DNA of 64,000 nt, taken from Tenggerimyces flavus (GTDB lineage: Bacteria > Actinomycetota > Actinomycetes > Propionibacteriales > Actinopolymorphaceae). Below are positions 1-64,000 of the stretch, one piece after another; the stretch's first letter is position 1; the number at the start of each line of letters is the position of its first letter. The stretch spans positions 1,364,001 through 1,428,000 of the forward strand of contig NZ_JAFBCM010000001.1 of NCBI RefSeq assembly GCF_016907715.1, written 5' to 3'. The translations under genes were made by a program, and so were the position numbers. Below the pieces are notes generated by a model. It was not told the DNA's origin. It did not search any database and saw only the letters and a list, made by a program, of their open reading frames with translations.

Positions 1-366
1 GAACCAGCGCGCGACGGCGCGCTGACATTCACCGTGACCGGCGTGGAGGAGGGCGGCACCACGTTCGGCAAGCGAAAGGCGAAGGGACGCTACGTGCTCG
101 TGCGCCTCGTGGTGACGAACGGAGGCAGCGAGGCGGTCCAGTTCGCCGACACCAACCAGCGCGGCTACGACGCGTCGGGAACCGCGTACACGCCCGACAC
201 CGAAGCCGCCATCGCCCGGGCCGGCGACGGCGCGTACCTTACCGACCTCAACCCCGGCACCAAGATCGACGGCATCCTCGTCTTCGACGTCCCCCAGGGA
301 GTCGACCTCACCGACCTCGAGCTCCACGACCGCCCCGGCTCCCCCGGCATCGCGGTCCACCTCTGA
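1..366 (+). CDS. DUF4352 domain protein, 3' end only
   Basis: The frame is open from the first base of the window, so the 5' end of the gene lies outside it. The visible 121 residues begin inside a domain of the DUF4352 type: a short beta strand with TFTVTGVEEGG, then GRYVLVRLVVTNGG, then an FADTNQ segment followed by a YDASGTAY strand. This immunoglobulin-like fold is usually the extracellular part of actinobacterial lipoproteins or membrane-anchored proteins, where it follows a signal peptide and a low-complexity linker. Those parts are not visible here. The molecular role of the family is not established. The gene ends 22 bp before the next start on the same strand. Confidence 0.75.
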   Translation, partial: EPARDGALTFTVTGVEEGGTTFGKRKAKGRYVLVRLVVTNGGSEAVQFADTNQRGYDASGTAYTPDTEAAIARAGDGAYLTDLNPGTKIDGILVFDVPQGVDLTDLELHDRPGSPGIAVHL

Positions 367-388
367 TGGCCGGGCTAAGGTCGGCGGG

Positions 389-1324
389 GTGACGACTGCG
401 GAGCTGTACGCCACGTTCGCCGCTCAGGAGGCGCGCGGCGTCTCGCCCACGTACGAACGGCTGTCTCTCGCCGTCGCTCAATCCGACGAGCTGCTCGCCC
501 TGCTCGAGACGCTCCCCGAGGGCAAGCGGCAGCCGAATCTGCTGTACGGCGTCGTCCGGTTCCTCCGTGGCCCGGTCGACGAACCAGATGCCTTCGTCGA
601 CTACGCGGTCACGCACTGGCCGACGGTCTCCGGCGAGATGCGCGTACGGGCGACGCAGACGAACGAGGCCGGCCGCTGCACCGCGCTGCTGCCGGTCCTC
701 GCCAAATTGCCGCAGCCGCTCGCGCTGCTCGAGGTCGGCGCGAGTGCCGGCCTCTGCCTGTACCCGGACCAGTACGGCTACCGCTACGGCGACCACGTCG
801 TCGGCACGGGGACGCCGGTCCTCGAGTGCGACGCCTCGGGGCTCGTTCCGCCGACCACACTGCCCAAGGTCGTCTGGCGCGGCGGCCTCGACCTCAACCC
901 GCTCGACGTGACCTCGGCCGACGACGTCGCCTGGCTCGAGGCGCTCATCTGGCCCGAGCACACCCACCGCCGCGCCCGCTTCGTTGCCGCCGCCAAGGTC
1001 GCGGCAGCCGATCCGCCCAGGCTGGTCCGCGGCGACCTGGTCGACGACCTGCCCGCCCTCGCCGCCGAGGCCCCGTCCGACGCGACGCTGGTGGTGTTCC
1101 ACACCTCGGTGCTGTATCAGGTCCCGCCGGACCGCCGCCGCGCGTTCGCCGACGTCGTACGCGACCTCGACTGCCACTGGATCGCGAACGAGGCCGCCGA
1201 CGTCCTCCCGTACGACAACCTCCCCGACCCGCCGAACGAGGCGCTCCACAACCTGCTCGCCCTCGACGGCACCCCACTCGCCTGGGGCCGCTCGCACGGC
1301 CAGTCGCTCGTCTGGTTCGGCTAG
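389..1324 (+). CDS. DUF2332 family protein
   Basis: A 311-residue cytoplasmic protein, close to the usual length of the DUF2332 family, with a GTG start 22 bp after the preceding stop. The N-terminus has the typical pattern of a short helix containing FAAQEARGVSPTYERL, followed by LPEGKRQPNLLYGVVRFL. A glycine-containing VGASAGLCLYPDQYGYRYG segment near residue 115 resembles a Rossmann-type methyltransferase motif I, and the C-terminus closes with WGRSHGQSLVWF. I see no signal peptide or membrane segment. Function is unknown; a methyltransferase-like fold is an inference from the glycine motif. Its TAG stop overlaps that of the convergent DUF2199 gene within the 4-base sequence CTAG. Confidence 0.8.
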   Translation: MTTAELYATFAAQEARGVSPTYERLSLAVAQSDELLALLETLPEGKRQPNLLYGVVRFLRGPVDEPDAFVDYAVTHWPTVSGEMRVRATQTNEAGRCTALLPVLAKLPQPLALLEVGASAGLCLYPDQYGYRYGDHVVGTGTPVLECDASGLVPPTTLPKVVWRGGLDLNPLDVTSADDVAWLEALIWPEHTHRRARFVAAAKVAAADPPRLVRGDLVDDLPALAAEAPSDATLVVFHTSVLYQVPPDRRRAFADVVRDLDCHWIANEAADVLPYDNLPDPPNEALHNLLALDGTPLAWGRSHGQSLVWFG

Positions 1325-1830
1325 CCGTCCGGGTGCAGCAGCCGCTCGGCGAATTCCTGGACCCGCGCGACCGTGATCCCCTCGCGCTGCTCGACGGACA
1401 GGGGGTGGTCAGTGGGTTGGAGCTCAACCGTGGGGCGGCTTCCGACCGGCTGGGTGTGCACGTTCGTCGCCAGGTTGAGCGTGGTGGGCTCGTAGAACGG
1501 GAGGGTCGTGGACAGCCAGCCGAAGTAGGGCGGCTCGTTCACGCGCTCGGGGTCATGCCACAGGTCCGCTGCCCGGTGGAAGTTGGCCTGGCTGAGCGAA
1601 ACCCAGACACCCCAGTCGAACGGCTGGTCGGCGTCGCGAACGTTCAGAACGAGGCGACCGCGAACGAAGAAGTGCTCGCCACCGATCACACACTGCTCCG
1701 CCCCGAGAACGCTGTCCGTACTGCCTTCGAGGCGCTCCTCCCAGTAGTCCGGCGCCGGCGCGCCATAGCTGAACGGCAGGCCATCGTGCCGCTCGCCGCA
1801 GCAGGAGCAGAGGAAACCCCAAGTCGCCGA
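1321..1830 (-). CDS. DUF2199 protein, no in-frame start codon for the full domain
   Basis: The reading frame is open from about 1887 down to the stop at 1321. From about 1830 it encodes a complete DUF2199 domain: a CxCCGERHDGLPFSY zinc-ribbon-like start, then APAPDYW, then EQCVIGGEHFFVRG and WGVWVSLS. The only start codon in that frame is GTG at 1689, inside the domain, which would remove the cysteine motif. Upstream codons back to the stop at 1888-1890 contain no ATG, GTG or TTG; the codon where family members normally begin (just before the Thr-Trp-Gly of the N-terminus) is GCG. Either the start was mutated, or a frameshift separates it from the TTG at 1852 in another frame. The family has no assigned function. 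Confidence 0.65.
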   Translation of the reverse strand, partial: SATWGFLCSCCGERHDGLPFSYGAPAPDYWEERLEGSTDSVLGAEQCVIGGEHFFVRGRLVLNVRDADQPFDWGVWVSLSQANFHRAADLWHDPERVNEPPYFGWLSTTLPFYEPTTLNLATNVHTQPVGSRPTVELQPTDHPLSVEQREGITVARVQEFAERLLHPDG

Positions 1831-1887
1831 CCACGCCTGGAAGCGTAGCCAACGCCTAGCGCCGCACGCCGCAGACGTTAGTCGGCC

Positions 1888-2359
1888 TCACAAGCCGGCG
1901 CAGGCCTGCGTCTCTGTGTCGTCGGCGGCGCACAGGGTCAGGCCGTAGTCGAGCTTCACCTCGCCCCGGTCATCGCCGGAGGTGTAGCGCAGGATCAGGC
2001 TCTGGAAGGACGCGGTCTCGTCGGATTGCCGTTCGACCTGGAAGGCGAACTCGGTCAGCCGCTCCCCCGCCCTTGAGGGCGTGGTTGGGCCGGGTGGCGA
2101 ACTCGGAGATCTCGAGCCGCCCGACGGAGCCTTCGGCGAGAACTTCGGTGATCTCGATCGACCCGTCGGCCGAGATGCACTGCATGTAGTCGCCGAACGA
2201 GTACGGCAGGCCCTTGGTGCTGGGGATGGCGGAGTCGGCCCTGTTGTCGGGGTTGGGTACGACGAGTTCCACCGAAGGGCCGCCGCAGCCGATCGCAGCG
2301 AGGGCCAAGGCCACACACGCGGCGGCCACCCTGACAAGACCGGTACTCGCAGCTGTCAT
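1888..2359 (-). pseudogene. small lipoprotein gene interrupted by a one-base frameshift
   Basis: The ATG at 2359 opens a lipoprotein signal peptide with a hydrophobic run and a lipobox ending AAIGC (Cys about residue 25), then about 75 residues of plausible secreted protein up to FATRPNHALKGG. After that the frame becomes arginine-rich nonsense. The coherent C-terminus, beginning ERLTEFAFQVERQSDET and ending ETQACAGL before TGA at 1888-1890, lies in another frame. The switch falls on a run of five C (plus strand) at 2064-2068; removing one base joins the two halves into one protein of about 156 residues. I do not recognise the family. The indel may be a sequencing error in a homopolymer or a true mutation. 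Confidence 0.6.
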
Positions 2360-2407
2360 CGTTCCCCCCGTTTCAGCTAGGCGGAGGGCACCGCGACCGA
2401 CCGACAG

Positions 2408-2734
2408 TCAGCGGGAATCGGCGGCGAAGACTTCCTTGGCGACGAGCATCGCGGACATGGCGCGGGGCCAGCCGGCGTAGAAGGCGAGGTGGATGATCGC
2501 CTCTTTGAGCTCGGTCTCGGTGAGTCCGTTCCGCTTGCCGAGGACGAGGTGGCTGCGCAGCTGTTCGGTACTCCCGTTGGTGACGAGGGCCGCGCATGTG
2601 ACGAGGCTGCGGTCGCGGGGGCTGAGCTCGGAGCGGGCCCAGACGTCACCGAACAGCACGTCGTCGGTCAGCTCGGCCAGCTTCGGGGCGAAGTCGCCGA
2701 CCAGCCGCTGCGCAGGGGTCTGTTCCGGAGTCAT
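2408..2734 (-). CDS. Carboxymuconolactone decarboxylase (AhpD-like) family protein
   Basis: A 108-residue protein, the normal length for a single-domain member. The segment LSPRDRSLVTCAALVTNG followed by LRSHLVLGKRNGLTETELKEAIIHLAFYAGWPRA is the all-helical CMD fold. The CxxC/HxxxC redox pair of true AhpD peroxidases is not present (a single Cys sits in VTCAAL and the later His in SHLVLGKRNG). It is therefore more likely in the lactone or decarboxylase-like branch, often seen beside oxidoreductases. The ATG at 2734 overlaps the TGA of the upstream XRE regulator by four bases, so the two genes are translationally coupled and probably the regulator controls both. Confidence 0.8.
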   Translation of the reverse strand: MTPEQTPAQRLVGDFAPKLAELTDDVLFGDVWARSELSPRDRSLVTCAALVTNGSTEQLRSHLVLGKRNGLTETELKEAIIHLAFYAGWPRAMSAMLVAKEVFAADSR

Positions 2735-3609
2735 GACGAGACGTCCTCGGTAGCGAGCTGGTCCTGGGACGCAGCCCAGGAGGCGAGCAGCTTCAGGGCG
2801 TCGGCGGCGGGGCTGCCGGCCGGCGCTGTGTAGACGTTCAGCTGGAGGCCGGGCGCCGACGGGAGCTCCATCGCCTCGAAGTCGAGGGACAGCTCCCCGA
2901 CCACCGGATGGCGCAGCCGCTTGTGCCCGCTGCGGTGGAAACGTACGTCCTGCGATGCCCACCGTTCGCGGAACAAGGTGCTCTGTGTCGACAGCTCGCC
3001 GACCAGCTCGATGAGCGCCTTGTCGTGCGGGTTGCGCCCGGCCTCGAGACGCAGCATCGCGGCGGCGTCCTTCGCGACCTTGTCGTAGTCCACGAAGAAC
3101 TCCGGCGCGGCCGGATCGAGGTAGATGAAGCGCGTGGTGTTGGCAGGGCGCCGCGGGTCGGCGAGGACAGGTGCGTAGAGCGCCCGGGCGAGCGGGTTCA
3201 TCGCGAGGATGTCGTGCCGGCCGTTGCGGATCCAGGCGGGTGCGTCGCCGATCGCGTCGACCACCTGCTGGAGCGCCGGGCGGACAGTCGCCGTGGCCGT
3301 ACGGCGCCGGCTTGGGCCGCCGGACTGTCGCGCCAGGGCGAACAGGTGGTCGCGCTCGGCCTCGTCCAGCTGCAGCGCGGACGCCAGCGCATCGAGCACG
3401 CTGTCGGAGGCGCCGGCGAGGCTGCCGCGTTCCATCCGTACGTAGTAGTCGACCGACACCCCGGCGAGCAGGGCGACCTCCTCGCGCCGCAGCCCCTGGA
3501 CGCGGCGGTTCCCGCCGTACGCGGGGAGGCCCGCCTGATCAGGGGTGATGCGGGCACGCCGCGAGCTGAGGAACTCGCGAATCTCCGCGCGCAGGTCGAT
3601 GGTGGCCAT
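2731..3609 (-). CDS. XRE-family transcriptional regulator with MmyB-like ligand domain
   Basis: A 292-residue protein. Residues about 8-75 form an N-terminal helix-turn-helix with GNRRVQGLRREEVALLAGVSVDYYVRMERG, the signature of the MmyB/pentalenolactone-regulator type of XRE repressor. The rest is the MmyB-like PAS-type ligand-binding domain (PAWIRNGRHDILAMNPLARALY, then the HxSGxKRLRHPVVGELSLDFE block). The start ATG at 3609 was preferred because the codons upstream are unlike the family. It is divergent from the aldo/keto reductase at 3710, and regulators of this type commonly sit beside and control such reductases. The intergenic 3610-3709 must contain both promoters. Confidence 0.88.
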   Translation of the reverse strand: MATIDLRAEIREFLSSRRARITPDQAGLPAYGGNRRVQGLRREEVALLAGVSVDYYVRMERGSLAGASDSVLDALASALQLDEAERDHLFALARQSGGPSRRRTATATVRPALQQVVDAIGDAPAWIRNGRHDILAMNPLARALYAPVLADPRRPANTTRFIYLDPAAPEFFVDYDKVAKDAAAMLRLEAGRNPHDKALIELVGELSTQSTLFRERWASQDVRFHRSGHKRLRHPVVGELSLDFEAMELPSAPGLQLNVYTAPAGSPAADALKLLASWAASQDQLATEDVSS

Positions 3610-3709
3610 GCCCCCACGGTAGGCGGACGGGCGCGGACGTGAGGGGCCCTGGCAGTACCTGGAACGAGCGTGACTCCCCGGGCGGCCGGATCCGCGGTGC
3701 ACTGGTCGC

Positions 3710-4552
3710 ATGAACCTGACGCTCAACAACGGTGTGCGGATGCCGATCCTCGGCTTCGGCGTCTTCCAGGTGCCCGACGAGCAGACCGAGCAGGTCGTCA
3801 CCGACGCGCTCGCCGCCGGCTACCGGTCGATCGACACCGCCGCCTCGTACGGCAACGAGGAAGCCGTCGGCCGCGCGATCGCCAGCAGCGGCATCCCGCG
3901 CGACGAGCTGTTCGTCACCACCAAGCTGTGGATCCAGCACACCGGCGTGGACACCGCCAAGCGCGAGTTCGACAAGTCACTGCGGAACCTCGGCTTGGAC
4001 TACCTCGATCTGTACCTCATCCACCAGCCGCTCGGCGACTATTACAGCTCCTGGCACGCGATGCAGGAGCTGTACGGCGAGGGCTTGATCAGGGCGATCG
4101 GAGTGTCCAACTTCCATCCCGACCGGCTCGTCGACCTCATCACGCACAACGACGTCGTGCCGGCGGTCAACCAGGTCGAGACGCACCCGTTCTTCCAGCG
4201 TGCCGCTGACCAGCAGCTCATGCGCGAGCACGGCGTGCAGATCGAATCGTGGGGACCGTTCGCCGAGGGTCGGAACGACCTGTTCACCAACCCCACGCTG
4301 ACGGAGATCGGGAAGGCCCACGGCAAGTCCGTCGCCCAGGTCGTCCTGCGCTGGCTGATCCAGCGCGACGTCGCGGTCATCCCGAAGTCCGTCCGACCCG
4401 ACCGGATGGCCGAGAACCTCGACGTCTTCGACTTCGACCTCACCGCCGACGAGCTTGCCCGGATCGCCGCCCTCGACACCGGCTCGAGCCTGTTCTTCGA
4501 CCACCGCGACCCCGCCATGGTCACCTGGCTCGGCGGCCGTCGCGTGGACTGA
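3710..4552 (+). CDS. Aldo/keto reductase (2,5-diketo-D-gluconate reductase-like)
   Basis: An NADPH-dependent carbonyl reductase of 280 residues, full length for the AKR3/AKR5-type branch. The catalytic tetrad is intact: Asp and Tyr in [15 protein letters not shown], Lys in VTTKLWI, and His in LYLIHQP. The cofactor loop near the C-terminus ([14 protein letters not shown]) is also present. The enzyme should be cytosolic and reduce small aldehydes or ketones; the substrate cannot be told from sequence. It lies divergent to the XRE regulator and 24 bp upstream of a second reductase on the same strand, with which it probably forms an operon. Confidence 0.9.
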
Positions 4553-6056
<1,504 letters not shown>

Positions 6057-6128
6057 GTCGATCTTCCTTTCGGACGCGTTTCGTCAACGCCGCAACGAAA
6101 GTGGCGGCGTTCGGTTGTCTTGTGGGGT

Positions 6129-6467
6129 CTAGGACTGCCGGTGGCGCTGGATCGCTTCGGCCATCCGCTTGATGCGGTGCAGGCGGTTGTTCCAGGTGGA
6201 GCCGACCGCCGACAGCTGCGCGACAGCGCGGGCGAGCTGCGTTTCGTCGACGTCGTAGCGGCGTTCGCGTCCGGACGGCGTGCCGTGCACGAGCCCGACC
6301 CGGTCGAGTACGCCGAGGTGCTTGGCGACCGCCTGTCTCGTGACGGGCAGCTTGTCGCTCAGCGTGGTCGCCGTACCGCCGCCATCGGCGAGCAGCAGGT
6401 CGAGCATCCGGCGCCGGGTCGGATCGCCGACCGCGGACCAGAGGTCGTCGTCGATGGCGTCGCTCAT
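6129..6467 (-). CDS. ArsR-family winged-helix repressor
   Basis: A 112-residue single-domain repressor. It carries WSAVGDPTRRRMLDLLL, the recognition helix region LPVTRQAVAKHLGVLDRVGLV and the wing GRERRYDVDE. No cysteine metal-binding cluster is visible, so it belongs to the non-metal branch usually paired with SRPBCC proteins. Its ATG overlaps the stop of the SRPBCC gene by four bases (6464-6467), which makes it the second gene of a two-gene operon driven from the promoter at 6934-6994. The two dyads in that promoter are its likely operators. Confidence 0.88.
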   Translation of the reverse strand: MSDAIDDDLWSAVGDPTRRRMLDLLLADGGGTATTLSDKLPVTRQAVAKHLGVLDRVGLVHGTPSGRERRYDVDETQLARAVAQLSAVGSTWNNRLHRIKRMAEAIQRHRQS

Positions 6468-6913
6468 GGCGTGGCGGCCAGCTGGGTGAGGTACGCCCCG
6501 AGGCGGGGGAGGAAGCGGTCCCAGGCGCTTGCGTGGTCGGTGTACCTCTCCTTGAGCTCGGCCCCCTGCCAGCCCTTCTCGCGGTACCCGGTCTCGCTGA
6601 AGCGCAGCGTCGTGCCCGTGCCGGAGGGGACGAGGTCGAACGTCACCAACAGCGAGTTGTGCGCCGTCGCGACCTCGTTCTCGTCGTGCGTCCAGCGGAA
6701 CGCGAACCGCCGCGGCGGATCGGCCTCGATCACGGTGACCGCCACGACCTTCGTGTCGCCGAACGAGACCGTCCCCGTGGCGCCGGGAACGGGCTCGAGG
6801 TCCGCCTCGTCCGGCCACCACTCCCGCAGATGCTCAGGCGTGCTGATGACCTCGTACACCACCTCGGGACTGGCCTCGACGTGAAGCTCCCGTTCGACGC
6901 TGCCGTACTCCAT
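6464..6913 (-). CDS. SRPBCC / AHSA1-like domain protein
   Basis: A 149-residue protein with one helix-grip (START-like) domain: VERELHVEASPEVVYEVISTPEHLREWWPDEADLEP at the N-terminus and GTTLRFSETGYREKGWQGAELKERY towards the end. Members bind small hydrophobic ligands in a deep cavity, and many sit beside an ArsR repressor, as here. The ATG at 6913 begins the conserved first strand; upstream codons are unrelated. It is the first gene of the operon, and its promoter and operator dyads start 21 bp upstream. The ligand is unknown. Confidence 0.85.
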   Translation of the reverse strand: MEYGSVERELHVEASPEVVYEVISTPEHLREWWPDEADLEPVPGATGTVSFGDTKVVAVTVIEADPPRRFAFRWTHDENEVATAHNSLLVTFDLVPSGTGTTLRFSETGYREKGWQGAELKERYTDHASAWDRFLPRLGAYLTQLAATP

Positions 6914-6933
6914 CGTTCGCTCCCGACCGCTCT

Positions 6934-6994
6934 CGCAACCTTTGGTTGCGGATAACTGTAGGGCGACTTTCGAGAATGCGCAACCATCGGTTGC
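6934..6994 (-). promoter_or_regulatory. Promoter with two ArsR-type dyads for the SRPBCC-ArsR operon
   Basis: On the minus strand a -35 TTGCGC (6983-6978) is followed after exactly 17 bases by a -10 TACAGT (6960-6955). Two inverted repeats bracket it: GCAACC-N3-GGTTGC at 6980-6994 covers the -35, and CGCAACC-N3-GGTTGCG at 6934-6950 lies at the expected transcript start. Both share the same half site and 3-bp spacer, so one dimeric regulator probably binds both; the ArsR protein encoded downstream is the natural candidate. Confidence 0.75.
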
Positions 6995-7041
6995 TCGAAG
7001 TCTTGCAAGCACGTCAGCGGCGCCCAAGATCGTGCGCGAGG

Positions 7042-8298
7042 TCATGCAGCGGTCCGACGGCTGCTCGGTAGGTCGCGGAGGTGGTGCAGCGGCGAGGCCG
7101 CGATGAGGATCGCGAGGGGTAGGAGGGCGACCATGGTGATCCACATGGTGGATCTGACTCCGAGCCAGCTGGCGAGCGTCCCGCCGAGAATCCCGCCGAG
7201 AACACTGCCGGCGTACTGCAATGTCCGCGCGACCGATGCGACGCGTCCAAGGAGTTCGGCCGGGCAGATCGAAAGGAGAAAACTGAACGGGATGATGTTG
7301 GTCACGGTGAGGCCGGCCCCGAGCACGGCCGCTCCGACGATGTAAGCGGTCAGGCCCCAGCCCGGCTGGGTCAACGGGATGAGCAGCCCAAGGGGGAAGC
7401 TGATCGTCACCGCCAGACGCAGCGTGCGGGCGGGGCCCAGGCGCTGGCTGAGCCGTGGTGCGAGCAGCGCACCGAGGAACCCGCCCGCACCTCCGACGGC
7501 GAGGAGTCCACCGACAGCTCCGGGTGGGAGGCCCACTGTGCGGACGAGGAAGAGCACGAGCAGGGTCTGGTGTGCGGCCATGACCAGTGCGCCGAAGGCG
7601 AAGAAGGCGACGAATGCGGCGGCGAGGGGGTGCTGGGTGAGGAACCTGGCCCCCTCGCCGAGTTCCCGGAACAGATGGATCCTTCGCTGGCGCGGTGGGT
7701 TGGGCTCCTTGGCTCGGATCGCTGCGAGGCACGCCGCGGAGAGAAGGTAGCTGGCGGCATCTGCCACTAACGCGAGCGCTGCGCTCATCAGCTGAACGAG
7801 GAGCCCGCCTAGCCCTGGTCCTGCGATGCCGATCACGGTGTTGGTGGCCTCGAGTTTGCTGTTGCCGTCGACCAGCCGGTCCCGGTCGATCAGGAACGGC
7901 AGGTAGGCAGTCCAGCCGAGACCGAACAGCATCGTCAGAACGCCAGTCGCCGCCGCCACGACGTACAGCGTCCACAAGTGCAGAACGCCGAGAGCCGCAA
8001 CGAGCGGAACGGCCGCCAAGATCAGTGCCCGACCCACGTCCGCGGCCACCAGCAAGGGCCGGCGTCGTATCCGGTCGACCAGCACACCGGCCGGCAGGCC
8101 CAGCGCCAGTTGCGGAAGCCACGTCATCGTCGTCAGCAACCCGATCTCCAACGGCGAAGCGTGCAGGTCATAGATCGCGATCATCGGCAGCGCGATACCG
8201 GTCACGGCAGTTCCCGCGAGACTCGCGGCGTTGGCCGCCCAGAGCATCCGGAAATCGCGACCCAGCCCGTCACTGCGATCACGGCGGCCAATAGGCAT
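7042..8298 (-). CDS. MFS transporter (MFS_3 / enterobactin-exporter-like)
   Basis: A 418-residue polytopic membrane protein with about 12 predicted helices and a short basic N-terminus. The first helix WAANAASLAGTAVTGIALPMIA and the loop-2 LPAGVLVDRIRRRPLLVAADVGRA carry the MFS loop motif in the form found in the MFS_3 subgroup. A second half-repeat begins near AGARFLTQHPL. Members export hydrophobic compounds such as siderophores or drugs by proton antiport. The gene stands alone between the ArsR operon and a tRNA, and I see no dedicated regulator. Confidence 0.87.
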   Translation of the reverse strand: MPIGRRDRSDGLGRDFRMLWAANAASLAGTAVTGIALPMIAIYDLHASPLEIGLLTTMTWLPQLALGLPAGVLVDRIRRRPLLVAADVGRALILAAVPLVAALGVLHLWTLYVVAAATGVLTMLFGLGWTAYLPFLIDRDRLVDGNSKLEATNTVIGIAGPGLGGLLVQLMSAALALVADAASYLLSAACLAAIRAKEPNPPRQRRIHLFRELGEGARFLTQHPLAAAFVAFFAFGALVMAAHQTLLVLFLVRTVGLPPGAVGGLLAVGGAGGFLGALLAPRLSQRLGPARTLRLAVTISFPLGLLIPLTQPGWGLTAYIVGAAVLGAGLTVTNIIPFSFLLSICPAELLGRVASVARTLQYAGSVLGGILGGTLASWLGVRSTMWITMVALLPLAILIAASPLHHLRDLPSSRRTAA

Positions 8299-8398
8299 CT
8301 AGTGAGCCTCACGCACCACGCTTACGGCAGTCGATACCTGTCTGCTCACGGCAGAGCGAACTCGTCGCAAGCCCCAGTTGAGTGGGAGCCTCTGCTAG

Positions 8399-8489
8399 CG
8401 GAGGGCAAGGGATTCGAACCCTTGACCGAGAGAGGTCCCTCGGTAGTGGTTTTCAAGACCACCGCACTAGGCCACTATGCGAGCCCTCC
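8399..8489 (-). tRNA. tRNA-Ser (anticodon TGA)
   Basis: The minus strand folds into a 91-nt class II tRNA. The acceptor arms GGAGGGC and GCCCTCC pair perfectly with a G discriminator. The anticodon stem GTGGT/ACCAC encloses the loop CTTGAAA, so the anticodon is TGA (8455-8453). A long variable arm (CCGAGGGACCTCTCTCGG) and the T loop GGTTCGAATCC follow. The 3' CCA is not encoded. The long variable arm confirms serine identity. Confidence 0.95.
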
Positions 8490-8524
8490 TTGCACGGCTC
8501 AGTGTTCCAGATGCGGGCAAACGG

Positions 8525-9007
8525 TTAGTCGTCTATGTCGGTCTCGGTGGACGCCTGTGGGGTGTTGCCGGAGCAGCGAATGATGAGGCGGATCTTGGTG
8601 TCGTCGGCTTCGAAGCGGACGGACACGCGGGAGTCGGGGCCTCTCTCCACCTCGTCGGTCTCAAAGCCGGGATGGGGCGACCAGGACGTCAGGTACGCCT
8701 GGCCCGACGTGCACTGGGCGTAGGCTGTGCCGCCGGGTGAGGTGAAGGGCTTCGTGGGGGATGACGGGGTCTTGGCGGGCGTAGGTGTGGGAGTCGGCGA
8801 GAACGTGGCGGTCGGGGACGGGGAGGGCGACGTGGCGCCCAGGGCCCGGGACACTCCGTCGCTCGACAGCGGTTGGCTGGAGCCGGACGTCAGGCCCGAG
8901 CCCACCAACGTCACGGCCAGCACGCCCACCGTCACCGCTCCGGCGGCGACCGCGAGCCAGCCCAGCACGCCCAGCAGGATTCCGCGCTTCCACACGTTCA
9001 CCAGCAT
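8525..9007 (-). CDS. Single-pass membrane protein with Ser/Thr/Pro-rich linker
   Basis: A 160-residue protein I do not recognise. Residues about 7-37 form one hydrophobic segment (GILLGVLGWLAVAAGAVTVG onward). A linker of about 45 residues follows, made almost only of Ser, Thr and Pro (SPSPSPTATFSPTPTPTP). The last 70 residues form a small domain with two Cys (QCTSGQAYLTSWSP and IRCSGNTPQ), which could form a disulfide outside the cell. Topology suggests an anchored extracellular domain on a flexible stalk. It is divergent from the two-component regulator at 9084 and shares its upstream region, so the pair may be co-regulated. Confidence 0.7.
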   Translation of the reverse strand: MLVNVWKRGILLGVLGWLAVAAGAVTVGVLAVTLVGSGLTSGSSQPLSSDGVSRALGATSPSPSPTATFSPTPTPTPAKTPSSPTKPFTSPGGTAYAQCTSGQAYLTSWSPHPGFETDEVERGPDSRVSVRFEADDTKIRLIIRCSGNTPQASTETDIDD

Positions 9008-9017
9008 GCCAACCCAC

Positions 9018-9067
9018 CGGTTAACGCCGCGCTAAACCGCCGACCCGCCGGCTTAACGTCCCCTTAG
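9018..9067. promoter_or_regulatory. TTAA-type direct repeats between divergent genes
   Basis: The short intergenic region holds CGGTTAACG at 9018-9026 and CGGCTTAACG at 9049-9058, each followed about 11 bp later by a degenerate copy (GCTAAAC at 9031, CCTTAG at 9062). Direct repeats phased at one helical turn are typical of OmpR/PhoP-family response regulators, and such a regulator starts at 9084. Autoregulation and control of the divergent membrane-protein gene is an inference. Confidence 0.4.
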
Positions 9068-9083
9068 GGCGCGGCTCGGTAGC

Positions 9084-9779
9084 GTGAACGTCGTGGTCAC
9101 TGTGCTCCTCGTCGAGGACGATCCGGCCATCCGGATCTCCCTGACCCGCGCCCTCACCGCCAAGGGCCACGTCGTCGCCTCCGTTCCGCACGGGGCCGCC
9201 GCGCTCAGCAGCGTCGTACGGGACCAGCCCGATCTCGTCGTTCTCGACCTCGGCCTGCCCGACATCGACGGCGCGAAGGTGCTCGACATGCTCCGCGGCG
9301 TCACCGACATCCCCGTGATCATCGCCACCGCAAGGGACGACGAACGGGAGATCGTCCGCCTCCTCGACGCCGGCGCGGACGACTACCTCGTCAAGCCGTT
9401 CGGCGCCGGCCAGCTCGATGCCCGGATCCGCGCCGTCCTGAGGCGTACGGCCGAGGACGCGCCCGCTGGCCCGATCGTCATCGGCGACCTCCAGGTCGAC
9501 CCCCGCGGCCGCGAGGCCAAGCTCAACGACAAGAAACTCGACCTCACCCCGAAGGAGTTCGAGCTCCTCCTCTACCTCGCCGAGAACGCCGGAACCGTCG
9601 TCTCCAAGCAGGACCTGCTCATCGAGGTCTGGCGCCAGCCGTACGGCGGCGCCGACAAGACCGTCGACGTCCACCTCTCCTGGCTCCGCCGCAAGCTCGG
9701 CGAGACCGCGAACGAGCCGCGTTTCCTCCACACGGTAAGGGGATTCGGCGTCAAACTCACCGCGCCGGACGCGTCGTGA
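9084..9779 (+). CDS. OmpR-family response regulator
   Basis: A 231-residue regulator with a receiver domain at the N-terminus (acidic pair Asp12/Asp13 in LLVEDDPAIR, phosphoacceptor Asp55 in LVVLDLGLPD, Lys in DDYLVKPFG) and a C-terminal winged helix (LTPKEFELLLYLAENAG, then VDVHLSWLRRKLGE). The GTG at 9084 is used; another GTG four codons later is possible. Its TGA overlaps the GTG start of the sensor kinase by four bases, which makes it the first gene of a classical two-component operon. The signal and targets are unknown. Confidence 0.92.
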   Translation: MNVVVTVLLVEDDPAIRISLTRALTAKGHVVASVPHGAAALSSVVRDQPDLVVLDLGLPDIDGAKVLDMLRGVTDIPVIIATARDDEREIVRLLDAGADDYLVKPFGAGQLDARIRAVLRRTAEDAPAGPIVIGDLQVDPRGREAKLNDKKLDLTPKEFELLLYLAENAGTVVSKQDLLIEVWRQPYGGADKTVDVHLSWLRRKLGETANEPRFLHTVRGFGVKLTAPDAS

Positions 9780-11071
9780 GGTCCCGGCTCGCGCTCCTGG
9801 TCGCCGCGACGACCACGCTCGTCCTCCTCGCGTTCCTCATCCCGCTCGGCCTGCTGCTCGGCAACGTCGCCGCCGACCGGGCCATCGGCGCCGCGACCCG
9901 CGAGGCCGAGACCGTCGTCCCGCTGGTCGCGACCCTCGACCGCGCCACGCTCACCAGCACACTCGACCTCATGCGCGAGGACGACAACCGCAAGGTGCCG
10001 TTGACGGTCTTCCTCGCCGACGGCACCGTCCTCGGCGTACCCGCCGAACGCAACGACGCCGTCGAGCTCGCCAGCCGCGGCAGCAGCATCACGGTCGAGG
10101 CGCCGGGCGGACGCGAGGTGCTGATCGCCGCGGTCGGCCTGCCCGGCGGTACGGCGGTCATCCGTACGTTCGTCTCCGACCAGGACCTCCGCGCCGGCGT
10201 CGCTCGCGCGTGGCTGATCCTCGGCGGCCTCGGCGCGTGCCTGCTCGCGCTGAGCCTGGTCGTCGCCGACCGGCTCGGCGCGTCGGCCGTACGGTCGATC
10301 CAACACCTCGACGACGTCGCCCGCCGGCTCGGTGAGGGTGACCTCGACGCACAGGCCAAGCCCGCGCCCATCCGGGAGCTGAACGAGGTCGGCACGACCC
10401 TCAACGCGCTCGCCGGCCGCATCCGCGACCTGCTCGCGCGCGAACGCGAGTCCGTCGCCGACCTGTCCCACCGCGTCCGTACGCCGCTCACTGTCCTTCG
10501 CATCGACGCCGAAGCGCTCAACGACCACGCCGAGGCCGAACGTCTCACCCGCGACGTGATCGCCCTCGAACGCGCCGTCGACCAGGTGATCATCGACGCG
10601 CGCCGCGGTACCAAGGGCGGCGACGCGAGCGACGCCACCGAGGTGGTCCGCGAGCGCGTCGAGTTCTGGCGGGCGCTCGCCGACGAGGAACGCCGTACGG
10701 TCACCAGTCAGCTCCCCGACACGCCCACGCCGGTTGCCGTCGGCGCCGACGACCTCGCGGCCTGCCTCGATGCGCTGCTGGGCAACGTGTTCGCCCACAC
10801 GCCCGAGGGAACCGCGCTCGCCGTCGAGCTCCGGCCCCGCCCGTCCGGCGGCGCGCTGCTCCTGGTGAGCGACGAGGGCCCGGGCTTCCGCGACGAGGCC
10901 GCGGCGCTCAGCCGGGGCGCGAGCGACGTCGGTTCGACCGGGCTCGGCCTCGACATCGCCCGCCGGACCGCGGAGTCCTCCGGCGGCGGCCTGGTGATCG
11001 GCAACGGCGACCAGAGCGGCGGCGCCAGGATCACCGTCGAGCTGGGCGCTCCGCTCCGGCCCGAGGCCTAG
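9776..11071 (+). CDS. Two-component sensor histidine kinase
   Basis: A 431-residue membrane kinase translated from a GTG that overlaps the regulator's stop. Two membrane segments (about residues 5-30 and 143-165) flank a sensor domain of roughly 110 residues facing outside. A HAMP-like linker follows. The H-box is ADLSHRVRTPLTVLR with the phosphorylated His at about 232. The catalytic domain shows an N-box variant (LDALLGNVFAHTPEG), then DEGPGF and GSTGLGLDIARR. All motifs needed for autophosphorylation are present. Partner is the regulator encoded immediately upstream. Confidence 0.92.
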   Translation: MRSRLALLVAATTTLVLLAFLIPLGLLLGNVAADRAIGAATREAETVVPLVATLDRATLTSTLDLMREDDNRKVPLTVFLADGTVLGVPAERNDAVELASRGSSITVEAPGGREVLIAAVGLPGGTAVIRTFVSDQDLRAGVARAWLILGGLGACLLALSLVVADRLGASAVRSIQHLDDVARRLGEGDLDAQAKPAPIRELNEVGTTLNALAGRIRDLLARERESVADLSHRVRTPLTVLRIDAEALNDHAEAERLTRDVIALERAVDQVIIDARRGTKGGDASDATEVVRERVEFWRALADEERRTVTSQLPDTPTPVAVGADDLAACLDALLGNVFAHTPEGTALAVELRPRPSGGALLLVSDEGPGFRDEAAALSRGASDVGSTGLGLDIARRTAESSGGGLVIGNGDQSGGARITVELGAPLRPEA

Positions 11072-11167
11072 TCGGGGACGCGCCAGGATCGCTGTCGAGC
11101 TGGACGCTCTGGCTAGCCTCGATCTTTCGTCCGGCGGTAGGTTCGTCCGGTCCGGCCCCGGCCCTGG

Positions 11168-11252
11168 GGCCAAGGATCATGTTTACATGATCATTGGCCG
11201 CTTTACGTGGGGTGGACGCCAGGTAAGGGGGCAGCTGGCCGGGTAAGGCGAC
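11168..11252 (+). repeat. Dispersed two-hairpin element, copy A
   Basis: A non-coding element between convergent genes, also present at 41539-41623. A 35-base core (11177-11211) matches the other copy at 34 positions and contains TCATGTTTACATGATCATT. The outer stem here is GGCCAA/TTGGCC (11168-11173 with 11194-11199). The following GCCGCTTTACGTGGG and GCCAGGTAA blocks are shared too. No transposase is linked. Lying between two 3' ends, it could act as a bidirectional terminator or be a REP/MITE-like sequence. Confidence 0.75.
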
Positions 11253-11259
11253 CACGAGG

Positions 11260-12039
11260 CTAGGGCAGGTACGACCGGAGGACGTTAGCCGCCTCGGACA
11301 CCGTCGGCCGGGACGACGTAAGCGGCGTCAGGCAGGCCAGGATCAGGTCTCGTAGCGGAGCTGGCAAGCGCCGGCCGAGGGGCGCGACTCTTCTGCGTAG
11401 TTGGGGAAAGTCATCCTCCTTCGCTTCCGGGAATGGACGACGGCGGGTCGCTGCTCGGTAGAGGACACCGCCCAGGGACCAGACGTCGGTTGCTGCGCTG
11501 ACCGGCGACCCCAGGGCCTGCTCGGGTGCCAGGTACTCGGGCGTTCCCGCGCCGGCCGCGTACGGGCCGGGCGGCTGGGCGAGGCCGAGGTCGAGCACCT
11601 TGAGCAGACCGCCCGACACGATCAGGTTGGACGGCTTGAGGTCGAGGTGGAGCACGTTGCGTCCATGCAGGTACGTCAGGGCAGAGCACAGCTGGCTGCC
11701 CAGCCGGGCCAGATCGACCACCGACAACCCATGCGAACGCCGCTGCACGAGCCGGCTCAGCACCTCGCCCGGCAGCACCTCCAGGATCACCGTGGGCCGC
11801 GGGCTCGAGACCGTCTCGTACGCACGCACCAGATGCGGGTGCGATAGACCCGACAGTAGCGCGCCCTCAGACACAAGGCGACCGACAACGGCGTTATCCA
11901 CAAGGCGAAACGCGCGGACCGACTTCGCGACACACAAGCAGTCCCGTGCGACCGAACGCACCAGCCGCACGTCGTAGTCGTAGTTCCGGCTCAGCAGCCG
12001 CACGGCCTCGTACCCACGCGGCAGCACCCGACCGCTCAT
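11260..12039 (-). CDS. Small soluble Ser/Thr protein kinase of the peptide/ABC operon
   Basis: A 259-residue protein that is one eukaryotic-like kinase domain and nothing else: no membrane segment, PASTA repeats or lanthipeptide lyase/cyclase domain. The ATP-anchoring Lys is at 39 (CVAKSV) with its Glu at 58. The catalytic loop reads HLDLKPSN (131-138) in place of HRDLKPxN, the metal motif is DLG (150-152) rather than DFG, and TPEYLAPE closes the activation segment. The glycine loop is degenerate. It is likely active, but the variant loop lacks the HRD arginine, so activation-loop phosphorylation may not be needed. Its ATG overlaps the stop of the ABC gene, and the 46-residue peptide upstream is an obvious candidate substrate. 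Confidence 0.88.
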   Translation of the reverse strand: MSGRVLPRGYEAVRLLSRNYDYDVRLVRSVARDCLCVAKSVRAFRLVDNAVVGRLVSEGALLSGLSHPHLVRAYETVSSPRPTVILEVLPGEVLSRLVQRRSHGLSVVDLARLGSQLCSALTYLHGRNVLHLDLKPSNLIVSGGLLKVLDLGLAQPPGPYAAGAGTPEYLAPEQALGSPVSAATDVWSLGGVLYRAATRRRPFPEAKEDDFPQLRRRVAPLGRRLPAPLRDLILACLTPLTSSRPTVSEAANVLRSYLP

Positions 12040-13826
12040 GACGCCAACCCCCGCACCCGCGAGTCGGACACGACCCGCCCACCGTCCAACGTCACCACCC
12101 GATCCGCGTACCCCATCAGCTCGCGATCGTGCGTGATGAGCAGCGTCGTACGACCATTCATCAACCGCCGCAGGGGTTCCACGACCTTCCGCGTCGTCGA
12201 AGCGTCGAGGCTCGCCGTCGGCTCGTCGAGGATCAGCACCGGCGCCTGCCGGATCAACGCCCGCGCGATCGCGACTCGCTGCCGCTGCCCACCGGACAAC
12301 CGCCGCCCGCGCTGCCCGACACTGGAGTCGAATCCCGAGGGCAGGTCGAACGCGAAGTCCGTCACCGCCGCCGCCTGCGCGGCAGCGAGCACGGCACCGC
12401 GCGACGCGCCAGGCACGCCGTACAAGATGTTGTCCGCGACAGAACGATCGAACAGCATCGTCTCCTGCAACACCACCGCGAACTGCGACCGCAGCGATGC
12501 CAGCTCATACGACCGAATGTCCACGCCATCAAGGCGAACGGCCCCAGCAGACGGGTCGTTCCACCGCATCAGCAGCTTCGTCAACGTGGACTTGCCCGCA
12601 CCGTTCTGTCCCATCACCGCCACCACCTCGCCCGGCGCGATCTGCAACGACAGCCGATCGAGCGCCGGCCGCGAAGAACCCTCGTAGGAGAACGACACGG
12701 AGTCGAAACCCACCGCCCCACGCGACCGCGGCGCAGCGAGCGCACCAGGCGAAGACACCACCGCGGGACGGCTGTCGAGCACCTCGAGCAACCGCTCCGC
12801 GGAAGCCGAAGCGCTGTACACCGTCGTCGCGAGCCGCGAGGCTCCACGGATAGGCCCATACAGCTGAGTGAGGTACGCGACGAAAGCGAGCAACCCGCCG
12901 ACCGTCAACCGGCCTTGGGAAAGCTCCCACACCCCGAGCCCCAGCACGAGCAACCCACCCACCATCTCGACCAGCTCGACAGCAGGCGTGTAGAGAGAGG
13001 ACATCCGGTTCGAGGCCAGCCCCGCAGACAGCCGCGCCAACCCCTCGGCGTGCAGCCGCGAGGACTCCGCACGTTCCTGCCCGTACGCCTGGACCAACGG
13101 CATGTGAGCGAGCGTCTCCTCCGCGACGGCGCTCACCCCTCCCGAACGGCGGCGCTTCTCCCGCGACGCCTTCTTGATCTGCCGCGAGAAGTGCCGCGCC
13201 ACCAGCCAGAACAGGGGAGCGACGACGAACGCCAACAACGCGAGCTCCCACCGCAGCATGAACGCGAGCGTGGCGAAGATGGCGATGCGCGCCGCGTACG
13301 AGATCGTCCGCGTCACCCCGCTGAGCACGAGCGACTCGATCGCCCCGATGTCCCCGGTCAGCCGCGAGACCACGTCACCGGCGCGATGACGCTCGAAGAA
13401 CGACGGCGACAGCCCGAGGAGGTGGTCGAAAACGCCGCCACGCAAGCGGAGCAGGAACCGTTCGGCCATCCAGGCCGAGATCGAGCTCGACGCGTACGAC
13501 ACGACGCCACCGGCCAGAGTGATCGCGACGAGCGCGGCAGCCAGCGGCCACAGAGCCGACGGCCGCCCCGGAACGATGGCCGAGTCGATGATGTGCTTGA
13601 AGATCCAGATCGAAGCCGCGGCGGCGAGCGGCGTCAGAACGACGAAGACGAGGCTGAGCAGGAGGACGGGCAGATCGGGTCGCACGTACGGCCAGAACCG
13701 CCGGAACATCGCTCGGATCGGCACGACCGGCGCGGCGGCCACCACCCCGTCGGTGGTCTCGGAGACGGTGAGAAACCGCCGGAGCCGGCGGGACAGTGCC
13801 CGCCGGCTCCGAAGCTGGTCCGACAT
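12036..13826 (-). CDS. ABC exporter, fused membrane and ATPase domains
   Basis: A 596-residue half-transporter of the MsbA/LmrA type, expected to work as a homodimer. About 45 N-terminal basic residues precede six membrane helices (about 50-330). The ATPase has Walker A GQNGAGKST (406-414), signature LSGGQ (510-514), Walker B VLILDEP and H-loop LLITHD. There is no C39 peptidase domain, so it would not itself trim a double-glycine leader. It starts only three bases after the stop of the 46-codon peptide gene and overlaps the kinase gene, so the three proteins are made from one message. Export of the peptide, modified or not, is the natural reading. Confidence 0.9.
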   Translation of the reverse strand: MSDQLRSRRALSRRLRRFLTVSETTDGVVAAAPVVPIRAMFRRFWPYVRPDLPVLLLSLVFVVLTPLAAAASIWIFKHIIDSAIVPGRPSALWPLAAALVAITLAGGVVSYASSSISAWMAERFLLRLRGGVFDHLLGLSPSFFERHRAGDVVSRLTGDIGAIESLVLSGVTRTISYAARIAIFATLAFMLRWELALLAFVVAPLFWLVARHFSRQIKKASREKRRRSGGVSAVAEETLAHMPLVQAYGQERAESSRLHAEGLARLSAGLASNRMSSLYTPAVELVEMVGGLLVLGLGVWELSQGRLTVGGLLAFVAYLTQLYGPIRGASRLATTVYSASASAERLLEVLDSRPAVVSSPGALAAPRSRGAVGFDSVSFSYEGSSRPALDRLSLQIAPGEVVAVMGQNGAGKSTLTKLLMRWNDPSAGAVRLDGVDIRSYELASLRSQFAVVLQETMLFDRSVADNILYGVPGASRGAVLAAAQAAAVTDFAFDLPSGFDSSVGQRGRRLSGGQRQRVAIARALIRQAPVLILDEPTASLDASTTRKVVEPLRRLMNGRTTLLITHDRELMGYADRVVTLDGGRVVSDSRVRGLAS

Positions 13827-13829
13827 CGG

Positions 13830-13970
13830 TCAGGAGCTCTTTCCCGTCCGGGTGCGGGTCTGCGACTTCGACCCGCCGGACTTCCCGCTCTTGCCGGTGC
13901 GGGTACGCGTCCGGGTGGACGAGCCCTTCCCGCCGCTGATCGCGGCGGTCAGGTCGGTGAAGAGAGCCAT
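13830..13970 (-). CDS. 46-residue Ser/Thr/Arg/Lys-rich peptide, possible exported RiPP-like precursor
   Basis: A small gene with a perfect AAGGAGG ribosome site eight bases before its ATG at 13970. The product begins MALFTDLTAAISGGKGSS, an amphipathic leader-like part ending in a Gly-Gly. It continues with a cationic repeat region: TRTRTRTGKS at residues 19-28, a GKSGGSKSQ linker, and TRTRTGKSS at 38-46. Eighteen residues are Ser or Thr, ten are Arg or Lys and one is acidic. There is no Cys, so lanthionine rings cannot form. The stop is three bases from the start of the ABC exporter, and a Ser/Thr kinase follows. I know no family for it. A phosphorylated, exported peptide is the working idea. 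Confidence 0.75.
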   Translation of the reverse strand: MALFTDLTAAISGGKGSSTRTRTRTGKSGKSGGSKSQTRTRTGKSS

Positions 13971-14088
13971 GTGGTTCGCCTCCTTGATCGGTTTTCCCTT
14001 GCTGTTATGAGCTTTCGGGACACCGAGGAGACGTTCAATGGGCAGCGGGGTTTCTTAGCACTCCCTTAGGGAGGTGATGAGGGTACGT

Positions 14089-14826
14089 TCAGATCCCGCA
14101 CTGGCTGGCGGACCAGAACCGGCTGGACTTGTGCGCGACGTGGGTGTGGTCGGAGTGGCCCGGGTACCCCGGACCGAGGATCTCGCGGAAGCCGTGGTTG
14201 CGCGCCTGCTGCGCCATCCGGCAGAGCGTGTGCGGTCCGGCGCCGAGGTCCACCGCGTCGCCGTACAGGTGCCGGCTGGTCGCCGATCCGCCCGCCGCGT
14301 TGTTGCAGGCCACGCTGCGGAAACCGCTCGTCACGCGGATCGGCTGGTCGCCGAGCGCGTGCCGCATCGCTTGCAGTTTCCACATGCTGACCAGGGCGTT
14401 CGCCTTGGCCTGCGCGGCGGACACGTTGCCGCCCGCCCAGGTGGAGTTGCAGCGGTTGAGTTCGGCATAGCTGAAGTTGACTGGCGTGCAGTCGTCGTCC
14501 TGGAGTTGGTAGAGCTTGGTGTACGTAGCGGGGCCGGCCACGCCGTCGGCGCCGAGCCCGTACGCCTGCTGGAAACGGACCAACGCGGCCTTGGTCGCCG
14601 GCCCGAAGTCGCCGTCCAGTCCGAGAACGGCGCCGTTCCCGGGGTAGCCGGAGATGCGGATCTGGAGCTGGCGTACGTCGTCGCCGTTGGCGCCCTGGCT
14701 GAGGTTGCGGTTCCACGTGTAGCAACCGTCCGCCGCGGCTGGTCCCGCGACGGTGACGACCGCGGCCAGTGATGTCGCGAGGATCAGCGCGGCGGCGGAC
14801 AGGATTCGAAGGGTGCGACCGAGCAT
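14089..14826 (-). CDS. Secreted D-Ala-D-Ala carboxypeptidase (peptidase M15) with peptidoglycan-binding domain
   Basis: A 245-residue exported protein. A signal peptide of about 33 residues ends near PAAADGCYTW. Residues about 40-115 form a PG_binding_1 domain (GANGDDVRQLQIRI, then LGLDGDFGPATKAALVRFQQAYGL). The remainder is an M15A zinc carboxypeptidase of the Streptomyces albus G type: SRHLYGDAVDLG supplies His and Asp ligands, and DHTHV the final His pair. It should cleave the terminal D-Ala of cell-wall stem peptides. Just after its stop lies the palindrome CTCCCTTAGGGAG (14061-14073). It is transcribed in the same direction as the peptide operon but separated by 118 bp. Confidence 0.88.
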   Translation of the reverse strand: MLGRTLRILSAAALILATSLAAVVTVAGPAAADGCYTWNRNLSQGANGDDVRQLQIRISGYPGNGAVLGLDGDFGPATKAALVRFQQAYGLGADGVAGPATYTKLYQLQDDDCTPVNFSYAELNRCNSTWAGGNVSAAQAKANALVSMWKLQAMRHALGDQPIRVTSGFRSVACNNAAGGSATSRHLYGDAVDLGAGPHTLCRMAQQARNHGFREILGPGYPGHSDHTHVAHKSSRFWSASQCGI

Positions 14827-14920
14827 TGAGGACCTCCATCCTCAAGCGGACAAGTCGCCTTCGAGCCTTGTGCGGGCGCATACCCGCGTCAACCGACCTG
14901 GGGTGGACACTTGGTGCCGA

Positions 14921-15673
14921 TTACAACGGAAGCGCGTACGTCAGCAGTCCACTGCCCTGACCGCGGCCGGAGTTGATCCAGATCCACTCGATCGCGTCGA
15001 TGCGCAACGTTTGTCCGTTGTCGCCTTGCGCGAAATGCCCGCCCGCGGGACCGGTCAGCTCGAGGTCGAACGCGTGTCCGTGCGTCGTCGCCCAGTCCAA
15101 CACCATGTCCGCGATCAGCCGGCCGTCGTGCTCGGCGGTGAGAACGGGCTCGCGTCCGAGCGCGCGGCTGACGTCGATGCGGTGCATCCAGACGTCGCGC
15201 GTGTAGACCAGGTCCATCACGTACGCCATCGAACGCTTTCCGAGAGGCGGGACGAAGTCGACCTTGAGGCCGCGCAGGAATGGTGGGAAGTTTCGCCTTC
15301 CTGCCAAGGCTTTCGGGACGATGCGGTCCCAGCGTGTGATCAGCTCGGCTGCCGTCAGGTCCTGCCGTTCGGTCACCTGGATGTCGTTCACGCCGTGGAC
15401 GAGGTGGTCGTACCCGCGCTGCTTGAACAGCTTGGTGCCGGCGAGTTGCTGGTGGACCATCTCGCGGACCGACGCGTTGCCCTCGGCCGCGCCGAGTACG
15501 TGCAACGCGACCTGGCGCACGTTCCACTTGGTGCACACCGTCGGGCTCTGCCAGTCGGCGCCGCTGAGGCTGTGCAGCAGGGTGGTGAACAGGTCGTACT
15601 CAGTCGAGGCGAGCGCCATCGCCTCGTTCTTGGTGAGCTTGGGAATGGCGCTTGCCTGGGTGGTGGTGGTCAT
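14921..15673 (-). CDS. Maleylpyruvate isomerase-fold (DinB/mycothiol) family protein
   Basis: A 250-residue protein with the N-terminal four-helix metal-binding bundle of the MDMPI/DinB group: TEYDLFTTLLHSLSGADW, then CTKWNVRQVALHVLGAAEG, where the conserved His near residue 60 is followed by later His residues around YTRDVWMHRIDVSRALG. Members use mycothiol, the actinobacterial thiol, in isomerase or transferase reactions, although many have no known substrate. Its ATG overlaps the stop of the TetR gene by four bases, so the two form an operon controlled by the operator at 16271-16285. Confidence 0.82.
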   Translation of the reverse strand: MTTTTQASAIPKLTKNEAMALASTEYDLFTTLLHSLSGADWQSPTVCTKWNVRQVALHVLGAAEGNASVREMVHQQLAGTKLFKQRGYDHLVHGVNDIQVTERQDLTAAELITRWDRIVPKALAGRRNFPPFLRGLKVDFVPPLGKRSMAYVMDLVYTRDVWMHRIDVSRALGREPVLTAEHDGRLIADMVLDWATTHGHAFDLELTGPAGGHFAQGDNGQTLRIDAIEWIWINSGRGQGSGLLTYALPL

Positions 15674-16263
15674 GGTTCCCCCTCGGTCAGCCTTCCGGTC
15701 TTGCGTAGGTGGTCGAGCAACATGTCGAGCATCTCGTCGGCGAGCACGACCCAGCGCTTTCCCCCGGGCTCGTTGGCGAGCTGCTGGTTGACGAGGCCGC
15801 TGATCATCGCGGTGTAGAGGTCGACGGCCGAGGGGTCGTCGACGCCGAGGTCGGCGAAGGCCTCGTTCACGGCGGTGAGGGTTCGGACGGCCAGCGCGTA
15901 GGACTCCGGCGACGGCTCGAAGCCCGGGATCGTGCGTACGAAGAGCAGCTGGGTCCTGGCCGGGTTCTGGACGCAGAAGTCGATGAAGTCGTGCGTTCTT
16001 GCGCGCATTTGTTCGAGCGGGTCGAGGTCCTTGTCCTCGGTGAGAGCGTCGTACAGCATCCGTTGCCCGTCGGCGAAGAGGGCGTCGTAGATGGCGTTCT
16101 TGGAGTCGAAGTACTCGTACAGCGAGGGCGGGCGCATGCCGACGCGTTCGGCGACGTCGCGCAGTGACAGCGCGCCGATGCCGTTCTCGCCCACGACCTC
16201 CCAGGCCGCCGCGACGATCTCCGCCCGCGTCGCCTCTCGCCGTTCGGCTCGCCTATCTCTCAT
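15670..16263 (-). CDS. TetR-family repressor
   Basis: A 197-residue regulator beginning at ATG 16263. Its helix-turn-helix is LSLRDVAERVGMRPPSLYEYFDSKNAIYDALF, preceded by RREATRAEIVAAAWEVVGENG. The C-terminal ligand domain is of the WHG type. The ATG just downstream of the palindrome was preferred over a start 17 codons earlier because that start would put the operator inside the coding region. It heads an operon with the DinB-like gene and probably represses itself through the 15-bp dyad seven bases upstream. Confidence 0.88.
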   Translation of the reverse strand: MRDRRAERREATRAEIVAAAWEVVGENGIGALSLRDVAERVGMRPPSLYEYFDSKNAIYDALFADGQRMLYDALTEDKDLDPLEQMRARTHDFIDFCVQNPARTQLLFVRTIPGFEPSPESYALAVRTLTAVNEAFADLGVDDPSAVDLYTAMISGLVNQQLANEPGGKRWVVLADEMLDMLLDHLRKTGRLTEGEP

Positions 16264-16270
16264 CGGTCTC

Positions 16271-16285
16271 CCTAACGTCGTTAGG
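16271..16285 (-). promoter_or_regulatory. Perfect 15-bp palindrome, TetR operator
   Basis: CCTAACGTCGTTAGG is a perfect dyad (CCTAACG-T-CGTTAGG) whose edge is eight bases from the ATG of the TetR gene. Position, symmetry and length fit an autoregulatory TetR operator placed across the transcription start. It could also act on the plus strand, but no gene starts within 450 bp there. Confidence 0.65.
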
Positions 16286-16680
16286 AGTATGAGCGCGAAC
16301 GAGCCCGTCGTCAAGACCTACAGACACAGAGGCCGTCCTGGTTGAGGAGGGCTGTCGAACGGGGGACGCCTCGGACTGCCCGGGCGGTCGGTCGTGCCTC
16401 GGCCTGTCGTCACCTGCGGGTGGATCGTGGAGACAACTTCCTGCCACGCCGTAGATCGATCTCGATGGGTGACGGCGCGACGATGACCGCCATCGGGCGA
16501 CGCCTCCTTGATGGCGTTCGGCCCGATGCGGCGATCAACATCGGGAAGTCGCGGCCTCCTGAGGCGGAGCTCTGCATCCTCCTCCGGGCGCAACCGATCG
16601 GCCAACAATGGGTTGGCCGTCTGTGCGCCGTTCGATCTCGGTAGGCCTTGCATCCGGCCGCCGAAATAGCTCCGGCCGCC
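16286..16680. other. Intergenic stretch without a recognisable gene
   Basis: Both strands carry open frames of about 100 codons here, but none has a convincing ribosome site, a known family or normal actinobacterial composition. I see no RNA fold strong enough to name. It separates the TetR operon from the ECF42-type unit and probably holds only upstream promoter sequence of each. Confidence 0.45.
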
Positions 16681-16704
16681 TGTCGATTTCGGTGGTCCGT
16701 CCGA
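16681..16704 (+). promoter_or_regulatory. Candidate ECF42-type promoter
   Basis: TGTCGA at 16681-16686 is followed 15 bases later by CGA at 16702-16704, about 50 bp upstream of the YCII gene. TGTCGA in the -35 region with a CGA-containing -10 is the promoter type I recall for ECF42 sigma factors, and the second gene of this unit is such a factor. Autoregulation would follow. The match is short and could be chance. Confidence 0.4.
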
Positions 16705-16754
16705 GTCATCGAGCTGACAGAGTTGAGCTCGACCTCGGAAGAAGTGGTGGGACG

Positions 16755-17123
16755 ATGCCCCGGTTCTTGATCTTGATGGTGGAAGAAGAGCACTTCGCCA
16801 GGTGGGATGCGGCGGACGAGGCGTTGCGGGAGCGGGTGTTCGCGGACTTCCGCGCGTTCACCAAGGCCGTACGGGAGCGGGGTCGGTTCCGGGGTGGGGA
16901 GGCGCTGGCGCACCCCAAGGAGGCGAGGACGCTGCGGGCCGACCAAGGTGCGGGCCGGCAGATCACCGAGGGTCCGTACGCGGAGACCGTCGAGCAGCTC
17001 GGCGGCATGTACCTCGTCGAGCTCCCCGACCTCGCCACCGCGCTGGAGGTCGCCGCGCTGTTGCCCCGCGAGTACGACCTCGAGGTCCGCGAGTGCCTCG
17101 ACGTCGGGGTTCCGGACGAGTGA
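16755..17123 (+). CDS. YCII (DGPF-type) domain protein, ECF42 partner
   Basis: A 122-residue protein of the YCII-related family. It starts MPRFLILMVEEE, and the DGPF signature is present as TEGPYAETVEQLGGMYLVELPD. The small ferredoxin-like alpha/beta domain may bind a ligand or catalyse a simple reaction, but no function is proved. Genes of this family are the conserved neighbours of ECF42 sigma factors. Here its TGA overlaps the GTG start of the sigma gene by four bases, so the two are translationally coupled. Confidence 0.87.
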   Translation: MPRFLILMVEEEHFARWDAADEALRERVFADFRAFTKAVRERGRFRGGEALAHPKEARTLRADQGAGRQITEGPYAETVEQLGGMYLVELPDLATALEVAALLPREYDLEVRECLDVGVPDE

Positions 17124-18340
17124 CCCCACTCGAGACCGTCCTGCGCGACGAGTGGGGCCGCCTGCTCGCGCTGCTCGTCGCGCGGTTCCGGCGGCTCGAC
17201 CTGGCCGAGGACTGCCTGGCTGACGCGTTCGAGGCCGCCGCCCGTACATGGCCGAAAGACGGCACGCCGGAGAACCCGCAAGCCTGGTTGCTCACCGCCG
17301 CCCGCCGCCGCGTCCTCGACCGGCTGAGGGCTGAGGTGGTCGCCGCGAAGAACCTGCCCATGCTGGCCGTCGACGCCGGCATCACCGAGCAGGCCCAGCG
17401 CGTGCTGGCCGACGCCTCGGCGCCCGGCGAAGTCGGCGCTGGGGACGAACGACTCCGCCTGATCCTCCTGTGCGCGCACCCCTCGCTGGCCCACGAGTCG
17501 GCGGCCGCGCTCGCGCTGCGGCTCGTGCTTGGCGTGCCGACCAGTGACATCGCGCGGCTGTTCCTCGTCCCCACCGCGACCATGGCCGCCCGCCTCACCC
17601 GGGCGAGAAAGGGCCTCGCCAGTGCAGCGTTCGAGGTCCCCACCGGCGCGGCACTCCGGCAACGGGTCGCGGCCGTCGCCGACATCGCCTACCTCGCGTT
17701 CACCGCGGCGTACGCACCCGGCTCGGGCGCCGACATCGTGCGCGGCGCCGAGGCCGGCGAGGTGATCCGGCTCGTACGCGTCCTGCGCGAGGTCGGGCCA
17801 GCGGAGCCGGACCTCGATGCCCTGCTGGCGTTGATGCTCCTGCAGCACGCCCGCCGCGACGCCCGTGTCGAGAACGGCGAGCTGGTCCTCCTGCCCGATC
17901 AGGACCGCGGCCGCTGGCACCCGAACGAGATCGCCGAGGCCCTCGCGCTGCTGACCCCCTTGGCCAGCCGCGCGCCGTCGAAGCCGTACCTCCTGCAGGC
18001 GCTGATCGCCGCCGAGCACTCGATCACCGAGAAGGCCGCCGACACCGACTGGGCACGCATCGCCGAGTACTACGAGGAGCTCGAGGCCCTCACGCAGTCG
18101 CCGGTCGTACGACTCAACCGCGCCGTAGCTGTCGCCGAAGCCGAAGGACCGGCGGAAGGACTGCGCCTACTCGAAGGACTGGCGATGCCCGGCCACCGAC
18201 TCCCCGCGGTCCGCGCGGAGCTGCTGGCAAGACAAGGCCGAGGCGACGAGGCGCGCGAGGCGTACGACACAGCCATCGCCGCCTGCGACAACGCCGCCGA
18301 ACGGGCTTACCTCGACCAGCGGCGCGCGAAGGTCGGGTAA
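17120..18340 (+). CDS. RNA polymerase sigma factor, ECF42 type with C-terminal extension
   Basis: A 406-residue protein, far longer than a plain ECF factor. Region 2 covers about residues 8-75 (LALLVARFRRLDLAEDCLADAFEAAARTW), and region 4 about 115-165 (LALRLVLGVPTSDIARLFLVPTATMAARLTRARKGL). The following 230 residues form the helical, TPR-like extension typical of ECF42 (RLNRAVAVAEAEGPAEGL and a closing AYLDQRRAKVG). No anti-sigma gene is nearby, which agrees with the idea that the extension itself controls activity. GTG at 17120 is coupled to the YCII gene. Confidence 0.9.
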   Translation: MTPLETVLRDEWGRLLALLVARFRRLDLAEDCLADAFEAAARTWPKDGTPENPQAWLLTAARRRVLDRLRAEVVAAKNLPMLAVDAGITEQAQRVLADASAPGEVGAGDERLRLILLCAHPSLAHESAAALALRLVLGVPTSDIARLFLVPTATMAARLTRARKGLASAAFEVPTGAALRQRVAAVADIAYLAFTAAYAPGSGADIVRGAEAGEVIRLVRVLREVGPAEPDLDALLALMLLQHARRDARVENGELVLLPDQDRGRWHPNEIAEALALLTPLASRAPSKPYLLQALIAAEHSITEKAADTDWARIAEYYEELEALTQSPVVRLNRAVAVAEAEGPAEGLRLLEGLAMPGHRLPAVRAELLARQGRGDEAREAYDTAIAACDNAAERAYLDQRRAKVG

Positions 18341-18344
18341 ACGG

Positions 18345-19229
18345 TCAGGACTTGGGGTGCGGAGGGTTCGCGCGGTTGGCGGCGGGCTCGGCGATCTGGG
18401 CGCGGAACGGGTGCATCGGGTACACGCCGAGGATGCGGAACTCGGCCGAGAAGAAGGCGAGTTCTTCCAACGCCAGCGCGGTTTTCGGCTCTTCGGGGTG
18501 GCCCTCGATGTCCGCGTAGAACTGGGTCGCGAAGAACGTTCCGCCCAGCTGGTAGCTCTCCAGCTTCGTCATGTTCACGCTGTTCGTCGCGAATCCGCCC
18601 AGCGCCTTGTACAAGGCTGCCGACACGTTGCGTACGCGGAAGACAAACGACGTGATCGCGTTCCCGTCCCCTACCGGCGGCACGACGGGCTCCCGCGCCA
18701 GGACGAGGAACCGCGTCGTGTTGTGGTGCTCGTCCTCCACGTCCCGCGCCAGAATCTCCAGCCCGTAACGCGAAGCGGCCGCGATCGGCGACAACGAAGC
18801 GACCGAGGGATCGCCGAGCTCGGACACCTCCCGAGCCGCACCCGCGGTGTCGTCCGTCACCACCGTCACCCAGCCGTGCTCGCGGATGAGCTTGCGGCAC
18901 TGCCCGAGCGCGTGCACGTGGCTGCGTACGGTTCGGATCGACTCCAGCGACGCCCCGGCCACCGCCATGAGCTGGAAGTGGATCGGCAGGAAGATCTCGC
19001 CGATGATGTGCAGCCCGGACTCCGGCAGCAGGTGGTGGATGTCCGCCACGCGCCCGGCGACGGAGTTGTCCACCGGGATCATCGCCAGTGCCGCACGGCC
19101 GGACGTGACCGCGTCGAGCGCGTCCTCGAACGTACGACAGGGCAGTTGCTCGCGATCCGGATACATCTCCGAGCACGCCATCGCCGAGTTCGCGCCCGGC
19201 TCGCCCTGGAAGGCGATAGGTCCATCCAC
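18345..19229 (-). CDS. pheA: Prephenate dehydratase
   Basis: A monofunctional 294-residue enzyme that converts prephenate to phenylpyruvate in phenylalanine synthesis. The catalytic domain runs from IAFQGEPGANS to the NTTRF motif (about residue 170), with the second lobe holding ALAMIPVDNSVAGRV. An ACT domain follows (about 190-270): ALYKALGGFATNSVNMTKLESYQLGGTFFATQFYADIEG. The phenylalanine-binding motif reads KLESYQ where many members have ESRP, so feedback behaviour may differ. Start is GTG 19229. There is no chorismate mutase fusion and no neighbour from the same pathway. Confidence 0.93.
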   Translation of the reverse strand: MDGPIAFQGEPGANSAMACSEMYPDREQLPCRTFEDALDAVTSGRAALAMIPVDNSVAGRVADIHHLLPESGLHIIGEIFLPIHFQLMAVAGASLESIRTVRSHVHALGQCRKLIREHGWVTVVTDDTAGAAREVSELGDPSVASLSPIAAASRYGLEILARDVEDEHHNTTRFLVLAREPVVPPVGDGNAITSFVFRVRNVSAALYKALGGFATNSVNMTKLESYQLGGTFFATQFYADIEGHPEEPKTALALEELAFFSAEFRILGVYPMHPFRAQIAEPAANRANPPHPKS

Positions 19230-19240
19230 GATCTAGAAGC

Positions 19241-21853
19241 CTATCCCGTCGGCTCGGACGGCCCCGCACCCGCGAAGTAGTCGAGCACCCACGCCGGAGC
19301 GGCCAGCTCGGCAAGAGCGTCGTGCAACCGCTCGTCCCAACCGGGCATCGAACGGTCGACGCCCCACAACGACTCGACGAACGCCTCGACGTCCGGCCGT
19401 CCCGGAGCCATCAGCCAACGCTCCCCGCCCGCGCACGGCGGACCACCTCGCGCCATCGAGACCAGCACCTCGGCAACGTGCCCCGCCAGCAGCTCGGGCG
19501 TCACCGCGTCGTGGATGAACGCGCTCCGCCGCGCCACCGCGTCGTCCACCGCGGCCGCCACCACCGCCTCCAACGACACCGACGAGGCCACGAGCTCCTT
19601 CAGCAACCGCAGCGACCCCGGGATCCCAGGCCTCCCGACGAGATGCGAAACGACGTTCAGCTCGACCCACAGCCGCAGCAGCGGATCCCCGTCCAGGTAG
19701 CGCTGCGCCAACGCGAGGTCGCTCGCGCTCAGCCCGAGCAGCCGGTAGTCCGCGCCACAGCGCCCCGACTGTGGAACGGCGACCTCGGCAGCCGATCCCA
19801 CCGAAACAGCACCGAGCTCGGACGACGACCCGTCCGGCACGCGCACCAGCAGCGGGTTGTCCATCCCGTCGGTGAACGCCGCCGCGACCCCGGGATCCAA
19901 CGTCACGACGTACCGCGACTGGTTGTCCGACAGGTTCATCGTCGCGCCGACCGACTCGCGATCGTCCAACGCTGGAAGGCGATGCACGATCTTCACCGCC
20001 GTGTTCTTGATCACGTCCGGGATCAGCTTCGACGGGATCTGCTCCGCGACGACCAGGCCCTCGCCGTACGCACGGATCTCCGCCAGCAGCGCCGCGAACA
20101 TCTCCACCGCCTGCGCCGCGGGACCAGGCCGATCCGTACGACGCAGCAGCCGGTGCGCCTCCTCCACCACCGTCAGGTGGCGCAACGAGACCGCACTGTC
20201 AAGGCGACCTTGCGCAGCCCGATGATGCTCGGTCAACGCGATCAACACCACGCCGATCAGGAACGCCTTGTCCCGGTCGTCGCCGACGTCCTCGATCTCC
20301 AGGACGACGTTCCGCGACAGCAGCTTGCCCAGGTCGACCTGGTGCCCGCCCTCGAGGAACCGCCCCGTCGTGCCCATCCGCAGCGACCCGAGCCGTACGC
20401 GGACGAACCCCCGCACGTTGTCGGTGATCTCCCGGCTGTAGCCGATCTCCTCGACCACCTGCATAGCGGCGCGTTCGAGGTCGGCGAGCGTCGGGTAGCG
20501 CGGGACATGGTCGGGATGAACGGGCTCGCCGAGCGCGACGTCCCAGCCCTGCTCCTCGTAGGACCGTGTCAGCGCCGCCGACAGCACCTGCGGGAACGGC
20601 TCGTCCGCGTCGAACGCCGCGAGGAACAGAGCCCGCACCAGGTCCAGGTGCGTCTGCAACGCGAAGCCAGGCTGTGGACGCAGCGGATCGATCCCCGCTG
20701 GCACGCCCGACGGGTCGCCCGGCCGGATCACCACGACGGGCTCGTCGAGCGAGGCCGCACGCAGCCGCGCGGCCATCTTGCGGTATTCCGCCTTCGCCGG
20801 TTCGACAACCAGCCAAGGGATTCCGGCCCGCGTCGCCTCCGTCAGCAGCGCACGCACGGTTTGCGACTTGCCCGCGCCGGTCGCGCCACAGACGAACGTG
20901 TGCCGGTTCAGGCTGGCGAACGGGAGGACGAGCTCACCCGCCGGCCGCCGCTCGCGGTCGAGCACCTCGCCGAGGACCAGCCCGGGACCCTCCGACGACT
21001 CCGGGGTGATGTCGAAGTCGGACGACAGCGCCAGCCGGATCCCCGGCACCTCGGCCGTCGGCGTACGGGTCAGCGCGGCCACCAGCCGAGAGCCGGCCAA
21101 CGTGCCCTCGTCCGCCGCCGCGACCTCGTCGAACGTGCCCGCCAGCCGGTCGGGCGCGAGCGAGTACGGCAGACCAGTGAGGTCGATCGAGGCGGCGACC
21201 AGGCCGGCGAGCGCTCGGACGGCCCCGTCGGAGGCGCCCGCGAGCAGCACCCGGACGCGCCACAGCCCGAGCGACTCGGCCTCGCGCAGCTCCCGGAGTC
21301 GCGCGTTCAGCCGGTCGTGCTCGACGGCGCGCACCGGCGACTGCTCGGCCCGCGTCATCGCCTGCCGGGCCCCGTCACCGACCTCCTCCAAGAGACGGTG
21401 AACGTCGGCTGGCCGGACCTGTTCGGCCAACGTGACAAGGGCGAACGGCTCGTTCCACACGCTCAGCAGCGAACCCTCGAGCGACGGCGCGCGCCTGTTC
21501 GGATCGGCGGGCTCGGACTCGCCGACGAGCAGCCCGTCGTGCCGAGGGACGAGCCGAGACCAGGCCGGCAGCTCCGCGAACTGCTTGTCGCTGGCAGGCA
21601 CGGCCCGGCTCGCCGGCGGCAGCAGCGACGGCCCGGCCGTGAGGATCTCGACCGGCCCGCCCGTACGCGTGCGGAGCCAGCCGAACAGCACCGTCGCGGG
21701 CCCGGCCGCGGCGGAGTGGTACGCGGCGATGACGGAGGCGAGTCGTCGTACGCCGTCGGGATCGGTCACCTGAGCGGCGTCGTCCAGTGGTCGCGGCAGC
21801 TCGACCACGCGGACCAGGCCGTTCGGCATCGACGATCCGGCCACCCCGCTCAT
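19241..21853 (-). CDS. HerA-like (DUF87) ATPase of unknown function
   Basis: An 870-residue P-loop ATPase of the HerA/FtsK group. About 310 N-terminal residues of unassigned fold precede a HerA-type barrel segment (GPGLVLGEVLDRERRPAGELVL). Walker A is VCGATGAGKSQT at about 322-333, Walker B is LTVVEEAHRLLRR, and a later VIKNTAVKIVHRL segment resembles the arginine-bearing hexamer interface of HerA. A C-terminal region of about 200 residues lacks known motifs. Such ATPases are hexameric DNA translocases, and many work with a nuclease or membrane partner; none is next to this gene. The small gene at 21924 is the only same-strand neighbour. ATG 21853 or the ATG eight codons later may be the start. 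Confidence 0.75.
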   Translation of the reverse strand: MSGVAGSSMPNGLVRVVELPRPLDDAAQVTDPDGVRRLASVIAAYHSAAAGPATVLFGWLRTRTGGPVEILTAGPSLLPPASRAVPASDKQFAELPAWSRLVPRHDGLLVGESEPADPNRRAPSLEGSLLSVWNEPFALVTLAEQVRPADVHRLLEEVGDGARQAMTRAEQSPVRAVEHDRLNARLRELREAESLGLWRVRVLLAGASDGAVRALAGLVAASIDLTGLPYSLAPDRLAGTFDEVAAADEGTLAGSRLVAALTRTPTAEVPGIRLALSSDFDITPESSEGPGLVLGEVLDRERRPAGELVLPFASLNRHTFVCGATGAGKSQTVRALLTEATRAGIPWLVVEPAKAEYRKMAARLRAASLDEPVVVIRPGDPSGVPAGIDPLRPQPGFALQTHLDLVRALFLAAFDADEPFPQVLSAALTRSYEEQGWDVALGEPVHPDHVPRYPTLADLERAAMQVVEEIGYSREITDNVRGFVRVRLGSLRMGTTGRFLEGGHQVDLGKLLSRNVVLEIEDVGDDRDKAFLIGVVLIALTEHHRAAQGRLDSAVSLRHLTVVEEAHRLLRRTDRPGPAAQAVEMFAALLAEIRAYGEGLVVAEQIPSKLIPDVIKNTAVKIVHRLPALDDRESVGATMNLSDNQSRYVVTLDPGVAAAFTDGMDNPLLVRVPDGSSSELGAVSVGSAAEVAVPQSGRCGADYRLLGLSASDLALAQRYLDGDPLLRLWVELNVVSHLVGRPGIPGSLRLLKELVASSVSLEAVVAAAVDDAVARRSAFIHDAVTPELLAGHVAEVLVSMARGGPPCAGGERWLMAPGRPDVEAFVESLWGVDRSMPGWDERLHDALAELAAPAWVLDYFAGAGPSEPTG

Positions 21854-21923
21854 TACGCCGCAGCGTAGCGCGACGCTCGCGATCCGCGACAGCGTCGCGA
21901 GCGTAGCTGTGGATAACCGGCGC

Positions 21924-22139
21924 TCAGTGCGCCATGGAGTGGTGTTTCGCCTCGACCCAGGCGCGGACCTTCTCCGCCGTCTGGGTCAGGTCGTCGAGGC
22001 CAGACAGCATCGCCTCGTGATCGGCCCACGCCCGCGTGAACACCTCGGGATACGTCCCGGCGAGCTTGGCCTGGGCGACCTGGAGCTCGCCCAGCAGTGC
22101 GGCCAGTTCACCCTGCTCATCACGACTCAGATCACACAT
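21924..22139 (-). CDS. Small helical protein upstream of the HerA-like gene
   Basis: A 71-residue protein not matching any family I know. It begins MCDLSRDEQGELAALLGELQ and is strongly helical, with a LSGLDDLTQTAEKVRAWVEAK segment towards the C-terminus. There is no signal peptide or membrane span. The ATG at 22139 was chosen over one 18 codons upstream because composition becomes typical from there. The gene lies 70 bp upstream of the HerA-like ATPase on the same strand and could be its accessory subunit, which is only an inference from position. Confidence 0.6.
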   Translation of the reverse strand: MCDLSRDEQGELAALLGELQVAQAKLAGTYPEVFTRAWADHEAMLSGLDDLTQTAEKVRAWVEAKHHSMAH

Positions 22140-22288
22140 GTGGCCACGGTAAGTGACCACTCCGGACCGGTCAATCGGGTGTCCAGGAACCACCCAGTGA
22201 ACGCTCAGCTTCTTGACATGCTGCTCTCAGCACCGGCATAGGCGCGCTGGCGATCCTGGCAGCAAGCCGACCGCAGAAGGGCACGACG

Positions 22289-23143
22289 ATGACCGCCGAT
22301 CACAGTCACGAGCACGACCGAGGACTCTCCCACGACCTGCCCACGCTGCTGAGCCGCCGCCGCGCGCTGTCGGTGTTCGGCGGCGCCGGACTGGTCGCCG
22401 CGCTCGCCGCCTGCGCCCCGGACGCCACCAACACGGCGGACACCACGAGCGACCCGAGCGACGCGCCGACCACGGGCAGCACCGACAGCGGCTCCGGTAA
22501 CAACGCGAGCACGAGCACCGACGAGATCCCGGAGGAGACGGCCGGCCCGTACCCCGGCGACGGCTCCAATGGGGTCAACGTGCTCACCGAGTCCGGCATC
22601 GTGCGCAGCGACCTGACCAAGAGCTTCGGCTCGGCCTCCGGCGTCGCGGAAGGCGTGCCGCTGACGATCAAGCTCAAGGTGCTGAACGTGAACAACGGCA
22701 CCTCCGCCGCCCTCGCCGGCGCCGCGGTCTACCTCTGGCACTGCGACCGCGAGGGCAGGTACTCGCTGTACTCCGACGGCGTCACCGAGGAGAACTACCT
22801 GCGCGGCGTCCAGGAGAGCGACGCCGACGGCAATGTCACGTTCACCAGCATCTACCCCGCCGCGTACTCCGGCCGCTGGCCGCACATCCACTTCGAGGTT
22901 TACGAGAGCCTGCAGGCCGCGACCACCGCGAGCAGCAAGCTGCGCACCTCCCAGCTCGCGCTGCCCGAGGACGTGAGCGCGCAGGTGTACGCGACCGAGG
23001 GATACGAGCAGAGCGTGCGGAATCTGGAGCAGACCTCCCTGGACAGCGACATGGTCTTCAGCGACGGCTACTCGTTGCAGCTGGCGGCCGTGAACGGTGA
23101 CGTGACCAGCGGCTACACGGCCACCCTGAATGTCCCGGTCTGA
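22289..23143 (+). CDS. Secreted intradiol ring-cleavage dioxygenase-like lipoprotein
   Basis: A 284-residue protein. A twin-arginine signal (SRRRALSVFGGAGLVAALAAC) leads to a lipobox Cys near residue 43, so it should be folded in the cytoplasm, exported by Tat and anchored outside. A Ser/Thr/Asp-rich linker of about 40 residues follows. The core domain is the intradiol dioxygenase beta sandwich: VYLWHCDREGRYSLYSDG supplies one Tyr ligand, and GRWPHIHFEVY supplies the two iron His residues. Family members open catechol rings between the hydroxyls. Extracellular members of this type are common in actinobacteria, with aromatic polymer breakdown products as probable substrates. No catabolic genes adjoin it. 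Confidence 0.87.
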   Translation: MTADHSHEHDRGLSHDLPTLLSRRRALSVFGGAGLVAALAACAPDATNTADTTSDPSDAPTTGSTDSGSGNNASTSTDEIPEETAGPYPGDGSNGVNVLTESGIVRSDLTKSFGSASGVAEGVPLTIKLKVLNVNNGTSAALAGAAVYLWHCDREGRYSLYSDGVTEENYLRGVQESDADGNVTFTSIYPAAYSGRWPHIHFEVYESLQAATTASSKLRTSQLALPEDVSAQVYATEGYEQSVRNLEQTSLDSDMVFSDGYSLQLAAVNGDVTSGYTATLNVPV

Positions 23144-23237
23144 CCGCAACCGAGCCCGGCCGTAGCCAGGCGCGGGTGGTAAAGTCCGCCGAAATTCCCA
23201 GGCACTTCCCAGCTTGGCTTCGGTGGAGGAACGTCCC

Positions 23238-23858
23238 GTGCTCGCAGGTCTCAAGAGGCTGCTGCATCACGTACCGCTCTACGTCGCGCTGCAGAAGGGC
23301 ATCGGCGCGGACCGGCTGCGCTATCGGTGCATCGAGGCGCTCGACCTGCATGACGGCGACGCCGTCCTCGACCTCGGCTGCGGGCCGGCGTACTACTTCG
23401 AGCGGCTGCCGAAGGTCACCTACTTCGGGTACGACACCGAGCAGCGCTACATCGCGTACGCGAACGCCAAGTGGGGCGACAAGGCGAGCTTCCGCTGCGA
23501 GCTGTTCGACGACGAGCAGGCCAAGACGCTGCCACCGATCGACGCCGTCATGATGCTCGGCCTGCTGCACCACCTGTCCGACGAGCAGTGCCGCCAGCTG
23601 CTCGAGCTCGCCGGCAGGGTGCTCGCGCCCGGCGGCACGGTGATCTCCGTCGACACCTGCTTCGAGCCCACGCAGGGCCGGATCTCGCGCTGGATGTCGG
23701 AGAACGACCGCGGCGAGTACGTCGGCGAGCCGTCTCGTTTCACCAACCTGGCTGAGGAGTTCTTCGGCAAGGTCGAGGGCGAGGTCGTCAACGACGCGAC
23801 GCGCATCCCGTCCAGTCACTGGATGATGCGCATGCAGGCACCTCAGTTGAGCTCGTAG
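23238..23858 (+). CDS. Class I SAM-dependent methyltransferase
   Basis: A 206-residue methyltransferase. Motif I is DAVLDLGCGPAYYFERL, the acidic ribose-binding end of strand 2 is YFGYDTEQRYIAYA, and motif III/post lies around DAVMMLGLLHHLSDEQ and VLAPGGTVISVDTCFEP. The C-terminal part has ISRWMSENDRGEYV, a segment found in lipid- or glycan-associated methyltransferases. GTG 23238 was preferred over TTG 23214 because a GGAGGA ribosome site lies nine bases before it. It overlaps the convergent polytopic membrane protein by 16 bp. A role with the cell-surface glycan genes that follow is possible but not shown. Confidence 0.82.
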   Translation: MLAGLKRLLHHVPLYVALQKGIGADRLRYRCIEALDLHDGDAVLDLGCGPAYYFERLPKVTYFGYDTEQRYIAYANAKWGDKASFRCELFDDEQAKTLPPIDAVMMLGLLHHLSDEQCRQLLELAGRVLAPGGTVISVDTCFEPTQGRISRWMSENDRGEYVGEPSRFTNLAEEFFGKVEGEVVNDATRIPSSHWMMRMQAPQLSS

Positions 23859-26101
23859 ACCGCCATCCGCCCGTTGTCGAAGACCCGTTTCGCCAACGTG
23901 GCAAGGGCAGGTGACTCCTCACCGACCTGGCGGTCGACGACGAGGAACCGTACGTGGTTGGTCGCGCGCAGGTCGTCCAAGCCGGCCCGCGTCGGCGCCG
24001 TGATCGCCGCGTCGTTCTTCGCCAGCAGCGGCTGGTCCCAGAACGCCGGGTAGCTCAGGTTCGCCATCCGCGGCGCGAACCCCCAGCCCTCGACCAGCAC
24101 GCGGCGCTCGGAGTACGCCGACAGCCAGAACGTCCGCGAGTCGCAGACGTCGCCCTCGTACACGATCTTGCAGTGCACGTTGGTCGCGATCACGTCGCGC
24201 GGTGAGCTGTGGTCGCGTACGTAGCGAGCCGCGTCGATCCGCGACTTGGGCATGTTGACCAGGGCGTACGCGCCGCCGTTCGGCACCTCGATGCCCTTGT
24301 GGATGTCCATGATCAGCCCCGGCGCGCCCGCGACGAGGACGCCGGTGAGCAGCACGACCGCGCCGCGACCGCGCAGTGCCGGCACGGCGAGCCGGACGAG
24401 GAACCAGCCGATCATCAGCAGGATGCCGAACGCGGTGAGGCCGATGATCCAGATCAGGATCGGACGCAGCTCGGCGAACGCGTTGCCCGACGGCGGTGAC
24501 GTGGCGTACCGCAGCTGGACCGCGATCAGCAGGCCGGCGAACGCCGCCGCGAACGCGGCGAGCGCGCCCTTGCCGTGATCGGTGAGCTTCGCGCGTTCCA
24601 GCACGAGCGCGAAGCCCCACGCCGACAGCAGCACGCCGAACGTGAAGCCGGCGCGGGTGAAGTACTGGTTGCCGCCGGACGGCTGGTCGAACAGCAGGTA
24701 CAGGCCCGGGCCCGCGAGCGCTCCGCCGAGCAGCAGCCACTGCGCCGGATCGAGTCGGCCTTTCTTCAACCAGACAAGGGGAATCACACCCGCGACGCGG
24801 GACTGCATGTTGACCAGGAACACGATGGCGACGAGCAGCAGCAGCGCCCAGCCGGAGCCCTCGGGCACGTACACCTCGAGGCCGCCGAGTGGTCCGAAGC
24901 GCACGCCGTAGCTGTTGAAGTCGAACAGCACGGCGAGCGCGAAGAACTGCGCCGCGCCGGCCAAGAGCCCGATCCCGACGACCTTCCAGGGGATCTTCCG
25001 TTGCGTCACGAGCAACGCGGCCGCGGTGATCGCGAGCGCCACCGCGACGACCGGCACCGAGCTCGCCTTCGCCCCGCTGGAGGCGAACAACAGCAATGTG
25101 GCAAGGACGAACGCGCCAGCGGTGCCCATCGGCGGCGTACGTTTCGCGCCGGCCAACGAGGCGAGCGGCGCGATCAGCGCGATCAGTAACACCCAGCTGT
25201 ACGTCATCGACATGCCGTGCCAGATGACGAACGCGGCCTGCGTACCGAACGGCTGGGTGACGAAGTGGGTGAAGTTGACCTCGCCGATCACGAAGAACAG
25301 CACCGCGGCGCCGGCACCGACGTACGGGCGGCCGCTCAGCCGCCAGCCGACGACGCCGGTGAGCACGATCGCGGCCGCGCACAGCGCGGGGATCGCCAGG
25401 CGCAGCGCGACGACGGGCAGGTCGATGTGGCCGACGAGGCTGGTCGCGGCCATGTGGACGTACCCGAACCAGTGGTAGTGCAGCGGCTCGTCTGCGACCT
25501 GCGGCAGGTGGATCGGGAACTGGTGCTTGGCCTCGCCGGCCAGGGAGAGCTGGTAGGCGAGGTCGAGGTACTGGTTGGTGCCATCGGACGTCGGCAGGAT
25601 CGGGTTGCGGTTGAGGAAGACCTGGCCGAGGTAGTACGTGAAGAACGCGACGACGCCCGCGATCGCCCAGGACCAGCCGATCGGCGGGCGAGCCGCGTAG
25701 TCGCGCACCCACCAGTGCCTTCTCAGGCGCGGTATGGCGGCGAACGGGACGATGACGGCCAACGGCCACACCCACAGCCAGCTCTGCAGGTGCAGCGGGG
25801 CCATGACCGCCCAGGCCGCGAGCTCCAGGACGAGGCCGGTGGCCGTACCCAGCGCGAGGTCCTCGACGAGGGCGTGCGGCGTGCGGCGCAGCGCGCGGTA
25901 GAGAAGTGTGCCGGGGAGGATGACCGCGAGGACCGCGTACCCGACGTACCTGAGCAGGTCGAGCGGCGAGGTGTCGGCGGCGAGCAGGATGCCGAAGCAG
26001 ACGACGATCGCCGACGCGAGCGGCGCCCAGCGCAGCAGGTCTGGCGAGGTCGCCGTGGGTGCTCTGCGGGAGCCGGCGGATCTCGTCGTGACCACGGTCA
26101 T
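23843..26101 (-). CDS. Large polytopic membrane protein, glycosyltransferase-like
   Basis: A 752-residue protein with roughly 14-16 membrane helices and a C-terminal soluble domain of about 140 residues (from MPKSRIDAARYVRDHSSPRDVIATN). A short extracellular loop after the fifth helix carries NPILPTSDGTNQYLDLAYQLSLAGEAKHQFP, with the acidic residue position typical of GT-C polyprenyl-phosphate-sugar transferases, and HYHWFGYVHM follows. It is therefore probably a GT-C-type enzyme or related scaffold. The four-base overlap with the polyprenyl-phosphate glycosyltransferase gene upstream supports this: that enzyme would make the lipid-linked sugar donor. No exact family is certain. Confidence 0.65.
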   Translation of the reverse strand: MTVVTTRSAGSRRAPTATSPDLLRWAPLASAIVVCFGILLAADTSPLDLLRYVGYAVLAVILPGTLLYRALRRTPHALVEDLALGTATGLVLELAAWAVMAPLHLQSWLWVWPLAVIVPFAAIPRLRRHWWVRDYAARPPIGWSWAIAGVVAFFTYYLGQVFLNRNPILPTSDGTNQYLDLAYQLSLAGEAKHQFPIHLPQVADEPLHYHWFGYVHMAATSLVGHIDLPVVALRLAIPALCAAAIVLTGVVGWRLSGRPYVGAGAAVLFFVIGEVNFTHFVTQPFGTQAAFVIWHGMSMTYSWVLLIALIAPLASLAGAKRTPPMGTAGAFVLATLLLFASSGAKASSVPVVAVALAITAAALLVTQRKIPWKVVGIGLLAGAAQFFALAVLFDFNSYGVRFGPLGGLEVYVPEGSGWALLLLVAIVFLVNMQSRVAGVIPLVWLKKGRLDPAQWLLLGGALAGPGLYLLFDQPSGGNQYFTRAGFTFGVLLSAWGFALVLERAKLTDHGKGALAAFAAAFAGLLIAVQLRYATSPPSGNAFAELRPILIWIIGLTAFGILLMIGWFLVRLAVPALRGRGAVVLLTGVLVAGAPGLIMDIHKGIEVPNGGAYALVNMPKSRIDAARYVRDHSSPRDVIATNVHCKIVYEGDVCDSRTFWLSAYSERRVLVEGWGFAPRMANLSYPAFWDQPLLAKNDAAITAPTRAGLDDLRATNHVRFLVVDRQVGEESPALATLAKRVFDNGRMAVYELN

Positions 26102-27087
26102 CCGGCGGTTTCCGCGTCGGGCTGGCGCTCTTCCACGTTCTCTGCCGGCGCGTTCTCGGAGTCGGACGCGATGTAGTACGCCGGGCGCGCCTGGACCGAG
26201 GTGTAGATGCGCGCGACGTACTCACCGAGCAACCCGAGGAACAACAGCTGCACCGCCCCGAGGAACACGATCGCGATGAACAGCGAGGGCCAGCCGCGCA
26301 CGGTCTCGTCGAGGAAGAACGCGACCACGGCGATCACCGCGAGCACGCCGCTCACGATCACGCCGATCAGCCCGAGCCAGGTGGCGACGCGCAGCGGTGC
26401 CGACGAGAAGCTCGTGATGCTGTCGGTGGCCAGTGCGAACATCTTCGACAGCGGGTACTTGGTCCGGCCCGCGGCTCGGCCGGCACGTTGGTAGAGGACC
26501 TCGCCGCTGGGGAAGCCGAGCCAGGGGACGACGAGCCGGAGCACAGGGGAACGTTCGGGAAGTTCGCGCAGCGCCTCGACGGCGGCGCGGGAGAGGAGGC
26601 GGAAGTCGCCGGCGTGCGCGGGCACCTGCTTGCCGACGAGCCTGCGCATGATCTTGTAGTAGAGGCCGGCGGTCCAGCGCTTGAACAGCGTGTCCGAGTG
26701 CCGGTCGTTGCGGACGCCGTACACGATGTCGAGGTGCTCGTCGCGCGCGAGCCGGAGCATCTCGAGGATCGTCTCCGGCGGGTCCTGCAGGTCGGCGTCG
26801 ATGCTCGCGACGTACGTGCCGTGCGCGCGCATCAGGCCGGCGATGAGCGCTGCCTGGTGGCCGCTGTTGCGTCGCAGCCGTACGACGCGGAGCTGGGGCC
26901 ACTGCCTGCGCGCGCCGCTGAGCGCGGCCGGGGTGGCGTCCACGCTGCCGTCGTCGACCGCGACGACCTCGTACGTCTCGCCCAGGCTGTCGAGGACGGT
27001 GCGCAGGCGCGCGACGAACAGGGGCAGCACCGACTCCTCGTTGAAGATCGGTACCACCACCGACAGCACTGGCGGCGCGGCGCCCAA
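26098..27087 (-). CDS. Family 2 glycosyltransferase, polyprenyl-phosphate sugar synthase type
   Basis: A 329-residue enzyme of the GtrB/DPM1/ArnC class, which transfers a nucleotide sugar to polyprenyl phosphate at the membrane. The GT-A domain begins VLSVVVPIFNEESVLP; the metal and donor motif is SIDADLQDPPETI, and the acceptor region contains RDEHLDIVYGVRNDR and KWTAGLYYKIMRRL. Two C-terminal membrane helices (about 232-260 and 268-295) anchor it, followed by YVARIYTSVQARPAYYI. The start is TTG 27087 behind a weak ribosome site. It overlaps the polytopic gene and probably feeds it donor. Confidence 0.88.
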   Translation of the reverse strand: MGAAPPVLSVVVPIFNEESVLPLFVARLRTVLDSLGETYEVVAVDDGSVDATPAALSGARRQWPQLRVVRLRRNSGHQAALIAGLMRAHGTYVASIDADLQDPPETILEMLRLARDEHLDIVYGVRNDRHSDTLFKRWTAGLYYKIMRRLVGKQVPAHAGDFRLLSRAAVEALRELPERSPVLRLVVPWLGFPSGEVLYQRAGRAAGRTKYPLSKMFALATDSITSFSSAPLRVATWLGLIGVIVSGVLAVIAVVAFFLDETVRGWPSLFIAIVFLGAVQLLFLGLLGEYVARIYTSVQARPAYYIASDSENAPAENVEERQPDAETAG

Positions 27088-27142
27088 CGTGCGACCCCTT
27101 AGCTCTTTGGGTGAGAGTCAGTAAGTTACTAGAGACCGTCAG

Positions 27143-28018
27143 TTAGCTCGCGGTGGCGAGCGCGAGGAAGCGTTTGAGCGCGGCCGACTCGTTGCGTTTC
27201 GACCAGGCGAGGGCGAGCTCCCAGGGAGGGAGCTTGTCGGTGAGCGGCCGGTAGACGACGGTGTGCTCGTCGGTCGGCGGGGTCGGGGTGACGAGCAGCG
27301 AGACGCCGAGGTTCGCCGCGACCAGCGACACGATCGTCTGTACGTCGGCAGCCTGCTGGACGATGCGTGGGCTGAAGCCCGCGGCGAGGCAGTAGCCGAT
27401 GATCGCGTCGGGTACAGAGGGGCCGTATGCCCTTGTGTACATGACGAACGGCTCGTTTGCGAGCGCGGACAGCGGCAGCTGTTTGCGTCCGGCGAGGCGG
27501 TGTGCGGCGGGGAGCGCGGCGACGAGCGGGTCGCGCGAGACGACGCGCGTCTCGATGGTCGGCTCCGCGATCGGAAGGCGAAGCAGCCCGACGTCGAGGT
27601 CGCCGTTCGTCAGCGCTTCGAGCTGGCTGTCGGTCGGCATCGCGTCGACGTGGACGCAGACGCCGGGCAGGTCCGCCTGAACGGTCCGGAGCACGCGCGG
27701 GAGTGCCTCGAACGTCGCGGACTGCACGAACCCGATGCGGAGCCGGCCGAGCTCACCGCTGTGTGCGCGTTGGGCATCGTTGACGGCCTCGTCCGCCCGC
27801 CGGAGGATCTCGTGCGCCGCGGCGAGCAGCACCGCGCCGGCAGGGGTGAGTGCGAAGCGTCGGCGTACGCGGGTGAACAGCGGGACGCCGACGCTGCGCT
27901 CGAGTGCGGCGATCTGCCGGGAGAGCGACGGCTGGGTGAGGTGCAGCCTGGTCGCCGCGCGCCCGACGTTCAGCTCCTCGGCGACGACGGCGAACGATCT
28001 CAGCTGGCGGAGTTCCAT
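27143..28018 (-). CDS. LysR-family transcriptional regulator
   Basis: A 291-residue regulator. The winged helix-turn-helix occupies the first 60 residues (MELRQLRSFAVVAEELNVGRAATRLHLTQPSLSRQIAALE), and the periplasmic-binding-like effector domain follows (LGRLRIGFVQSATFEALPRVL, then VSRDPLVAALPAAHRLA). The ATG at 28018 gives the standard LysR N-terminus. It is divergent from the aldo/keto reductase at 28094, and the 75 bp between them hold the dyad at 28020-28034, so it most likely controls that reductase and itself. Confidence 0.9.
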   Translation of the reverse strand: MELRQLRSFAVVAEELNVGRAATRLHLTQPSLSRQIAALERSVGVPLFTRVRRRFALTPAGAVLLAAAHEILRRADEAVNDAQRAHSGELGRLRIGFVQSATFEALPRVLRTVQADLPGVCVHVDAMPTDSQLEALTNGDLDVGLLRLPIAEPTIETRVVSRDPLVAALPAAHRLAGRKQLPLSALANEPFVMYTRAYGPSVPDAIIGYCLAAGFSPRIVQQAADVQTIVSLVAANLGVSLLVTPTPPTDEHTVVYRPLTDKLPPWELALAWSKRNESAALKRFLALATAS

Positions 28019-28019
28019 G

Positions 28020-28034
28020 ATGCACATTGTGCAT
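28020..28034. promoter_or_regulatory. Perfect 15-bp dyad between lysR and an aldo/keto reductase
   Basis: ATGCACATTGTGCAT is a perfect inverted repeat (ATGCACA-T-TGTGCAT) lying directly next to the LysR start codon and 60 bp from the reductase. Its size and its T-N11-A layout fit a LysR-type binding site; autorepression by occlusion is plausible from its place. Confidence 0.6.
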
Positions 28035-28093
28035 GGACTTCCTGCGAAACAAGCATTGGACGAATGTTCCGTTGCCTGGCTAACGTCCTTGGC

Positions 28094-29086
28094 ATGCGGA
28101 CAGTGGAGCTGGGCCGTACCGGCGAACAGGTCAGCCACCTGGCGCTCGGTGCGATGTTGATGGGGACGTCGACGGGCGAGGCGGAGTCGTTCGAGATCCT
28201 GGACCGGTACACAACGGCCGGTGGCAACTTCGTGGACACGGCGAACTGCTACGCGTGGTGGCCGCGGCCGGGGGACACCGGTGGCGAGAGCGAGTCGTTG
28301 CTCGGCCGGTGGTTCGCTCGTACGGGCAAGCGGGACGAGATCTTCCTTGCCACCAAGGGATCCGGCTGGGTCGGCAACGCCGAGGAGGTACGTGCCGGGA
28401 AGGCCGACCTGTGGTCGTCCTTCGAGGGCGCGGGCGGCGACACGCTGCGGCGCGCTCTCGACGACAGCCTGCGTCGGCTGGGGACCGACCACGTCGACCT
28501 CTACTACGTGCACGTCGACGATCTCTCCACCCCACTGGAGGAAACGCTGTCGGCTCTGGCGTCGATCGTGGCGGCGGGCAAGGCGCGCTACATCGGGTGG
28601 TCGAACGTACGGACCTGGCGGCTGGAGCGGATTCGCCAACTGGCGTTGGCGAACGGCTGGCCCGTGCCGGTCGCGGTGCAGCAGCAGCACTCGTACCTGC
28701 GTGCGGATCCGTACTCGGACAGGGACTTCTCGATCGTGAGCGCCGAGCAGCTGGACTACGTGCGGCGGCACGACGACCTGTCGCTGGTGGCGTACTCGCC
28801 AATGCTGAAGGGGCTGTACGACGTTCCGGCGAAGCGGGCAGCCGAGTACGGGCGCGGATCGTACGGCGGCCCGGAGAACGACGCGCGCCTGGCCGCCGTG
28901 GACAAGCTCGCCGCCGAGCTCGGCGCGACACCCGGCCAGGTCGTGCTCGCGTGGCTGCTGGCTCAGACCGCCCCGTGCCTGATCCCCCTGATCGGTCCGC
29001 GACTGTTGTCCCACTACGAAGCGGCGATCCCCGCCCTCGACCTCGAGCTCACCCCGGAGCACCTCGAGTTCCTCGACAACGCCTAG
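28094..29086 (+). CDS. Aldo/keto reductase
   Basis: A 330-residue NADPH-dependent reductase beginning MRTVELGRTGEQVSHLALGAM. The tetrad is Asp and Tyr in NFVDTANCYAWW, Lys in FLATKGSGWVG and His in VDLYYVHVDD. The insertion after the tyrosine (WWPRPGDTGGESESLLGRWFAR) is longer than in the reductases at 3.7-5.5 kb, which sets this one in a different branch. It ends with LIPLIGPRLLSHYEAAIPALD as the cofactor loop. Control by the divergent LysR gene is likely. Its stop overlaps the remnant ABC gene on the other strand. Confidence 0.9.
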   Translation: MRTVELGRTGEQVSHLALGAMLMGTSTGEAESFEILDRYTTAGGNFVDTANCYAWWPRPGDTGGESESLLGRWFARTGKRDEIFLATKGSGWVGNAEEVRAGKADLWSSFEGAGGDTLRRALDDSLRRLGTDHVDLYYVHVDDLSTPLEETLSALASIVAAGKARYIGWSNVRTWRLERIRQLALANGWPVPVAVQQQHSYLRADPYSDRDFSIVSAEQLDYVRRHDDLSLVAYSPMLKGLYDVPAKRAAEYGRGSYGGPENDARLAAVDKLAAELGATPGQVVLAWLLAQTAPCLIPLIGPRLLSHYEAAIPALDLELTPEHLEFLDNA

Positions 29087-29276
29087 CGGTACGAGCGCGC
29101 CTGCAAGGTGTAGAGCTCGGCGTAGAGGCCGCCGCTCGCGACCAGCTCGGCGTGGTTCCCGCGCTCGGTCACGCGGCCGTCGTCGATCACGAGGACGAGG
29201 TCGGCCGAACGGACCGTCGAGAACCGGTGCGAGACGAGCACGGTGACCGCACCACGGGCCGAGGCGAGCGGATGCT
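29083..29276 (-). pseudogene. Remnant 3' end of an ABC transporter ATPase gene
   Basis: On the minus strand about 60 codons before the stop at 29083-29085 encode the tail of an ABC exporter ATPase: the H-loop VTVLVSHRFSTVRSADLVLV, then DDGRVTERGNHAELVASGGLYAELYTLQ. Walker A, signature and Walker B are missing. Upstream of about 29276 the similarity stops at GGATGCTGAG, which begins the operator-like region of the Fic gene, and an in-frame TAG follows. The rest of the transporter is not in the window, so the gene was cut by a deletion or by arrival of the Fic locus. Confidence 0.8.
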
Positions 29277-29306
29277 GAGTGTTCTAGCGGGCATTCGATC
29301 GGCCAG

Positions 29307-29361
29307 ATCGGATGCTATCGATGCCTTATAGCATCCGATCATCGGTATCGGATGCTATCCT
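29307..29361 (+). promoter_or_regulatory. Three copies of ATCGGATGCTAT in front of the Fic gene
   Basis: The 12-mer ATCGGATGCTAT occurs at 29307-29318 and 29347-29358, and inverted at 29328-29339, forming a perfect 12-bp inverted repeat with a 9-bp spacer plus a third direct copy. A partial copy (GGATGCT) lies at 29271. The third copy merges with a -10-like TATCCT (29356-29361), seven bases before a GTG at 29368, so the transcript may be leaderless. The C-terminal winged helix of the Fic protein or an unlinked factor could bind here. Confidence 0.7.
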
Positions 29362-30564
29362 GTGGGAGTGGGATCCGATCTTGCCTGGCCCGCCCTCTCC
29401 TGGGAGACCCACGAGTGGGTCTCCTCCTCTCCGGACGATCTCGTCTCGCGGCGGATGCGTACTCGCCATGCCGGGCCGTACCACGCAGCCGTGCCACCCG
29501 TCATCGCCGCGCTGCCCGTCACCTTGCCCGAGGCTGCGCTGGTGCTGGCCGAGGAGGCGGCCGTCGAGATCGCGCGGTTCGACGCTGAGGTGGGCGTCGA
29601 CATCGCCCCGTTCAGCTCGATCCTCCTGCGCTCGGAGTCGACGGCGTCATCCCGCATCGAGCACCTCACGTCGAGCGCACGGTCCATCGCGCTGGCCGAG
29701 TTGGGGAGCGATCTGCGGGCGAACGCGGCGGAGATCGTGGGCAACGTCCACGCCATGCAGGCTGCGCTCGACCTCGCCCACCGGCTCGACGAGGGCGCGA
29801 TCCTGGCCATGCATCGCGCGCTGCTCGCCGCACACGATCCCCAGGAGGCCGGTCGGTGGCGAACGCAGCAAGTCTGGATCGGCGGCTACGGCTATGGGCC
29901 GCACGAAGCGGCGTTCGTTCCGCCGCACCATCAGCACGTCCCGGTGGCGATGGCAGACCTGGTTCGTTTCGTCCACCGCGATGATCTGCCCGTGCTCGTG
30001 CAGGCTGCCATCGCGCACGCGCAGTTCGAGACCATCCATCCGTTCACCGATGGGAACGGGCGCACCGGACGCGCGTTGGTGCACGCGATCCTGTACGGAA
30101 AGCGGCTGACCCGCGCGGTGACGGTTCCGGTGTCGGCTGGACTGCTCACCGATACCGATGCGTACTTCGACGCCCTGACCGCCTACCGTTCGGGCGATCC
30201 GGAAGTGATCGTGCGCCAGGTCGCCGAGGCTTCGTTCCGCGCGATCTCCAACGGCCGCCAGCTCGTTCAGGAACTGCGCGAGATCCGCACGAGCTGGAAC
30301 GAGCGGATCCACGCTCGACGCGACGCGGTCGTATGGCAACTCGCCGACGTGCTCCTGCGCCAACCCGTCATCGACGCGGCGCTCGTGCAACGCGAGCTCG
30401 GCGCGACGTCGGCGAACGCGCACCGGGCGATCCGGCAGCTCGAAGCGGCCGGGGTGATCACCGAGTTCACCGACAAGAAGCGGAACCGGCTCTGGCAGGT
30501 GCCTTGGGTACTGCAGGCGCTCGACGACTTTGCCGAGCGGGCTGGGCGGCGGGTTGGCCGGTAG
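29362..30564 (+). CDS. Fic-domain protein with C-terminal winged helix
   Basis: A protein of about 400 residues. The Fic motif HPFTDGNGRTGR (His about 226) is intact, so AMP or another nucleotide group can be transferred to a target hydroxyl. The N-terminal inhibitory helix shows TASSRIEH near residue 100, where class II proteins usually have Glu followed by Gly or Asn. A linker leads to a C-terminal winged helix (VQRELGATSANAHRAIRQLEAAGVITEF). Such proteins are often self-limiting toxins or regulators. The start may be GTG 29362 or, if the message is leaderless, GTG 29368. Low-complexity operators and the neighbouring broken ABC gene hint at horizontal arrival. Confidence 0.87.
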   Translation: MGVGSDLAWPALSWETHEWVSSSPDDLVSRRMRTRHAGPYHAAVPPVIAALPVTLPEAALVLAEEAAVEIARFDAEVGVDIAPFSSILLRSESTASSRIEHLTSSARSIALAELGSDLRANAAEIVGNVHAMQAALDLAHRLDEGAILAMHRALLAAHDPQEAGRWRTQQVWIGGYGYGPHEAAFVPPHHQHVPVAMADLVRFVHRDDLPVLVQAAIAHAQFETIHPFTDGNGRTGRALVHAILYGKRLTRAVTVPVSAGLLTDTDAYFDALTAYRSGDPEVIVRQVAEASFRAISNGRQLVQELREIRTSWNERIHARRDAVVWQLADVLLRQPVIDAALVQRELGATSANAHRAIRQLEAAGVITEFTDKKRNRLWQVPWVLQALDDFAERAGRRVGR

Positions 30565-30574
30565 CCTGCGGGGC

Positions 30575-31597
30575 GTGCGAGCCGCTCTGTTCACTGGTCA
30601 GCAGTCGCTAGTCGTCGAGGAACGCGAGGCCGTGCCGCCGGCGGCAGGGGAGGTGCAGGTCGAGGTCGCGTACGCGGGAATCTGTGGGACCGATCTGCAC
30701 ATCCTGCATGGCGCCATGGCGGATCGGGTGCGGCTGCCGGCCGTTCTCGGGCACGAGTCGTCCGGGCGGATCGCCGCTCTCGGCGAAGGCGTCGAGGGAT
30801 GGCGGGAGGGCGATCTGGTCGCGGTCCTGCCGCTGCGGTGGTGCGGTGAGTGCGCCGCGTGCCTCGCTGGCCACACGCACGTCTGCCAGCGGCTCAAGGT
30901 GATCGGGGTCGATCTGCCCGGCGCGATGCAGGGTCGGTGGAACGTACCCGCCGACACGCTTGTCGCGCTGCCGCGCGAGCTCCCGCTCGACCACGCCGCG
31001 CTCGTCGAGCCCACCGCGGTCGCCGTGCATGACGTACGGACGGCCGCCGTGCAGCCGGGCGAGAAGGCCGTCATCGTCGGCGGCGGCCCGATCGGGCTGC
31101 TCATCGGGTGCGTCGTCCGCGCCGAGGGTGGCGAGCCCGTCGTCGTCGAGCTCGACGCGCACCGCCGGGCCGTCGCCGAACGGATCGGCCTGCCGACGAT
31201 CGACCCGGCCGAGGTCGACGTCGCCGCGTACGTCGAGGACTGGACCGGCGGGGGAGGCGCGCCGGTGTCGTTCGAGGTCTCCGGCGCTGAGGCGGGCATG
31301 CGGACGGCGACCGACGTACTCGCCGTCCGCGGCCGCTGCGTGGTCGTGGCGATCCATACCGAGCCGAAGCCGGTCGACCTCAACCGGATCTTTCTGCGGG
31401 AGCTGCGCCTGTTCGGTGCCCGCGTTTACGAACGCCAGGACTTCGAGCACGCCGTCGACCTGGTCGCTGCCGGCACGGTGCCGGCGGGCGAGCTGATCTC
31501 GCGCATCGTCCCGATCACGAACGCCGGCGAGGCGTTCGACCTCCTGCAGTCCGGCGGTGGCGTGGTCAAGGTCCTCGTCGATTGCCAAGCCGAATGA
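30575..31597 (+). CDS. Zinc-dependent medium-chain alcohol dehydrogenase
   Basis: A 340-residue enzyme related to sorbitol/threonine dehydrogenases. Catalytic zinc ligands are Cys in AGICGTDLHIL, His-Glu in LGHESSGRI and a Glu in LVEPTAVAVH. The structural zinc lobe has four cysteines (RWCGECAACLAGHTHVC). The Rossmann motif is VIVGGGPIGLL, with a Glu after strand 2 (VVVELDAHRRA) that favours NAD. The GTG at 30575 matches the family N-terminus. Its TGA overlaps the ATG of the following phosphotransferase-fold gene, suggesting the dehydrogenase and kinase act on the same sugar, polyol or amino alcohol. Confidence 0.88.
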   Translation: MRAALFTGQQSLVVEEREAVPPAAGEVQVEVAYAGICGTDLHILHGAMADRVRLPAVLGHESSGRIAALGEGVEGWREGDLVAVLPLRWCGECAACLAGHTHVCQRLKVIGVDLPGAMQGRWNVPADTLVALPRELPLDHAALVEPTAVAVHDVRTAAVQPGEKAVIVGGGPIGLLIGCVVRAEGGEPVVVELDAHRRAVAERIGLPTIDPAEVDVAAYVEDWTGGGGAPVSFEVSGAEAGMRTATDVLAVRGRCVVVAIHTEPKPVDLNRIFLRELRLFGARVYERQDFEHAVDLVAAGTVPAGELISRIVPITNAGEAFDLLQSGGGVVKVLVDCQAE

Positions 31598-32529
31598 CCT
31601 GGGCCGACGAGGTCGCCGAAGCGTTCGGTCTCGCGGACGTCGTGCGGGCGGAGGAGCACACGTACCGCAGCTCGCAGACCTGGCGGTTCGAGACCGCCGA
31701 CGGCGCGACGTACCTCGTCAAGGAGGTGCCGGCCGACTGGCGGCGCCAGCTGGAAGCCGCGAACGCGTTCGAACACCGTGCCGCCGCGGCGGGTCTCCCG
31801 ATGCCGCGGCCCGTCGGCGGGCTCGTCGACGTGGGTGGGCGGCTGGTCCGCGTCTCTACCTGGCACGACGAGGTCGAGCATCCACCGACGACGGATCCGC
31901 GCTGGCTCGGCCGGACGCTCGCGACGCTGCACGAGGTCCAGCCGCTCGACGCCAGCGTTCCGCCGGAGCCGCAGTGGTACGGCATCGAGCCAGCCGCGCG
32001 ATGGGAGGAACGGCTGGAGCTCGCCCAAGCACGCAAGGCGTTCAGGGCCGACCTCCTGAGCGAGCGCCTCCCGTTCATCATCGCCGAGACCGCTCGGATC
32101 GCCGACGCGTTCGATCAAGCCGGCGACTACGTCTTCACCCATCGCGACGTCGAGCCGTGGAACGTCCTGCACACCCGCGACGGCACGCAGCTCATCGACT
32201 GGGACACCGCGGGACCGGACAGCGCGCGGCTCGAGGCGGCGCACGCGATCCTCGACTTCGCCCGCAATGACGGCGGCGACCCCGACCCGGCGTACGTCGC
32301 CGCGGCCCGCGAGGCGTACGGGCGAACGTTCGAAGGCGACCACGTCCTGGCCCGGCGGCTCGGCCTGATGATCGCCCGAATGGCCGAGCGCGTCGACGTC
32401 CTCACCGGCCTGGCGCACGCCGGCTCGATGGACCTCGCCGACGCCGAGCAGCGTGTCCGCGATCGGCTCGACGGCCTGCCCGCGTTCGCCGCCGACCTCC
32501 GCGAGTGGTCTGCGCTGTTCCGCGTCTGA
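31594..32529 (+). CDS. Aminoglycoside phosphotransferase-fold kinase (APH/choline kinase family)
   Basis: A 311-residue protein with the APH fold. The anchoring Lys is in TYLVKEVPADW, the Brenner motif is VFTHRDVEPWNVLH (catalytic Asp, with Glu replacing the usual Gly/Lys region), and the metal motif is LIDWDTAGPDSARLEAAHAI. Family members phosphorylate small alcohols, sugars or antibiotics; nothing here indicates antibiotic resistance. ATG 31594 overlaps the dehydrogenase stop by four bases, which argues for a metabolic pair. Confidence 0.85.
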   Translation: MTWADEVAEAFGLADVVRAEEHTYRSSQTWRFETADGATYLVKEVPADWRRQLEAANAFEHRAAAAGLPMPRPVGGLVDVGGRLVRVSTWHDEVEHPPTTDPRWLGRTLATLHEVQPLDASVPPEPQWYGIEPAARWEERLELAQARKAFRADLLSERLPFIIAETARIADAFDQAGDYVFTHRDVEPWNVLHTRDGTQLIDWDTAGPDSARLEAAHAILDFARNDGGDPDPAYVAAAREAYGRTFEGDHVLARRLGLMIARMAERVDVLTGLAHAGSMDLADAEQRVRDRLDGLPAFAADLREWSALFRV

Positions 32530-32848
32530 CCTGCGGCAAGCGCATCCGTGGCCTCGAACTAATTTCTTTCCGGGGTAGCGGATTTCCCCGTCGGCACCTA
32601 TGGTCGTGCTACAAATCTCGTTCGCGACCCGTGGCCACGAGCCCCCAGGGCGCGGAGGAGAGGCATGCCCGCACATCACGGTTGGGGTGCCTTCACGTGA
32701 AGCCGCCTTGACTTGATTCCTGTTACCTGTAACCGTCTGCAACGTGGGAAATTGGGCCTGGGAACCCAGCCGACCACAGGGCAGACGTACATGTGGTGGC
32801 GCCCGATTCGCCGGGTGTGCACCAACGCACTCGGAGGTGAGACTTCTC
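32530..32848 (+). promoter_or_regulatory. Leader region of the sugar ABC importer
   Basis: This 319-bp gap precedes the binding-protein gene. A candidate promoter is TTGACT at 32709-32714 with TAACCG about 16 bases on, overlapping the inverted repeat GTTAC-CT-GTAAC (32722-32733), which would suit a LacI- or GntR-type operator. Upstream, an 11-codon open frame MPAHHGWGAFT (32665-32700) follows a good GGAGGAG ribosome site. A -10-like TACAAAT lies at about 32611. Whether the mini-ORF is translated is unknown. Confidence 0.4.
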
Positions 32849-34138
32849 ATGGCTTCGTCGCAGCCATCCGCCGGCTTCAACCGGCGTGAACTCCTCCGCA
32901 AGACCGGAGGGTTCGCCGCGCTCGCGGCGTTCGCCGCCGCCTGCGGAGGCAACACGGGACGTACGCCCTCCGGCGGGGGCGGAGGCGGGAGCGGCAGCAA
33001 TGTCACGCTCGAGCAGTGGTACCACCAGTACGGGGAGAAGGGCACCAAGGAAGCGGCGCTCAAGTACGCCGCGGCCTACAAAGAGGCCAAGGTCAACGTC
33101 GGCTGGTTCCCCGGTGACTACGGCGGCCGCCTGTCGACCGGCCTGCTCTCCGGCAAGGGCCCGGACGTGTTCGAGAGCCAGCTCAACATCGCCATGGTCA
33201 AGGCCAAGCAGGTCGAGCCGCTCGACGACATCCTGGCCGATGTCAAGGACGACTACACCGAGAACGACCTGAAGACCAACACCATCGACGGCAAGGTCTA
33301 CGGCGTCCGCATGATCGACGACCCGCAGATGATCTACTACCGCAAGAGCCTGCTCGACAAGGCCGGCATGCAACCGCCGACGACGATCGACGAGCTCATC
33401 GAGGTCTCCAAGGCGCTCACCACGAAGAAGACCAAGGGCCTGTTCGCCGGGAACGACGGCGGCATGGCGTTCGGCGGCGTCGGCATGTACTCCGCCGGCG
33501 GCAACTTCCTCACCGAGGACAACAAGGCCCCCGCGTTCGCCACCGAGCAGACCACCGCGGCGTTCTCGAAGCTGCGTGAGCTCTACAACAGCAAGAGCCT
33601 GCTGCTCGGCGCGCCGACCGACTGGTGGGACCCGGGCGCGTTCAACCAGGAGCTCGCCGCCATGCAGTGGATCGGCCTGTGGGCGATGCCCGCGATCCAG
33701 GCGAAGTGGCAGGACGACTTCGGCGTGATCCCGTTCCCCAAGGCGGACGAGAACGGTCGCCAGGTGGTCTACAACGGCGGCTGGACGCAGTTCGTCAACG
33801 CCAAGAGCAAGAACATCGACGCCGCCAAGGCGTACGTGAAGTGGCTCTGGATCGATCAGGAGGAGTACCAGACCGACTGGTCGCTCAGCTACGGCTTCCA
33901 CATCCCGCCGCGCAAGAGCGTCGCCGCGAAGGCGGAGAAGCTGCAGTCGGGTCCGGCCGCCGATGCCGTGAAGTACTGGCAGGAGAACGGTATGGTCGAC
34001 AACCCGTTCTGGACGCCGAAGATGGGTGCCGCGTTCGGCGACATGATGGTCAACATCGTGAAGAAGGGCAACGACGCCGCCAAGGAAGTGGAGACGGCGA
34101 AGAAGAAGGTCGAAGAAGAGCTGAAGCGGCAGGGCTGA
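32849..34138 (+). CDS. Sugar ABC importer, substrate-binding lipoprotein (CUT1)
   Basis: A 429-residue lipoprotein. It has a twin-arginine signal FNRRELLRKTGGFAALAAFAAAC with the lipobox Cys near residue 33, then a glycine-rich linker. The mature domain matches extracellular solute-binding family 1: LSTGLLSGKGPDVFESQLNIAMVKAKQVEPLDDIL, then YGVRMIDDPQMIYYRKSLLDKAG, and a tryptophan-rich sugar site (DWWDPGAFNQEL, WIGLWAMP). It delivers a mono- or oligosaccharide to the permeases that follow. The start is ATG 32849 with GGAGGTGAG ten bases upstream. Its stop overlaps the next ATG by one base. Confidence 0.92.
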   Translation: MASSQPSAGFNRRELLRKTGGFAALAAFAAACGGNTGRTPSGGGGGGSGSNVTLEQWYHQYGEKGTKEAALKYAAAYKEAKVNVGWFPGDYGGRLSTGLLSGKGPDVFESQLNIAMVKAKQVEPLDDILADVKDDYTENDLKTNTIDGKVYGVRMIDDPQMIYYRKSLLDKAGMQPPTTIDELIEVSKALTTKKTKGLFAGNDGGMAFGGVGMYSAGGNFLTEDNKAPAFATEQTTAAFSKLRELYNSKSLLLGAPTDWWDPGAFNQELAAMQWIGLWAMPAIQAKWQDDFGVIPFPKADENGRQVVYNGGWTQFVNAKSKNIDAAKAYVKWLWIDQEEYQTDWSLSYGFHIPPRKSVAAKAEKLQSGPAADAVKYWQENGMVDNPFWTPKMGAAFGDMMVNIVKKGNDAAKEVETAKKKVEEELKRQG

Positions 34139-35112
34139 TGAGTTCGACGGCCTCCAACCAGGTCGCGAAGGGGGCGGGGACCAAGGGGTCCTCGCCCTCC
34201 GCGGCGAACGGCAACAAGCGGCCGCGCGCGATCCGCGGCACCACCTGGGCGTTCTGGTTGTTCGTGGGACCGTTCCTGCTCGGCCTGATGATCTTCGGGT
34301 ACGTGCCGATCATCTGGAGCATCCTGCTCAGCTTCTTCGACGCGACCGGAACGGTGACGCCCGAGGTCTTCGTCGGCATCGACAACTACGTCACGATCCT
34401 CAAGGACGCGGCGTTCATCTCCAGCCTCGGCACGTTCACGATCTTCGCGGTGTTCATCGTGCCGTTGACGTTCGCGGCCTCGCTTGCCCTTGCCCTGTTG
34501 GTGAATCAGGTCAAGATCGCGCGCGCGTTCTTCCGTTCGGTGTTCTTCCTGCCGACGGCGTGCTCGTACGTTCTGGCGTCGCTGATCTGGAAGCTGTCGA
34601 TCTTCAACGGCGTCCGCTTCGGGCTCGCGAACACGATCCTCAGCGCGCTGGACATCGAGCCGATCGCCTGGCTGTCGACGCTCGACCCGCCCTGGTACTG
34701 GATCCCGCTCGTCACCGTGCGGCTCTGGCTGCAGCTCGGCTTCTACATGATCCTGTTCATCGCCGGCCTGCAACGCATCCCGACCGAGCTGTACGAGGCG
34801 GCGTACGTCGACGGCGCGAAGCCCGGCTGGCAGGTGTTCCGCTACATCACGCTGCCGCAGCTGCGCACGATCTCGATCGCGGTGCTGATCCTCAACCTGA
34901 TCGCGGCGTACCAGGCGTTCGACGAGTTCTACAACCTGGTCGGCTCGGTCAACGACGCGAGACCGCCGTTACTTTACTTGTACGGCGTGGCATTAGGCGC
35001 CGGACAGGACCTCGGCATCGGTAGCGCGGGCTCGGTCATCGTCGGCGTGATCATCATGGTGCTCACGCTGACCCAGGCCAAGATCTTCGGCTTCGGCCGG
35101 TCGTCGGACTGA
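34138..35112 (+). CDS. Sugar ABC importer, permease 1 (MalF-like)
   Basis: A 324-residue membrane protein with six predicted helices after a 35-residue cytoplasmic N-terminus rich in Ser, Lys and Gly. The EAA loop that docks the ATPase reads EAAYVDGAKPGWQVFRYITLPQL. The first helix WAFWLFVGPFLLGLMIFGYVPI is characteristic of CUT1 permeases. It is translated directly after the binding protein (TGATG junction) and 16 bp before the partner permease. No ATPase gene accompanies the system, so a shared MsiK-type ATPase encoded elsewhere would be needed. Confidence 0.92.
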   Translation: MSSTASNQVAKGAGTKGSSPSAANGNKRPRAIRGTTWAFWLFVGPFLLGLMIFGYVPIIWSILLSFFDATGTVTPEVFVGIDNYVTILKDAAFISSLGTFTIFAVFIVPLTFAASLALALLVNQVKIARAFFRSVFFLPTACSYVLASLIWKLSIFNGVRFGLANTILSALDIEPIAWLSTLDPPWYWIPLVTVRLWLQLGFYMILFIAGLQRIPTELYEAAYVDGAKPGWQVFRYITLPQLRTISIAVLILNLIAAYQAFDEFYNLVGSVNDARPPLLYLYGVALGAGQDLGIGSAGSVIVGVIIMVLTLTQAKIFGFGRSSD

Positions 35113-35128
35113 GAGGGAGGTCGAGACG

Positions 35129-36013
35129 ATGTCTGACGAACGGACCACCGGAACGCCGCAGCCGATCGGCTACAAGCGCACGCCGCTTGGCGCTGTCGGG
35201 CGGGTGGCGCGCTGGATCGCCTTGTGGATAACGACGATCCTGTTCATCGTCCCGTTCTATCTGATCCTGCGGAACGCGTTCTCCACCGAGGCCGAGATCA
35301 CCGCGGAGACGTGGACGTTGTTCCCGTCGGCGCTGCACTTCGAGAACATCATGGAGTTGTTCAACGACACCGAGGTGCCGTTCCTACGCAGCATGTACAA
35401 CTCGGCGGTCGTCGGCGTCCTGGGGACGGCGGGGCAGCTGCTGTTCGCGGCGATGACGGGGTACGGGCTCGCTCGGATCCCGTACAAGCATTCGAACAAG
35501 GTGCTCTACACGATCATGGCGCTGATGATCATCCCGGCGGGCGTGAGCTTCGTGCCCTCGTTCATCGTGGTGTCGTCGCTGGGTTGGGTCGGAACTCTGC
35601 GTGGCTTGATCATTCCTGGGTTGTTCAGTGCGTTCGCGGCGTTCTTGTTCCGGCAGTACTTCCTGAACTTCCCGAAGGAGCTGGAGGAAGCGGCGCGGAT
35701 CGACGGGCTGGGCTACTTCGGAACGTTCTGGCGCATCGTGATCCCGAACTCGGCCCCGTTCATCGCGGCCCTGGCGGCGATCACGTTCATCGGCAACTGG
35801 AACGCGTTCCTGTGGCCGCTGGTGATCAACGGCTCGGAGCAGTCGGGCTGGACCGTCCAGATCGCGCTGTCGACGTTCATCACGGCCCAGACCATCAACA
35901 TCCACGAGCTCTTCATGGCCGCGGCGATCGCGATGCTTCCGCTGATCCTGATCTTCGCGTTCCTACAGCGCTACCTGATCCAGGGCGTGGCCCAGACCGG
36001 CATCAAGGGCTGA
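35129..36013 (+). CDS. Sugar ABC importer, permease 2 (MalG-like)
   Basis: A 294-residue partner permease with six predicted helices. The helix FLFRQYFLNFPKELEEAARIDG leads into the EAA loop, which continues LGYFGTFWRIVIPNSAPFIAALA. The start ATG 35129 lies after a purine-rich GAGAGGGAGG ribosome site. It ends the operon: its last ten base pairs overlap the 3' end of the convergent MazF-like toxin gene. With permease 1 it would form the heterodimeric channel. Confidence 0.92.
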   Translation: MSDERTTGTPQPIGYKRTPLGAVGRVARWIALWITTILFIVPFYLILRNAFSTEAEITAETWTLFPSALHFENIMELFNDTEVPFLRSMYNSAVVGVLGTAGQLLFAAMTGYGLARIPYKHSNKVLYTIMALMIIPAGVSFVPSFIVVSSLGWVGTLRGLIIPGLFSAFAAFLFRQYFLNFPKELEEAARIDGLGYFGTFWRIVIPNSAPFIAALAAITFIGNWNAFLWPLVINGSEQSGWTVQIALSTFITAQTINIHELFMAAAIAMLPLILIFAFLQRYLIQGVAQTGIKG

Positions 36014-36374
36014 CCGGGATCGCGTACTTCTCGAGTCCGAGGTGCAGGCGGAGCGCGTTGTCCAGCTGACGCGACTGGGCGGCGGTGAGACGTCCGACCT
36101 GGCGGGTCAGTCGGCCGACCGCGATCGTCCGGACCTGCTCCGCCTGTGCCTTGGAGTCTCGGTCGAGGCCGCTCTCGCCTGCGCTGAGCAGGACCTGGAA
36201 CGGGAACACGCGGGCCACGTTCGAGGTGATCGGAACGACGGTGACGAGGCCGCGCGGCGGGCGCGCGTTCCGGTTGGCGGCGTCGTTGCTGACGAGCACC
36301 GCGGGTCGGACCTTGTTCGCTTCCGACCCGCGAACGGGCTCGAGGTCGACCCAGTAGATGTCACCCCGACGCAT
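36003..36374 (-). CDS. mazF: MazF/PemK-type endoribonuclease toxin
   Basis: A toxin of about 123 residues. The MazF barrel begins MRRGDIYWVDLEPVRGSEANKVRPAVLVSND, continues VTVVPITSN with FPFQVLL, and has the AEQVRTIAVGRL strand. These toxins cut mRNA or tRNA at short sites as dimers. The ATG at 36374 was preferred because it gives the standard N-terminus and overlaps the antitoxin gene by 14 bases. It is the second gene of the module, neutralised by the protein encoded just upstream. Confidence 0.88.
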   Translation of the reverse strand: MRRGDIYWVDLEPVRGSEANKVRPAVLVSNDAANRNARPPRGLVTVVPITSNVARVFPFQVLLSAGESGLDRDSKAQAEQVRTIAVGRLTRQVGRLTAAQSRQLDNALRLHLGLEKYAIPVSP

Positions 36375-36591
36375 CGGCGATCCCGTCGGCACTGACCCGG
36401 TCCCAGAGCTCGGCGTCCTCGCTCTCCGCCCATTCGGCGAAGGCCTGGCTATAGGCGGTCTCCAAACTGATGCTCCTCAGTCGTTCGATGGCGATCTGGA
36501 GCACGGCCGAACGTGAGTCGATCCCGTGCTCCTGGGCGTACTCGTCCAGGAACACGATGTCCTCGTCCGGCATGCTCACACTGATCTTCAC
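36361..36591 (-). CDS. Ribbon-helix-helix antitoxin of the MazEF-type module
   Basis: A 76-residue antitoxin starting at GTG 36591. The N-terminal ribbon-helix-helix (KISVSMPDEDIVFLDEYAQEHGIDSRSAVLQIAIERL) binds DNA, and the acidic C-terminal tail (AFAEWAESEDAELWD) should wrap the toxin. The -10-like TAGCAT (36604-36599) is only seven bases from the GTG, so the message is probably leaderless. The palindrome overlapping it is the expected autoregulatory operator. Confidence 0.85.
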   Translation of the reverse strand: MKISVSMPDEDIVFLDEYAQEHGIDSRSAVLQIAIERLRSISLETAYSQAFAEWAESEDAELWDRVSADGIADASG

Positions 36592-36598
36592 ACCGTCG

Positions 36599-36614
36599 AT
36601 GCTACCACTGGTAG
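36599..36614 (-). promoter_or_regulatory. Promoter/operator of the toxin-antitoxin module
   Basis: CTACCACTGGTAG (36602-36614) is a perfect dyad with a one-base centre, and it merges on the minus strand with TAGCAT, a good actinobacterial -10, placed seven bases before the GTG start. A related half site GGTGCTACC lies at 36621-36629. Ribbon-helix-helix antitoxins typically bind such short paired palindromes. Confidence 0.65.
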
Positions 36615-36663
36615 TACGTCGGTGCTACCGATCGTCGGCGCCGCACCGGCTTATCGTGCAGGA

Positions 36664-37404
36664 GTGCATGCCGTACCGCAGCCGAGCTCGATCGCGCAGG
36701 ACGCGGTCTTCCGGCCGGTGCGCGCGGGGAACGCGTTCGAGGAGGCCGTCGAGCGCATCCTGCAGGCGATCCGGCTCGGCGTCGTTCAGTTCGGCGACCG
36801 GCTGCCGGCCGAGCGCGACCTGGCCGGGCGGCTGAACGTGTCCCGCGAGACGCTCCGCGAGGCGATCCGCGCGCTCGTTGAGGCGGGGTACGTCGAGTCG
36901 CGGCGCGGTCGGTCGGGCGGCACGTTCGTGACCTACCGTCCGACCCGCTCGGCCCCGGGGAAGCGGATCGACGTGGACGAGCAGGAGCTCGCCGACGTCC
37001 TCGCGATGCGCGAGGTCCTCGAGGTGGGTGCGGCCGAGGTGGTCGCCCGCCGTACGTTGGCGCCGGACGAGCGCGAGTTGCTGCGCTCGAGACTCGCCGA
37101 CGCCGAGGCCGCGAGCCTGGCCGACTTCCGCCTGGCCGACTCGCGGCTGCACCTCGCGATCGCCGAGCTGTCCGGCTCGACCTCGCTCGCGTCGGGCGTG
37201 GCCGACGTCCGTACGCGGCTCAACCGACTGCTCGACGCGATCCCGCTGCTCGACCCCAACCTCGACCACTCCGCGCAGCAGCACCGCGCGCTGGTCGGGG
37301 CGATCCTCGCCCGCGACCCCGAAGTGGCGCGGGCGGCCGCCCGCGAGCACGCGGAGGGTACGGCCGCGCTGCTGCGCGGGTTCCTCGGCGGCAGGGCTAC
37401 ATAG
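36664..37404 (+). CDS. GntR-family (FadR/FCD) transcriptional regulator
   Basis: A regulator of about 246 residues. The winged helix is EEAVERILQAIRLGVVQFGDRLPAERDLAGRLNVSRETLREAIRALVEAGYVE. The FCD effector domain follows, with metal-type residues in ADSRLHLAIAELSGS and SAQQHRALVGAI. GTG 36664 was chosen because it has GGAG just before it and gives a normal N-terminal length. It is divergent to the toxin-antitoxin module and near the sugar importer, whose control it might exert; there is no direct proof. It overlaps the convergent GTPase gene by eight bases. Confidence 0.87.
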   Translation: MHAVPQPSSIAQDAVFRPVRAGNAFEEAVERILQAIRLGVVQFGDRLPAERDLAGRLNVSRETLREAIRALVEAGYVESRRGRSGGTFVTYRPTRSAPGKRIDVDEQELADVLAMREVLEVGAAEVVARRTLAPDERELLRSRLADAEAASLADFRLADSRLHLAIAELSGSTSLASGVADVRTRLNRLLDAIPLLDPNLDHSAQQHRALVGAILARDPEVARAAAREHAEGTAALLRGFLGGRAT

Positions 37405-39241
37405 CCGCCAGGTGACGCAGGTACTCCTGCCGGTTCAGCGGGTTGCCGTCGGTTCGCACCCGCGAGGGTGGGAGCCCGGACACCGGCCGGTCGCCTGACG
37501 GCTCGGAGATCCAGACGCCCTCGCCGTGGGTGAGGCCGGGGAGGCGCTGCCGAAGCTCGTGGACGTTCCGCGCGGGCACGCTGCCCGTGAGCGTCCACGT
37601 CGCCCGGTCGCCGACCGTGTCCCGCACGACGGCGCCGTACCCGGCGAACGTCGACAGGACCACGCCGAGAACGTCCTCCGGGACCTCGCACTCGAACGCG
37701 TCCAACGGCTCGCACACGCGCGTGCCCGCCTGCTCCAACGCGGCCATCAGGACCAGCGGCGTGAGCGAACGGAAGTCGCCCGCCGTACTCCCCGCGGAGC
37801 TGTATCCCGACCGCGTCATCATCACCACGCAGTCCGGGACAGCCCAGCCGTACAAGCCCTGCCGCAACGTCTGCCGTACGGTCTCCTCGACCGCGCGATG
37901 GAACGCCGCCGGCAGCGACCCGAGCTCGACCTCGAGCCCGTACCGGATCCCCGTGCCCTTCTCGCCGGGCGCGACCCGAAGCCCAATGGTCGCCACGAAC
38001 CGATCGGGACCTCCGCCCATCTCCTCGAACGCCTCGCCCGCGCCGACGACGCGCTCGACGTACAGCGGCTCGCTCTCGGAGAACGTCACCTCGACGCCGA
38101 ACTCGTCCGCGAGCGTCGCCGCGACGACCTCCTTCTGCACCTCGCCGTACAGCAGCACGGACGTGCCGCCGCCGTCGGCGGGGCGGGCCTGGATCAACGG
38201 GTCCGCGTCCGCCAACGCCGTCAGCGCCTGGTGCATGCGCACCTCCTGCGCCGGATCGACCGCGTGGACGATGGTCTGCAGCCGCGGTTCGTCGAACCCC
38301 GCTTGACGATCCGGCATCGGCCCGGTCCCGAGCTGATCGCCGACGCGGACTGAGGTGAGTCCTCGTACGGTGCCGATCGAGCCGCTGCGCAACGCTCTCG
38401 CGGCGGGGTCGCCGATGACGCGTAGCGCGGTGATTCTTCCACTGTGGTGGGAGATTCCGCCCTCGGCGTCGTGGCGTTGATGCGAGACGCGTTGACGTTG
38501 GCGGATCTCGCCAGCGTGCAGGCGTACGTACGCGATCTTCCCGCCCGTAGGCGCCCGCTCGACCGAGAACACGGTGCCGCGGAGCTCGCCTGTCATGGCG
38601 CTCGCCGTGGGGAGGAGGTGCTCGATCGCCGACAGCAGGTCCGGGATCCCGGCGCCGGTCATTGCCGAGCCGAAGAACGCGGGCACGATCGCGCCCGTGG
38701 CGACGTCGGGTTTCGTCACCTCGGTGTCGAGGCGCTCGACCTTCGCGGCCGGTGTGCCGAGGCCGGGTACGGAGCTCATCGCGGCCACCGGGAGGCCGAG
38801 CTTGCGCTCGAGGTCGTCGAGCAGCTCGTCCGACCGCGCGCCCATGCGGTCGATCTTGTTGACGAACAGCAGCGTCGGCAGCCGCAGTCGCCGCAACGTT
38901 CGCGCGAGCACGCGCGTCTGGGCCTGCACACCTTCGACGGCGGAGACGACGAGTACCGCGCCGTCGAGGACGCTGAGCGCTCGTTCGACCTCCGCGATGA
39001 AGTCCGGGTGGCCGGGTGTGTCGATGATGTTGACCTGCAGCGCGCCGAGATTGAACGGCGCGACGGCAGTACGGATCGTGATGCCGCGGCGACGTTCGAT
39101 CTCGTTGGTGTCGGTCTGGGACGTACCCGCGTCGACGCTGCCGAGCTGGTTGATCGCGCCTGTGTCGAACAGCAGGCGTTCGGTCAGGCTGGTCTTACCG
39201 GCGTCGATGTGGGCGAGAATCCCGATGTTCATGGTGGCCAT
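37397..39241 (-). CDS. Tet(M)/OtrA-like ribosomal-protection GTPase
   Basis: A 614-residue translational GTPase. G1 is AHIDAGKTSLTERLL, G3 is IIDTPGHPDF, G4 is LFVNKIDR. Domains II to V follow the EF-G order, with the domain IV segment VMMTRSGYSSAGSTAGDFRSLTPLVLM that in Tet(M)-class proteins reaches the decoding centre to dislodge tetracycline. Length is slightly below that of Tet(M) (639). It probably gives intrinsic, self-protective or low-level resistance, as OtrA does. ATG 39241 or the ATG three codons later may be used. The leader contains a hairpin and an overlapping upstream reading frame. Confidence 0.87.
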   Translation of the reverse strand: MATMNIGILAHIDAGKTSLTERLLFDTGAINQLGSVDAGTSQTDTNEIERRRGITIRTAVAPFNLGALQVNIIDTPGHPDFIAEVERALSVLDGAVLVVSAVEGVQAQTRVLARTLRRLRLPTLLFVNKIDRMGARSDELLDDLERKLGLPVAAMSSVPGLGTPAAKVERLDTEVTKPDVATGAIVPAFFGSAMTGAGIPDLLSAIEHLLPTASAMTGELRGTVFSVERAPTGGKIAYVRLHAGEIRQRQRVSHQRHDAEGGISHHSGRITALRVIGDPAARALRSGSIGTVRGLTSVRVGDQLGTGPMPDRQAGFDEPRLQTIVHAVDPAQEVRMHQALTALADADPLIQARPADGGGTSVLLYGEVQKEVVAATLADEFGVEVTFSESEPLYVERVVGAGEAFEEMGGGPDRFVATIGLRVAPGEKGTGIRYGLEVELGSLPAAFHRAVEETVRQTLRQGLYGWAVPDCVVMMTRSGYSSAGSTAGDFRSLTPLVLMAALEQAGTRVCEPLDAFECEVPEDVLGVVLSTFAGYGAVVRDTVGDRATWTLTGSVPARNVHELRQRLPGLTHGEGVWISEPSGDRPVSGLPPSRVRTDGNPLNRQEYLRHLAAM

Positions 39242-39383
39242 AGGCAGGTAGATCCTCGAATGCTCTGGTTCGGTGAGTGAACTGAGTCGTTTCGAAGATT
39301 CCGCGCATCTAGGTCACCTTTACATCGCATGCCTCGGTCGGGGGCATGCTTTCATCCGCGGTGCCGCGACGTCGAACGCTTTT
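39242..39383 (-). promoter_or_regulatory. Leader of the OtrA-like gene with hairpin and overlapping uORF
   Basis: The arms GCATGCC (39327-39333) and GGCATGC (39343-39349) can pair around a 9-base loop. Downstream on the minus strand an ATG at 39308 opens a 37-codon frame that begins MRGIFETTQF and runs out of frame across the start of the GTPase gene. Drug-resistance genes of this kind are often controlled by leader peptides or attenuation, but no such mechanism is shown here. I could not find a convincing -35/-10 pair. Confidence 0.35.
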
Positions 39384-40358
39384 CTAGAACACGTCGTGAC
39401 CGGGGTGCGACTCGTCGGGGATCTGGCCGAGGCGGCCGGCCTGGAAGTCCTCGAACGCCTGCATCAGCTCCTCGCGCGTGTTCATCACGAACGGCCCGTA
39501 CGCCGCGACGGGCTCGCGGATCGGTTGGCCGCCGAGGATGAGCACGTCGAGCTCTGGCGCTCTCGACTCCTGGGTTGCGTCGGCGGCGACCGTGATCACG
39601 TCGCCTTCGCCGAAGACGGCGAGCTGGCCCATCTTGAGCGGCCGTTTGCTGGCACCGACCGAGCCGGCGCCGGCGAGCGCGTACACCAGCGCGTTGAAGT
39701 CCTTGCGCCACGGCAGTCTCAGCTGCGCGCCGGGGGTGAGCGTGGCGTGCAGGAGGGCGATCGGGGTGTGCGTCGAGCCGGGGCCTTCGTGTCCGGCGAC
39801 CGCGCCGGCGATGAGGCGGAGCAACGTACCGCCGTCGTCGGAGGCCAGCAAGGAGACCTCGCCGCGGCGGATGTCCTGGTAGCGCGGTTGAGTCATCTTC
39901 AGGCGTGCGGGCAGGTTGACCCAGAGCTGGAAGCCGTGGAAGAGCCCGCCCTTCATCACGATCTCCTCCGGCGGCGCCTCGATGTGCAGGATCCCGCCGC
40001 CCGCGGTCATCCACTGCGTGTCGCCGTCGGTGATCAGCCCGCCGCCACCCTGGGAGTCCTGGTGCCGCAGGACGCCGTCGAGCATGTACGTCACGGTCTC
40101 GAACCCGCGGTGCGGATGCCACGGCGTGCCCTTCGGCTCACCCGGCGCGTACTCGACCTCGCCCATCTGGTCCATGTGGATGAACGGGTCCAGCTGCGCG
40201 AGGTCGACGCCATGGAAGGCGCGCCTGACCGGGAAGCCCTCGCCCTCGTACCCCTGGGGCGCGGTGGTCACCGACAGGACCTTGCGCTCGGCGGCACTCG
40301 GGTCGGGCCTGGGGACGCGGGGCAGGACCAGAATGTCCGGCGCGGTCACAGCTGGCAT
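39384..40358 (-). CDS. Pirin-family protein
   Basis: A 324-residue double cupin. The N-terminal barrel carries the metal site of pirins: HPHRGFETVTYMLDG (two His) and a later MTAGGGILHIEAPP (His and Glu, with Ile between them where Ser or Ala is common). The C-terminal cupin (PWRKDFNALVYALAGAG) lacks ligands, as usual. Some pirins are quercetin dioxygenases; others act in regulation or redox sensing. It is divergent from the gene at 40447, with 88 bp between. Confidence 0.88.
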   Translation of the reverse strand: MPAVTAPDILVLPRVPRPDPSAAERKVLSVTTAPQGYEGEGFPVRRAFHGVDLAQLDPFIHMDQMGEVEYAPGEPKGTPWHPHRGFETVTYMLDGVLRHQDSQGGGGLITDGDTQWMTAGGGILHIEAPPEEIVMKGGLFHGFQLWVNLPARLKMTQPRYQDIRRGEVSLLASDDGGTLLRLIAGAVAGHEGPGSTHTPIALLHATLTPGAQLRLPWRKDFNALVYALAGAGSVGASKRPLKMGQLAVFGEGDVITVAADATQESRAPELDVLILGGQPIREPVAAYGPFVMNTREELMQAFEDFQAGRLGQIPDESHPGHDVF

Positions 40359-40446
40359 GGCTTGTCACCTCTCGACGCGGCGGTTGGTGCCGTGTCCTGG
40401 GGTAACTGTAGTTGAAATATCAATATTCCGCTGGATGGATGGCACA

Positions 40447-41520
40447 ATGGGTGCTCTCATGAGCGACCAGGCCGCGGTGGAGTGGCTGCTGGCTTCTCGC
40501 GAGCCGGCGGTGCGGATGATGACGCGTCGCGATGTGCTGGGTGAGTCGGTCTCTGCTGGCTCGTACGACCTGCTCGACAGTCCTCACGTCGAGGCGCTGC
40601 TGTCCGGCCAGCGCGCTGACGGTGGGTTCGGCAAGACGGTCGCGATCCACAGGTATCGCGGCAACAGCCGGTCGCCGGACGAGATCATCGGCGTCAAGTA
40701 CGTCGACACGGGGTTGGGCCCCGCGCAGTGGCGGTTGGTCGCACTGGCCGACCTCGCCATCCCCGACACCGAGCCACGCGCACTGCTCGCTGCCAATGCC
40801 GTGATCGACCACATCCTGAGCCACCGGAACTACCGGCGTGGCCCTCCCGTGATCGACGGGCTGCCTCGGATGTGCAGCTCCGCCGAGGGCGCCGTCCTGG
40901 TGTTCGCGACGCACCTGGACCTGGCGGACGATCCGCGGGTGGAACGGATGGTCGAGGGGTTGCTCGCGTGGCAGTGGCCTGATGGTGGCTGGAACTGCCA
41001 TCGCAACGCGACCGGTCGGAGGTCGAACTTCCACGAATCCGTGGTGGCGGCGTGGGGATTGTGGGAGTACGCGCTGGTGACCGGCTCTCGGGCCGCCTCA
41101 GCGGCTGCTGCGCGGTGCGCGGAGCTGTTCCTCTCGCACCGGCTGCTCTACAGCCTGGGTTCAGGGCAGCCGACGCGGCACCGGCCGACGAAGCCCGCGG
41201 CCGGTCAGATCATCAACCAGCGTTGGACGAAGCTCGGCTACCCGTCGTACTGGCACTACGACGTCCTGGCGGCGCTCAGGTTGCTGTACCGGATGGGCAA
41301 GCTCTCCGACCCGCGAGCTCGCCCCGCCCTCGACCTGTTGGAGAGCAAGCGCCGGCCAGACGGCCGCTGGGCCGCCGACCAGCAGTGGTGGAAGCCGCCG
41401 ACGAGCCGGTTCGCCCACCAACACGAGGTCGTCGACTGGGGCATGCCGAAGCAACCCAGCGAGATGATCACTCTCAACGCCCTCCGCATCCTCCACGCCG
41501 CCGGCCGCCTCGGAGGTTGA
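40447..41520 (+). CDS. Squalene-cyclase/prenyltransferase-fold (alpha-alpha barrel) protein
   Basis: A 357-residue protein (353 if the second ATG at 40459 is used). It contains repeated QW-like motifs of the terpene cyclase and prenyltransferase fold: LLSGQRADGGFGK, LLAWQWPDGGWNC and LLESKRRPDGRWAADQQWW. The catalytic DxDD of class II cyclases and the zinc ligands of protein prenyltransferases are not seen, so the catalytic role is unclear. The protein is cytosolic. Only one gene of the type is present and no isoprenoid gene adjoins it. It is divergent from pirin and convergent with the acylase, with the repeat element behind its 3' end. Confidence 0.7.
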   Translation: MGALMSDQAAVEWLLASREPAVRMMTRRDVLGESVSAGSYDLLDSPHVEALLSGQRADGGFGKTVAIHRYRGNSRSPDEIIGVKYVDTGLGPAQWRLVALADLAIPDTEPRALLAANAVIDHILSHRNYRRGPPVIDGLPRMCSSAEGAVLVFATHLDLADDPRVERMVEGLLAWQWPDGGWNCHRNATGRRSNFHESVVAAWGLWEYALVTGSRAASAAAARCAELFLSHRLLYSLGSGQPTRHRPTKPAAGQIINQRWTKLGYPSYWHYDVLAALRLLYRMGKLSDPRARPALDLLESKRRPDGRWAADQQWWKPPTSRFAHQHEVVDWGMPKQPSEMITLNALRILHAAGRLGG

Positions 41521-41538
41521 CGTGGACCGATCCGGCGG

Positions 41539-41623
41539 GGCAAATGCTCATGTTTACATGATCATTTGCCGCTTTACGTGGGATGCGCCCCGCGTGAAGC
41601 ACCCACTCGCCAGGTAAAGCGGC
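41539..41623 (+). repeat. Dispersed two-hairpin element, copy B
   Basis: Second copy of the element at 11168-11252, again between the 3' ends of convergent genes. The first stem is GGCAAATG/CATTTGCC (41539-41546 with 41563-41570), different in sequence from copy A but still paired. A second, longer-range pair joins GCCGCTTTAC (41568-41577) to GTAAAGCGGC (41614-41623). The loop core and the CTTTACGTGGG block are the same as in copy A. Confidence 0.75.
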
Positions 41624-41665
41624 GTCGGTGCCCGTCCGCCAGCACCGCCGACTACGCAACAGGTT

Positions 41666-44437
41666 CTAGCGGCGGCGGGTGGGGAACTGGACGACCTGTT
41701 GGTAGGTCGGGCGGTTCTGCCAGGACATCTTGTCCTGCGTGATGCCGCCCATCGCGCGGTGGACGATGGTGTCGGCGCACCATTGGTTGCCGGCGGCGCA
41801 ATCGGCGTCGCCGGGGTAGACCTGGGTGGCCGGCGTGGCCGCGGCGGTCCGGAGGGTGTCAAGGAGGGCTTGACGGCACTGCGCGAGGTCGCCTCCGCCG
41901 CAGAAGGACACGGGGGCGGCGCCGGGGACGGGGTCGCCGAGGAGTTTGCGAACGTCCTTGTCGACGTAGCTCCACCAGCCGTACTGGAACGACGACCCCT
42001 TGTGCGGCGCGGCCCCATGCCGGTCGGACGGCGACTCGTCGACCTGGATCGCCCGCGTCAACTCGGTGTAGAGCTCGGTCCCGAGCGCGCCCTCGAACTC
42101 AGCCCGCACCAGAATCGGCCACCAGGCATCGAGAATCCGGATCGCCGCGGCGTGCGCGTACGTCTTGCTCCCCGCCGAAGTCTCCTTCCGCAGCGACCCC
42201 GACTGCACCCACGCCCGCAAGGCCTGCACGGTCGCGGCCAACGCGGGTTCGGTGACGGGCGCGGTGTCGATCACCCGCAGCAGCTGCGGAACGACATGTG
42301 ACGCGCGCAGATCGGCGACCGCCGCCTCGGACATCGCGCGGGTGAGCGCGGCGCGCGACACGTTGCCGGCCTGGACGAGCGCCCGCACGCGGTCGTCGAG
42401 CAGGTCGCCGCGGTGCACCGCCCCGAAGCCGAAGCTGCCAGCCGTGAACCCGGGCGCCTGCTTGTTGTTCCACGAGATCAGGTAGTCCTGGTTGATCGCC
42501 TGCGGGTGTTGGGCGAACGGCAGGTACGGCGCGGTGTTGCCGTCCGCGTTCCAGCCCTGCCATTCGTACGCTGCCCGGCCCCACGTCGGCAGGTTCGGAT
42601 CCACGGCAGCCGGCCGGAGCGGGTTGGCGCCAGAGTTGAAGTACGCGATGTCGTCGGCGTCGGCATAGAACCAGTTGAACGCGTACCCGATCTTGTCCGC
42701 CGCCCGCTGGAAGTCCGCCCCGGACCGGATCGCCGAAGGATCGTTGAACTCCTGGAAACCGAGGATCGAGTCCACCTCGTGCAGGTACGTCGACCGCAGC
42801 ACCGTGTACGCGACGAACTTGCCGCCGACCGTCGCGCGACTCTGTACGAGGCCGTACTTCGTCCGCCACATCACCAGCGTGTACGAGCCCGTCGCGGTGC
42901 CGTCGGCGACGGTTGGCTTCCAGGCGTTCTTGCGCTCGAGCCGTTCCATCGGCACGCACTCGCCGTGGAACAGGTACGAGGTCGACTGCTTCGTCGCGGG
43001 CTGCCCGCCGGGCTCGCACAGCTCGACGGCGTACGTGTCGGTGATGTCCTGCCCGGCGGACGTGGCGCTCCACGAGTAGTCGACGCCGCGGCCGAGCTGG
43101 ACGTACATGCTCACGCCGGCGAACGCGACCCCGCGTGCTCGCAGGCCGGGGCCGTTGAGCTCCTGCAACATCAACAGCTGCGGGGCGAAGTAGCCGGTCT
43201 GCGGTCCCCAGACGGCGACCGGGTTGCCGGTGTCGGTGTGCTCGCCGGAGACGGCGAGGGCGTTGGACATGCCGTGCGTCTTGCTCAGCAGGTTCCTCGG
43301 CAGGACGCCGTCATCGAAGATTCCCTTGAGGGGTTGGAGATTCTTGGGAACGTTCCGCGTCGCCGCGAGGCCCTTGCCGCCCACCTCGTCGTACACCAGT
43401 CGCTCCGGCGTCACGCTGCCCTCGTCGGGCATCGCGACGCCCTGCGGCTGCGCGGGGCTGGCTCCGTAAGGGAACGGCTGGTGCGCGGTGGTGACGGCTT
43501 CGGGGTCGTTCTGCATGCGGAACGACTGCCACACCTGGTCGCCGACGGCGGGACCGTAGCGGTTCTGGGCGGCGAGTTTCACCAACGCTGATTGGACTTC
43601 TCCGCCACCACCGGCGCCGAACAGGCCGCCGACGACCGAGGCGATCGCGACCATGTCGGTGGGCTGGAACGGCTTGATGTCGTTCCAGTTCGTGATCGCG
43701 TCGGCGTGGCCGGTGAGGACGTACTCGCCGGGGAACGTGCGGGTGTTGACCGACCTGGTGAGGTACGCGTTGATGCCGTCCACGTAGTCGCGTACGTCCT
43801 GGAGAGCTTGGACGCCGCGCGGTCCACTCTGCGCGATGTTGTCGATCTGGCGTTGCAGATCTTCTTCTGTGTAAGGGATCTGGGTGTAGAAGCCCTGCTC
43901 GAGCTGCCGGTTGCCTGGCGCACCGCCGGCGAACCCGCTGAGCTGGCCGCGGCCGAGATGCCGGAACAGGTCCATCAACCAGAGCCGATCCTGCGCCGCG
44001 GCGTACCCCGCGCCGAACTCGGTGCCCGAACGGGTGGTGCCGGTGATGTGCGGCATGCCGATCTTCTTGTCGCGCACGATGGTGACGTCCGCACGGGGCT
44101 TGATGGTGCTCTCGATCTGGTTCGCGGGGACGCCGAAGTCGGCGTTGTTGAAGAACGTGCCGAGCTGGGCGTTGGTGAGGCCTTGGTAGCCGGTGGCGAG
44201 CTGGTCGTACGGCTTCAGCTGATCGGCCGCGTGCCGCGGGCGGGTGCCGAGAAGCTGGTGGGCGAGGATGTCGGTCAGCGTCGCGTTGCCGTTGTTGCCC
44301 GGCGGAAGGATGTCGTGGCACTGGCCGACGCAGTAGTCGTCGGGCTCGGCCGCCGCGGCCTTCTCGGCCGGCTGAAGCCCGACCAGCCCCGTAGCGGTGA
44401 CAGCGGCGATGGCAAGCAGGCCGATCACAGCGCGCAT
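41666..44437 (-). CDS. Secreted penicillin acylase-family N-terminal nucleophile hydrolase
   Basis: A 923-residue precursor. A signal peptide of about 30 residues ends at AAAAEPDD. The alpha-subunit part includes KIGMPHITGTTRSGTEFGAGYAAAQDRLWLMDLFRH. The nucleophile Ser391 begins the beta subunit in KTHGMSNALAVSGEHT; self-cleavage before this Ser, with removal of a spacer, would give the active heterodimer. The oxyanion and Asn regions (DYSWSATSAGQDITDTY) are present. Family members hydrolyse amides such as acyl-homoserine lactones, beta-lactam side chains or lipopeptide acyl chains. ATG 44437 was chosen because it starts the signal peptide. Confidence 0.9.
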   Translation of the reverse strand: MRAVIGLLAIAAVTATGLVGLQPAEKAAAAEPDDYCVGQCHDILPPGNNGNATLTDILAHQLLGTRPRHAADQLKPYDQLATGYQGLTNAQLGTFFNNADFGVPANQIESTIKPRADVTIVRDKKIGMPHITGTTRSGTEFGAGYAAAQDRLWLMDLFRHLGRGQLSGFAGGAPGNRQLEQGFYTQIPYTEEDLQRQIDNIAQSGPRGVQALQDVRDYVDGINAYLTRSVNTRTFPGEYVLTGHADAITNWNDIKPFQPTDMVAIASVVGGLFGAGGGGEVQSALVKLAAQNRYGPAVGDQVWQSFRMQNDPEAVTTAHQPFPYGASPAQPQGVAMPDEGSVTPERLVYDEVGGKGLAATRNVPKNLQPLKGIFDDGVLPRNLLSKTHGMSNALAVSGEHTDTGNPVAVWGPQTGYFAPQLLMLQELNGPGLRARGVAFAGVSMYVQLGRGVDYSWSATSAGQDITDTYAVELCEPGGQPATKQSTSYLFHGECVPMERLERKNAWKPTVADGTATGSYTLVMWRTKYGLVQSRATVGGKFVAYTVLRSTYLHEVDSILGFQEFNDPSAIRSGADFQRAADKIGYAFNWFYADADDIAYFNSGANPLRPAAVDPNLPTWGRAAYEWQGWNADGNTAPYLPFAQHPQAINQDYLISWNNKQAPGFTAGSFGFGAVHRGDLLDDRVRALVQAGNVSRAALTRAMSEAAVADLRASHVVPQLLRVIDTAPVTEPALAATVQALRAWVQSGSLRKETSAGSKTYAHAAAIRILDAWWPILVRAEFEGALGTELYTELTRAIQVDESPSDRHGAAPHKGSSFQYGWWSYVDKDVRKLLGDPVPGAAPVSFCGGGDLAQCRQALLDTLRTAAATPATQVYPGDADCAAGNQWCADTIVHRAMGGITQDKMSWQNRPTYQQVVQFPTRRR

Positions 44438-44755
44438 GCGCGTCACTCCTCTGCGACACGGTCGACGTGCCCGGCACGTTACCCGCAGGTAGATGACCAA
44501 CGGAAGAGCGGCATGCCCACCCAGCACCACGCCCCCAACCGGGGGAGTTGTTGGACAGATCTCGGCCTAGATGCCGAGATCTGTCCAACAAGTGCGCGGT
44601 GAGCTGCGCGCGATCGCCACCCCGCGGCGCGGGCGGCGGGGTGCATGTCGGTCCTGTTGCGTGCCTTGACAGACCCCCAGCCAGCCGCCACGCTGCAAAT
44701 GGCCTGGTTCTGTACCAATGGCTGAGGGCCCCATGACCCGCGGACGGAGGCATCC
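44438..44755. promoter_or_regulatory. Divergent intergenic region with a long perfect inverted repeat
   Basis: The gap separates the acylase and the amine-catabolism operon, both starting away from it. Besides the 19-bp inverted repeat at 44548-44591 it must contain both promoters. Near the operon a direct pair AATGGC (44698 and 44718) flanks the likely promoter. No gene or small RNA is evident. Confidence 0.5.
44548..44591. repeat. Perfect 19-bp inverted repeat with 6-base loop
   Basis: The arm TTGTTGGACAGATCTCGGC (44548-44566) and its exact complement (44573-44591) surround CTAGAT. No T-tract follows, and both neighbours are transcribed away from it, so it is not a terminator for them. A very large operator, a cruciform-forming site or the remnant of a mobile element are the options. 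Confidence 0.75.
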
Positions 44756-46303
44756 GTGACTGTCGAAGAGCCGGTGGCCGGGGACACGACGAAGCGCAAT
44801 CTCACCGATGACGAGCGAAGGCTGCACGAGCTGGGCTATGCCCAGGAGCTGGCCCGCGTCATGTCCGGTTTCTCCAACTTCGCCGTCTCGTTCACGATCA
44901 TCTCGATCCTGTCGGGCTGCCTGACGCTCTACCTGTTCGGCATGAACACCGGCGGGCCGGTCATGATCATCTGGGGCTGGCCGATCGTCGGCATCATGAC
45001 GCTGTTCGTCGGCCTCGCGATGGCCGAGGTCTGCTCGAGCTTCCCGACCGCCGGCGGGCTCTACTACTGGTCCGCCAAGCTGGCCAAGCGCAACCAAGCC
45101 GCGTGGTCGTGGTTCACCGGCTGGTTCAACTTCCTCGGCCAGGTCGCCGTCACCGCGGGTATCGACTTCGGGCTCGCATTCTTCCTGAACGCGTTCCTCA
45201 ACCTGCAGTTCGGCTTCGACACCACACCGCGCAACACGATCCTGCTGTTCGGCATCGTGCTGATCCTTCACGGCCTGCTCAACACCTACGGCGTCAACCT
45301 GGTCTCGCTGCTCTGCCGGGTCAGCGTCTGGTGGCACGTCGCCGGCGTGCTGATCATCGTCGGAGTGCTCGCGATCGTCCCCGACAACCACCAGTCCGCC
45401 AGCTTCGTGTTCGGCGAGTTCGTCAACAACACCGGCTGGTCGTCGGCGTTCTACGTTGCCCTGTTGGGACTTCTGCTCGCGCAGTACACGTTCACCGGGT
45501 ACGACGCCTCAGCCCACATGACTGAGGAGACCAACGACGCCGCGCGCACCGGACCGCGCGGCATCGTGATGTCGATCGTCGTCTCGCTGGCCGCCGGCTG
45601 GATCCTGCTGATCGGCGTCACGTTCGCGATCCAGAGCTACGAAGGCGCGAGAACGAGCGAGACCGGCGTCCCGCCAGCACAGATCTTCATCGACGCGGTC
45701 GGCATGACCGGCGGCAAGATGCTGCTGCTCATCGTCATCGGCGCGCAGTTCTTCTGCGGCATGTCCTCCGTCACCGCGAACTCGCGCATGATCTACGCCT
45801 TCTCCCGCGACGGCGCGCTCCCGGCGTCGGCCTTCTGGCACCGGATCAACCCGCGTACCCGCACCCCCACGCGAGCCGTCTGGCTGGCGGCGGGTGGCGC
45901 GTTCGTGCTCGGTCTGCCGTACCTGTGGAACGCGACGGCGTACGCGGCCGTCACCTCGATCGCGGTCATCGGCCTGTACATCGCGTACGTGCTGCCCACC
46001 CTGCTGAGGCTCCTGCAGGGCGAAGCGTTCGTCCGCGGCCCGTGGCACCTCGGCCGCTGGAGCCGTCCGATCGGCATCATCGCGGTCGTCTGGGTCGGGT
46101 TCATCACCGTGCTGTTCATGCTCCCGCAGGTCAGCCCGATCTCCGCGGCGACGTTCAACTACACACCGGTTGCGGTCCTCGTCGTGCTCGGCTTTGCTGG
46201 CATCTGGTGGCTGGTGTCCGCGCGGCACTGGTTCAAGGGCCCGAAGGTGCAGGGCTCGGCCGAGGAGCTGGCGGCGATCGAACGGGAGCTGGGATCGGTG
46301 TGA
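44756..46303 (+). CDS. APC-family amino acid/amine permease
   Basis: A 515-residue membrane protein with about 12 helices. It starts at GTG 44756 with GGACGGAGG seven to nine bases before. The first helix region (LARVMSGFSNFAVSFTIISILSGCLTLY) and FPTAGGLYYWSAKLAKRNQAAWSWFTGWFNFLGQ are typical of the APC branch importing GABA, choline or ethanolamine (BAT1/GabP-like). It is the first gene of a five-gene unit whose enzymes work on gamma-glutamylated amines, so an amine or amino alcohol is the probable cargo. Its stop overlaps the next GTG by four bases. Confidence 0.9.
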   Translation: MTVEEPVAGDTTKRNLTDDERRLHELGYAQELARVMSGFSNFAVSFTIISILSGCLTLYLFGMNTGGPVMIIWGWPIVGIMTLFVGLAMAEVCSSFPTAGGLYYWSAKLAKRNQAAWSWFTGWFNFLGQVAVTAGIDFGLAFFLNAFLNLQFGFDTTPRNTILLFGIVLILHGLLNTYGVNLVSLLCRVSVWWHVAGVLIIVGVLAIVPDNHQSASFVFGEFVNNTGWSSAFYVALLGLLLAQYTFTGYDASAHMTEETNDAARTGPRGIVMSIVVSLAAGWILLIGVTFAIQSYEGARTSETGVPPAQIFIDAVGMTGGKMLLLIVIGAQFFCGMSSVTANSRMIYAFSRDGALPASAFWHRINPRTRTPTRAVWLAAGGAFVLGLPYLWNATAYAAVTSIAVIGLYIAYVLPTLLRLLQGEAFVRGPWHLGRWSRPIGIIAVVWVGFITVLFMLPQVSPISAATFNYTPVAVLVVLGFAGIWWLVSARHWFKGPKVQGSAEELAAIERELGSV

Positions 46304-47646
46304 TCGGAGAAGACGAACTGCGGGCCGCGGTCGAGCGCGGCGAGGTCGACACCGTCGTCATCGCGCTCACCGACATGCAGGGACGCCTGCAGGGCAAGCG
46401 GTGCTCGGGGCGCTACTTCGTCGAACAGGTCCTGGCGCACGGTGCCGAGGCCTGCAACTACCTGCTCGCGGTCGACGTCGACATGAACACCGTCGACGGG
46501 TACGCGATGTCGTCCTGGGAGTCGGGGTACGGCGACTTCGTTCTCACGCCGGACCTGCGCACGCTGCGCTGGCTGCCGTGGCATCCGGGCACCGCGCTCG
46601 TTCTCGCCGACCTGTCCTGGGAGGGCGGCGAGCCGGTCGTCGCGTCGCCGCGGCAGATCCTGCGCCAGCAGCTCGCCCGCCTCGCCGAGCACGGGTACGA
46701 GGCGTACGCCGGCACCGAGCTCGAGTTCATGGTCTTCCGCGACTCCTATGAGGCGGCGTTCCGGAACGGCTATGCCACCCTCGAGCCCGCGAACCAGTAC
46801 AACGTCGACTACTCCCTCGTCGGCACCGGGCGGATCGAGCCACTGCTGCGGCGGATCCGCAACGAGATGGTCGGCGCGGGCCTGTACGTCGAGTCGGCCA
46901 AGGGCGAGTGCAACCTCGGCCAGCACGAGATCGCCTTCCTGTACGACCATGCGCTGACGACGTGCGACAACCACTCGATCTACAAGACCGGTGCGAAGGA
47001 GATCGCCGCGCAGGAGGGCACGAGCCTCACGTTCATGGCGAAGTACGACGAACGCGAGGGCAACTCCTGCCACATCCACCTCAGCCTGCGCTCTCCGTCC
47101 GGTGAACCCGTCCTTGCGGGCAAGGGAAATCACGGCTTCTCGCCGTTGATGGAGCACTACCTCGCGGGCCAGCTCGCCTGCCTGCGCGAGCTGACGCTTC
47201 TCTTCGCGCCGAACATCAACTCCTACAAACGCTTCGTCAAAGGCTCGTTCGCGCCGACCGCCGTCGCGTGGGGCGTGGACAACCGCACCTGCGCGATGCG
47301 CGTCGTCGGGCACGGATCGTCTTTGCGGGTGGAGAACCGGGTGCCTGGAGGCGATGTCAACCCGTACTTGGCAGTGGCCGGGATGGTCGCCGCCGGCCTG
47401 TACGGCATCGAGAACGAGCTGCCGCTGGAGGACGCGTTCGTCGGCAACGCCTACGCGTCCGGCCGCGACACGGTGCCGACGACGTTGCGTGCCGCCGCGG
47501 AGCTGTTCGCGGAGAGCAGCGTCGCGAAGGCGGCGTTCGGCGACGAGGTCGTGGCGCACTACCTCAACGCCGCGCGGGTCGAGGTCGAGGCGTACGACGC
47601 CGCGGTGACGGACTGGGAGAGGCGCCGCGGGTTCGAGCGGCTCTGA
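46300..47646 (+). CDS. Glutamine synthetase-like gamma-glutamyl amine ligase (GlnA3/GlnA4/PuuA type)
   Basis: A 448-residue ATP-dependent ligase of the type I glutamine synthetase fold. Metal and substrate motifs are YAGTELEFMVF, CNLGQHEIAF and NSCHIHLSLR; the C-terminal domain has RVENRVPGGDVNPYLAVAG. The short N-terminal domain (ALTDMQGRLQGKRCSGRYF) and the lack of an adenylylation-site Tyr loop place it in the group that joins glutamate to amines such as putrescine or ethanolamine, not ammonia. It begins at GTG 46300, overlapping the permease gene. The hydrolase and dehydrogenases downstream complete a gamma-glutamylation pathway. Confidence 0.9.
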   Translation: MIGEDELRAAVERGEVDTVVIALTDMQGRLQGKRCSGRYFVEQVLAHGAEACNYLLAVDVDMNTVDGYAMSSWESGYGDFVLTPDLRTLRWLPWHPGTALVLADLSWEGGEPVVASPRQILRQQLARLAEHGYEAYAGTELEFMVFRDSYEAAFRNGYATLEPANQYNVDYSLVGTGRIEPLLRRIRNEMVGAGLYVESAKGECNLGQHEIAFLYDHALTTCDNHSIYKTGAKEIAAQEGTSLTFMAKYDEREGNSCHIHLSLRSPSGEPVLAGKGNHGFSPLMEHYLAGQLACLRELTLLFAPNINSYKRFVKGSFAPTAVAWGVDNRTCAMRVVGHGSSLRVENRVPGGDVNPYLAVAGMVAAGLYGIENELPLEDAFVGNAYASGRDTVPTTLRAAAELFAESSVAKAAFGDEVVAHYLNAARVEVEAYDAAVTDWERRRGFERL

Positions 47647-47673
47647 GACACTTTCGTGAACGTACAAAGGGGA

Positions 47674-48375
47674 ATGATGGCGCCCATCATCGGGGTGACG
47701 ACGCTCGTCGACCAGGTCAAGTGGGGGGTGTGGGACCGCAGGGTCGCGCTGCTCACGATGACCTACATCAACGCGATCTCGCGCTCGGGCGGGGTGCCGG
47801 TGCTGTTGCCGCCGAACGAGTTCGGCGCTGCCGAGGTGGTGGAACGGCTCGACGGGCTGATCCTTTCCGGTGGCGCGGACATCGACCCGGCGCGGTTCGG
47901 GCAGGAGCCGCACGAGAAGACGGTGATCGTGGCGGACCGCGACGCGTGGGAGTTCGCCGTTCTTTCGGCCGCGATCGAACGGGACCTGCCCGTTCTCGCG
48001 ATCTGCCGCGGCATCCAGGTGCTGAACGTGTTGGCCGGTGGCACGTTGCACCAGCACCTGCCGGACGCGATCGGGCACACCGACCACCTGCGGCAGGCCG
48101 GCACGTTCGGGCCGATGACGGTGAAGCTGGAGAGGGGCTGCCGGCTCGAGCGACTGCTGGGCGACCGCGTGACCGTGCCCTGTCACCACCATCAGGCGAT
48201 CGACGAGCTCGGGCCTGGCCTGCGTGCGGTGGGGTGGGCGGACGACGGCGTTGTGGAGGCCGCGGAGCTGACCGATCGCCGGTTCGTCGTCGGTGTGCAG
48301 TGGCATCCCGAGCAGGACCAGGACGACCGCACGTTGTTCGAGGCCCTGGTCGCCGAGGCGGCGCGGACGCGATGA
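47674..48375 (+). CDS. Gamma-glutamyl hydrolase, class I glutamine amidotransferase (PuuD-like)
   Basis: A 233-residue peptidase C26 protein. The nucleophile Cys111 is in LAICRGIQVLNVLAGGTLHQ, the His-Glu pair in VGVQWHPEQDQDD. The GVTT start and SGGADIDPARFG segment are the PuuD hallmarks. It would release glutamate from the oxidised gamma-glutamyl intermediate made by the neighbouring dehydrogenases. The start is one of two adjacent ATGs (47674, 47677) behind AAAGGGGA; a GTG at 47656 has no ribosome site. The stop overlaps the ATG of the aldehyde dehydrogenase gene. Confidence 0.9.
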   Translation: MMAPIIGVTTLVDQVKWGVWDRRVALLTMTYINAISRSGGVPVLLPPNEFGAAEVVERLDGLILSGGADIDPARFGQEPHEKTVIVADRDAWEFAVLSAAIERDLPVLAICRGIQVLNVLAGGTLHQHLPDAIGHTDHLRQAGTFGPMTVKLERGCRLERLLGDRVTVPCHHHQAIDELGPGLRAVGWADDGVVEAAELTDRRFVVGVQWHPEQDQDDRTLFEALVAEAARTR

Positions 48376-49730
48376 AGCACGACGTCGTCAACCCCGCGAC
48401 CGAGGAAGTCGTTGCTACCGTCGAGCTGACTACGGCCGAGCAGGCCGACGAGGCGATCTCTCGTGCGGCTGCGGCGTACCCTTCCTGGCGCGCGGTGGCG
48501 CCGGGTGATCGGGCTCGGCTGCTGCACCGGTTCGCGAACGTGGTCGAGTCTCACCTCGAGGAGCTCGCACTGCTCGAGGTCGCGAACTCGGGGCACACGA
48601 TCTCCAACGCTCGTTGGGAAGCCGGGAACGTGCGCGACGTCCTCCGCTTCTACGCGGGGGCGCCGGAGCGGTTGCACGGCAAGCAGATTCCCGTCGCCGG
48701 AGGCGTGGACCTCACGTTCAAGGAACCGCTCGGCGTCGTCGCCGTCATCGTGCCCTGGAACTTCCCAATGCCCATTGCTGGTTGGGGATTCGCGCCGGCG
48801 CTCGCCGCCGGCAACACCGTCGTGCTCAAGCCGGCCGAGCTCACGCCGCTGACTGCTCTTCGGCTGGCCGAGCTCGCTCTCGAGGCCGGCCTACCCGAGG
48901 GTGTCTTCACGGTGGTTGCGGGCAAGGGCAGTGTGGTCGGCGAACGGTTCGTCGCCCACGAGCAGGTGCGCAAGATCTGCTTCACCGGCTCGACCGAGGT
49001 GGGCACGCGGATCATGAAGGGCGCGGCCGACCAGGTCAAACGCATCACGCTCGAGCTGGGCGGCAAGAGCGCGAACGTGATCTTCGCCGACGCCGACGTG
49101 GAACGCGCCGCCGCGCAGGCGCCGTACGGCGTGTTCGACAACGCCGGTCAGGACTGCTGCGCGCGGTCGCGGATTCTCGTACAGGAAGGCATTCTGGACA
49201 GCTTTCTCGAAAGCTTTCAGGATGCGGTCGCGGCGGTCCGGGTCGAGGACCCGGCGCTGGAGAGCGCCGAGATGGGTCCGTTGATCTCCGCCGAGCAGCG
49301 CGACCGGGTGGCGAGCTACGTCGACGGGGACCGCGTCGCGTTCCGCGGGAATTGCCCTACAGGTAAGGGGTTCTGGTATCCGCCGACCGTGCTGCTCGCC
49401 GAGACCGGGCAGGAACCGAGTTGGCGCGAGGAGATCTTCGGCCCGGTCGTCTCCGTCCTCCCGTTCACCGACGAGGCCGACGCGATCGCGAAGGCGAACG
49501 ACACCGAGTTCGGGCTGTCCGGCTCGATCTGGACCCGCGACGTCGGCCGGGCGCTCCGGGTGGCAAGGGGAATCGAGTCCGGCAACCTGTCGGTGAACTC
49601 GCACTCGTCGGTGCGGTACTGGACACCGTTCGGCGGGTTCAAGCGCTCCGGCCTCGGCCGCGAGCTCGGTCCGGACGCGCTGGACGCGTTCACCGAGGTC
49701 AAGAACGTCTTCATCGCAACGGAGGAATGA
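48372..49730 (+). CDS. NAD-dependent aldehyde dehydrogenase
   Basis: A 452-residue enzyme, some 20-40 residues shorter than usual ALDHs because of a brief N-terminus and a shortened segment around YVDGDRVAFRGNCPTG. Essential elements are intact: the oxyanion region VPWNFPMP, the general-base Glu in TLELGGKSANVIF, the catalytic Cys in NAGQDCCARSR, and the EEIFGPVVSV motif. In the operon it should oxidise the gamma-glutamyl amino aldehyde to its acid, as PuuC does. It overlaps the hydrolase gene by four bases and is four bases from the SDR start. Confidence 0.92.
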   Translation: MKHDVVNPATEEVVATVELTTAEQADEAISRAAAAYPSWRAVAPGDRARLLHRFANVVESHLEELALLEVANSGHTISNARWEAGNVRDVLRFYAGAPERLHGKQIPVAGGVDLTFKEPLGVVAVIVPWNFPMPIAGWGFAPALAAGNTVVLKPAELTPLTALRLAELALEAGLPEGVFTVVAGKGSVVGERFVAHEQVRKICFTGSTEVGTRIMKGAADQVKRITLELGGKSANVIFADADVERAAAQAPYGVFDNAGQDCCARSRILVQEGILDSFLESFQDAVAAVRVEDPALESAEMGPLISAEQRDRVASYVDGDRVAFRGNCPTGKGFWYPPTVLLAETGQEPSWREEIFGPVVSVLPFTDEADAIAKANDTEFGLSGSIWTRDVGRALRVARGIESGNLSVNSHSSVRYWTPFGGFKRSGLGRELGPDALDAFTEVKNVFIATEE

Positions 49731-49734
49731 GCCA

Positions 49735-50502
49735 GTGGAACGCCTGCGGGATCGGGTCGCGATCGTGACGGGAGCGGGCAGCGGGATCGGGCTCGCGACC
49801 GTACGCCGGTTCGCGTTGGAGGGCGCGCGGGTCGTCTGCGTCGACATCGACGAGGTCGCCGGCAAGGCCGCGGCCGACGAGGTCGGCGGGCTGTTCGTGC
49901 GTGCGGACGTGACGAGCGCCGACGACGTTCAGGGGATGTACGAGACGGCGTCGCGTGAGTACGGGCGGATCGACATCGCGTTCAACAACGCCGGCATCTC
50001 GCCGCCGGACGACGACTCGATCCTGACGACCGACCTCGACGCGTGGCGGCGGGTGCAGGAGGTCAACCTCACCTCGGTCTATCTGTGCTGCAAGTCCGTG
50101 ATCCCGTACATGCAGAAGCAGGGGCGCGGGTCGATCATCAACACGGCGTCGTTCGTGGCGGTGCTGGGGGCGGCGACGTCGCAGATCTCGTACACGGCGT
50201 CGAAGGGCGCGGTGCTGGCGATGTCGCGCGAGCTGGGCGTGCAGTTCGCGCGGGAGGGGATCCGCGTGAACGCGCTGTGCCCGGGGCCTGTCAACACGCC
50301 CTTGCTGCAGGAGTTGTTCGCGAAGGATCCGGAGCGGGCGGCGCGGCGGCTGGTGCACATCCCGATGGGGCGGTTCGCCGAGGCCACGGAGATCGCCGGG
50401 GCGGTGGCGTTCCTGGCGAGCGACGACTCGTCGTTCATCACCGCGAGCACGTTCCTCGTCGATGGCGGGATCTCGAGCGCGTACGTCACGCCGCTCGATT
50501 GA
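49735..50502 (+). CDS. Short-chain dehydrogenase (3-oxoacyl-ACP reductase-like)
   Basis: A 255-residue classical SDR. The cofactor motif is VTGAGSGIGLATV with an Asp after strand 2 (VVCVDIDEVAG), which favours NAD. The NNAG loop (FNNAGISPPDD) and the catalytic Ser-Tyr-Lys (SYTASKGAVLAMS) are complete. GTG 49735 follows GGAGGA by eight bases. It is the last gene of the operon, where putrescine pathways would have a flavin amine oxidase. An alcohol-oxidising step fits better with gamma-glutamyl-ethanolamide as intermediate. Confidence 0.9.
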   Translation: MERLRDRVAIVTGAGSGIGLATVRRFALEGARVVCVDIDEVAGKAAADEVGGLFVRADVTSADDVQGMYETASREYGRIDIAFNNAGISPPDDDSILTTDLDAWRRVQEVNLTSVYLCCKSVIPYMQKQGRGSIINTASFVAVLGAATSQISYTASKGAVLAMSRELGVQFAREGIRVNALCPGPVNTPLLQELFAKDPERAARRLVHIPMGRFAEATEIAGAVAFLASDDSSFITASTFLVDGGISSAYVTPLD

Positions 50503-50537
50503 CCTCAACGGCGGTTGAGGTCCTAGCGTCTTGGGCT

Positions 50538-51365
50538 ATGTCTACGACGTTGGTGATCGGAGCGACAGGGCACGTCGGGCGGCCGTTGGTCGCGGAGCTT
50601 TCGTCGCGCCAGGTTGCCGTGCGTGCCCTCGTCCGGCGGCCGGATGCGGCTGGGCTGCCCGCGGGTGTGGAGCTGGTAGCCGGCGACCTTGCTGACCTCG
50701 CGTCGGTTTCCGCGGCCGCTGCGGGGGTCGATCGGGTGTTCCTGGTGTGGCCGTTCACGACGTCCGAGGGTTTCGGGGCGGTGCTGGACGCGCTCGGTTC
50801 CGATGTGCGGCGCCTGGTGTACCTGTCGTCGGCGGGGTCGGTGCCGTTCCACGACGAGGTGGAGGCGCTGATCGCCCAGAGCGGGCTGTCGTGGACGTTC
50901 CTGCGGCCGAGTGGGTTCGCGGTGAACACGCTGGGCTGGGCGGCCGGGATCCAGGCGGGCGAGGTACGGCTCCCGTACGGCGCGGCGGCGCGGCCGCTGA
51001 TCGACGAGCGCGACACCGCCGCCGTCGGCGTCCGGGCACTGCTCGAGCCGGGGCACGCGGGGAAGGTGCACGAACTGTCCGGTCCGGTGGCGCTGACCCA
51101 GGTCGAGCAGGTGTCGACGATCGCGTCGGTGCTGGGACGCGAGGTGCGCTTCGTCGAGCTCACCCCGGAAGAGGGCCGGGCGATGTTCCGCGCCGCTTGG
51201 GGCGACAGCCCCTACGTCGACGGCGCCATCGCCGGCCTCGCCCAATGGGTGCACACCCCCGAGCGCACGACCACCACCGTGGCGGACATCCTGGGCCGCC
51301 CAGCCATCCCGTTCCGCGCATGGGTAGAGGCCAACGCCCCTCGTTTCGGCGCTCAGGAGGCATGA
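50538..51365 (+). CDS. NmrA/NAD(P)-binding atypical SDR
   Basis: A 275-residue protein with one Rossmann domain: TLVIGATGHVGRPLVAELSSR (GxxGxxG) and Arg residues after strand 2 (VRALVRRPDAA) that favour NADP. The middle has RLVYLSSAGS, and SWTFLRPSGFAVNTLGW is typical of the NmrA-like group, which lacks the usual YxxxK pair. Members are redox sensors or quinone/isoflavone-type reductases. The gene follows the amine operon by 35 bp, but a CGGCGGTTGAGG-like stretch between them leaves open whether it is cotranscribed. Confidence 0.87.
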   Translation: MSTTLVIGATGHVGRPLVAELSSRQVAVRALVRRPDAAGLPAGVELVAGDLADLASVSAAAAGVDRVFLVWPFTTSEGFGAVLDALGSDVRRLVYLSSAGSVPFHDEVEALIAQSGLSWTFLRPSGFAVNTLGWAAGIQAGEVRLPYGAAARPLIDERDTAAVGVRALLEPGHAGKVHELSGPVALTQVEQVSTIASVLGREVRFVELTPEEGRAMFRAAWGDSPYVDGAIAGLAQWVHTPERTTTTVADILGRPAIPFRAWVEANAPRFGAQEA

Positions 51366-51378
51366 AAGACTCGGCGAC

Positions 51379-51861
51379 ATGTCCGACGCCTCTGTTGTCT
51401 CGTATCGGCTGCGCCCGGCGGTGGGGTTGCGCATGGTGGGCGTCGGGTTCGTGTGGCTCGCCGCGTTCGTGCTGCTCGAGGTACTACGAGCCACGACGGA
51501 CTGGCTCGATGGCGGCATCTTCGGGGTACTGCGCATCGTGTTCGCCATCGTCTTCGTCGTCATCGCCGGGGCTGGTGCGGTGATGATCCTCGACCCGCGG
51601 CCCGGGCTCCGGCTCGATGCCGACGGGTTCACCAACCGCACCAACGTCCTCCGACGCAACAGCCCGCGGCAAGGAGCCTGGAAAGAGGTCGACGACGTCG
51701 TACGGAGCGACGGTGCTGGCGGTCCCACGCTCCTGATCCAGCTGAACGACGGCCGCCGCAGTCCGATCTTCGCGAAGATGCTCGCGGCCAGGCTCGACGA
51801 CATCGAGCAGGAAATCCGTACGCACCTCAACGACGCGCACGGGTATCGCCCGCTCCAGTAG
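51379..51861 (+). CDS. Two-helix membrane protein with PH-like domain
   Basis: A 160-residue protein. Two adjacent membrane helices (about residues 16-35 and 48-68) are followed by a soluble beta-rich part beginning LDPRPGLRLDADGFTNRTNVLRR, which resembles bacterial PH (bPH2/YdbT-like) domains, then WKEVDDVVRSDG and the helix AARLDDIEQEIRTHL. The soluble part should face the cytoplasm. Function unknown. It starts 13 bp after the NmrA-like gene, and the hairpin at 51882-51908 lies just past its stop. Confidence 0.7.
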   Translation: MSDASVVSYRLRPAVGLRMVGVGFVWLAAFVLLEVLRATTDWLDGGIFGVLRIVFAIVFVVIAGAGAVMILDPRPGLRLDADGFTNRTNVLRRNSPRQGAWKEVDDVVRSDGAGGPTLLIQLNDGRRSPIFAKMLAARLDDIEQEIRTHLNDAHGYRPLQ

Positions 51862-51881
51862 GCCAGGCAGCAAAGACCGCC

Positions 51882-51908
51882 CCAGGCCTTGTGCCCCCCA
51901 AGGCCTGG
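51882..51908. repeat. Hairpin element, left copy (CCAGGCCTTG / CAAGGCCTGG)
   Basis: A perfect 10-bp inverted repeat around TGCCCCC, 20 bp after a stop codon. The 15-base centre CTTGTGCCCCCCAAG reappears in reverse complement at 52730-52744. Seen on one strand, the two stems differ at one base pair (C-G here, T-A there) that changes on both arms together. There is no T-tract. It may be a rho-independent-like terminator or a REP-type element. Confidence 0.65.
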
Positions 51909-52125
51909 AACGGCCCGTCGGTCGCCGCCAGGGTGACCGATAGCCCGGCAGCATACTCGCCTCCGCGGACACCCCAGCACTGCGTTCACATGCGTCACAA
52001 CAACCACAGAGCGTTGTGTCGACTTGACAATCGGTGAGCAACTGGAGTCGTATGTCCCGCGTTGCTCTTTTCGCCGGTATGGCGAGACATGGTCTTAAAT
52101 CGATAATTTCGGAGGTTGTTCGCAC

Positions 52126-52608
52126 ATGCGGAAGCTTTTGACCACGGCAGGTGTCGCGGTCGCGGCCCTTGCTCTCCCGCTCTGCACCGCCGTAAGCGCC
52201 TCGGCTGAGACGCCGGACTCCCCCAACGTTGTCCCGGGCGTGCCTGGCCTGTCGGGCCTCTCCGACCTGACATCGCTGCTGCAGGCTCTTCCGGCGCTGC
52301 TGCCGCTCCCGCTGCCGGCGGCCCCCGGCCTGCCGGGTGGCGACAGCGTGCCGCTGCCGATGCCGCGCAAGGACATCCCGAAGGGCCCGCACAGCCTCGT
52401 CCCGATCCCGGGCCTCGGCAGCCTCCCGCTGCCGCTGCCTGACCTGGGTGGTGGCGACGGCCTGCCGGTGCCGCTGCCGGGTGACGGCGGCCTGCCGATC
52501 CCGGACCTCGGCGAGAACGGCCTGCCCGTCCCGCTGCCGGGTGACGGCGGCCTGCCGGTTCCCGACCTGGGTGGTGCCGGCCTGCCGGTCCCGCTGCCGG
52601 CCAAGTAA
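52126..52608 (+). CDS. Secreted Leu-Pro repeat protein
   Basis: A 160-residue exported protein with a signal peptide (MRKLLTTAGVAVAALALPL, cut after VSASA). The mature chain is almost entirely Gly, Leu, Pro and Asp and carries repeats: GDGLPVPLPGDGGLPIPDLG, then ENGLPVPLPGDGGLPVPDLG and a last GAGLPVPLP. There are no Cys and few charges, so a structural or surface role is likely, as with some short actinobacterial cell-surface proteins; no family is recognised. The ATG follows a long AT-richer leader (51909-52125), unusual for the region, which may hold a strong or regulated promoter. A strong terminator follows. Confidence 0.75.
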   Translation: MRKLLTTAGVAVAALALPLCTAVSASAETPDSPNVVPGVPGLSGLSDLTSLLQALPALLPLPLPAAPGLPGGDSVPLPMPRKDIPKGPHSLVPIPGLGSLPLPLPDLGGGDGLPVPLPGDGGLPIPDLGENGLPVPLPGDGGLPVPDLGGAGLPVPLPAK

Positions 52609-52635
52609 CACCCCAGTACGGCTCACGGAACGAGC

Positions 52636-52682
52636 AAAGCCTCCGGGCGTCAGACCAACGGTCTGGCGCCCGGAGGCTTTTC
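52636..52682 (+). terminator. Rho-independent terminator of the Leu-Pro protein gene
   Basis: The arm AAAGCCTCCGGGCG-T-CAGACC pairs with GGTCTG-G-CGCCCGGAGGCTTT around the loop AAC, starting 28 bp after the stop. A T-run (CTTTTC) ends the structure. The stem is one of the strongest in the window. Confidence 0.85.
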
Positions 52683-52715
52683 ACGCCTTGGAACAACAAG
52701 TCCGCACAAACGGGT

Positions 52716-52758
52716 GCGGCGCCTCAGGTCTTGGGGGGCACAAGACCTGAGGCGCCGC
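52716..52758. repeat. Hairpin element, right copy with 18-bp stem
   Basis: GCGGCGCCTCAGGTCTTG (52716-52733) pairs perfectly with 52741-52758 around GGGGGCA. Its inner 25 bases match the element at 51882-51908 in reverse orientation, with one compensatory base-pair change. It lies in the convergent gap behind the Leu-Pro gene's terminator and before the 3' end of the LCP gene. A bidirectional termination role or a repeat-element origin are both possible. Confidence 0.7.
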
Positions 52759-52935
52759 TTCTGATGCACCAGGGAGGGATGGTGCGCTCACTTGGACTAA
52801 CGACGGTACGGGGGTTGGGTTACGCACCGTACAAGGGAAATTCTCTCCGTGACAAAGAAGGCCACTAGCTGCGGATTTAGCCCTAAGTAGCCGGTCCGCT
52901 ACGTCATGGTTATGGGCGAATTGCCCACCGGCTTC
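52759..52935. other. Convergent intergenic remainder
   Basis: Together with the two hairpins this completes a 327-bp gap between the Leu-Pro gene and the LCP gene. It is less GC-rich than its surroundings. I see no gene, RNA or clear regulatory site in it. Confidence 0.4.
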
Positions 52936-54537
52936 TCAGCTCTGCGGCTGGTACGCGCAGCTGTCCGTCAGCGAGTCCGCGGCCTCGTCCCCACCGGTCC
53001 CTGGCGAGGGCGCGTTGGACGGATCGTCGCCGGGCGACTCCTCGTCATCCCCGTTGTCCGGAGGTGGCTCGGCCGCCTTGGTGGGATCCGGCGCGTTGGG
53101 CGTGGCCGGAGCCTTGGCGGTTGAGCTGGCGCCCGGCGAAGGCGAAGCCTCGCTCGCCGCCAGCGCGCTCTCGACCTTCGAACGGATCAGGTCGTAGTCC
53201 GGGTGCGCCGGCCGGATCACCTTGTTGTCGAACACGATGCTGGTGACGGTCGCGTCCTTGACGTCCAGCGCGAGGCCGACGAACGGCTTCAGCAAAGACT
53301 GCGGCAGGTCGGTCTCGACGATGTCCTTCGACGACTTCGCGATCGCCTCGTACCGGGTCAGCATCGTCGCCGGGTCCGCCTGCTGGATGATCGCGTTGAT
53401 CACGCAACGCTGGCGGCCCATCCGGGCGTAGTCGCTGGACCCGTACCGGCCACGCGCGAACCAGAGCGCGTTGTCGCCGTCGAGGTGCTTGTTCGGGCCT
53501 GGCTCCAGCCAGTCGTCCGGCCGCCGGCCGGTGTCGGTGTTGCCGCCGATCGCGACCCTGGTGTTGATGTTGACCGTGATCCCGCCGAGTGCGTCGACCA
53601 GCTGCTCGAAGCCGTCCAGGTTGATCAGGATGAAGTAGTCGAGCTGGAGCCCGAGCGCCTCGCCGACGCCGAGTTTGAGCGCGTCCGCGCCCTTGTGGTC
53701 GGAGTCCAGCACGTCCGGGTGCGCGCCCGGAACGTTCCGGTAGACCGCGTTCAGCAGGTACTCCGCGTCCGGCCCGTCGCCTTGGAAGCCGTCCGGGTAG
53801 AGGTCGTACAGCGGCGAGTCCTTGGGGAACGGCAGCTTGGTCAGGTTGCGCGGCAGGCTGAACAGCACGGTGTTGCCCGTACGGGTGTCGATGCTCGCGA
53901 CGATCACGCTGTCCGTCCGCGTCCCGTCCCGGCCCTCACCCGCGTCGCCGCCGAGCAGCAGCAGGTTGACCCGCGAACGGCCACCCCACGGGTCCTCCGC
54001 GGTGACGTTCTGCGGGCGCGTCGCGCTCTTGGTGTCGTCGCTGGCGAAGATCGTACGGACGACGTCGCGCTGGACGAACGCGTACCGAGAACCCAGCGCC
54101 ATCGGTGACATCACCATCAGCGCCAGCACGCCGACCAGGGCGGATCCGAGAATGCGCTGCAGGGGGCTGACCGCCCGCGGGCGGAGCGCCCGGTGCGAAG
54201 TCACGATTACCACGACCCAGGCGATGCCGATCACCGCCAGGATCGTCGCCGCGATCGCGAGCGACGTCGGCTCGACTGCGAGCCCGATCGCCCAGTCCCG
54301 CCCGAACAGCGCGACGTAAGCGCCGAACGCGAGGATCAGGACGAGGATCGCCAGCACCGCGATGCCGAGCTTGCGTCGCCCGGTCGCGAGATACCCGGTC
54401 CCGGGGACCAGCGCGCTGAGCAGGGTCAGGCCCAGAACGCGGTTGAACGGCATGCCGGAACGGCGACGCCTCCCCGTCGGTCTCTGGGCGGGGTGGCCGC
54501 GATGCTCCGTGGTCGGGTCCCAGGTCGGGTCAGACAT
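52936..54537 (-). CDS. LytR-CpsA-Psr (LCP) family cell-wall ligase
   Basis: A 533-residue protein. Several hydrophobic helices fill the first 160 residues (LGLTLLSALVPGTGYLATG is similar to a short conserved membrane module of LCP and related proteins). The LCP catalytic domain follows: VNLLLLGGDAGEGRDGTRTDSVIVASIDTRTG with the metal Asp residues, FSLPRNLTKLPFP with the pyrophosphate Arg, then ALNxxR-type VGVGEALGLQLDYFILINLDGFEQLVDALGG and ALWFARGRYGSSDYARMGRQRCVI. Such enzymes attach polyprenyl-linked polymers to peptidoglycan. The C-terminal tail of about 80 residues is rich in Pro, Asp and Glu. It is divergent from the acyl-CoA ligase gene. Confidence 0.9.
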   Translation of the reverse strand: MSDPTWDPTTEHRGHPAQRPTGRRRRSGMPFNRVLGLTLLSALVPGTGYLATGRRKLGIAVLAILVLILAFGAYVALFGRDWAIGLAVEPTSLAIAATILAVIGIAWVVVIVTSHRALRPRAVSPLQRILGSALVGVLALMVMSPMALGSRYAFVQRDVVRTIFASDDTKSATRPQNVTAEDPWGGRSRVNLLLLGGDAGEGRDGTRTDSVIVASIDTRTGNTVLFSLPRNLTKLPFPKDSPLYDLYPDGFQGDGPDAEYLLNAVYRNVPGAHPDVLDSDHKGADALKLGVGEALGLQLDYFILINLDGFEQLVDALGGITVNINTRVAIGGNTDTGRRPDDWLEPGPNKHLDGDNALWFARGRYGSSDYARMGRQRCVINAIIQQADPATMLTRYEAIAKSSKDIVETDLPQSLLKPFVGLALDVKDATVTSIVFDNKVIRPAHPDYDLIRSKVESALAASEASPSPGASSTAKAPATPNAPDPTKAAEPPPDNGDDEESPGDDPSNAPSPGTGGDEAADSLTDSCAYQPQS

Positions 54538-54737
54538 GCGCGCTATTCAATCCCACTGTTCTCGTCGTACGGACCCGGCCGGCACGCGGGCGCGCGCCAC
54601 CGGCGAGGGGCGGTCTCTTAGGTAGGGACGACTCAACCGGCCGAGAAGTTGCATGGACTGTCCCCGGACCGGTTCCAACTGCCAAGATCGGCCGTACCGA
54701 GGGGCCCAGGGAGCAGCGCCGCTGCCGAGGAGGCGAC

Positions 54738-56399
54738 ATGTTGAGCACGATGCAGGACTTCCCGCTCACTCTCAGCTGGGTGGTCAAGCACGGGATGACC
54801 GTCCACGGCCGTACGGGCCAGGTCGCGACACTGACCGGCGACGGCGTCACCGTCCGCCGCGCCTCGTTCGCCGAGGTCGGCCGCCGCGCCGCTCAGCTGG
54901 CCCACGCGCTGCGCGGCCTCGGCATCGACGGGGACCAGCGGGTCGGCACGTTCATGTGGAACAACCAGGAGCACCTCGAGGCCTACCTCGCCGTTCCCGC
55001 GATGGGCGCCGTCCTGCACCCGCTGAACATCCGCCTCCCGGGCCAGCAGATCTGCTTCACCGCGAACCACGCCGGCGACGAGGTCCTGCTGGTCGACGCG
55101 ACGCTGTTCCAGCCGTTCTCCGCGATGCTCCCGTACCTCCCGAAAGTGCGCCACATCATCGTCGTCGGCGACTTCGACCTGTCCAGCGTCGACGCGCAGG
55201 GCAAGGAGCTGCACTCCTACGCCGACCTGCTCGAGGGCCAGCCCGAGACGTTCGACTGGCCCGAGCTGGACGAGAACTCCGCCGCCGCGATGTGTTACAC
55301 GTCCGGGACGACCGGTGATCCCAAGGGCGTGGTGTACTCGCACCGCTCGGTGTTGCTGCACTGTCTGGGCATCTCGCTCGGCGACGCGATCGCGATGGGG
55401 TCGTCGGACACGTTCCTGCCGGTGGTGCCGATGTTCCACGTGCTGGCCTGGGGACTGCCGCACGCGGCGTTCTTCCTCGGCGCCTCGATGGTGATGCCGG
55501 ACCGGTTCCTGCAGCCGGAGCCGTTGGTGAAGCTCGTCCAGGCCGAACGGGTCACGCTCGCCGGCGCCGTCCCGTCGGTGTGGGGCGGGGTGCTGCAGTA
55601 CCTCGACGCGCACGAGGAGGCCGACTGGTCCAGCATGCGCGACGTGATCGTCGGCGGCTCGGCGTGCCCGCGGTCGTTGATGGAGGGCTTCGACCGGCAC
55701 GACGTGCGCATCCTGCACGCCTGGGGCATGACCGAGATGTCGCCCATCGGTACGGTCGCGCGCCCGCCCGAGGGCGTGACCGGCGACGACGCGTGGCGCT
55801 ACCGGCTGTCGCAGGGCCGGCTGGTCTCGTTCGTCGACGGCCGGATCGTGACGCCGGAGGGCGAGGTCGCGCCATGGGACGGCGAGACCGTGGGTGAGCT
55901 CGAGGTCCGCGGGCCGTGGGTCACCAGTTCGTACTTCGGCGTCGAGGACCCGGACCGCTTCCACGACGGCTGGTTCCGTACGGGCGACGTCGGGCACCTC
56001 GACCCGGACGGCTTCCTCACGCTGACCGACCGGGCGAAGGACGTGATCAAGTCCGGCGGCGAGTGGATATCGTCGGTGGACCTGGAGAACCAGCTGATGG
56101 GTCACCCGGCCGTGGCGGAGGCGTCGGTCGTCGGCGTACCGGACGACAAGTGGGGCGAGCGGCCGTTCGCGACCGTGGTCGTGCACGAGGGTCAGTCGGC
56201 GACGCCGGAGGAGCTGCGCGAGTTCCTGTCCCAGTCCAGCAAGATCGCCCGTTGGCAGCTGCCCGAGCGCTGGTCGTTCATCGAGGCGGTGCCGAAGACG
56301 AGCGTGGGCAAGTTCGACAAGAAGGTGATCCGTCAGCAGTACGCCGAGGGTGTGTACGACGTGAAGACGCTCGACTCGCCGCCCAAGACTGAATCCTGA
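54738..56399 (+). CDS. Fatty acyl-CoA ligase (AMP-forming, medium/long-chain type)
   Basis: A 553-residue ANL-superfamily enzyme. Motif A3 is [20 protein letters not shown], the A5-type motif is [17 protein letters not shown], the hinge region holds [40 protein letters not shown], and the catalytic Lys is in [12 protein letters not shown]. It resembles AlkK/FadD-like acyl-CoA synthetases that activate medium or long fatty acids. ATG 54738 lies behind GAGGAGG. No beta-oxidation gene adjoins it; it converges with an SDR gene across the repeat at 56402-56495. Confidence 0.9.
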
Positions 56400-56401
56400 T
56401 G

Positions 56402-56495
56402 TCGCAGCCCGGCTCGCTCAGTTTCGCCGCACGCCACCGTCTGTCTCGCGGCGTCTGACGTTCATTTTGGGCTTCTTCGACGAGCCGGGCTGCGA
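56402..56495. terminator. Large cruciform-like inverted repeat between convergent genes
   Basis: TCGCAGCCCGGCTCG (56402-56416) and its exact complement (56481-56495) enclose 64 bases, within which CGCCGC and GCGGCG can form an inner stem. It occupies nearly the whole gap between the acyl-CoA ligase and the SDR gene, so a bidirectional terminator is the simplest explanation. Confidence 0.55.
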
Positions 56496-56499
56496 GTGA

Positions 56500-57213
56500 C
56501 TACCAGGGGATCGGGCCGTTCTCGTCGAAGAAGCCGCCGCTCGGGCCGTCGTCGGGAAGCGTCGCGTACCGGTGCACGACTGCGGCGGCGAGTGCCGGCG
56601 AGCGGGTCGCGTCCGGCGACATGTCGGTGGCCGTGTACCCGGGATTGACGGCGTTGATCTTGACCGGAGTGTCGCGGAGCTCGACCGCGAACGCGACGGT
56701 GAGCGCGTTCAGGGCGGACTTCGAGGTGTTGTACGACAGCCCGTTCCACTCCGCGCGCCAGCCCGGTCCGCTGACCTCCGCCAGCGAGCCCGAGCCGGAC
56801 GAGACGTTGACGATCCGGCCAGCCGCCGATGCGCGGAGCAAGGGCAGGAACGCCTGGATCACGGTGACCACGCCGAACACGTTCGTCTCGTACGTCGCCC
56901 GCAGCACCTCGAGCGTGGCCTCGCTCGGCGGCCCCTCCTCCGGCGCGATCGCCGCGTTGTTGACCAGGACGTCGAGCCGGCCGTAGCGGGCCGCGATCGC
57001 CTCGGCTGCCGCCTTGATGACGGCCGGATCGGTGACGTCGCAACGTACCGACGAGGCGTCCAGTCCCTCGCCGAGCAGCGTCGCCTCCGCGTGTTCGCCG
57101 CGGCCGGCGTCGCGGGCGCCGACCACCACGGTGTGGCCGGACTGGGCGAGCTGGCGCGCGACCTCGAGCCCGATTCCCCTGTTGCCGCCGGTGACCAGCG
57201 CGACCTTCGTCAT
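56500..57213 (-). CDS. Short-chain dehydrogenase/reductase
   Basis: A 237-residue SDR. The cofactor motif is VTGGNRGIGLEVARQLA, and ARDAGRGEHAEA after strand 2 carries Arg, which favours NADP. NNAAIAPEEG replaces the NNAG motif. The catalytic Tyr-Lys sits in YNTSKSALNALTVAFAVEL, and NPGYTATDM follows. This layout is close to carbonyl-reductase-like SDRs that also act as general detoxifying reductases. It ends the minus-strand pair and lies 4 bp past the stop of the phosphoribosyltransferase gene's neighbour position at 57218. Confidence 0.9.
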   Translation of the reverse strand: MTKVALVTGGNRGIGLEVARQLAQSGHTVVVGARDAGRGEHAEATLLGEGLDASSVRCDVTDPAVIKAAAEAIAARYGRLDVLVNNAAIAPEEGPPSEATLEVLRATYETNVFGVVTVIQAFLPLLRASAAGRIVNVSSGSGSLAEVSGPGWRAEWNGLSYNTSKSALNALTVAFAVELRDTPVKINAVNPGYTATDMSPDATRSPALAAAVVHRYATLPDDGPSGGFFDENGPIPW

Positions 57214-57217
57214 GCGC

Positions 57218-57871
57218 CTATTGTTTCGGGGCCCTCCGCGCGAGCAGGGTGCGGACCTCGTCGTCGGTCGTCGGGCTGAAGTCCTCGTACCAGCGGCCCA
57301 CCGCGTCGAACGGGTCCGGCATCAACGGGCAGATGACCTCGTCGGCGAGCTTCGCGCAGGCGGCGAGCGCCTCGCGCGGCGCGACGGGCACGGCGAGAAC
57401 GAGGCGGGACGGGCGGAGCTGGCGCACCGCGGCCAGGCCGGCACGGGCCGTCGCACCGGTCGCGAGGCCGTCGTCGACGAGGATCACGACCCTGCCTCTG
57501 ACGTCGAGCGGGGGTCGGTCGCCGCGGTACGCGTGCTCGCGCCGGACCAGCTCGGCGGACTCCTCGACCACGACCGCGTCGACCTCGTCGGGGTCGACAC
57601 GCACACGCTTGAGGACGTCCTCGTTCAGCACCCGGATGCCGCCCGCGGCGACCGCGCCCATCGCGAGCTCGCGGTGCCAGGGCACGCCCAGCTTCCGTAC
57701 GCAGAACACGTCCAGCGCCACGTCGAGCTCGTCGGCGACGGCGTACGCCACCGGCACTCCGCCGCGCGGGAGGCCCAGCACGGTGACGTCCCCGCGACCC
57801 GCGTACGCCCGCAGCGACCCGGCGAGCGTCCTGCCCGCCTCGAACCGATCCGCATAGCCACGTGCCGTCAT
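57218..57871 (-). CDS. Phosphoribosyltransferase-domain protein
   Basis: A 217-residue protein of the PRTase fold. The PRPP-binding loop is VVILVDDGLATGATARAGL, and the substrate hood holds VTVLGLPRGGVPVAYAVADELDVALDVFCVRKLGVP with a downstream ELAMGAVAAGGIRVLN. This form, about 210 residues long, is often found alone or fused to a hydrolase in actinobacteria, and its substrate is unknown. ATG 57871 gives the usual start (TARGYADRFEAGRTL). It is followed on the same strand by the SDR gene, whose start codon lies 4 bp downstream. Confidence 0.87.
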   Translation of the reverse strand: MTARGYADRFEAGRTLAGSLRAYAGRGDVTVLGLPRGGVPVAYAVADELDVALDVFCVRKLGVPWHRELAMGAVAAGGIRVLNEDVLKRVRVDPDEVDAVVVEESAELVRREHAYRGDRPPLDVRGRVVILVDDGLATGATARAGLAAVRQLRPSRLVLAVPVAPREALAACAKLADEVICPLMPDPFDAVGRWYEDFSPTTDDEVRTLLARRAPKQ

Positions 57872-57978
57872 ACCGATCCCCAGGTAGGCAGACAATTCGC
57901 CCCTGGGCGGCACGCTACTCCGAATGCGCTTTGCCGCGCCGTACGACCGACCGCTACCCTGATCCCGCATGAATTGGA

Positions 57979-58069
57979 GGAGGCGTCGCCTAGTCCGGTC
58001 TATGGCGCCCGCCTGCTAAGCGGGTTGAGGGTTTATCCCCTCTCGCGGGTTCAAATCCCGCCGCCTCCG
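57979..58069 (+). tRNA. tRNA-Ser (anticodon GCT)
   Basis: A 91-nt class II tRNA. Acceptor arms GGAGGCG and CGCCTCC pair perfectly with a G discriminator; the anticodon stem CCCGC/GCGGG encloses CTGCTAA, giving GCT at 58015-58017. The long variable arm (TTGAGGGTTTATCCCCTC region) and T loop GGTTCAAATCC are normal. No CCA is encoded. It reads AGC/AGU codons, complementary to the tRNA-Ser(TGA) at 8.4 kb. Confidence 0.95.
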
Positions 58070-58255
58070 CTCCACTTTGGGGCCCCCTGTCCGCGGAAAG
58101 CGCGGACCGGGGCGTTCCGCATCATCCCCGGGGGCCGAGCCCCCGGACCCCCACGGTGCGCGCCATGGCCGCCGCCGGTCGTAAATCAGACCAATCGAGC
58201 CGCTCGCTGGTGTATATCCAGGTCTGACGGCCCGCAGGCGCTACCGGAGGTTGCC

Positions 58256-59707
58256 ATGGCAGCGACCGAACTCCCGCCCAGCTCGACGACCACGCGCGTC
58301 GAGCAGAACGGCATCAACGTCATCGCCGAGTCCGAACGCAAGGGCTCCCCGCGCGATCTGTTCTGGCCGTGGTGCGCCGCGAACATCTCGGTGTTCGCGA
58401 TCTCGTACGGCTCGTTCCTGTTCGGCTTCGGGATCAGTGTCTGGCAGGCGCTGATCGCCGGCGTGCTCGGCACGATCCTGTCCTTCCTGCTCGTCGGCCT
58501 TGTCTCGCTCGCCGGCAAGCGTGGCTCGGCGCCGACGATGGTGCTCAGTCGGGCGGCGTTCGGCGTCCGCGGGAACGCGCTGCCCGCCGTCGTCTCGTAC
58601 CTGCTGCTCGTCGGTTGGGAGACCGTCCTCGTCTCGCTCGCCACGCTGGCCACCTCGACCGTGTTCGACCGGCTCGGCTGGTCCGCGGGTGCGACGACGA
58701 AGATCGTCGCGTTCCTCGTCGTCGCCGCGATCGTCGTGGTGGCCGGCTGCCTCGGCTTCGACGCGATCATGCGGCTGCAGACCTGGCTGACGATCGCGCT
58801 CGCGTTCTTCACGCTCGGGTACATCGTGCTGTCCGTCGGCAGCATCGACTGGAACGCGGTCATGTCGGCGCCCTCCGGCTCGCCCACCGCGGTGATCGGG
58901 GCGCTCGTGCTCGCGGCCACCGCGCTCGGGCTCGGTTGGGTGAACGCGGGCGCCGACTACTCGCGCTACCTGCCGCGCCGAGCGAGCGCGGGCGGAGTGG
59001 TCGCGTGGACGACGTTCGGCGGCTCGCTCGCGCCGGTGATCCTGATCGCCTATGGGCTGCTGCTCGTGGCGAGCAACGAGGGGTTGAACGCGGAGATCGG
59101 CTTGGACCCGATCGGCGCGCTGACGAACGTGCTGCCGACCTGGTACCTCGTGCCGTTCATGCTGGTCGCGGTGTTCGGCCTCGTCGCCGGCGCGGTGCTG
59201 GACATCTACTCGTCCGGCCTGACGCTGCTGACGTTGGGTGTGCGGATCGCGCGCTGGAAGGCGGCGCTGATCGACGGCGTGATCATGGTGATCGGGACGA
59301 TCTGGCTGGTCTTCTTCGCCACCGACGTGTTGGGGCCGTTCCAGGGTTTCCTGATCACGCTGGGCGTGCCGATCACGGCCTGGTGTGGGGTGTTCCTGGC
59401 CGACCTGGCGTTGCGGCGGGAGCCGTACGCGGAGGCCGACCTCTACGTGTCGCGCGGCCGGTACGGTGCCGTCGGTGTGTCCGCGGTGGTCGCGATGGTG
59501 CTGGCGACGGTCGTCGGCTGGGGGATGGTGGTGAACTCGACCTTGACCTGGCAGGGGTACCTGCTGGAACCGTTCGGGTTGGGGCCGAAGGACAACGGGC
59601 CGTGGACGTACGCCAACCTCGGCGTGCTGGCGGCGTTCGTCCTCGGGTTCGTGGTGCAGTTCGTGTTCGCTCGCGGGCGGGTTCGCGCGCAGGAGTTGGA
59701 GGGGTAG
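58256..59707 (+). CDS. NCS1-family nucleobase/purine-cytosine permease
   Basis: A 483-residue membrane protein with about 12 helices. It begins with a 40-residue cytoplasmic tail, then DLFWPWCAANISVFAISYGSFLFGFG, the first-helix signature of the NCS1 (CodB-like) family, and the Leu/Ala-rich KRGSAPTMVLSRAAFGVRGNALPAVVSYLLLVGWETV. The GADYSRYLPR motif after the sixth helix is characteristic. It imports purines, cytosine, allantoin or a related compound with a cation. ATG 58256 follows CGGAGG. Four bases separate it from the serine hydrolase gene, so the two are likely cotranscribed. Confidence 0.9.
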   Translation: MAATELPPSSTTTRVEQNGINVIAESERKGSPRDLFWPWCAANISVFAISYGSFLFGFGISVWQALIAGVLGTILSFLLVGLVSLAGKRGSAPTMVLSRAAFGVRGNALPAVVSYLLLVGWETVLVSLATLATSTVFDRLGWSAGATTKIVAFLVVAAIVVVAGCLGFDAIMRLQTWLTIALAFFTLGYIVLSVGSIDWNAVMSAPSGSPTAVIGALVLAATALGLGWVNAGADYSRYLPRRASAGGVVAWTTFGGSLAPVILIAYGLLLVASNEGLNAEIGLDPIGALTNVLPTWYLVPFMLVAVFGLVAGAVLDIYSSGLTLLTLGVRIARWKAALIDGVIMVIGTIWLVFFATDVLGPFQGFLITLGVPITAWCGVFLADLALRREPYAEADLYVSRGRYGAVGVSAVVAMVLATVVGWGMVVNSTLTWQGYLLEPFGLGPKDNGPWTYANLGVLAAFVLGFVVQFVFARGRVRAQELEG

Positions 59708-59710
59708 CGG

Positions 59711-61096
59711 ATGGCGCTCGCTGAGGCGAAGCAGTGGTTGGACTCGTCACTGGCGACGGTTGCCGCTCGGTACGACGTGCCGGGCATGGCTGTGGGGGTG
59801 CTCGTCGGGGACTCGGTCGTCGAGTCCGCGGCCGGGGTGCTGAGCCTGAACACGGGGGTGGAGGCGACGCCGGAGTCGGTGTTCCAGGTCGGGTCGATCA
59901 CGAAGATCTGGACGTCGACGTTGGTGATGCAGCTGGTCGACGAGGGATTGCTCTCGCTCGACGAGCCGGTCCGTTCGGCGCTGCCCTCGTTCGCCGTCGT
60001 CTCGGAGTCCGCTTCGGCGTCGGTGACGCCGCGGCAGCTGCTCGATCACACGTCGGGCTTCGAGGGCGACATCTTCACCGAGACGAACAAGGGGACCGAC
60101 GCGGTCGAGCTGTTCGTCGACAAGGTGCTGCCCGACGTGCCGCAGCTGTTCCCCGCGGGGTCGATGTTCTCGTACAACAACGCGGGCTACTCGGTGCTCG
60201 GGCGGATCGTCGAGGTGCTGCGGGACAAGCCGTACACGCAGGCGCTGCGCGACCACCTGATCGTGCCGCTCGGGTTGGAGCACATCGCGACGCTGCCCGA
60301 GGAGGCGCTGCTGTTCCGTGCCGCTGTGGGGCATTTCAAGCCCGAGCCGACAGCGAAGCTCACCGCGGCGCCGGTGTGGAACCTGCCGTACACGACGGCG
60401 CCCGCCGGCTCGATGCTCGCGATGTCGCCGCGGAGCCTGCTGACGTTCGCCCAGCTGCATCTGCGCGGCGGTGTCGCGGCGTCCGGTGCGCGGGTGCTGT
60501 CGGAGGCGAGTGTGCTGGCGATGCAGGAGGTGCAGTTGCAGATTCCCAACACCGCGCCTTCGCAGGGGCAGGGGTTGGGGTGGCGGATCACAGAGCTGCC
60601 CGGCGGGCGGGTGGTGCATCACGACGGCAACACGATCGGGCAGAGCGCGTTCCTCCGGCTCGTGCCGTCGGCGAACGCGGCTGTCTGTGTGCTGACCAAT
60701 ACCGATGTGGCCGCGCTGATCTTCCACGAGGTGGCTGGACGGCTGCTGGAGGAGGTCGCTGGGGTGTCGCTTCCTGCGCTCGACGCGCCGCCTTCCGCTC
60801 CGGTGGCTGTGGAGCCGCGGCGGTACGTGGGGCGGTACGAGGCGCGGGTCGCGTCGTACGAGGTCGGCGCGACCGACGATGGCACGCTGTGGTTCAGCCA
60901 ACGTCCGTGCGGCGAGTTCGCTGCCCTGTTCACGGGCGAGCCGGAGCAGTACCGGTTGGCGACGGCGGACGGCGTTCGGTTCGTGACAGTGGAGCCGGTG
61001 GAGGGGCAGCACCAGTCGATCGCGTTCTCCGGTGACGACGACGCGGGGCGGGCGACGTTCCTGCACACCGGGCGTGCGGTCGCTCGGGTCAGCTGA
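59711..61096 (+). CDS. Serine hydrolase, class C beta-lactamase fold
   Basis: A 461-residue protein with no evident signal peptide, so cytoplasmic. The nucleophile Ser is in QVGSITKIWTS (SxxK), the second motif is SYNNAGYSVLGR (YxN), and the third lies near RVVHHDGNTIGQ (HxG-type). A C-terminal lipocalin-like beta domain of about 100 residues (YVGRYEARVASYEVGATDDGTL) follows, as in esterases and D-amino-acid peptidases of this fold rather than true beta-lactamases. It starts four bases after the NCS1 permease gene, suggesting an amide or ester linked to that import route. It overlaps the convergent synthetase gene by eight bases. Confidence 0.88.
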   Translation: MALAEAKQWLDSSLATVAARYDVPGMAVGVLVGDSVVESAAGVLSLNTGVEATPESVFQVGSITKIWTSTLVMQLVDEGLLSLDEPVRSALPSFAVVSESASASVTPRQLLDHTSGFEGDIFTETNKGTDAVELFVDKVLPDVPQLFPAGSMFSYNNAGYSVLGRIVEVLRDKPYTQALRDHLIVPLGLEHIATLPEEALLFRAAVGHFKPEPTAKLTAAPVWNLPYTTAPAGSMLAMSPRSLLTFAQLHLRGGVAASGARVLSEASVLAMQEVQLQIPNTAPSQGQGLGWRITELPGGRVVHHDGNTIGQSAFLRLVPSANAAVCVLTNTDVAALIFHEVAGRLLEEVAGVSLPALDAPPSAPVAVEPRRYVGRYEARVASYEVGATDDGTLWFSQRPCGEFAALFTGEPEQYRLATADGVRFVTVEPVEGQHQSIAFSGDDDAGRATFLHTGRAVARVS

Positions 61097-62048
61097 GAAC
61101 GACGTAGTCGGCGAGCGCTTCGAGGGCCTCTCTCGCGGGGATCGGCAGGGCGTCGGTGAGCTGGTCCTTGGCGTACTCGCCGTACTTGGTGAGGTCGAGC
61201 CTGGCCTGGATGAGGCCGCCTTCGGCGACGCGTTCGAGGGCTGCGTCGAGCTGGTCGGGCTTGACGGGTCCATCGGCGAGCCAGGGGTCGTACTCGGCGG
61301 CGTACAGGATCGGCAGTGTGCTGACGCCTTGGCTGAGGTCGGTGCCTCGCGGCTTGCCCGTTCCGCCTGGTGGGGGTGCGATGTCGTGGATGTCGTCGCG
61401 GATCTGGAACGCCATGCCCAGCGCGTGCCCGTACCTCGCGAGCGCTCTGGTCGAGGTCCGGTCGGCTTGGGCGACGGTGGCGCCGAGCCAGCTGGAGAAC
61501 TCGAGCAGGGACGCTGTCTTGTCGGCGATGACCTCCAGGTAGTGGTCCTTGGCGTTGGTGCCCGGGGCGGGACCGACGAGCTCGGCGGTCTGGCCGCGGA
61601 TGAGGCGGTGGAGCGTGTGCGCCTGGTGTTGGACGAGGGCGAGGTCGCCGAGGGAGGCGCAGAGCTCGGAGGCGCAGGCGAGGAACCAGTCGCTGACGAG
61701 GACGGCCCGCCGGTTGCCCACGGTGGCGTTGACCGAGGGTTCGAACCTTCGCTCCGCGGCGGCGTCGATCACGTCGTCCTGGACGAGCGTGGCGACGTGC
61801 GCGAGCTCCACCATCGTGGCGGCGACGATGTGATCGTGGCCCGTTGGCGTGCCGAACTCCGAAGCCAGCAAGGTCAACAGCGGCCTGATCCGCTTGCCTC
61901 CGCTGCTGACGAGCGGCCTGACGTCGACGAGCGCGCGTCCCGGGAACGCGGTGGCGACGTCGTGCAGCCGGACCTCGACGGCCTCGAGCCCGGCGGCCAA
62001 CCGCTCGCCGAGCCCGTCGGCGACTTGCAGCTCCCCTAGAACACCCAT
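61089..62048 (-). CDS. Polyprenyl (all-trans isoprenyl) diphosphate synthetase
   Basis: A 319-residue enzyme that elongates allylic diphosphates with isopentenyl diphosphate, giving chains for menaquinone or other quinones. The first aspartate-rich motif is VQDDVIDAAAERR (DDxxD) and the second is FQIRDDIHDIAP; the substrate-binding GGKRIRPLL is present near residue 50. Residues before the first motif (HVATLVQ) carry no bulky aromatic pair, consistent with long products. ATG 62048 was used; a GTG three codons upstream is possible. No other quinone gene is nearby. Confidence 0.92.
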   Translation of the reverse strand: MGVLGELQVADGLGERLAAGLEAVEVRLHDVATAFPGRALVDVRPLVSSGGKRIRPLLTLLASEFGTPTGHDHIVAATMVELAHVATLVQDDVIDAAAERRFEPSVNATVGNRRAVLVSDWFLACASELCASLGDLALVQHQAHTLHRLIRGQTAELVGPAPGTNAKDHYLEVIADKTASLLEFSSWLGATVAQADRTSTRALARYGHALGMAFQIRDDIHDIAPPPGGTGKPRGTDLSQGVSTLPILYAAEYDPWLADGPVKPDQLDAALERVAEGGLIQARLDLTKYGEYAKDQLTDALPIPAREALEALADYVVLS

Positions 62049-62143
62049 GCCGCCCACCCTGCAACCCGGCGACCCTCGGCGAATCCGCTCGCGGGCGACA
62101 TCGGGCTTACGTCAGCGGACGTAGAGCCTCGACTCCATCTGGG

Positions 62144-62773
62144 TCAGGTGCCTTCGAGGGTGCGGAGGGCTTCGACGGCTTCTTCGGCTTGGGCGCGGAG
62201 TCGTGCTGGGAGTTGTCTGGTGATGCCGCGTTCGAGTGCTTGGCGGCGTACGTACTCCACGAGGGCGCGGTGGATGCCGAGCATGGCGTTGGCGAGGGTC
62301 CAGGGTGCGATGTCGTCGAGCTTGGCTCCGCGCTCCTTGCGGATCACCTCGGCCAGCACGCGGGTGACGTCGTCGTAGACCTCGCGCTCCCTGGCGAGCA
62401 GTGCTCCGCTGCCGTGGATGATGCGTGAGGAGGCTTCGACGGCTTCGTTCTCCTCCTTCGTGCGCTTTCCGAGCAGACCGGTCGGCCTCAGCACGTACTC
62501 GCGGAACGCCTCGAGCAGCGTCGTACCGTCCGGCCGATCCCTGATGGCGAGCACCAACTCGCGCTGGAACTCCTCGAAGCCGGAGTAGATCAAGTCTTCC
62601 TTGGTCGGGAAGTAGTTGAACACGGTCGCCGCGGACACGTCCGACTGCCGCGCGATCTCGGCGACGGTGACCTGGTCGAACCCACGCTCGGCGAACAGCC
62701 TGAACGCCGTCGACGCGATCAGCTCGCGGGTCTGGCGCTTCTTGCGTTCGCGAAGACTTGATGGAGTTGCCAT
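62144..62773 (-). CDS. TetR-family repressor
   Basis: A 209-residue regulator. The HTH is ELIASTAFRLFAERGFDQVTVAEIARQSDVSAATVFNYFPTKEDLIYSGF. The ligand domain (TetR_C-type, WTLANAMLGIHRALVEYVRRQ) is of the kind seen in MftR-like/ActR proteins. It is divergent from the LLM oxidoreductase at 62825, and the palindrome at 62795-62809 between them is the likely operator, so it should control that oxidoreductase and itself. Confidence 0.9.
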   Translation of the reverse strand: MATPSSLRERKKRQTRELIASTAFRLFAERGFDQVTVAEIARQSDVSAATVFNYFPTKEDLIYSGFEEFQRELVLAIRDRPDGTTLLEAFREYVLRPTGLLGKRTKEENEAVEASSRIIHGSGALLAREREVYDDVTRVLAEVIRKERGAKLDDIAPWTLANAMLGIHRALVEYVRRQALERGITRQLPARLRAQAEEAVEALRTLEGT

Positions 62774-62794
62774 ATTCGTATCGTAGCACTAATT

Positions 62795-62809
62795 TTAGAG
62801 TCACCCTAA
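62795..62809. promoter_or_regulatory. TetR operator candidate between divergent genes
   Basis: TTAGAGTCACCCTAA is a 15-bp dyad with a single mismatch (TTAGRGT-C-ACYCTAA), midway between the TetR and LLM oxidoreductase starts. An extra CTAATTTTAG partial dyad adjoins it. Size and place suit a TetR-family site. Confidence 0.6.
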
Positions 62810-62824
62810 CTTTGGAGACACACC

Positions 62825-63643
62825 ATGAAGCTCAGCTTGTCGGTCACGAACTACTCCTGGCCCGGCTCGTTGACCCCCTCACTTGTCGACGCCGCCACGC
62901 AGGCGGACGAGGGCGGCCTGGACACGCTGTGGGTGGCGGATCACCTGCTGCAGGTGGATCCGTTCGCCCCGCCCGGGGACACGGAGATGTTGGAGGCGTA
63001 CACGACGCTCGGCTTCCTCGCGGCGAGGACCAGCCGGATTCGGTTGGGGACGATGGTGACCGGCGTGACGTTCCGCCCGTCCTCCTTGCTGGTCAAGGCC
63101 GTGACGACGCTGGACGTCCTCTCGAACGGTCGGGCCTGGCTCGGCGTGGGTACGGGCCACGCGGAAGGCGAGGCCACGGAGATGGGCCTGCCGTTCCCGC
63201 CGACCTCGGAGCGCTTCGAGTACCTGGAGTCGACCGTACGTACGGCCCTGTCGATGTGGAAGGAGAGCAGCCCCGCGCCGGCCTCCCAGCCCCACCCGCC
63301 GTTGCTGATCGCCGGGATGGGCGAGAAGAAGACGCTGCGGATGGTGGCGGAGTACGCGCAGGCGTGCAACCTGCCGGACATCCCCGACGGCGGCGAGACC
63401 GTACGCCGGAAGCTCGAGGTGCTCGAAGGTCACTGCGAGCGGTTGGGCCGCCCGTTCGACGCGATCGACAAGACCCTGTCGACCCGCCTTGACCTGGGCG
63501 AGTCCGTCCAGAGTTTCGTCGACCGCTGCGCCGTGGCCGCCGAGCTCGGCATGACCCACATGGTGGTGATCACCATGGGAGCTTGGTCGCCCGCCGGCAT
63601 CGACACCCTCGCCAAGGCCGCACCCGAGGTCGCCAAGCTCTGA
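62825..63643 (+). CDS. LLM-class (luciferase-like) F420-dependent oxidoreductase
   Basis: A 272-residue TIM-barrel oxidoreductase. The first strand is MKLSLSVTNYSWPGS, then TLWVADHLLQVDPF, ARTSRIRLGTMVTGVTFR and GRAWLGVGTGHAEGEATEMGLPF, all typical of F420-dependent members rather than FMN monooxygenases. PPLLIAGMGEKKTLRMVAEYAQACNLP completes the barrel. The enzyme would transfer hydride to or from F420 on an unknown substrate. Divergent TetR gene and shared operator suggest substrate-induced expression. Confidence 0.9.
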   Translation: MKLSLSVTNYSWPGSLTPSLVDAATQADEGGLDTLWVADHLLQVDPFAPPGDTEMLEAYTTLGFLAARTSRIRLGTMVTGVTFRPSSLLVKAVTTLDVLSNGRAWLGVGTGHAEGEATEMGLPFPPTSERFEYLESTVRTALSMWKESSPAPASQPHPPLLIAGMGEKKTLRMVAEYAQACNLPDIPDGGETVRRKLEVLEGHCERLGRPFDAIDKTLSTRLDLGESVQSFVDRCAVAAELGMTHMVVITMGAWSPAGIDTLAKAAPEVAKL

Positions 63644-63760
63644 GCGCGGGCGACCGCTTCCGGACCTCCCCATCGCGTCCTCGAACCGCGAGCCGTCCAC
63701 CCCCGTGGGTCAGGGGTGGAGCGCGGGGGTGCCACTACTCGTGTGCCTTTGGGGAGGACC

Positions 63761-64000
63761 ATGACCGAGTCCGCAGGTACGCCGGAGAACGTGAGCCGGC
63801 GTCGATTTCTCACCAAGGTCGGCATGACGGGCGGCGCCGCCGCCCTGTACGGCTCGCTCGGGGCGCTGGGCCTCGTCGCCACACCGGCGAACGCCGAGAC
63901 CGTACGGTTCGTGCCGCCCACCTCGACCGATCTCGCCGCAACGTCGCGGCGGAAGAAGGTCGCCATCCTCGGAGCCGGCACCGCCGGGCTCACGATCGCG
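63761..64000 (+). CDS. Tat-exported FAD-dependent oxidoreductase, 5' end only
   Basis: Eighty codons are visible before the window ends. ATG 63761 follows GGGGAGGA. A twin-arginine signal (VSRRRFLTKVGMTGGAAALYGSLGALGLVA) ends at PANAET. The mature part starts a Rossmann FAD motif: KKVAILGAGTAGLTIA. This arrangement matches exported flavin monoamine oxidases or related NAD(P)/FAD amine oxidoreductases, but the diagnostic C-terminal half is missing. Confidence 0.75.
   Translation, partial: MTESAGTPENVSRRRFLTKVGMTGGAAALYGSLGALGLVATPANAETVRFVPPTSTDLAATSRRKKVAILGAGTAGLTIA

What the first reader, a model, noticed from the sequence alone, without database searches (positions are those of the whole stretch)
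11260..13970. Operon of a tiny Ser/Thr/Arg-rich peptide, an ABC exporter and a stand-alone Ser/Thr kinase
Three genes are tightly coupled on the minus strand: a 46-codon gene with a perfect ribosome site, an MsbA-like exporter three bases later, and a 259-residue kinase overlapping by four bases. The order peptide-exporter-modifying enzyme resembles RiPP loci such as the ram/class III lanthipeptide type. But the kinase has no lyase or cyclase domain, the peptide has no Cys, and the exporter has no C39 peptidase. That combination suggests a different chemistry, perhaps simple phosphorylation of Ser/Thr before export. The idea rests on synteny and composition only.
Basis: partly seen in the sequence, partly recalled or inferred. 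Interest (0 to 1): 0.87.

Follow-up and report, generated by a model that had tools for sequence, protein, structure and literature searches.

The report
Charged peptide, exporter and kinase cassette
A three-gene cassette found across actinobacteria pairs a tiny, highly charged, repetitive peptide with its own exporter and its own protein kinase, which suggests that these bacteria secrete a phosphorylated peptide of a kind I found no description of.

Summary
Of 66 high-scoring kinase relatives fetched, 61 have an ABC exporter gene upstream, and 57 of those have a short ORF just before the exporter; with 21 further Streptomyces-type and 2 plasmid loci it is 79 of 84. A uniform rule gives 51 of 62, against 0 of 28 other exporters. 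The peptide is under purifying selection (dN/dS about 0.18 in 14 relatives). It has a conserved N-terminus (M-A-x-F-x-x-L-x-P-A) and a fast-changing charged tail: poly-Arg with SRSRS ends, RG/TRTRTG repeats or, in Streptomyces, His/Gly/Asp repeats poor in Ser/Thr. A hairpin usually follows. The kinase keeps its main catalytic residues but is non-RD (HLD). Its sister clade lies beside predicted secreted Ser/Thr-repeat proteins (12 of 17 by rule; 0 of 23 HRD kinases). Eight of 12 hosts show neither HopA1 lyase nor LanC-like genes, which argues against lanthipeptide chemistry.

Most likely the kinase phosphorylates the peptide in the cytoplasm and the exporter secretes it. Phosphorylation, export and biological role are inferred. 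The paper rows I saw hold no description.

The parts
13830..13970 (-). 46-codon charged peptide gene: N-terminal segment of the conserved type (MALFTDLTAA, with A-A where most relatives have P-A) followed by a Ser/Thr/Arg/Lys/Gly repeat tail
   Evidence: ORF and ribosome site; homologous ORFs before the exporter in 79 of 84 loci, one of them cut by a contig end; dN/dS 0.18 in 14 relatives; no Pfam or NCBIfam family among 41 members scanned
13979..13985 (-). Shine-Dalgarno sequence AAGGAGG of the peptide gene
   Evidence: read from the sequence
13780..13811 (-). 13-bp stem-loop just after the peptide stop, here overlapping exporter codons 6-16
   Evidence: fold of the 100 nt after the stop, MFE -56.7, z -2.7; in 76 loci median z -3.2, 75% below -2
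12036..13826 (-). MsbA-like ABC exporter, 596 aa, no C39 peptidase domain
   Evidence: Pfam ABC_membrane and ABC_tran; an exporter gene of this family lies upstream of the kinase at 61 of 66 loci first collected
11260..12039 (-). stand-alone protein kinase, 259 aa, non-RD type (HLD, DLG), no other domain reported
   Evidence: Pfam Pkinase 119.6 bits; Lys39, Glu58, Asp133, Asn138 and Asp150 conserved in 65 of 65 high-scoring kinases, the catalytic-loop Lys135 in 55 of 65

Best explanation
A dedicated phosphopeptide secretion cassette. The first gene makes a small, highly charged peptide, probably disordered, with an N-terminal recognition segment (M-A-x-F-x-x-L-x-P-A in most homologues) and a variable repeat tail. 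The cytoplasmic kinase recognises that segment and phosphorylates Ser/Thr, in the Ser/Thr-Asp patch after it and in the tail. This masks charge and keeps the peptide harmless or export-competent, as SRPK does for Arg-rich protamine. The exporter, whose family carries distinctive acidic residues, then secretes the peptide without C39-type trimming. Shown: the conserved three-gene unit, selection on the peptide, the leader/tail anatomy, the hairpin after most peptide genes, the conserved kinase motifs, and the lack of HopA1 and LanC-like genes in most hosts tested. Inferred: phosphorylation, export, recognition by the N-terminal segment, and the extracellular role (my guess: binding or attacking polyanionic surfaces of competitors, or coating the producer).
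For: Conserved unit: an exporter gene upstream of 61 of 66 high-scoring kinases and a peptide ORF before 79 of 84 exporter-kinase pairs, in 7 of the 8 family codes in which the pair was found; 0 of 28 control exporters. L221 has peptide and kinase side by side without an exporter of this family in the fetched stretch. Selection: dN/dS 0.18. Tandem gene copies: L215 (three with the same peptide), L225 and L229. Ser/Thr recur at every second residue in the tails: 265 pairs at lag 2 against 121.7 in shuffles (relatives not removed). Five catalytic residues kept in 65 of 65 kinases. Non-RD kinases lie on one side of a branch (SH-aLRT 98) and split into this system (93) and a sister clade (99). The sister clade adjoins predicted signal-peptide proteins with Ser/Thr-Arg/Lys-Asp/Asn repeats in 12 of 17 loci by rule, against 0 of 23 HRD kinases (by eye 13 of 14). 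So two unrelated Ser/Thr-repeat partners accompany two sister kinase clades. Exporter positions 72, 82, 113, 114, 284 and 287 are acidic in 75-97% of 60 family members and in 0-26% of 28 controls (positions picked for this contrast).
Against: No phosphorylation or export was observed. Streptomyces-type tails are poor in Ser/Thr (8% Ser, 5% Thr), so the kinase may target only a short Ser/Thr patch, or something else. The number of acidic exporter residues does not correlate with peptide charge (rho 0.22, p 0.10, 55 loci), and this window's exporter lacks four of the six acids. The catalytic-loop Lys135 is changed in 10 of 65 kinases. Exporter-kinase loci without a peptide before the exporter exist: L194, L223, L230, the degenerate L268, and L108, where only a doubtful downstream candidate was seen; kinases without exporter or peptide also exist (L180, L182, L191). 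No phosphatase or processing protease gene stood out nearby (gene calls of 22 loci read by eye).
Confidence: 0.6

Rival explanations
1. The peptide is a secreted, ribosomally made peptide, but the kinase acts on the exporter or on regulators rather than on the peptide: kinase-gated export of an unmodified cationic or His-rich peptide.
For: The kinase gene overlaps or closely follows the exporter gene in the window and G037 and in most other loci. Streptomyces-type tails are poor in Ser/Thr.
Against: L221 has peptide and kinase without an exporter of this family in the fetched stretch. The sister kinase clade adjoins Ser/Thr-repeat proteins with predicted signal peptides; ABC exporters directly upstream of the kinase were not found in those loci. 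The strong Ser/Thr spacing in the tails first collected is unexplained.
Confidence: 0.2
2. A lanthipeptide-like pathway: the kinase is the first half of a dehydratase, and a lyase (and cyclase) acts from elsewhere in the genome, giving dehydroamino acids.
For: In known RiPPs a kinase and a separate HopA1-type lyase work together (kintamdin KinD/KinC; PMC9415263, passages). G000, G249, G291 and G746 have LANC_like matches, and G746 also HopA1.
Against: No HopA1 match in 11 of 12 host genomes and no LANC_like match in 8 of 12; 8 of 12 have neither (only these two models were searched, so another phospho-lyase cannot be ruled out). Only 5 of 83 peptides contain Cys. The window kinase scores far under the NCBIfam cut-offs for LanL and LanKC.
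Confidence: 0.06
3. The small ORF is a regulatory leader (an arginine- or histidine-codon attenuator) that controls the exporter and kinase, not a product.
For: Runs of Arg codons or many His codons followed by a strong hairpin before the exporter.
Against: The N-terminal segment is conserved across distant families while the tail changes from Arg to Ser/Thr/Gly to His/Gly. Whole genes are duplicated in tandem. dN/dS is low. L221 has the ORF directly before the kinase. The window peptide has only 5 Arg, none adjacent.
Confidence: 0.05
4. The kinase modifies the basic residues themselves (Arg, His or Lys N-phosphorylation) or transfers another group, since basic residues are the commonest shared feature of the tails.
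For: Arg, His and Lys together are the main tail residues in both groups, whereas Ser/Thr content varies. The kinase has an unusual HLD/DLS active site.
Against: The HLD motif, mostly with DLS, is shared with the sister clade, whose partners are Ser/Thr-repeat proteins. No protein-kinase-fold Arg or His kinase is known to me (recalled, no call). The nearest solved relatives by sequence are PknB.
Confidence: 0.04

Closest known systems
Class III and class IV lanthipeptide loci (LanKC, LanL)
   Same: Small precursor, ABC exporter and an enzyme with a protein-kinase domain (general knowledge of these loci, recalled). In ThurKC the leader binds as a short helix against the kinase N-lobe through hydrophobic residues (PMC10604976, abstract and passages), which the M-A-x-F-x-x-L-x-P-A segment could do.
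   Different: No lyase or cyclase domain, almost no Cys, tails of charged repeats; LANC_like and HopA1 matches both absent from 8 of 12 hosts.
Split kinase/lyase RiPPs (kintamdin, class V lanthipeptides, thioamitides)
   Same: A separate kinase gene in a RiPP locus (PMC9415263, passages).
   Different: That paper names HopA1-type lyases for these groups; 11 of 12 hosts here have no HopA1 match.
SRPK1 and protamine / SR proteins
   Same: A protein kinase acting on an Arg-rich polycation: SRPK1 phosphorylates protamine 1 (PMC10952393, passages). Many tails here end in SRSRSRS or TRTRTG.
   Different: Analogy only. Those act in the nucleus of eukaryotes and are not exported.
PknB-type bacterial Ser/Thr kinases
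   Same: Nearest solved relatives by sequence; Pkinase domain.
   Different: The 20 HRD kinases of related genomes in the tree fall on another side of a branch (SH-aLRT 98); this one is HLD, short, and in a three-gene unit.

Membership tests
Lanthipeptide (class III/IV) | kinase fused to or accompanied by a phospho-Ser/Thr lyase | tested here: not met
   Pfam reports only kinase families in the 259-aa protein; HopA1 matched in 1 of 12 host genomes and not in the window's own
Lanthipeptide (class III/IV) | LanC-like cyclase domain | tested here: not met
   absent from the window protein and unmatched in 8 of 12 host genomes; the window's genome has three LANC_like matches far from the cassette
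Lanthipeptide (class III/IV) | Cys residues in the core for thioether rings | tested here: not met
   5 of 83 peptides contain Cys; the window peptide has none
RiPP (broad sense) | genetically encoded precursor with conserved leader and variable core, under selection | tested here: met
   P[A/H] in residues 5-18 in 75 of 83 peptides; dN/dS 0.18; tails differ in kind between groups
RiPP (broad sense) | precursor is post-translationally modified by the cassette enzyme | not testable with these tools
   needs biochemistry; only co-occurrence and kinase motifs shown
C39 peptidase-containing bacteriocin exporter | N-terminal C39 domain | tested here: not met
   not in the Pfam results for the window protein; the others were judged by length only, 58 of 60 at 586-649 aa from the estimated start
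Active eukaryotic-type protein kinase | beta3 Lys, alphaC Glu, catalytic Asp, Asn, DFG-Asp | tested here: met
   65 of 65 for Lys39, Glu58, Asp133, Asn138 and Asp150; the catalytic-loop Lys135 in 55 of 65
RD-type signalling kinase such as PknB | HRD catalytic motif | tested here: not met
   HLD in 64 of 65 and HGD in 1; apart from 20 HRD kinases in the tree

The most novel reading that the evidence does not exclude
A clade of non-RD bacterial kinases (HLD...DLS) is dedicated to polypeptides that are about to leave the cell. One branch serves ABC-exported charged peptides (this cassette); the sister branch serves Sec-exported Ser/Thr-Arg-Asp repeat proteins. Together they would be a bacterial secretory-phosphoprotein pathway, in which phosphorylation of low-complexity repeats is the end modification and not a step to dehydration or signalling.
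Probability: 0.45. Interest if true: 0.92.

Novelty: new variant of a known kind. Interest (0 to 1): 0.8.

Why it matters
If right, actinobacteria have a widespread way to make secreted phosphopeptides: the high-scoring kinase was found in 23 of 246 genomes sampled from one Streptomyces-type genus and in 45 of 341 of one family; a few of these are lone kinases or broken copies, and the search scores few candidates per genome, so these are rough figures. It would be a peptide pathway in which a kinase works without a lyase, with cores (poly-Arg, SR and RG repeats, His-Gly repeats) unlike RiPP cores known to me, and it would give a group of bacterial kinases a likely substrate encoded next door. 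The peptides are short enough to synthesise, so the idea can be tested at once. Ten searches of the paper library, several with capped listings, showed no description of it, and the 41 peptides scanned match no Pfam or NCBIfam family.

Tried and rejected
Lanthipeptide with trans-acting enzymes: tested with PF17914 and PF05147 over 12 hosts and made unlikely. Anti-phage defence: the PADLOC hits look like general kinase and ATPase matches. Conserved fourth gene: gene calls in 22 loci, read by eye, showed no gene common to all beyond the three. Exporter acids matched to peptide charge: no significant correlation. Structured RNA: no Rfam family in 11000-14600. A genome-contig scan with the exporter gave 5 loci with general ABC similarity (27-36%). 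The kinases that I first took as controls turned out to be the sister system, so the HLD/DLS signature is not specific to this cassette. My notes say 11 high-scoring hits; the recount is 10 hits in 9 genomes.
Full report
OBSERVATION. The three minus-strand genes are as described: a 46-codon ORF (13830-13970) with AAGGAGG at 13985-13979, an exporter ORF 3 bases later (12036-13826) and a 259-aa kinase ORF overlapping by 4 bases (11260-12039). Pfam finds ABC_membrane, ABC_tran and Pkinase, and nothing in the peptide; no C39, lyase or cyclase domain is reported. NCBIfam models of LanL and LanKC match the kinase far below their cut-offs (70 of 650 and 19 of 575 bits).

FINDING RELATIVES. Among 56 relatives of the host, only G037, in another family, has both genes at high similarity (44% and 42%), and it too has a 51-codon Ser/Arg-rich ORF with a ribosome site before the exporter. 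Profile searches with the kinase covered 394 genomes of the class, 341 of one family, 346 of the phylum and 246 of one genus. I call that genus Streptomyces because two Streptomyces plasmids match its kinase at 62-65%; this is an inference. Each search gave a high-scoring group separated by a gap from weaker kinases. I fetched all 66 high scorers (10, 49 and 12 hits, five shared) and the 22 new ones. The first look scores only a few candidates per genome, so presence counts are lower bounds. Families f21 and f31 gave 1 of 35 and 1 of 5 genomes.

THE UNIT. Of the 66 loci, 61 have an exporter gene of this family upstream of the kinase, within 1.5 kb and mostly adjoining. The five others are L107 (exporter truncated), L180, L182 and L191 (kinase alone) and L221, which has a peptide ORF (GTG start) directly before the kinase and no exporter of this family in the fetched stretch. 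A peptide ORF lies before the exporter in 57 of the 61, one of them (L216) cut by the contig end. The four without are L194, L223, L230 and L108; L108 has a His/Arg-rich ORF downstream of the kinase that I cannot judge. Of the 22 further Streptomyces-type loci, L265 is cut by its contig, L268 is degenerate and shows no peptide, and the other 20 have it: 20 of 21 with an exporter. Two Streptomyces plasmids (S. cathayae NZ_CP121683, S. nigrescens NZ_AP026074; the only two records found among 72,556) also carry it. In S. cathayae the peptide is annotated as a hypothetical protein, and the exporter and kinase matches are split over frames. In all: 79 of 84. By family code the peptide was seen in f1, f4, f21, f22, f31, f60 and f84, not in f16 (G107, L108). 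Under one automatic rule the figure is 51 of 62, against 0 of 28 other ABC exporters of related genomes; the rule was written after seeing family members.

THE PEPTIDE IS REAL. dN/dS pooled over the pairs of 14 close relatives is 0.18, and 946 of 1389 differences fall at codon position 3. Tandem copies occur in L215 (three with the same peptide), L225 and L229. A P[A/H] motif lies in residues 5-18 in 75 of 83 peptides, mostly in the context M-A-x-F-x-x-L-x-P-A; the window has A-A in place of P-A. The tails change in kind: poly-Arg with SRSRS or TNT ends, RGRGRG with TSTRTRTGH, Lys/Thr/Ser-rich, and His/Gly/Asp/Arg-rich in most Streptomyces-type loci. In the 61 peptides first collected (two of them from the Streptomyces-type genus), Ser/Thr recur at every second residue (265 pairs at lag 2 against 121.7 in shuffles; close relatives are included, so the z of 17 is inflated). 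Mean tail content is 16% Ser and 8.5% Thr in 59 peptides, but 8% and 5% in the 24 of Streptomyces type. No member of 41 scanned matches NCBIfam or Pfam. The 100 nt after the stop fold more stably than shuffles (median z -3.2, 75% below -2, 76 loci), an arrangement familiar from RiPP precursor genes (recalled), where it sets a high precursor-to-enzyme ratio.

THE KINASE. Lys39, Glu58, Asp133, Asn138 and Asp150 are present in 65 of 65 family members; the HRD motif is HLD in 64 and HGD in 1; the catalytic-loop Lys135 is replaced in 10, mostly by Arg. The nearest solved sequences are PknB. A quick maximum-likelihood tree of 58 kinases puts the HLD kinases on one side of a branch (SH-aLRT 98), split into the present system (93) and a sister clade (99), apart from 20 HRD kinases (98).

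THE SISTER SYSTEM. Fourteen weaker kinases that I had taken as controls all carry HLD, and 12 of the 14 also DLS. Thirteen of these 14 are, by eye, preceded by a gene for a protein with a signal-like N-terminus, usually an Asp run, and Ser/Thr-Arg/Lys-Asp/Asn repeats, often with two-component genes beyond the kinase. A uniform rule, written after seeing them, finds this in 12 of 17 such kinases and 0 of 23 HRD kinases. Signal peptides were judged by hydrophobic stretch only. Two unrelated low-complexity partners beside two sister kinase clades is the best evidence that the kinases act on these partners.

THE EXPORTER. Aligned with 28 other exporters, the 60 family members are enriched in acidic residues at window positions 72, 82, 113, 114, 284 and 287 (75-97% against 0-26%; six positions that I picked from a longer list), by position probably mainly in the membrane domain (inferred, not modelled). 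This fits a cationic substrate, but the number of acids does not track peptide charge (rho 0.22, p 0.10, 55 loci), and the window exporter has Ser at four of the six positions. Its own peptide is also one of the less charged (net +9), a single case.

NOT A LANTHIPEPTIDE, MOST LIKELY. HopA1 is matched in 1 of 12 hosts and LANC_like in 4 of 12 (the window's own genome among them); 8 of 12 have neither. Only 5 of 83 peptides have Cys. Split kinase/lyase RiPPs are described with a HopA1-type lyase (PMC9415263, passages only). A lyase of another family was not searched for.

MECHANISM. I commit to: peptide made in excess, phosphorylated by the kinase with the N-terminal segment as the docking site, exported by the dedicated exporter. 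Docking is proposed by analogy with ThurKC, whose leader binds as a short helix near the kinase N-lobe (PMC10604976, abstract and passages). Charge masking is proposed by analogy with SRPK1 and protamine (PMC10952393, passages). Only the anatomy, conservation, selection and motifs are shown. The extracellular role is open; polyanion binding or antagonism is a guess.

NOVELTY. Ten paper searches (open-licence PMC only; I saw the listings, several of them capped; two searches were aimed at comparisons) showed no description. As an operon of precursor, exporter and modifying enzyme it is a new variant of a known kind (RiPP-like); if phosphorylation of exported repeats is the end product, as the sister system suggests, it would be a new kind.

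Noticed in passing
   Followed up: partly
window 9084-11071 (+): A response regulator and a sensor kinase gene (by eye) lie just downstream of the cassette on the other strand; other loci (such as L225, L227, L229, L183, L104) also seem to have two-component genes nearby, possibly by chance.
   Followed up: no
window 14089-14826 (-): A secreted protein that looks like a peptidoglycan-binding D-Ala-D-Ala carboxypeptidase lies upstream on the same strand; in L039 and L199 an L,D-transpeptidase-like gene lies upstream (names by eye).
   Followed up: no
L194: Exporter and kinase present and a hairpin before the exporter visible by eye, but no peptide gene, as if it had been deleted alone.
   Followed up: partly
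L107, L268, and plasmid NZ_CP121683 (L236): Degenerate copies: truncated exporter, kinase with a stop, or exporter and kinase matches split over frames.
   Followed up: partly
L102, L105 and plasmid NZ_CP121683: A gene that looks like a zf-HC2 anti-sigma factor lies downstream of the cassette (by eye; annotated).
   Followed up: no
L108:6993-7115 (+): His/Arg/Trp-rich 40-codon ORF with a ribosome site after a divergent kinase (HGD motif), at a locus with no peptide before the exporter.
   Followed up: no
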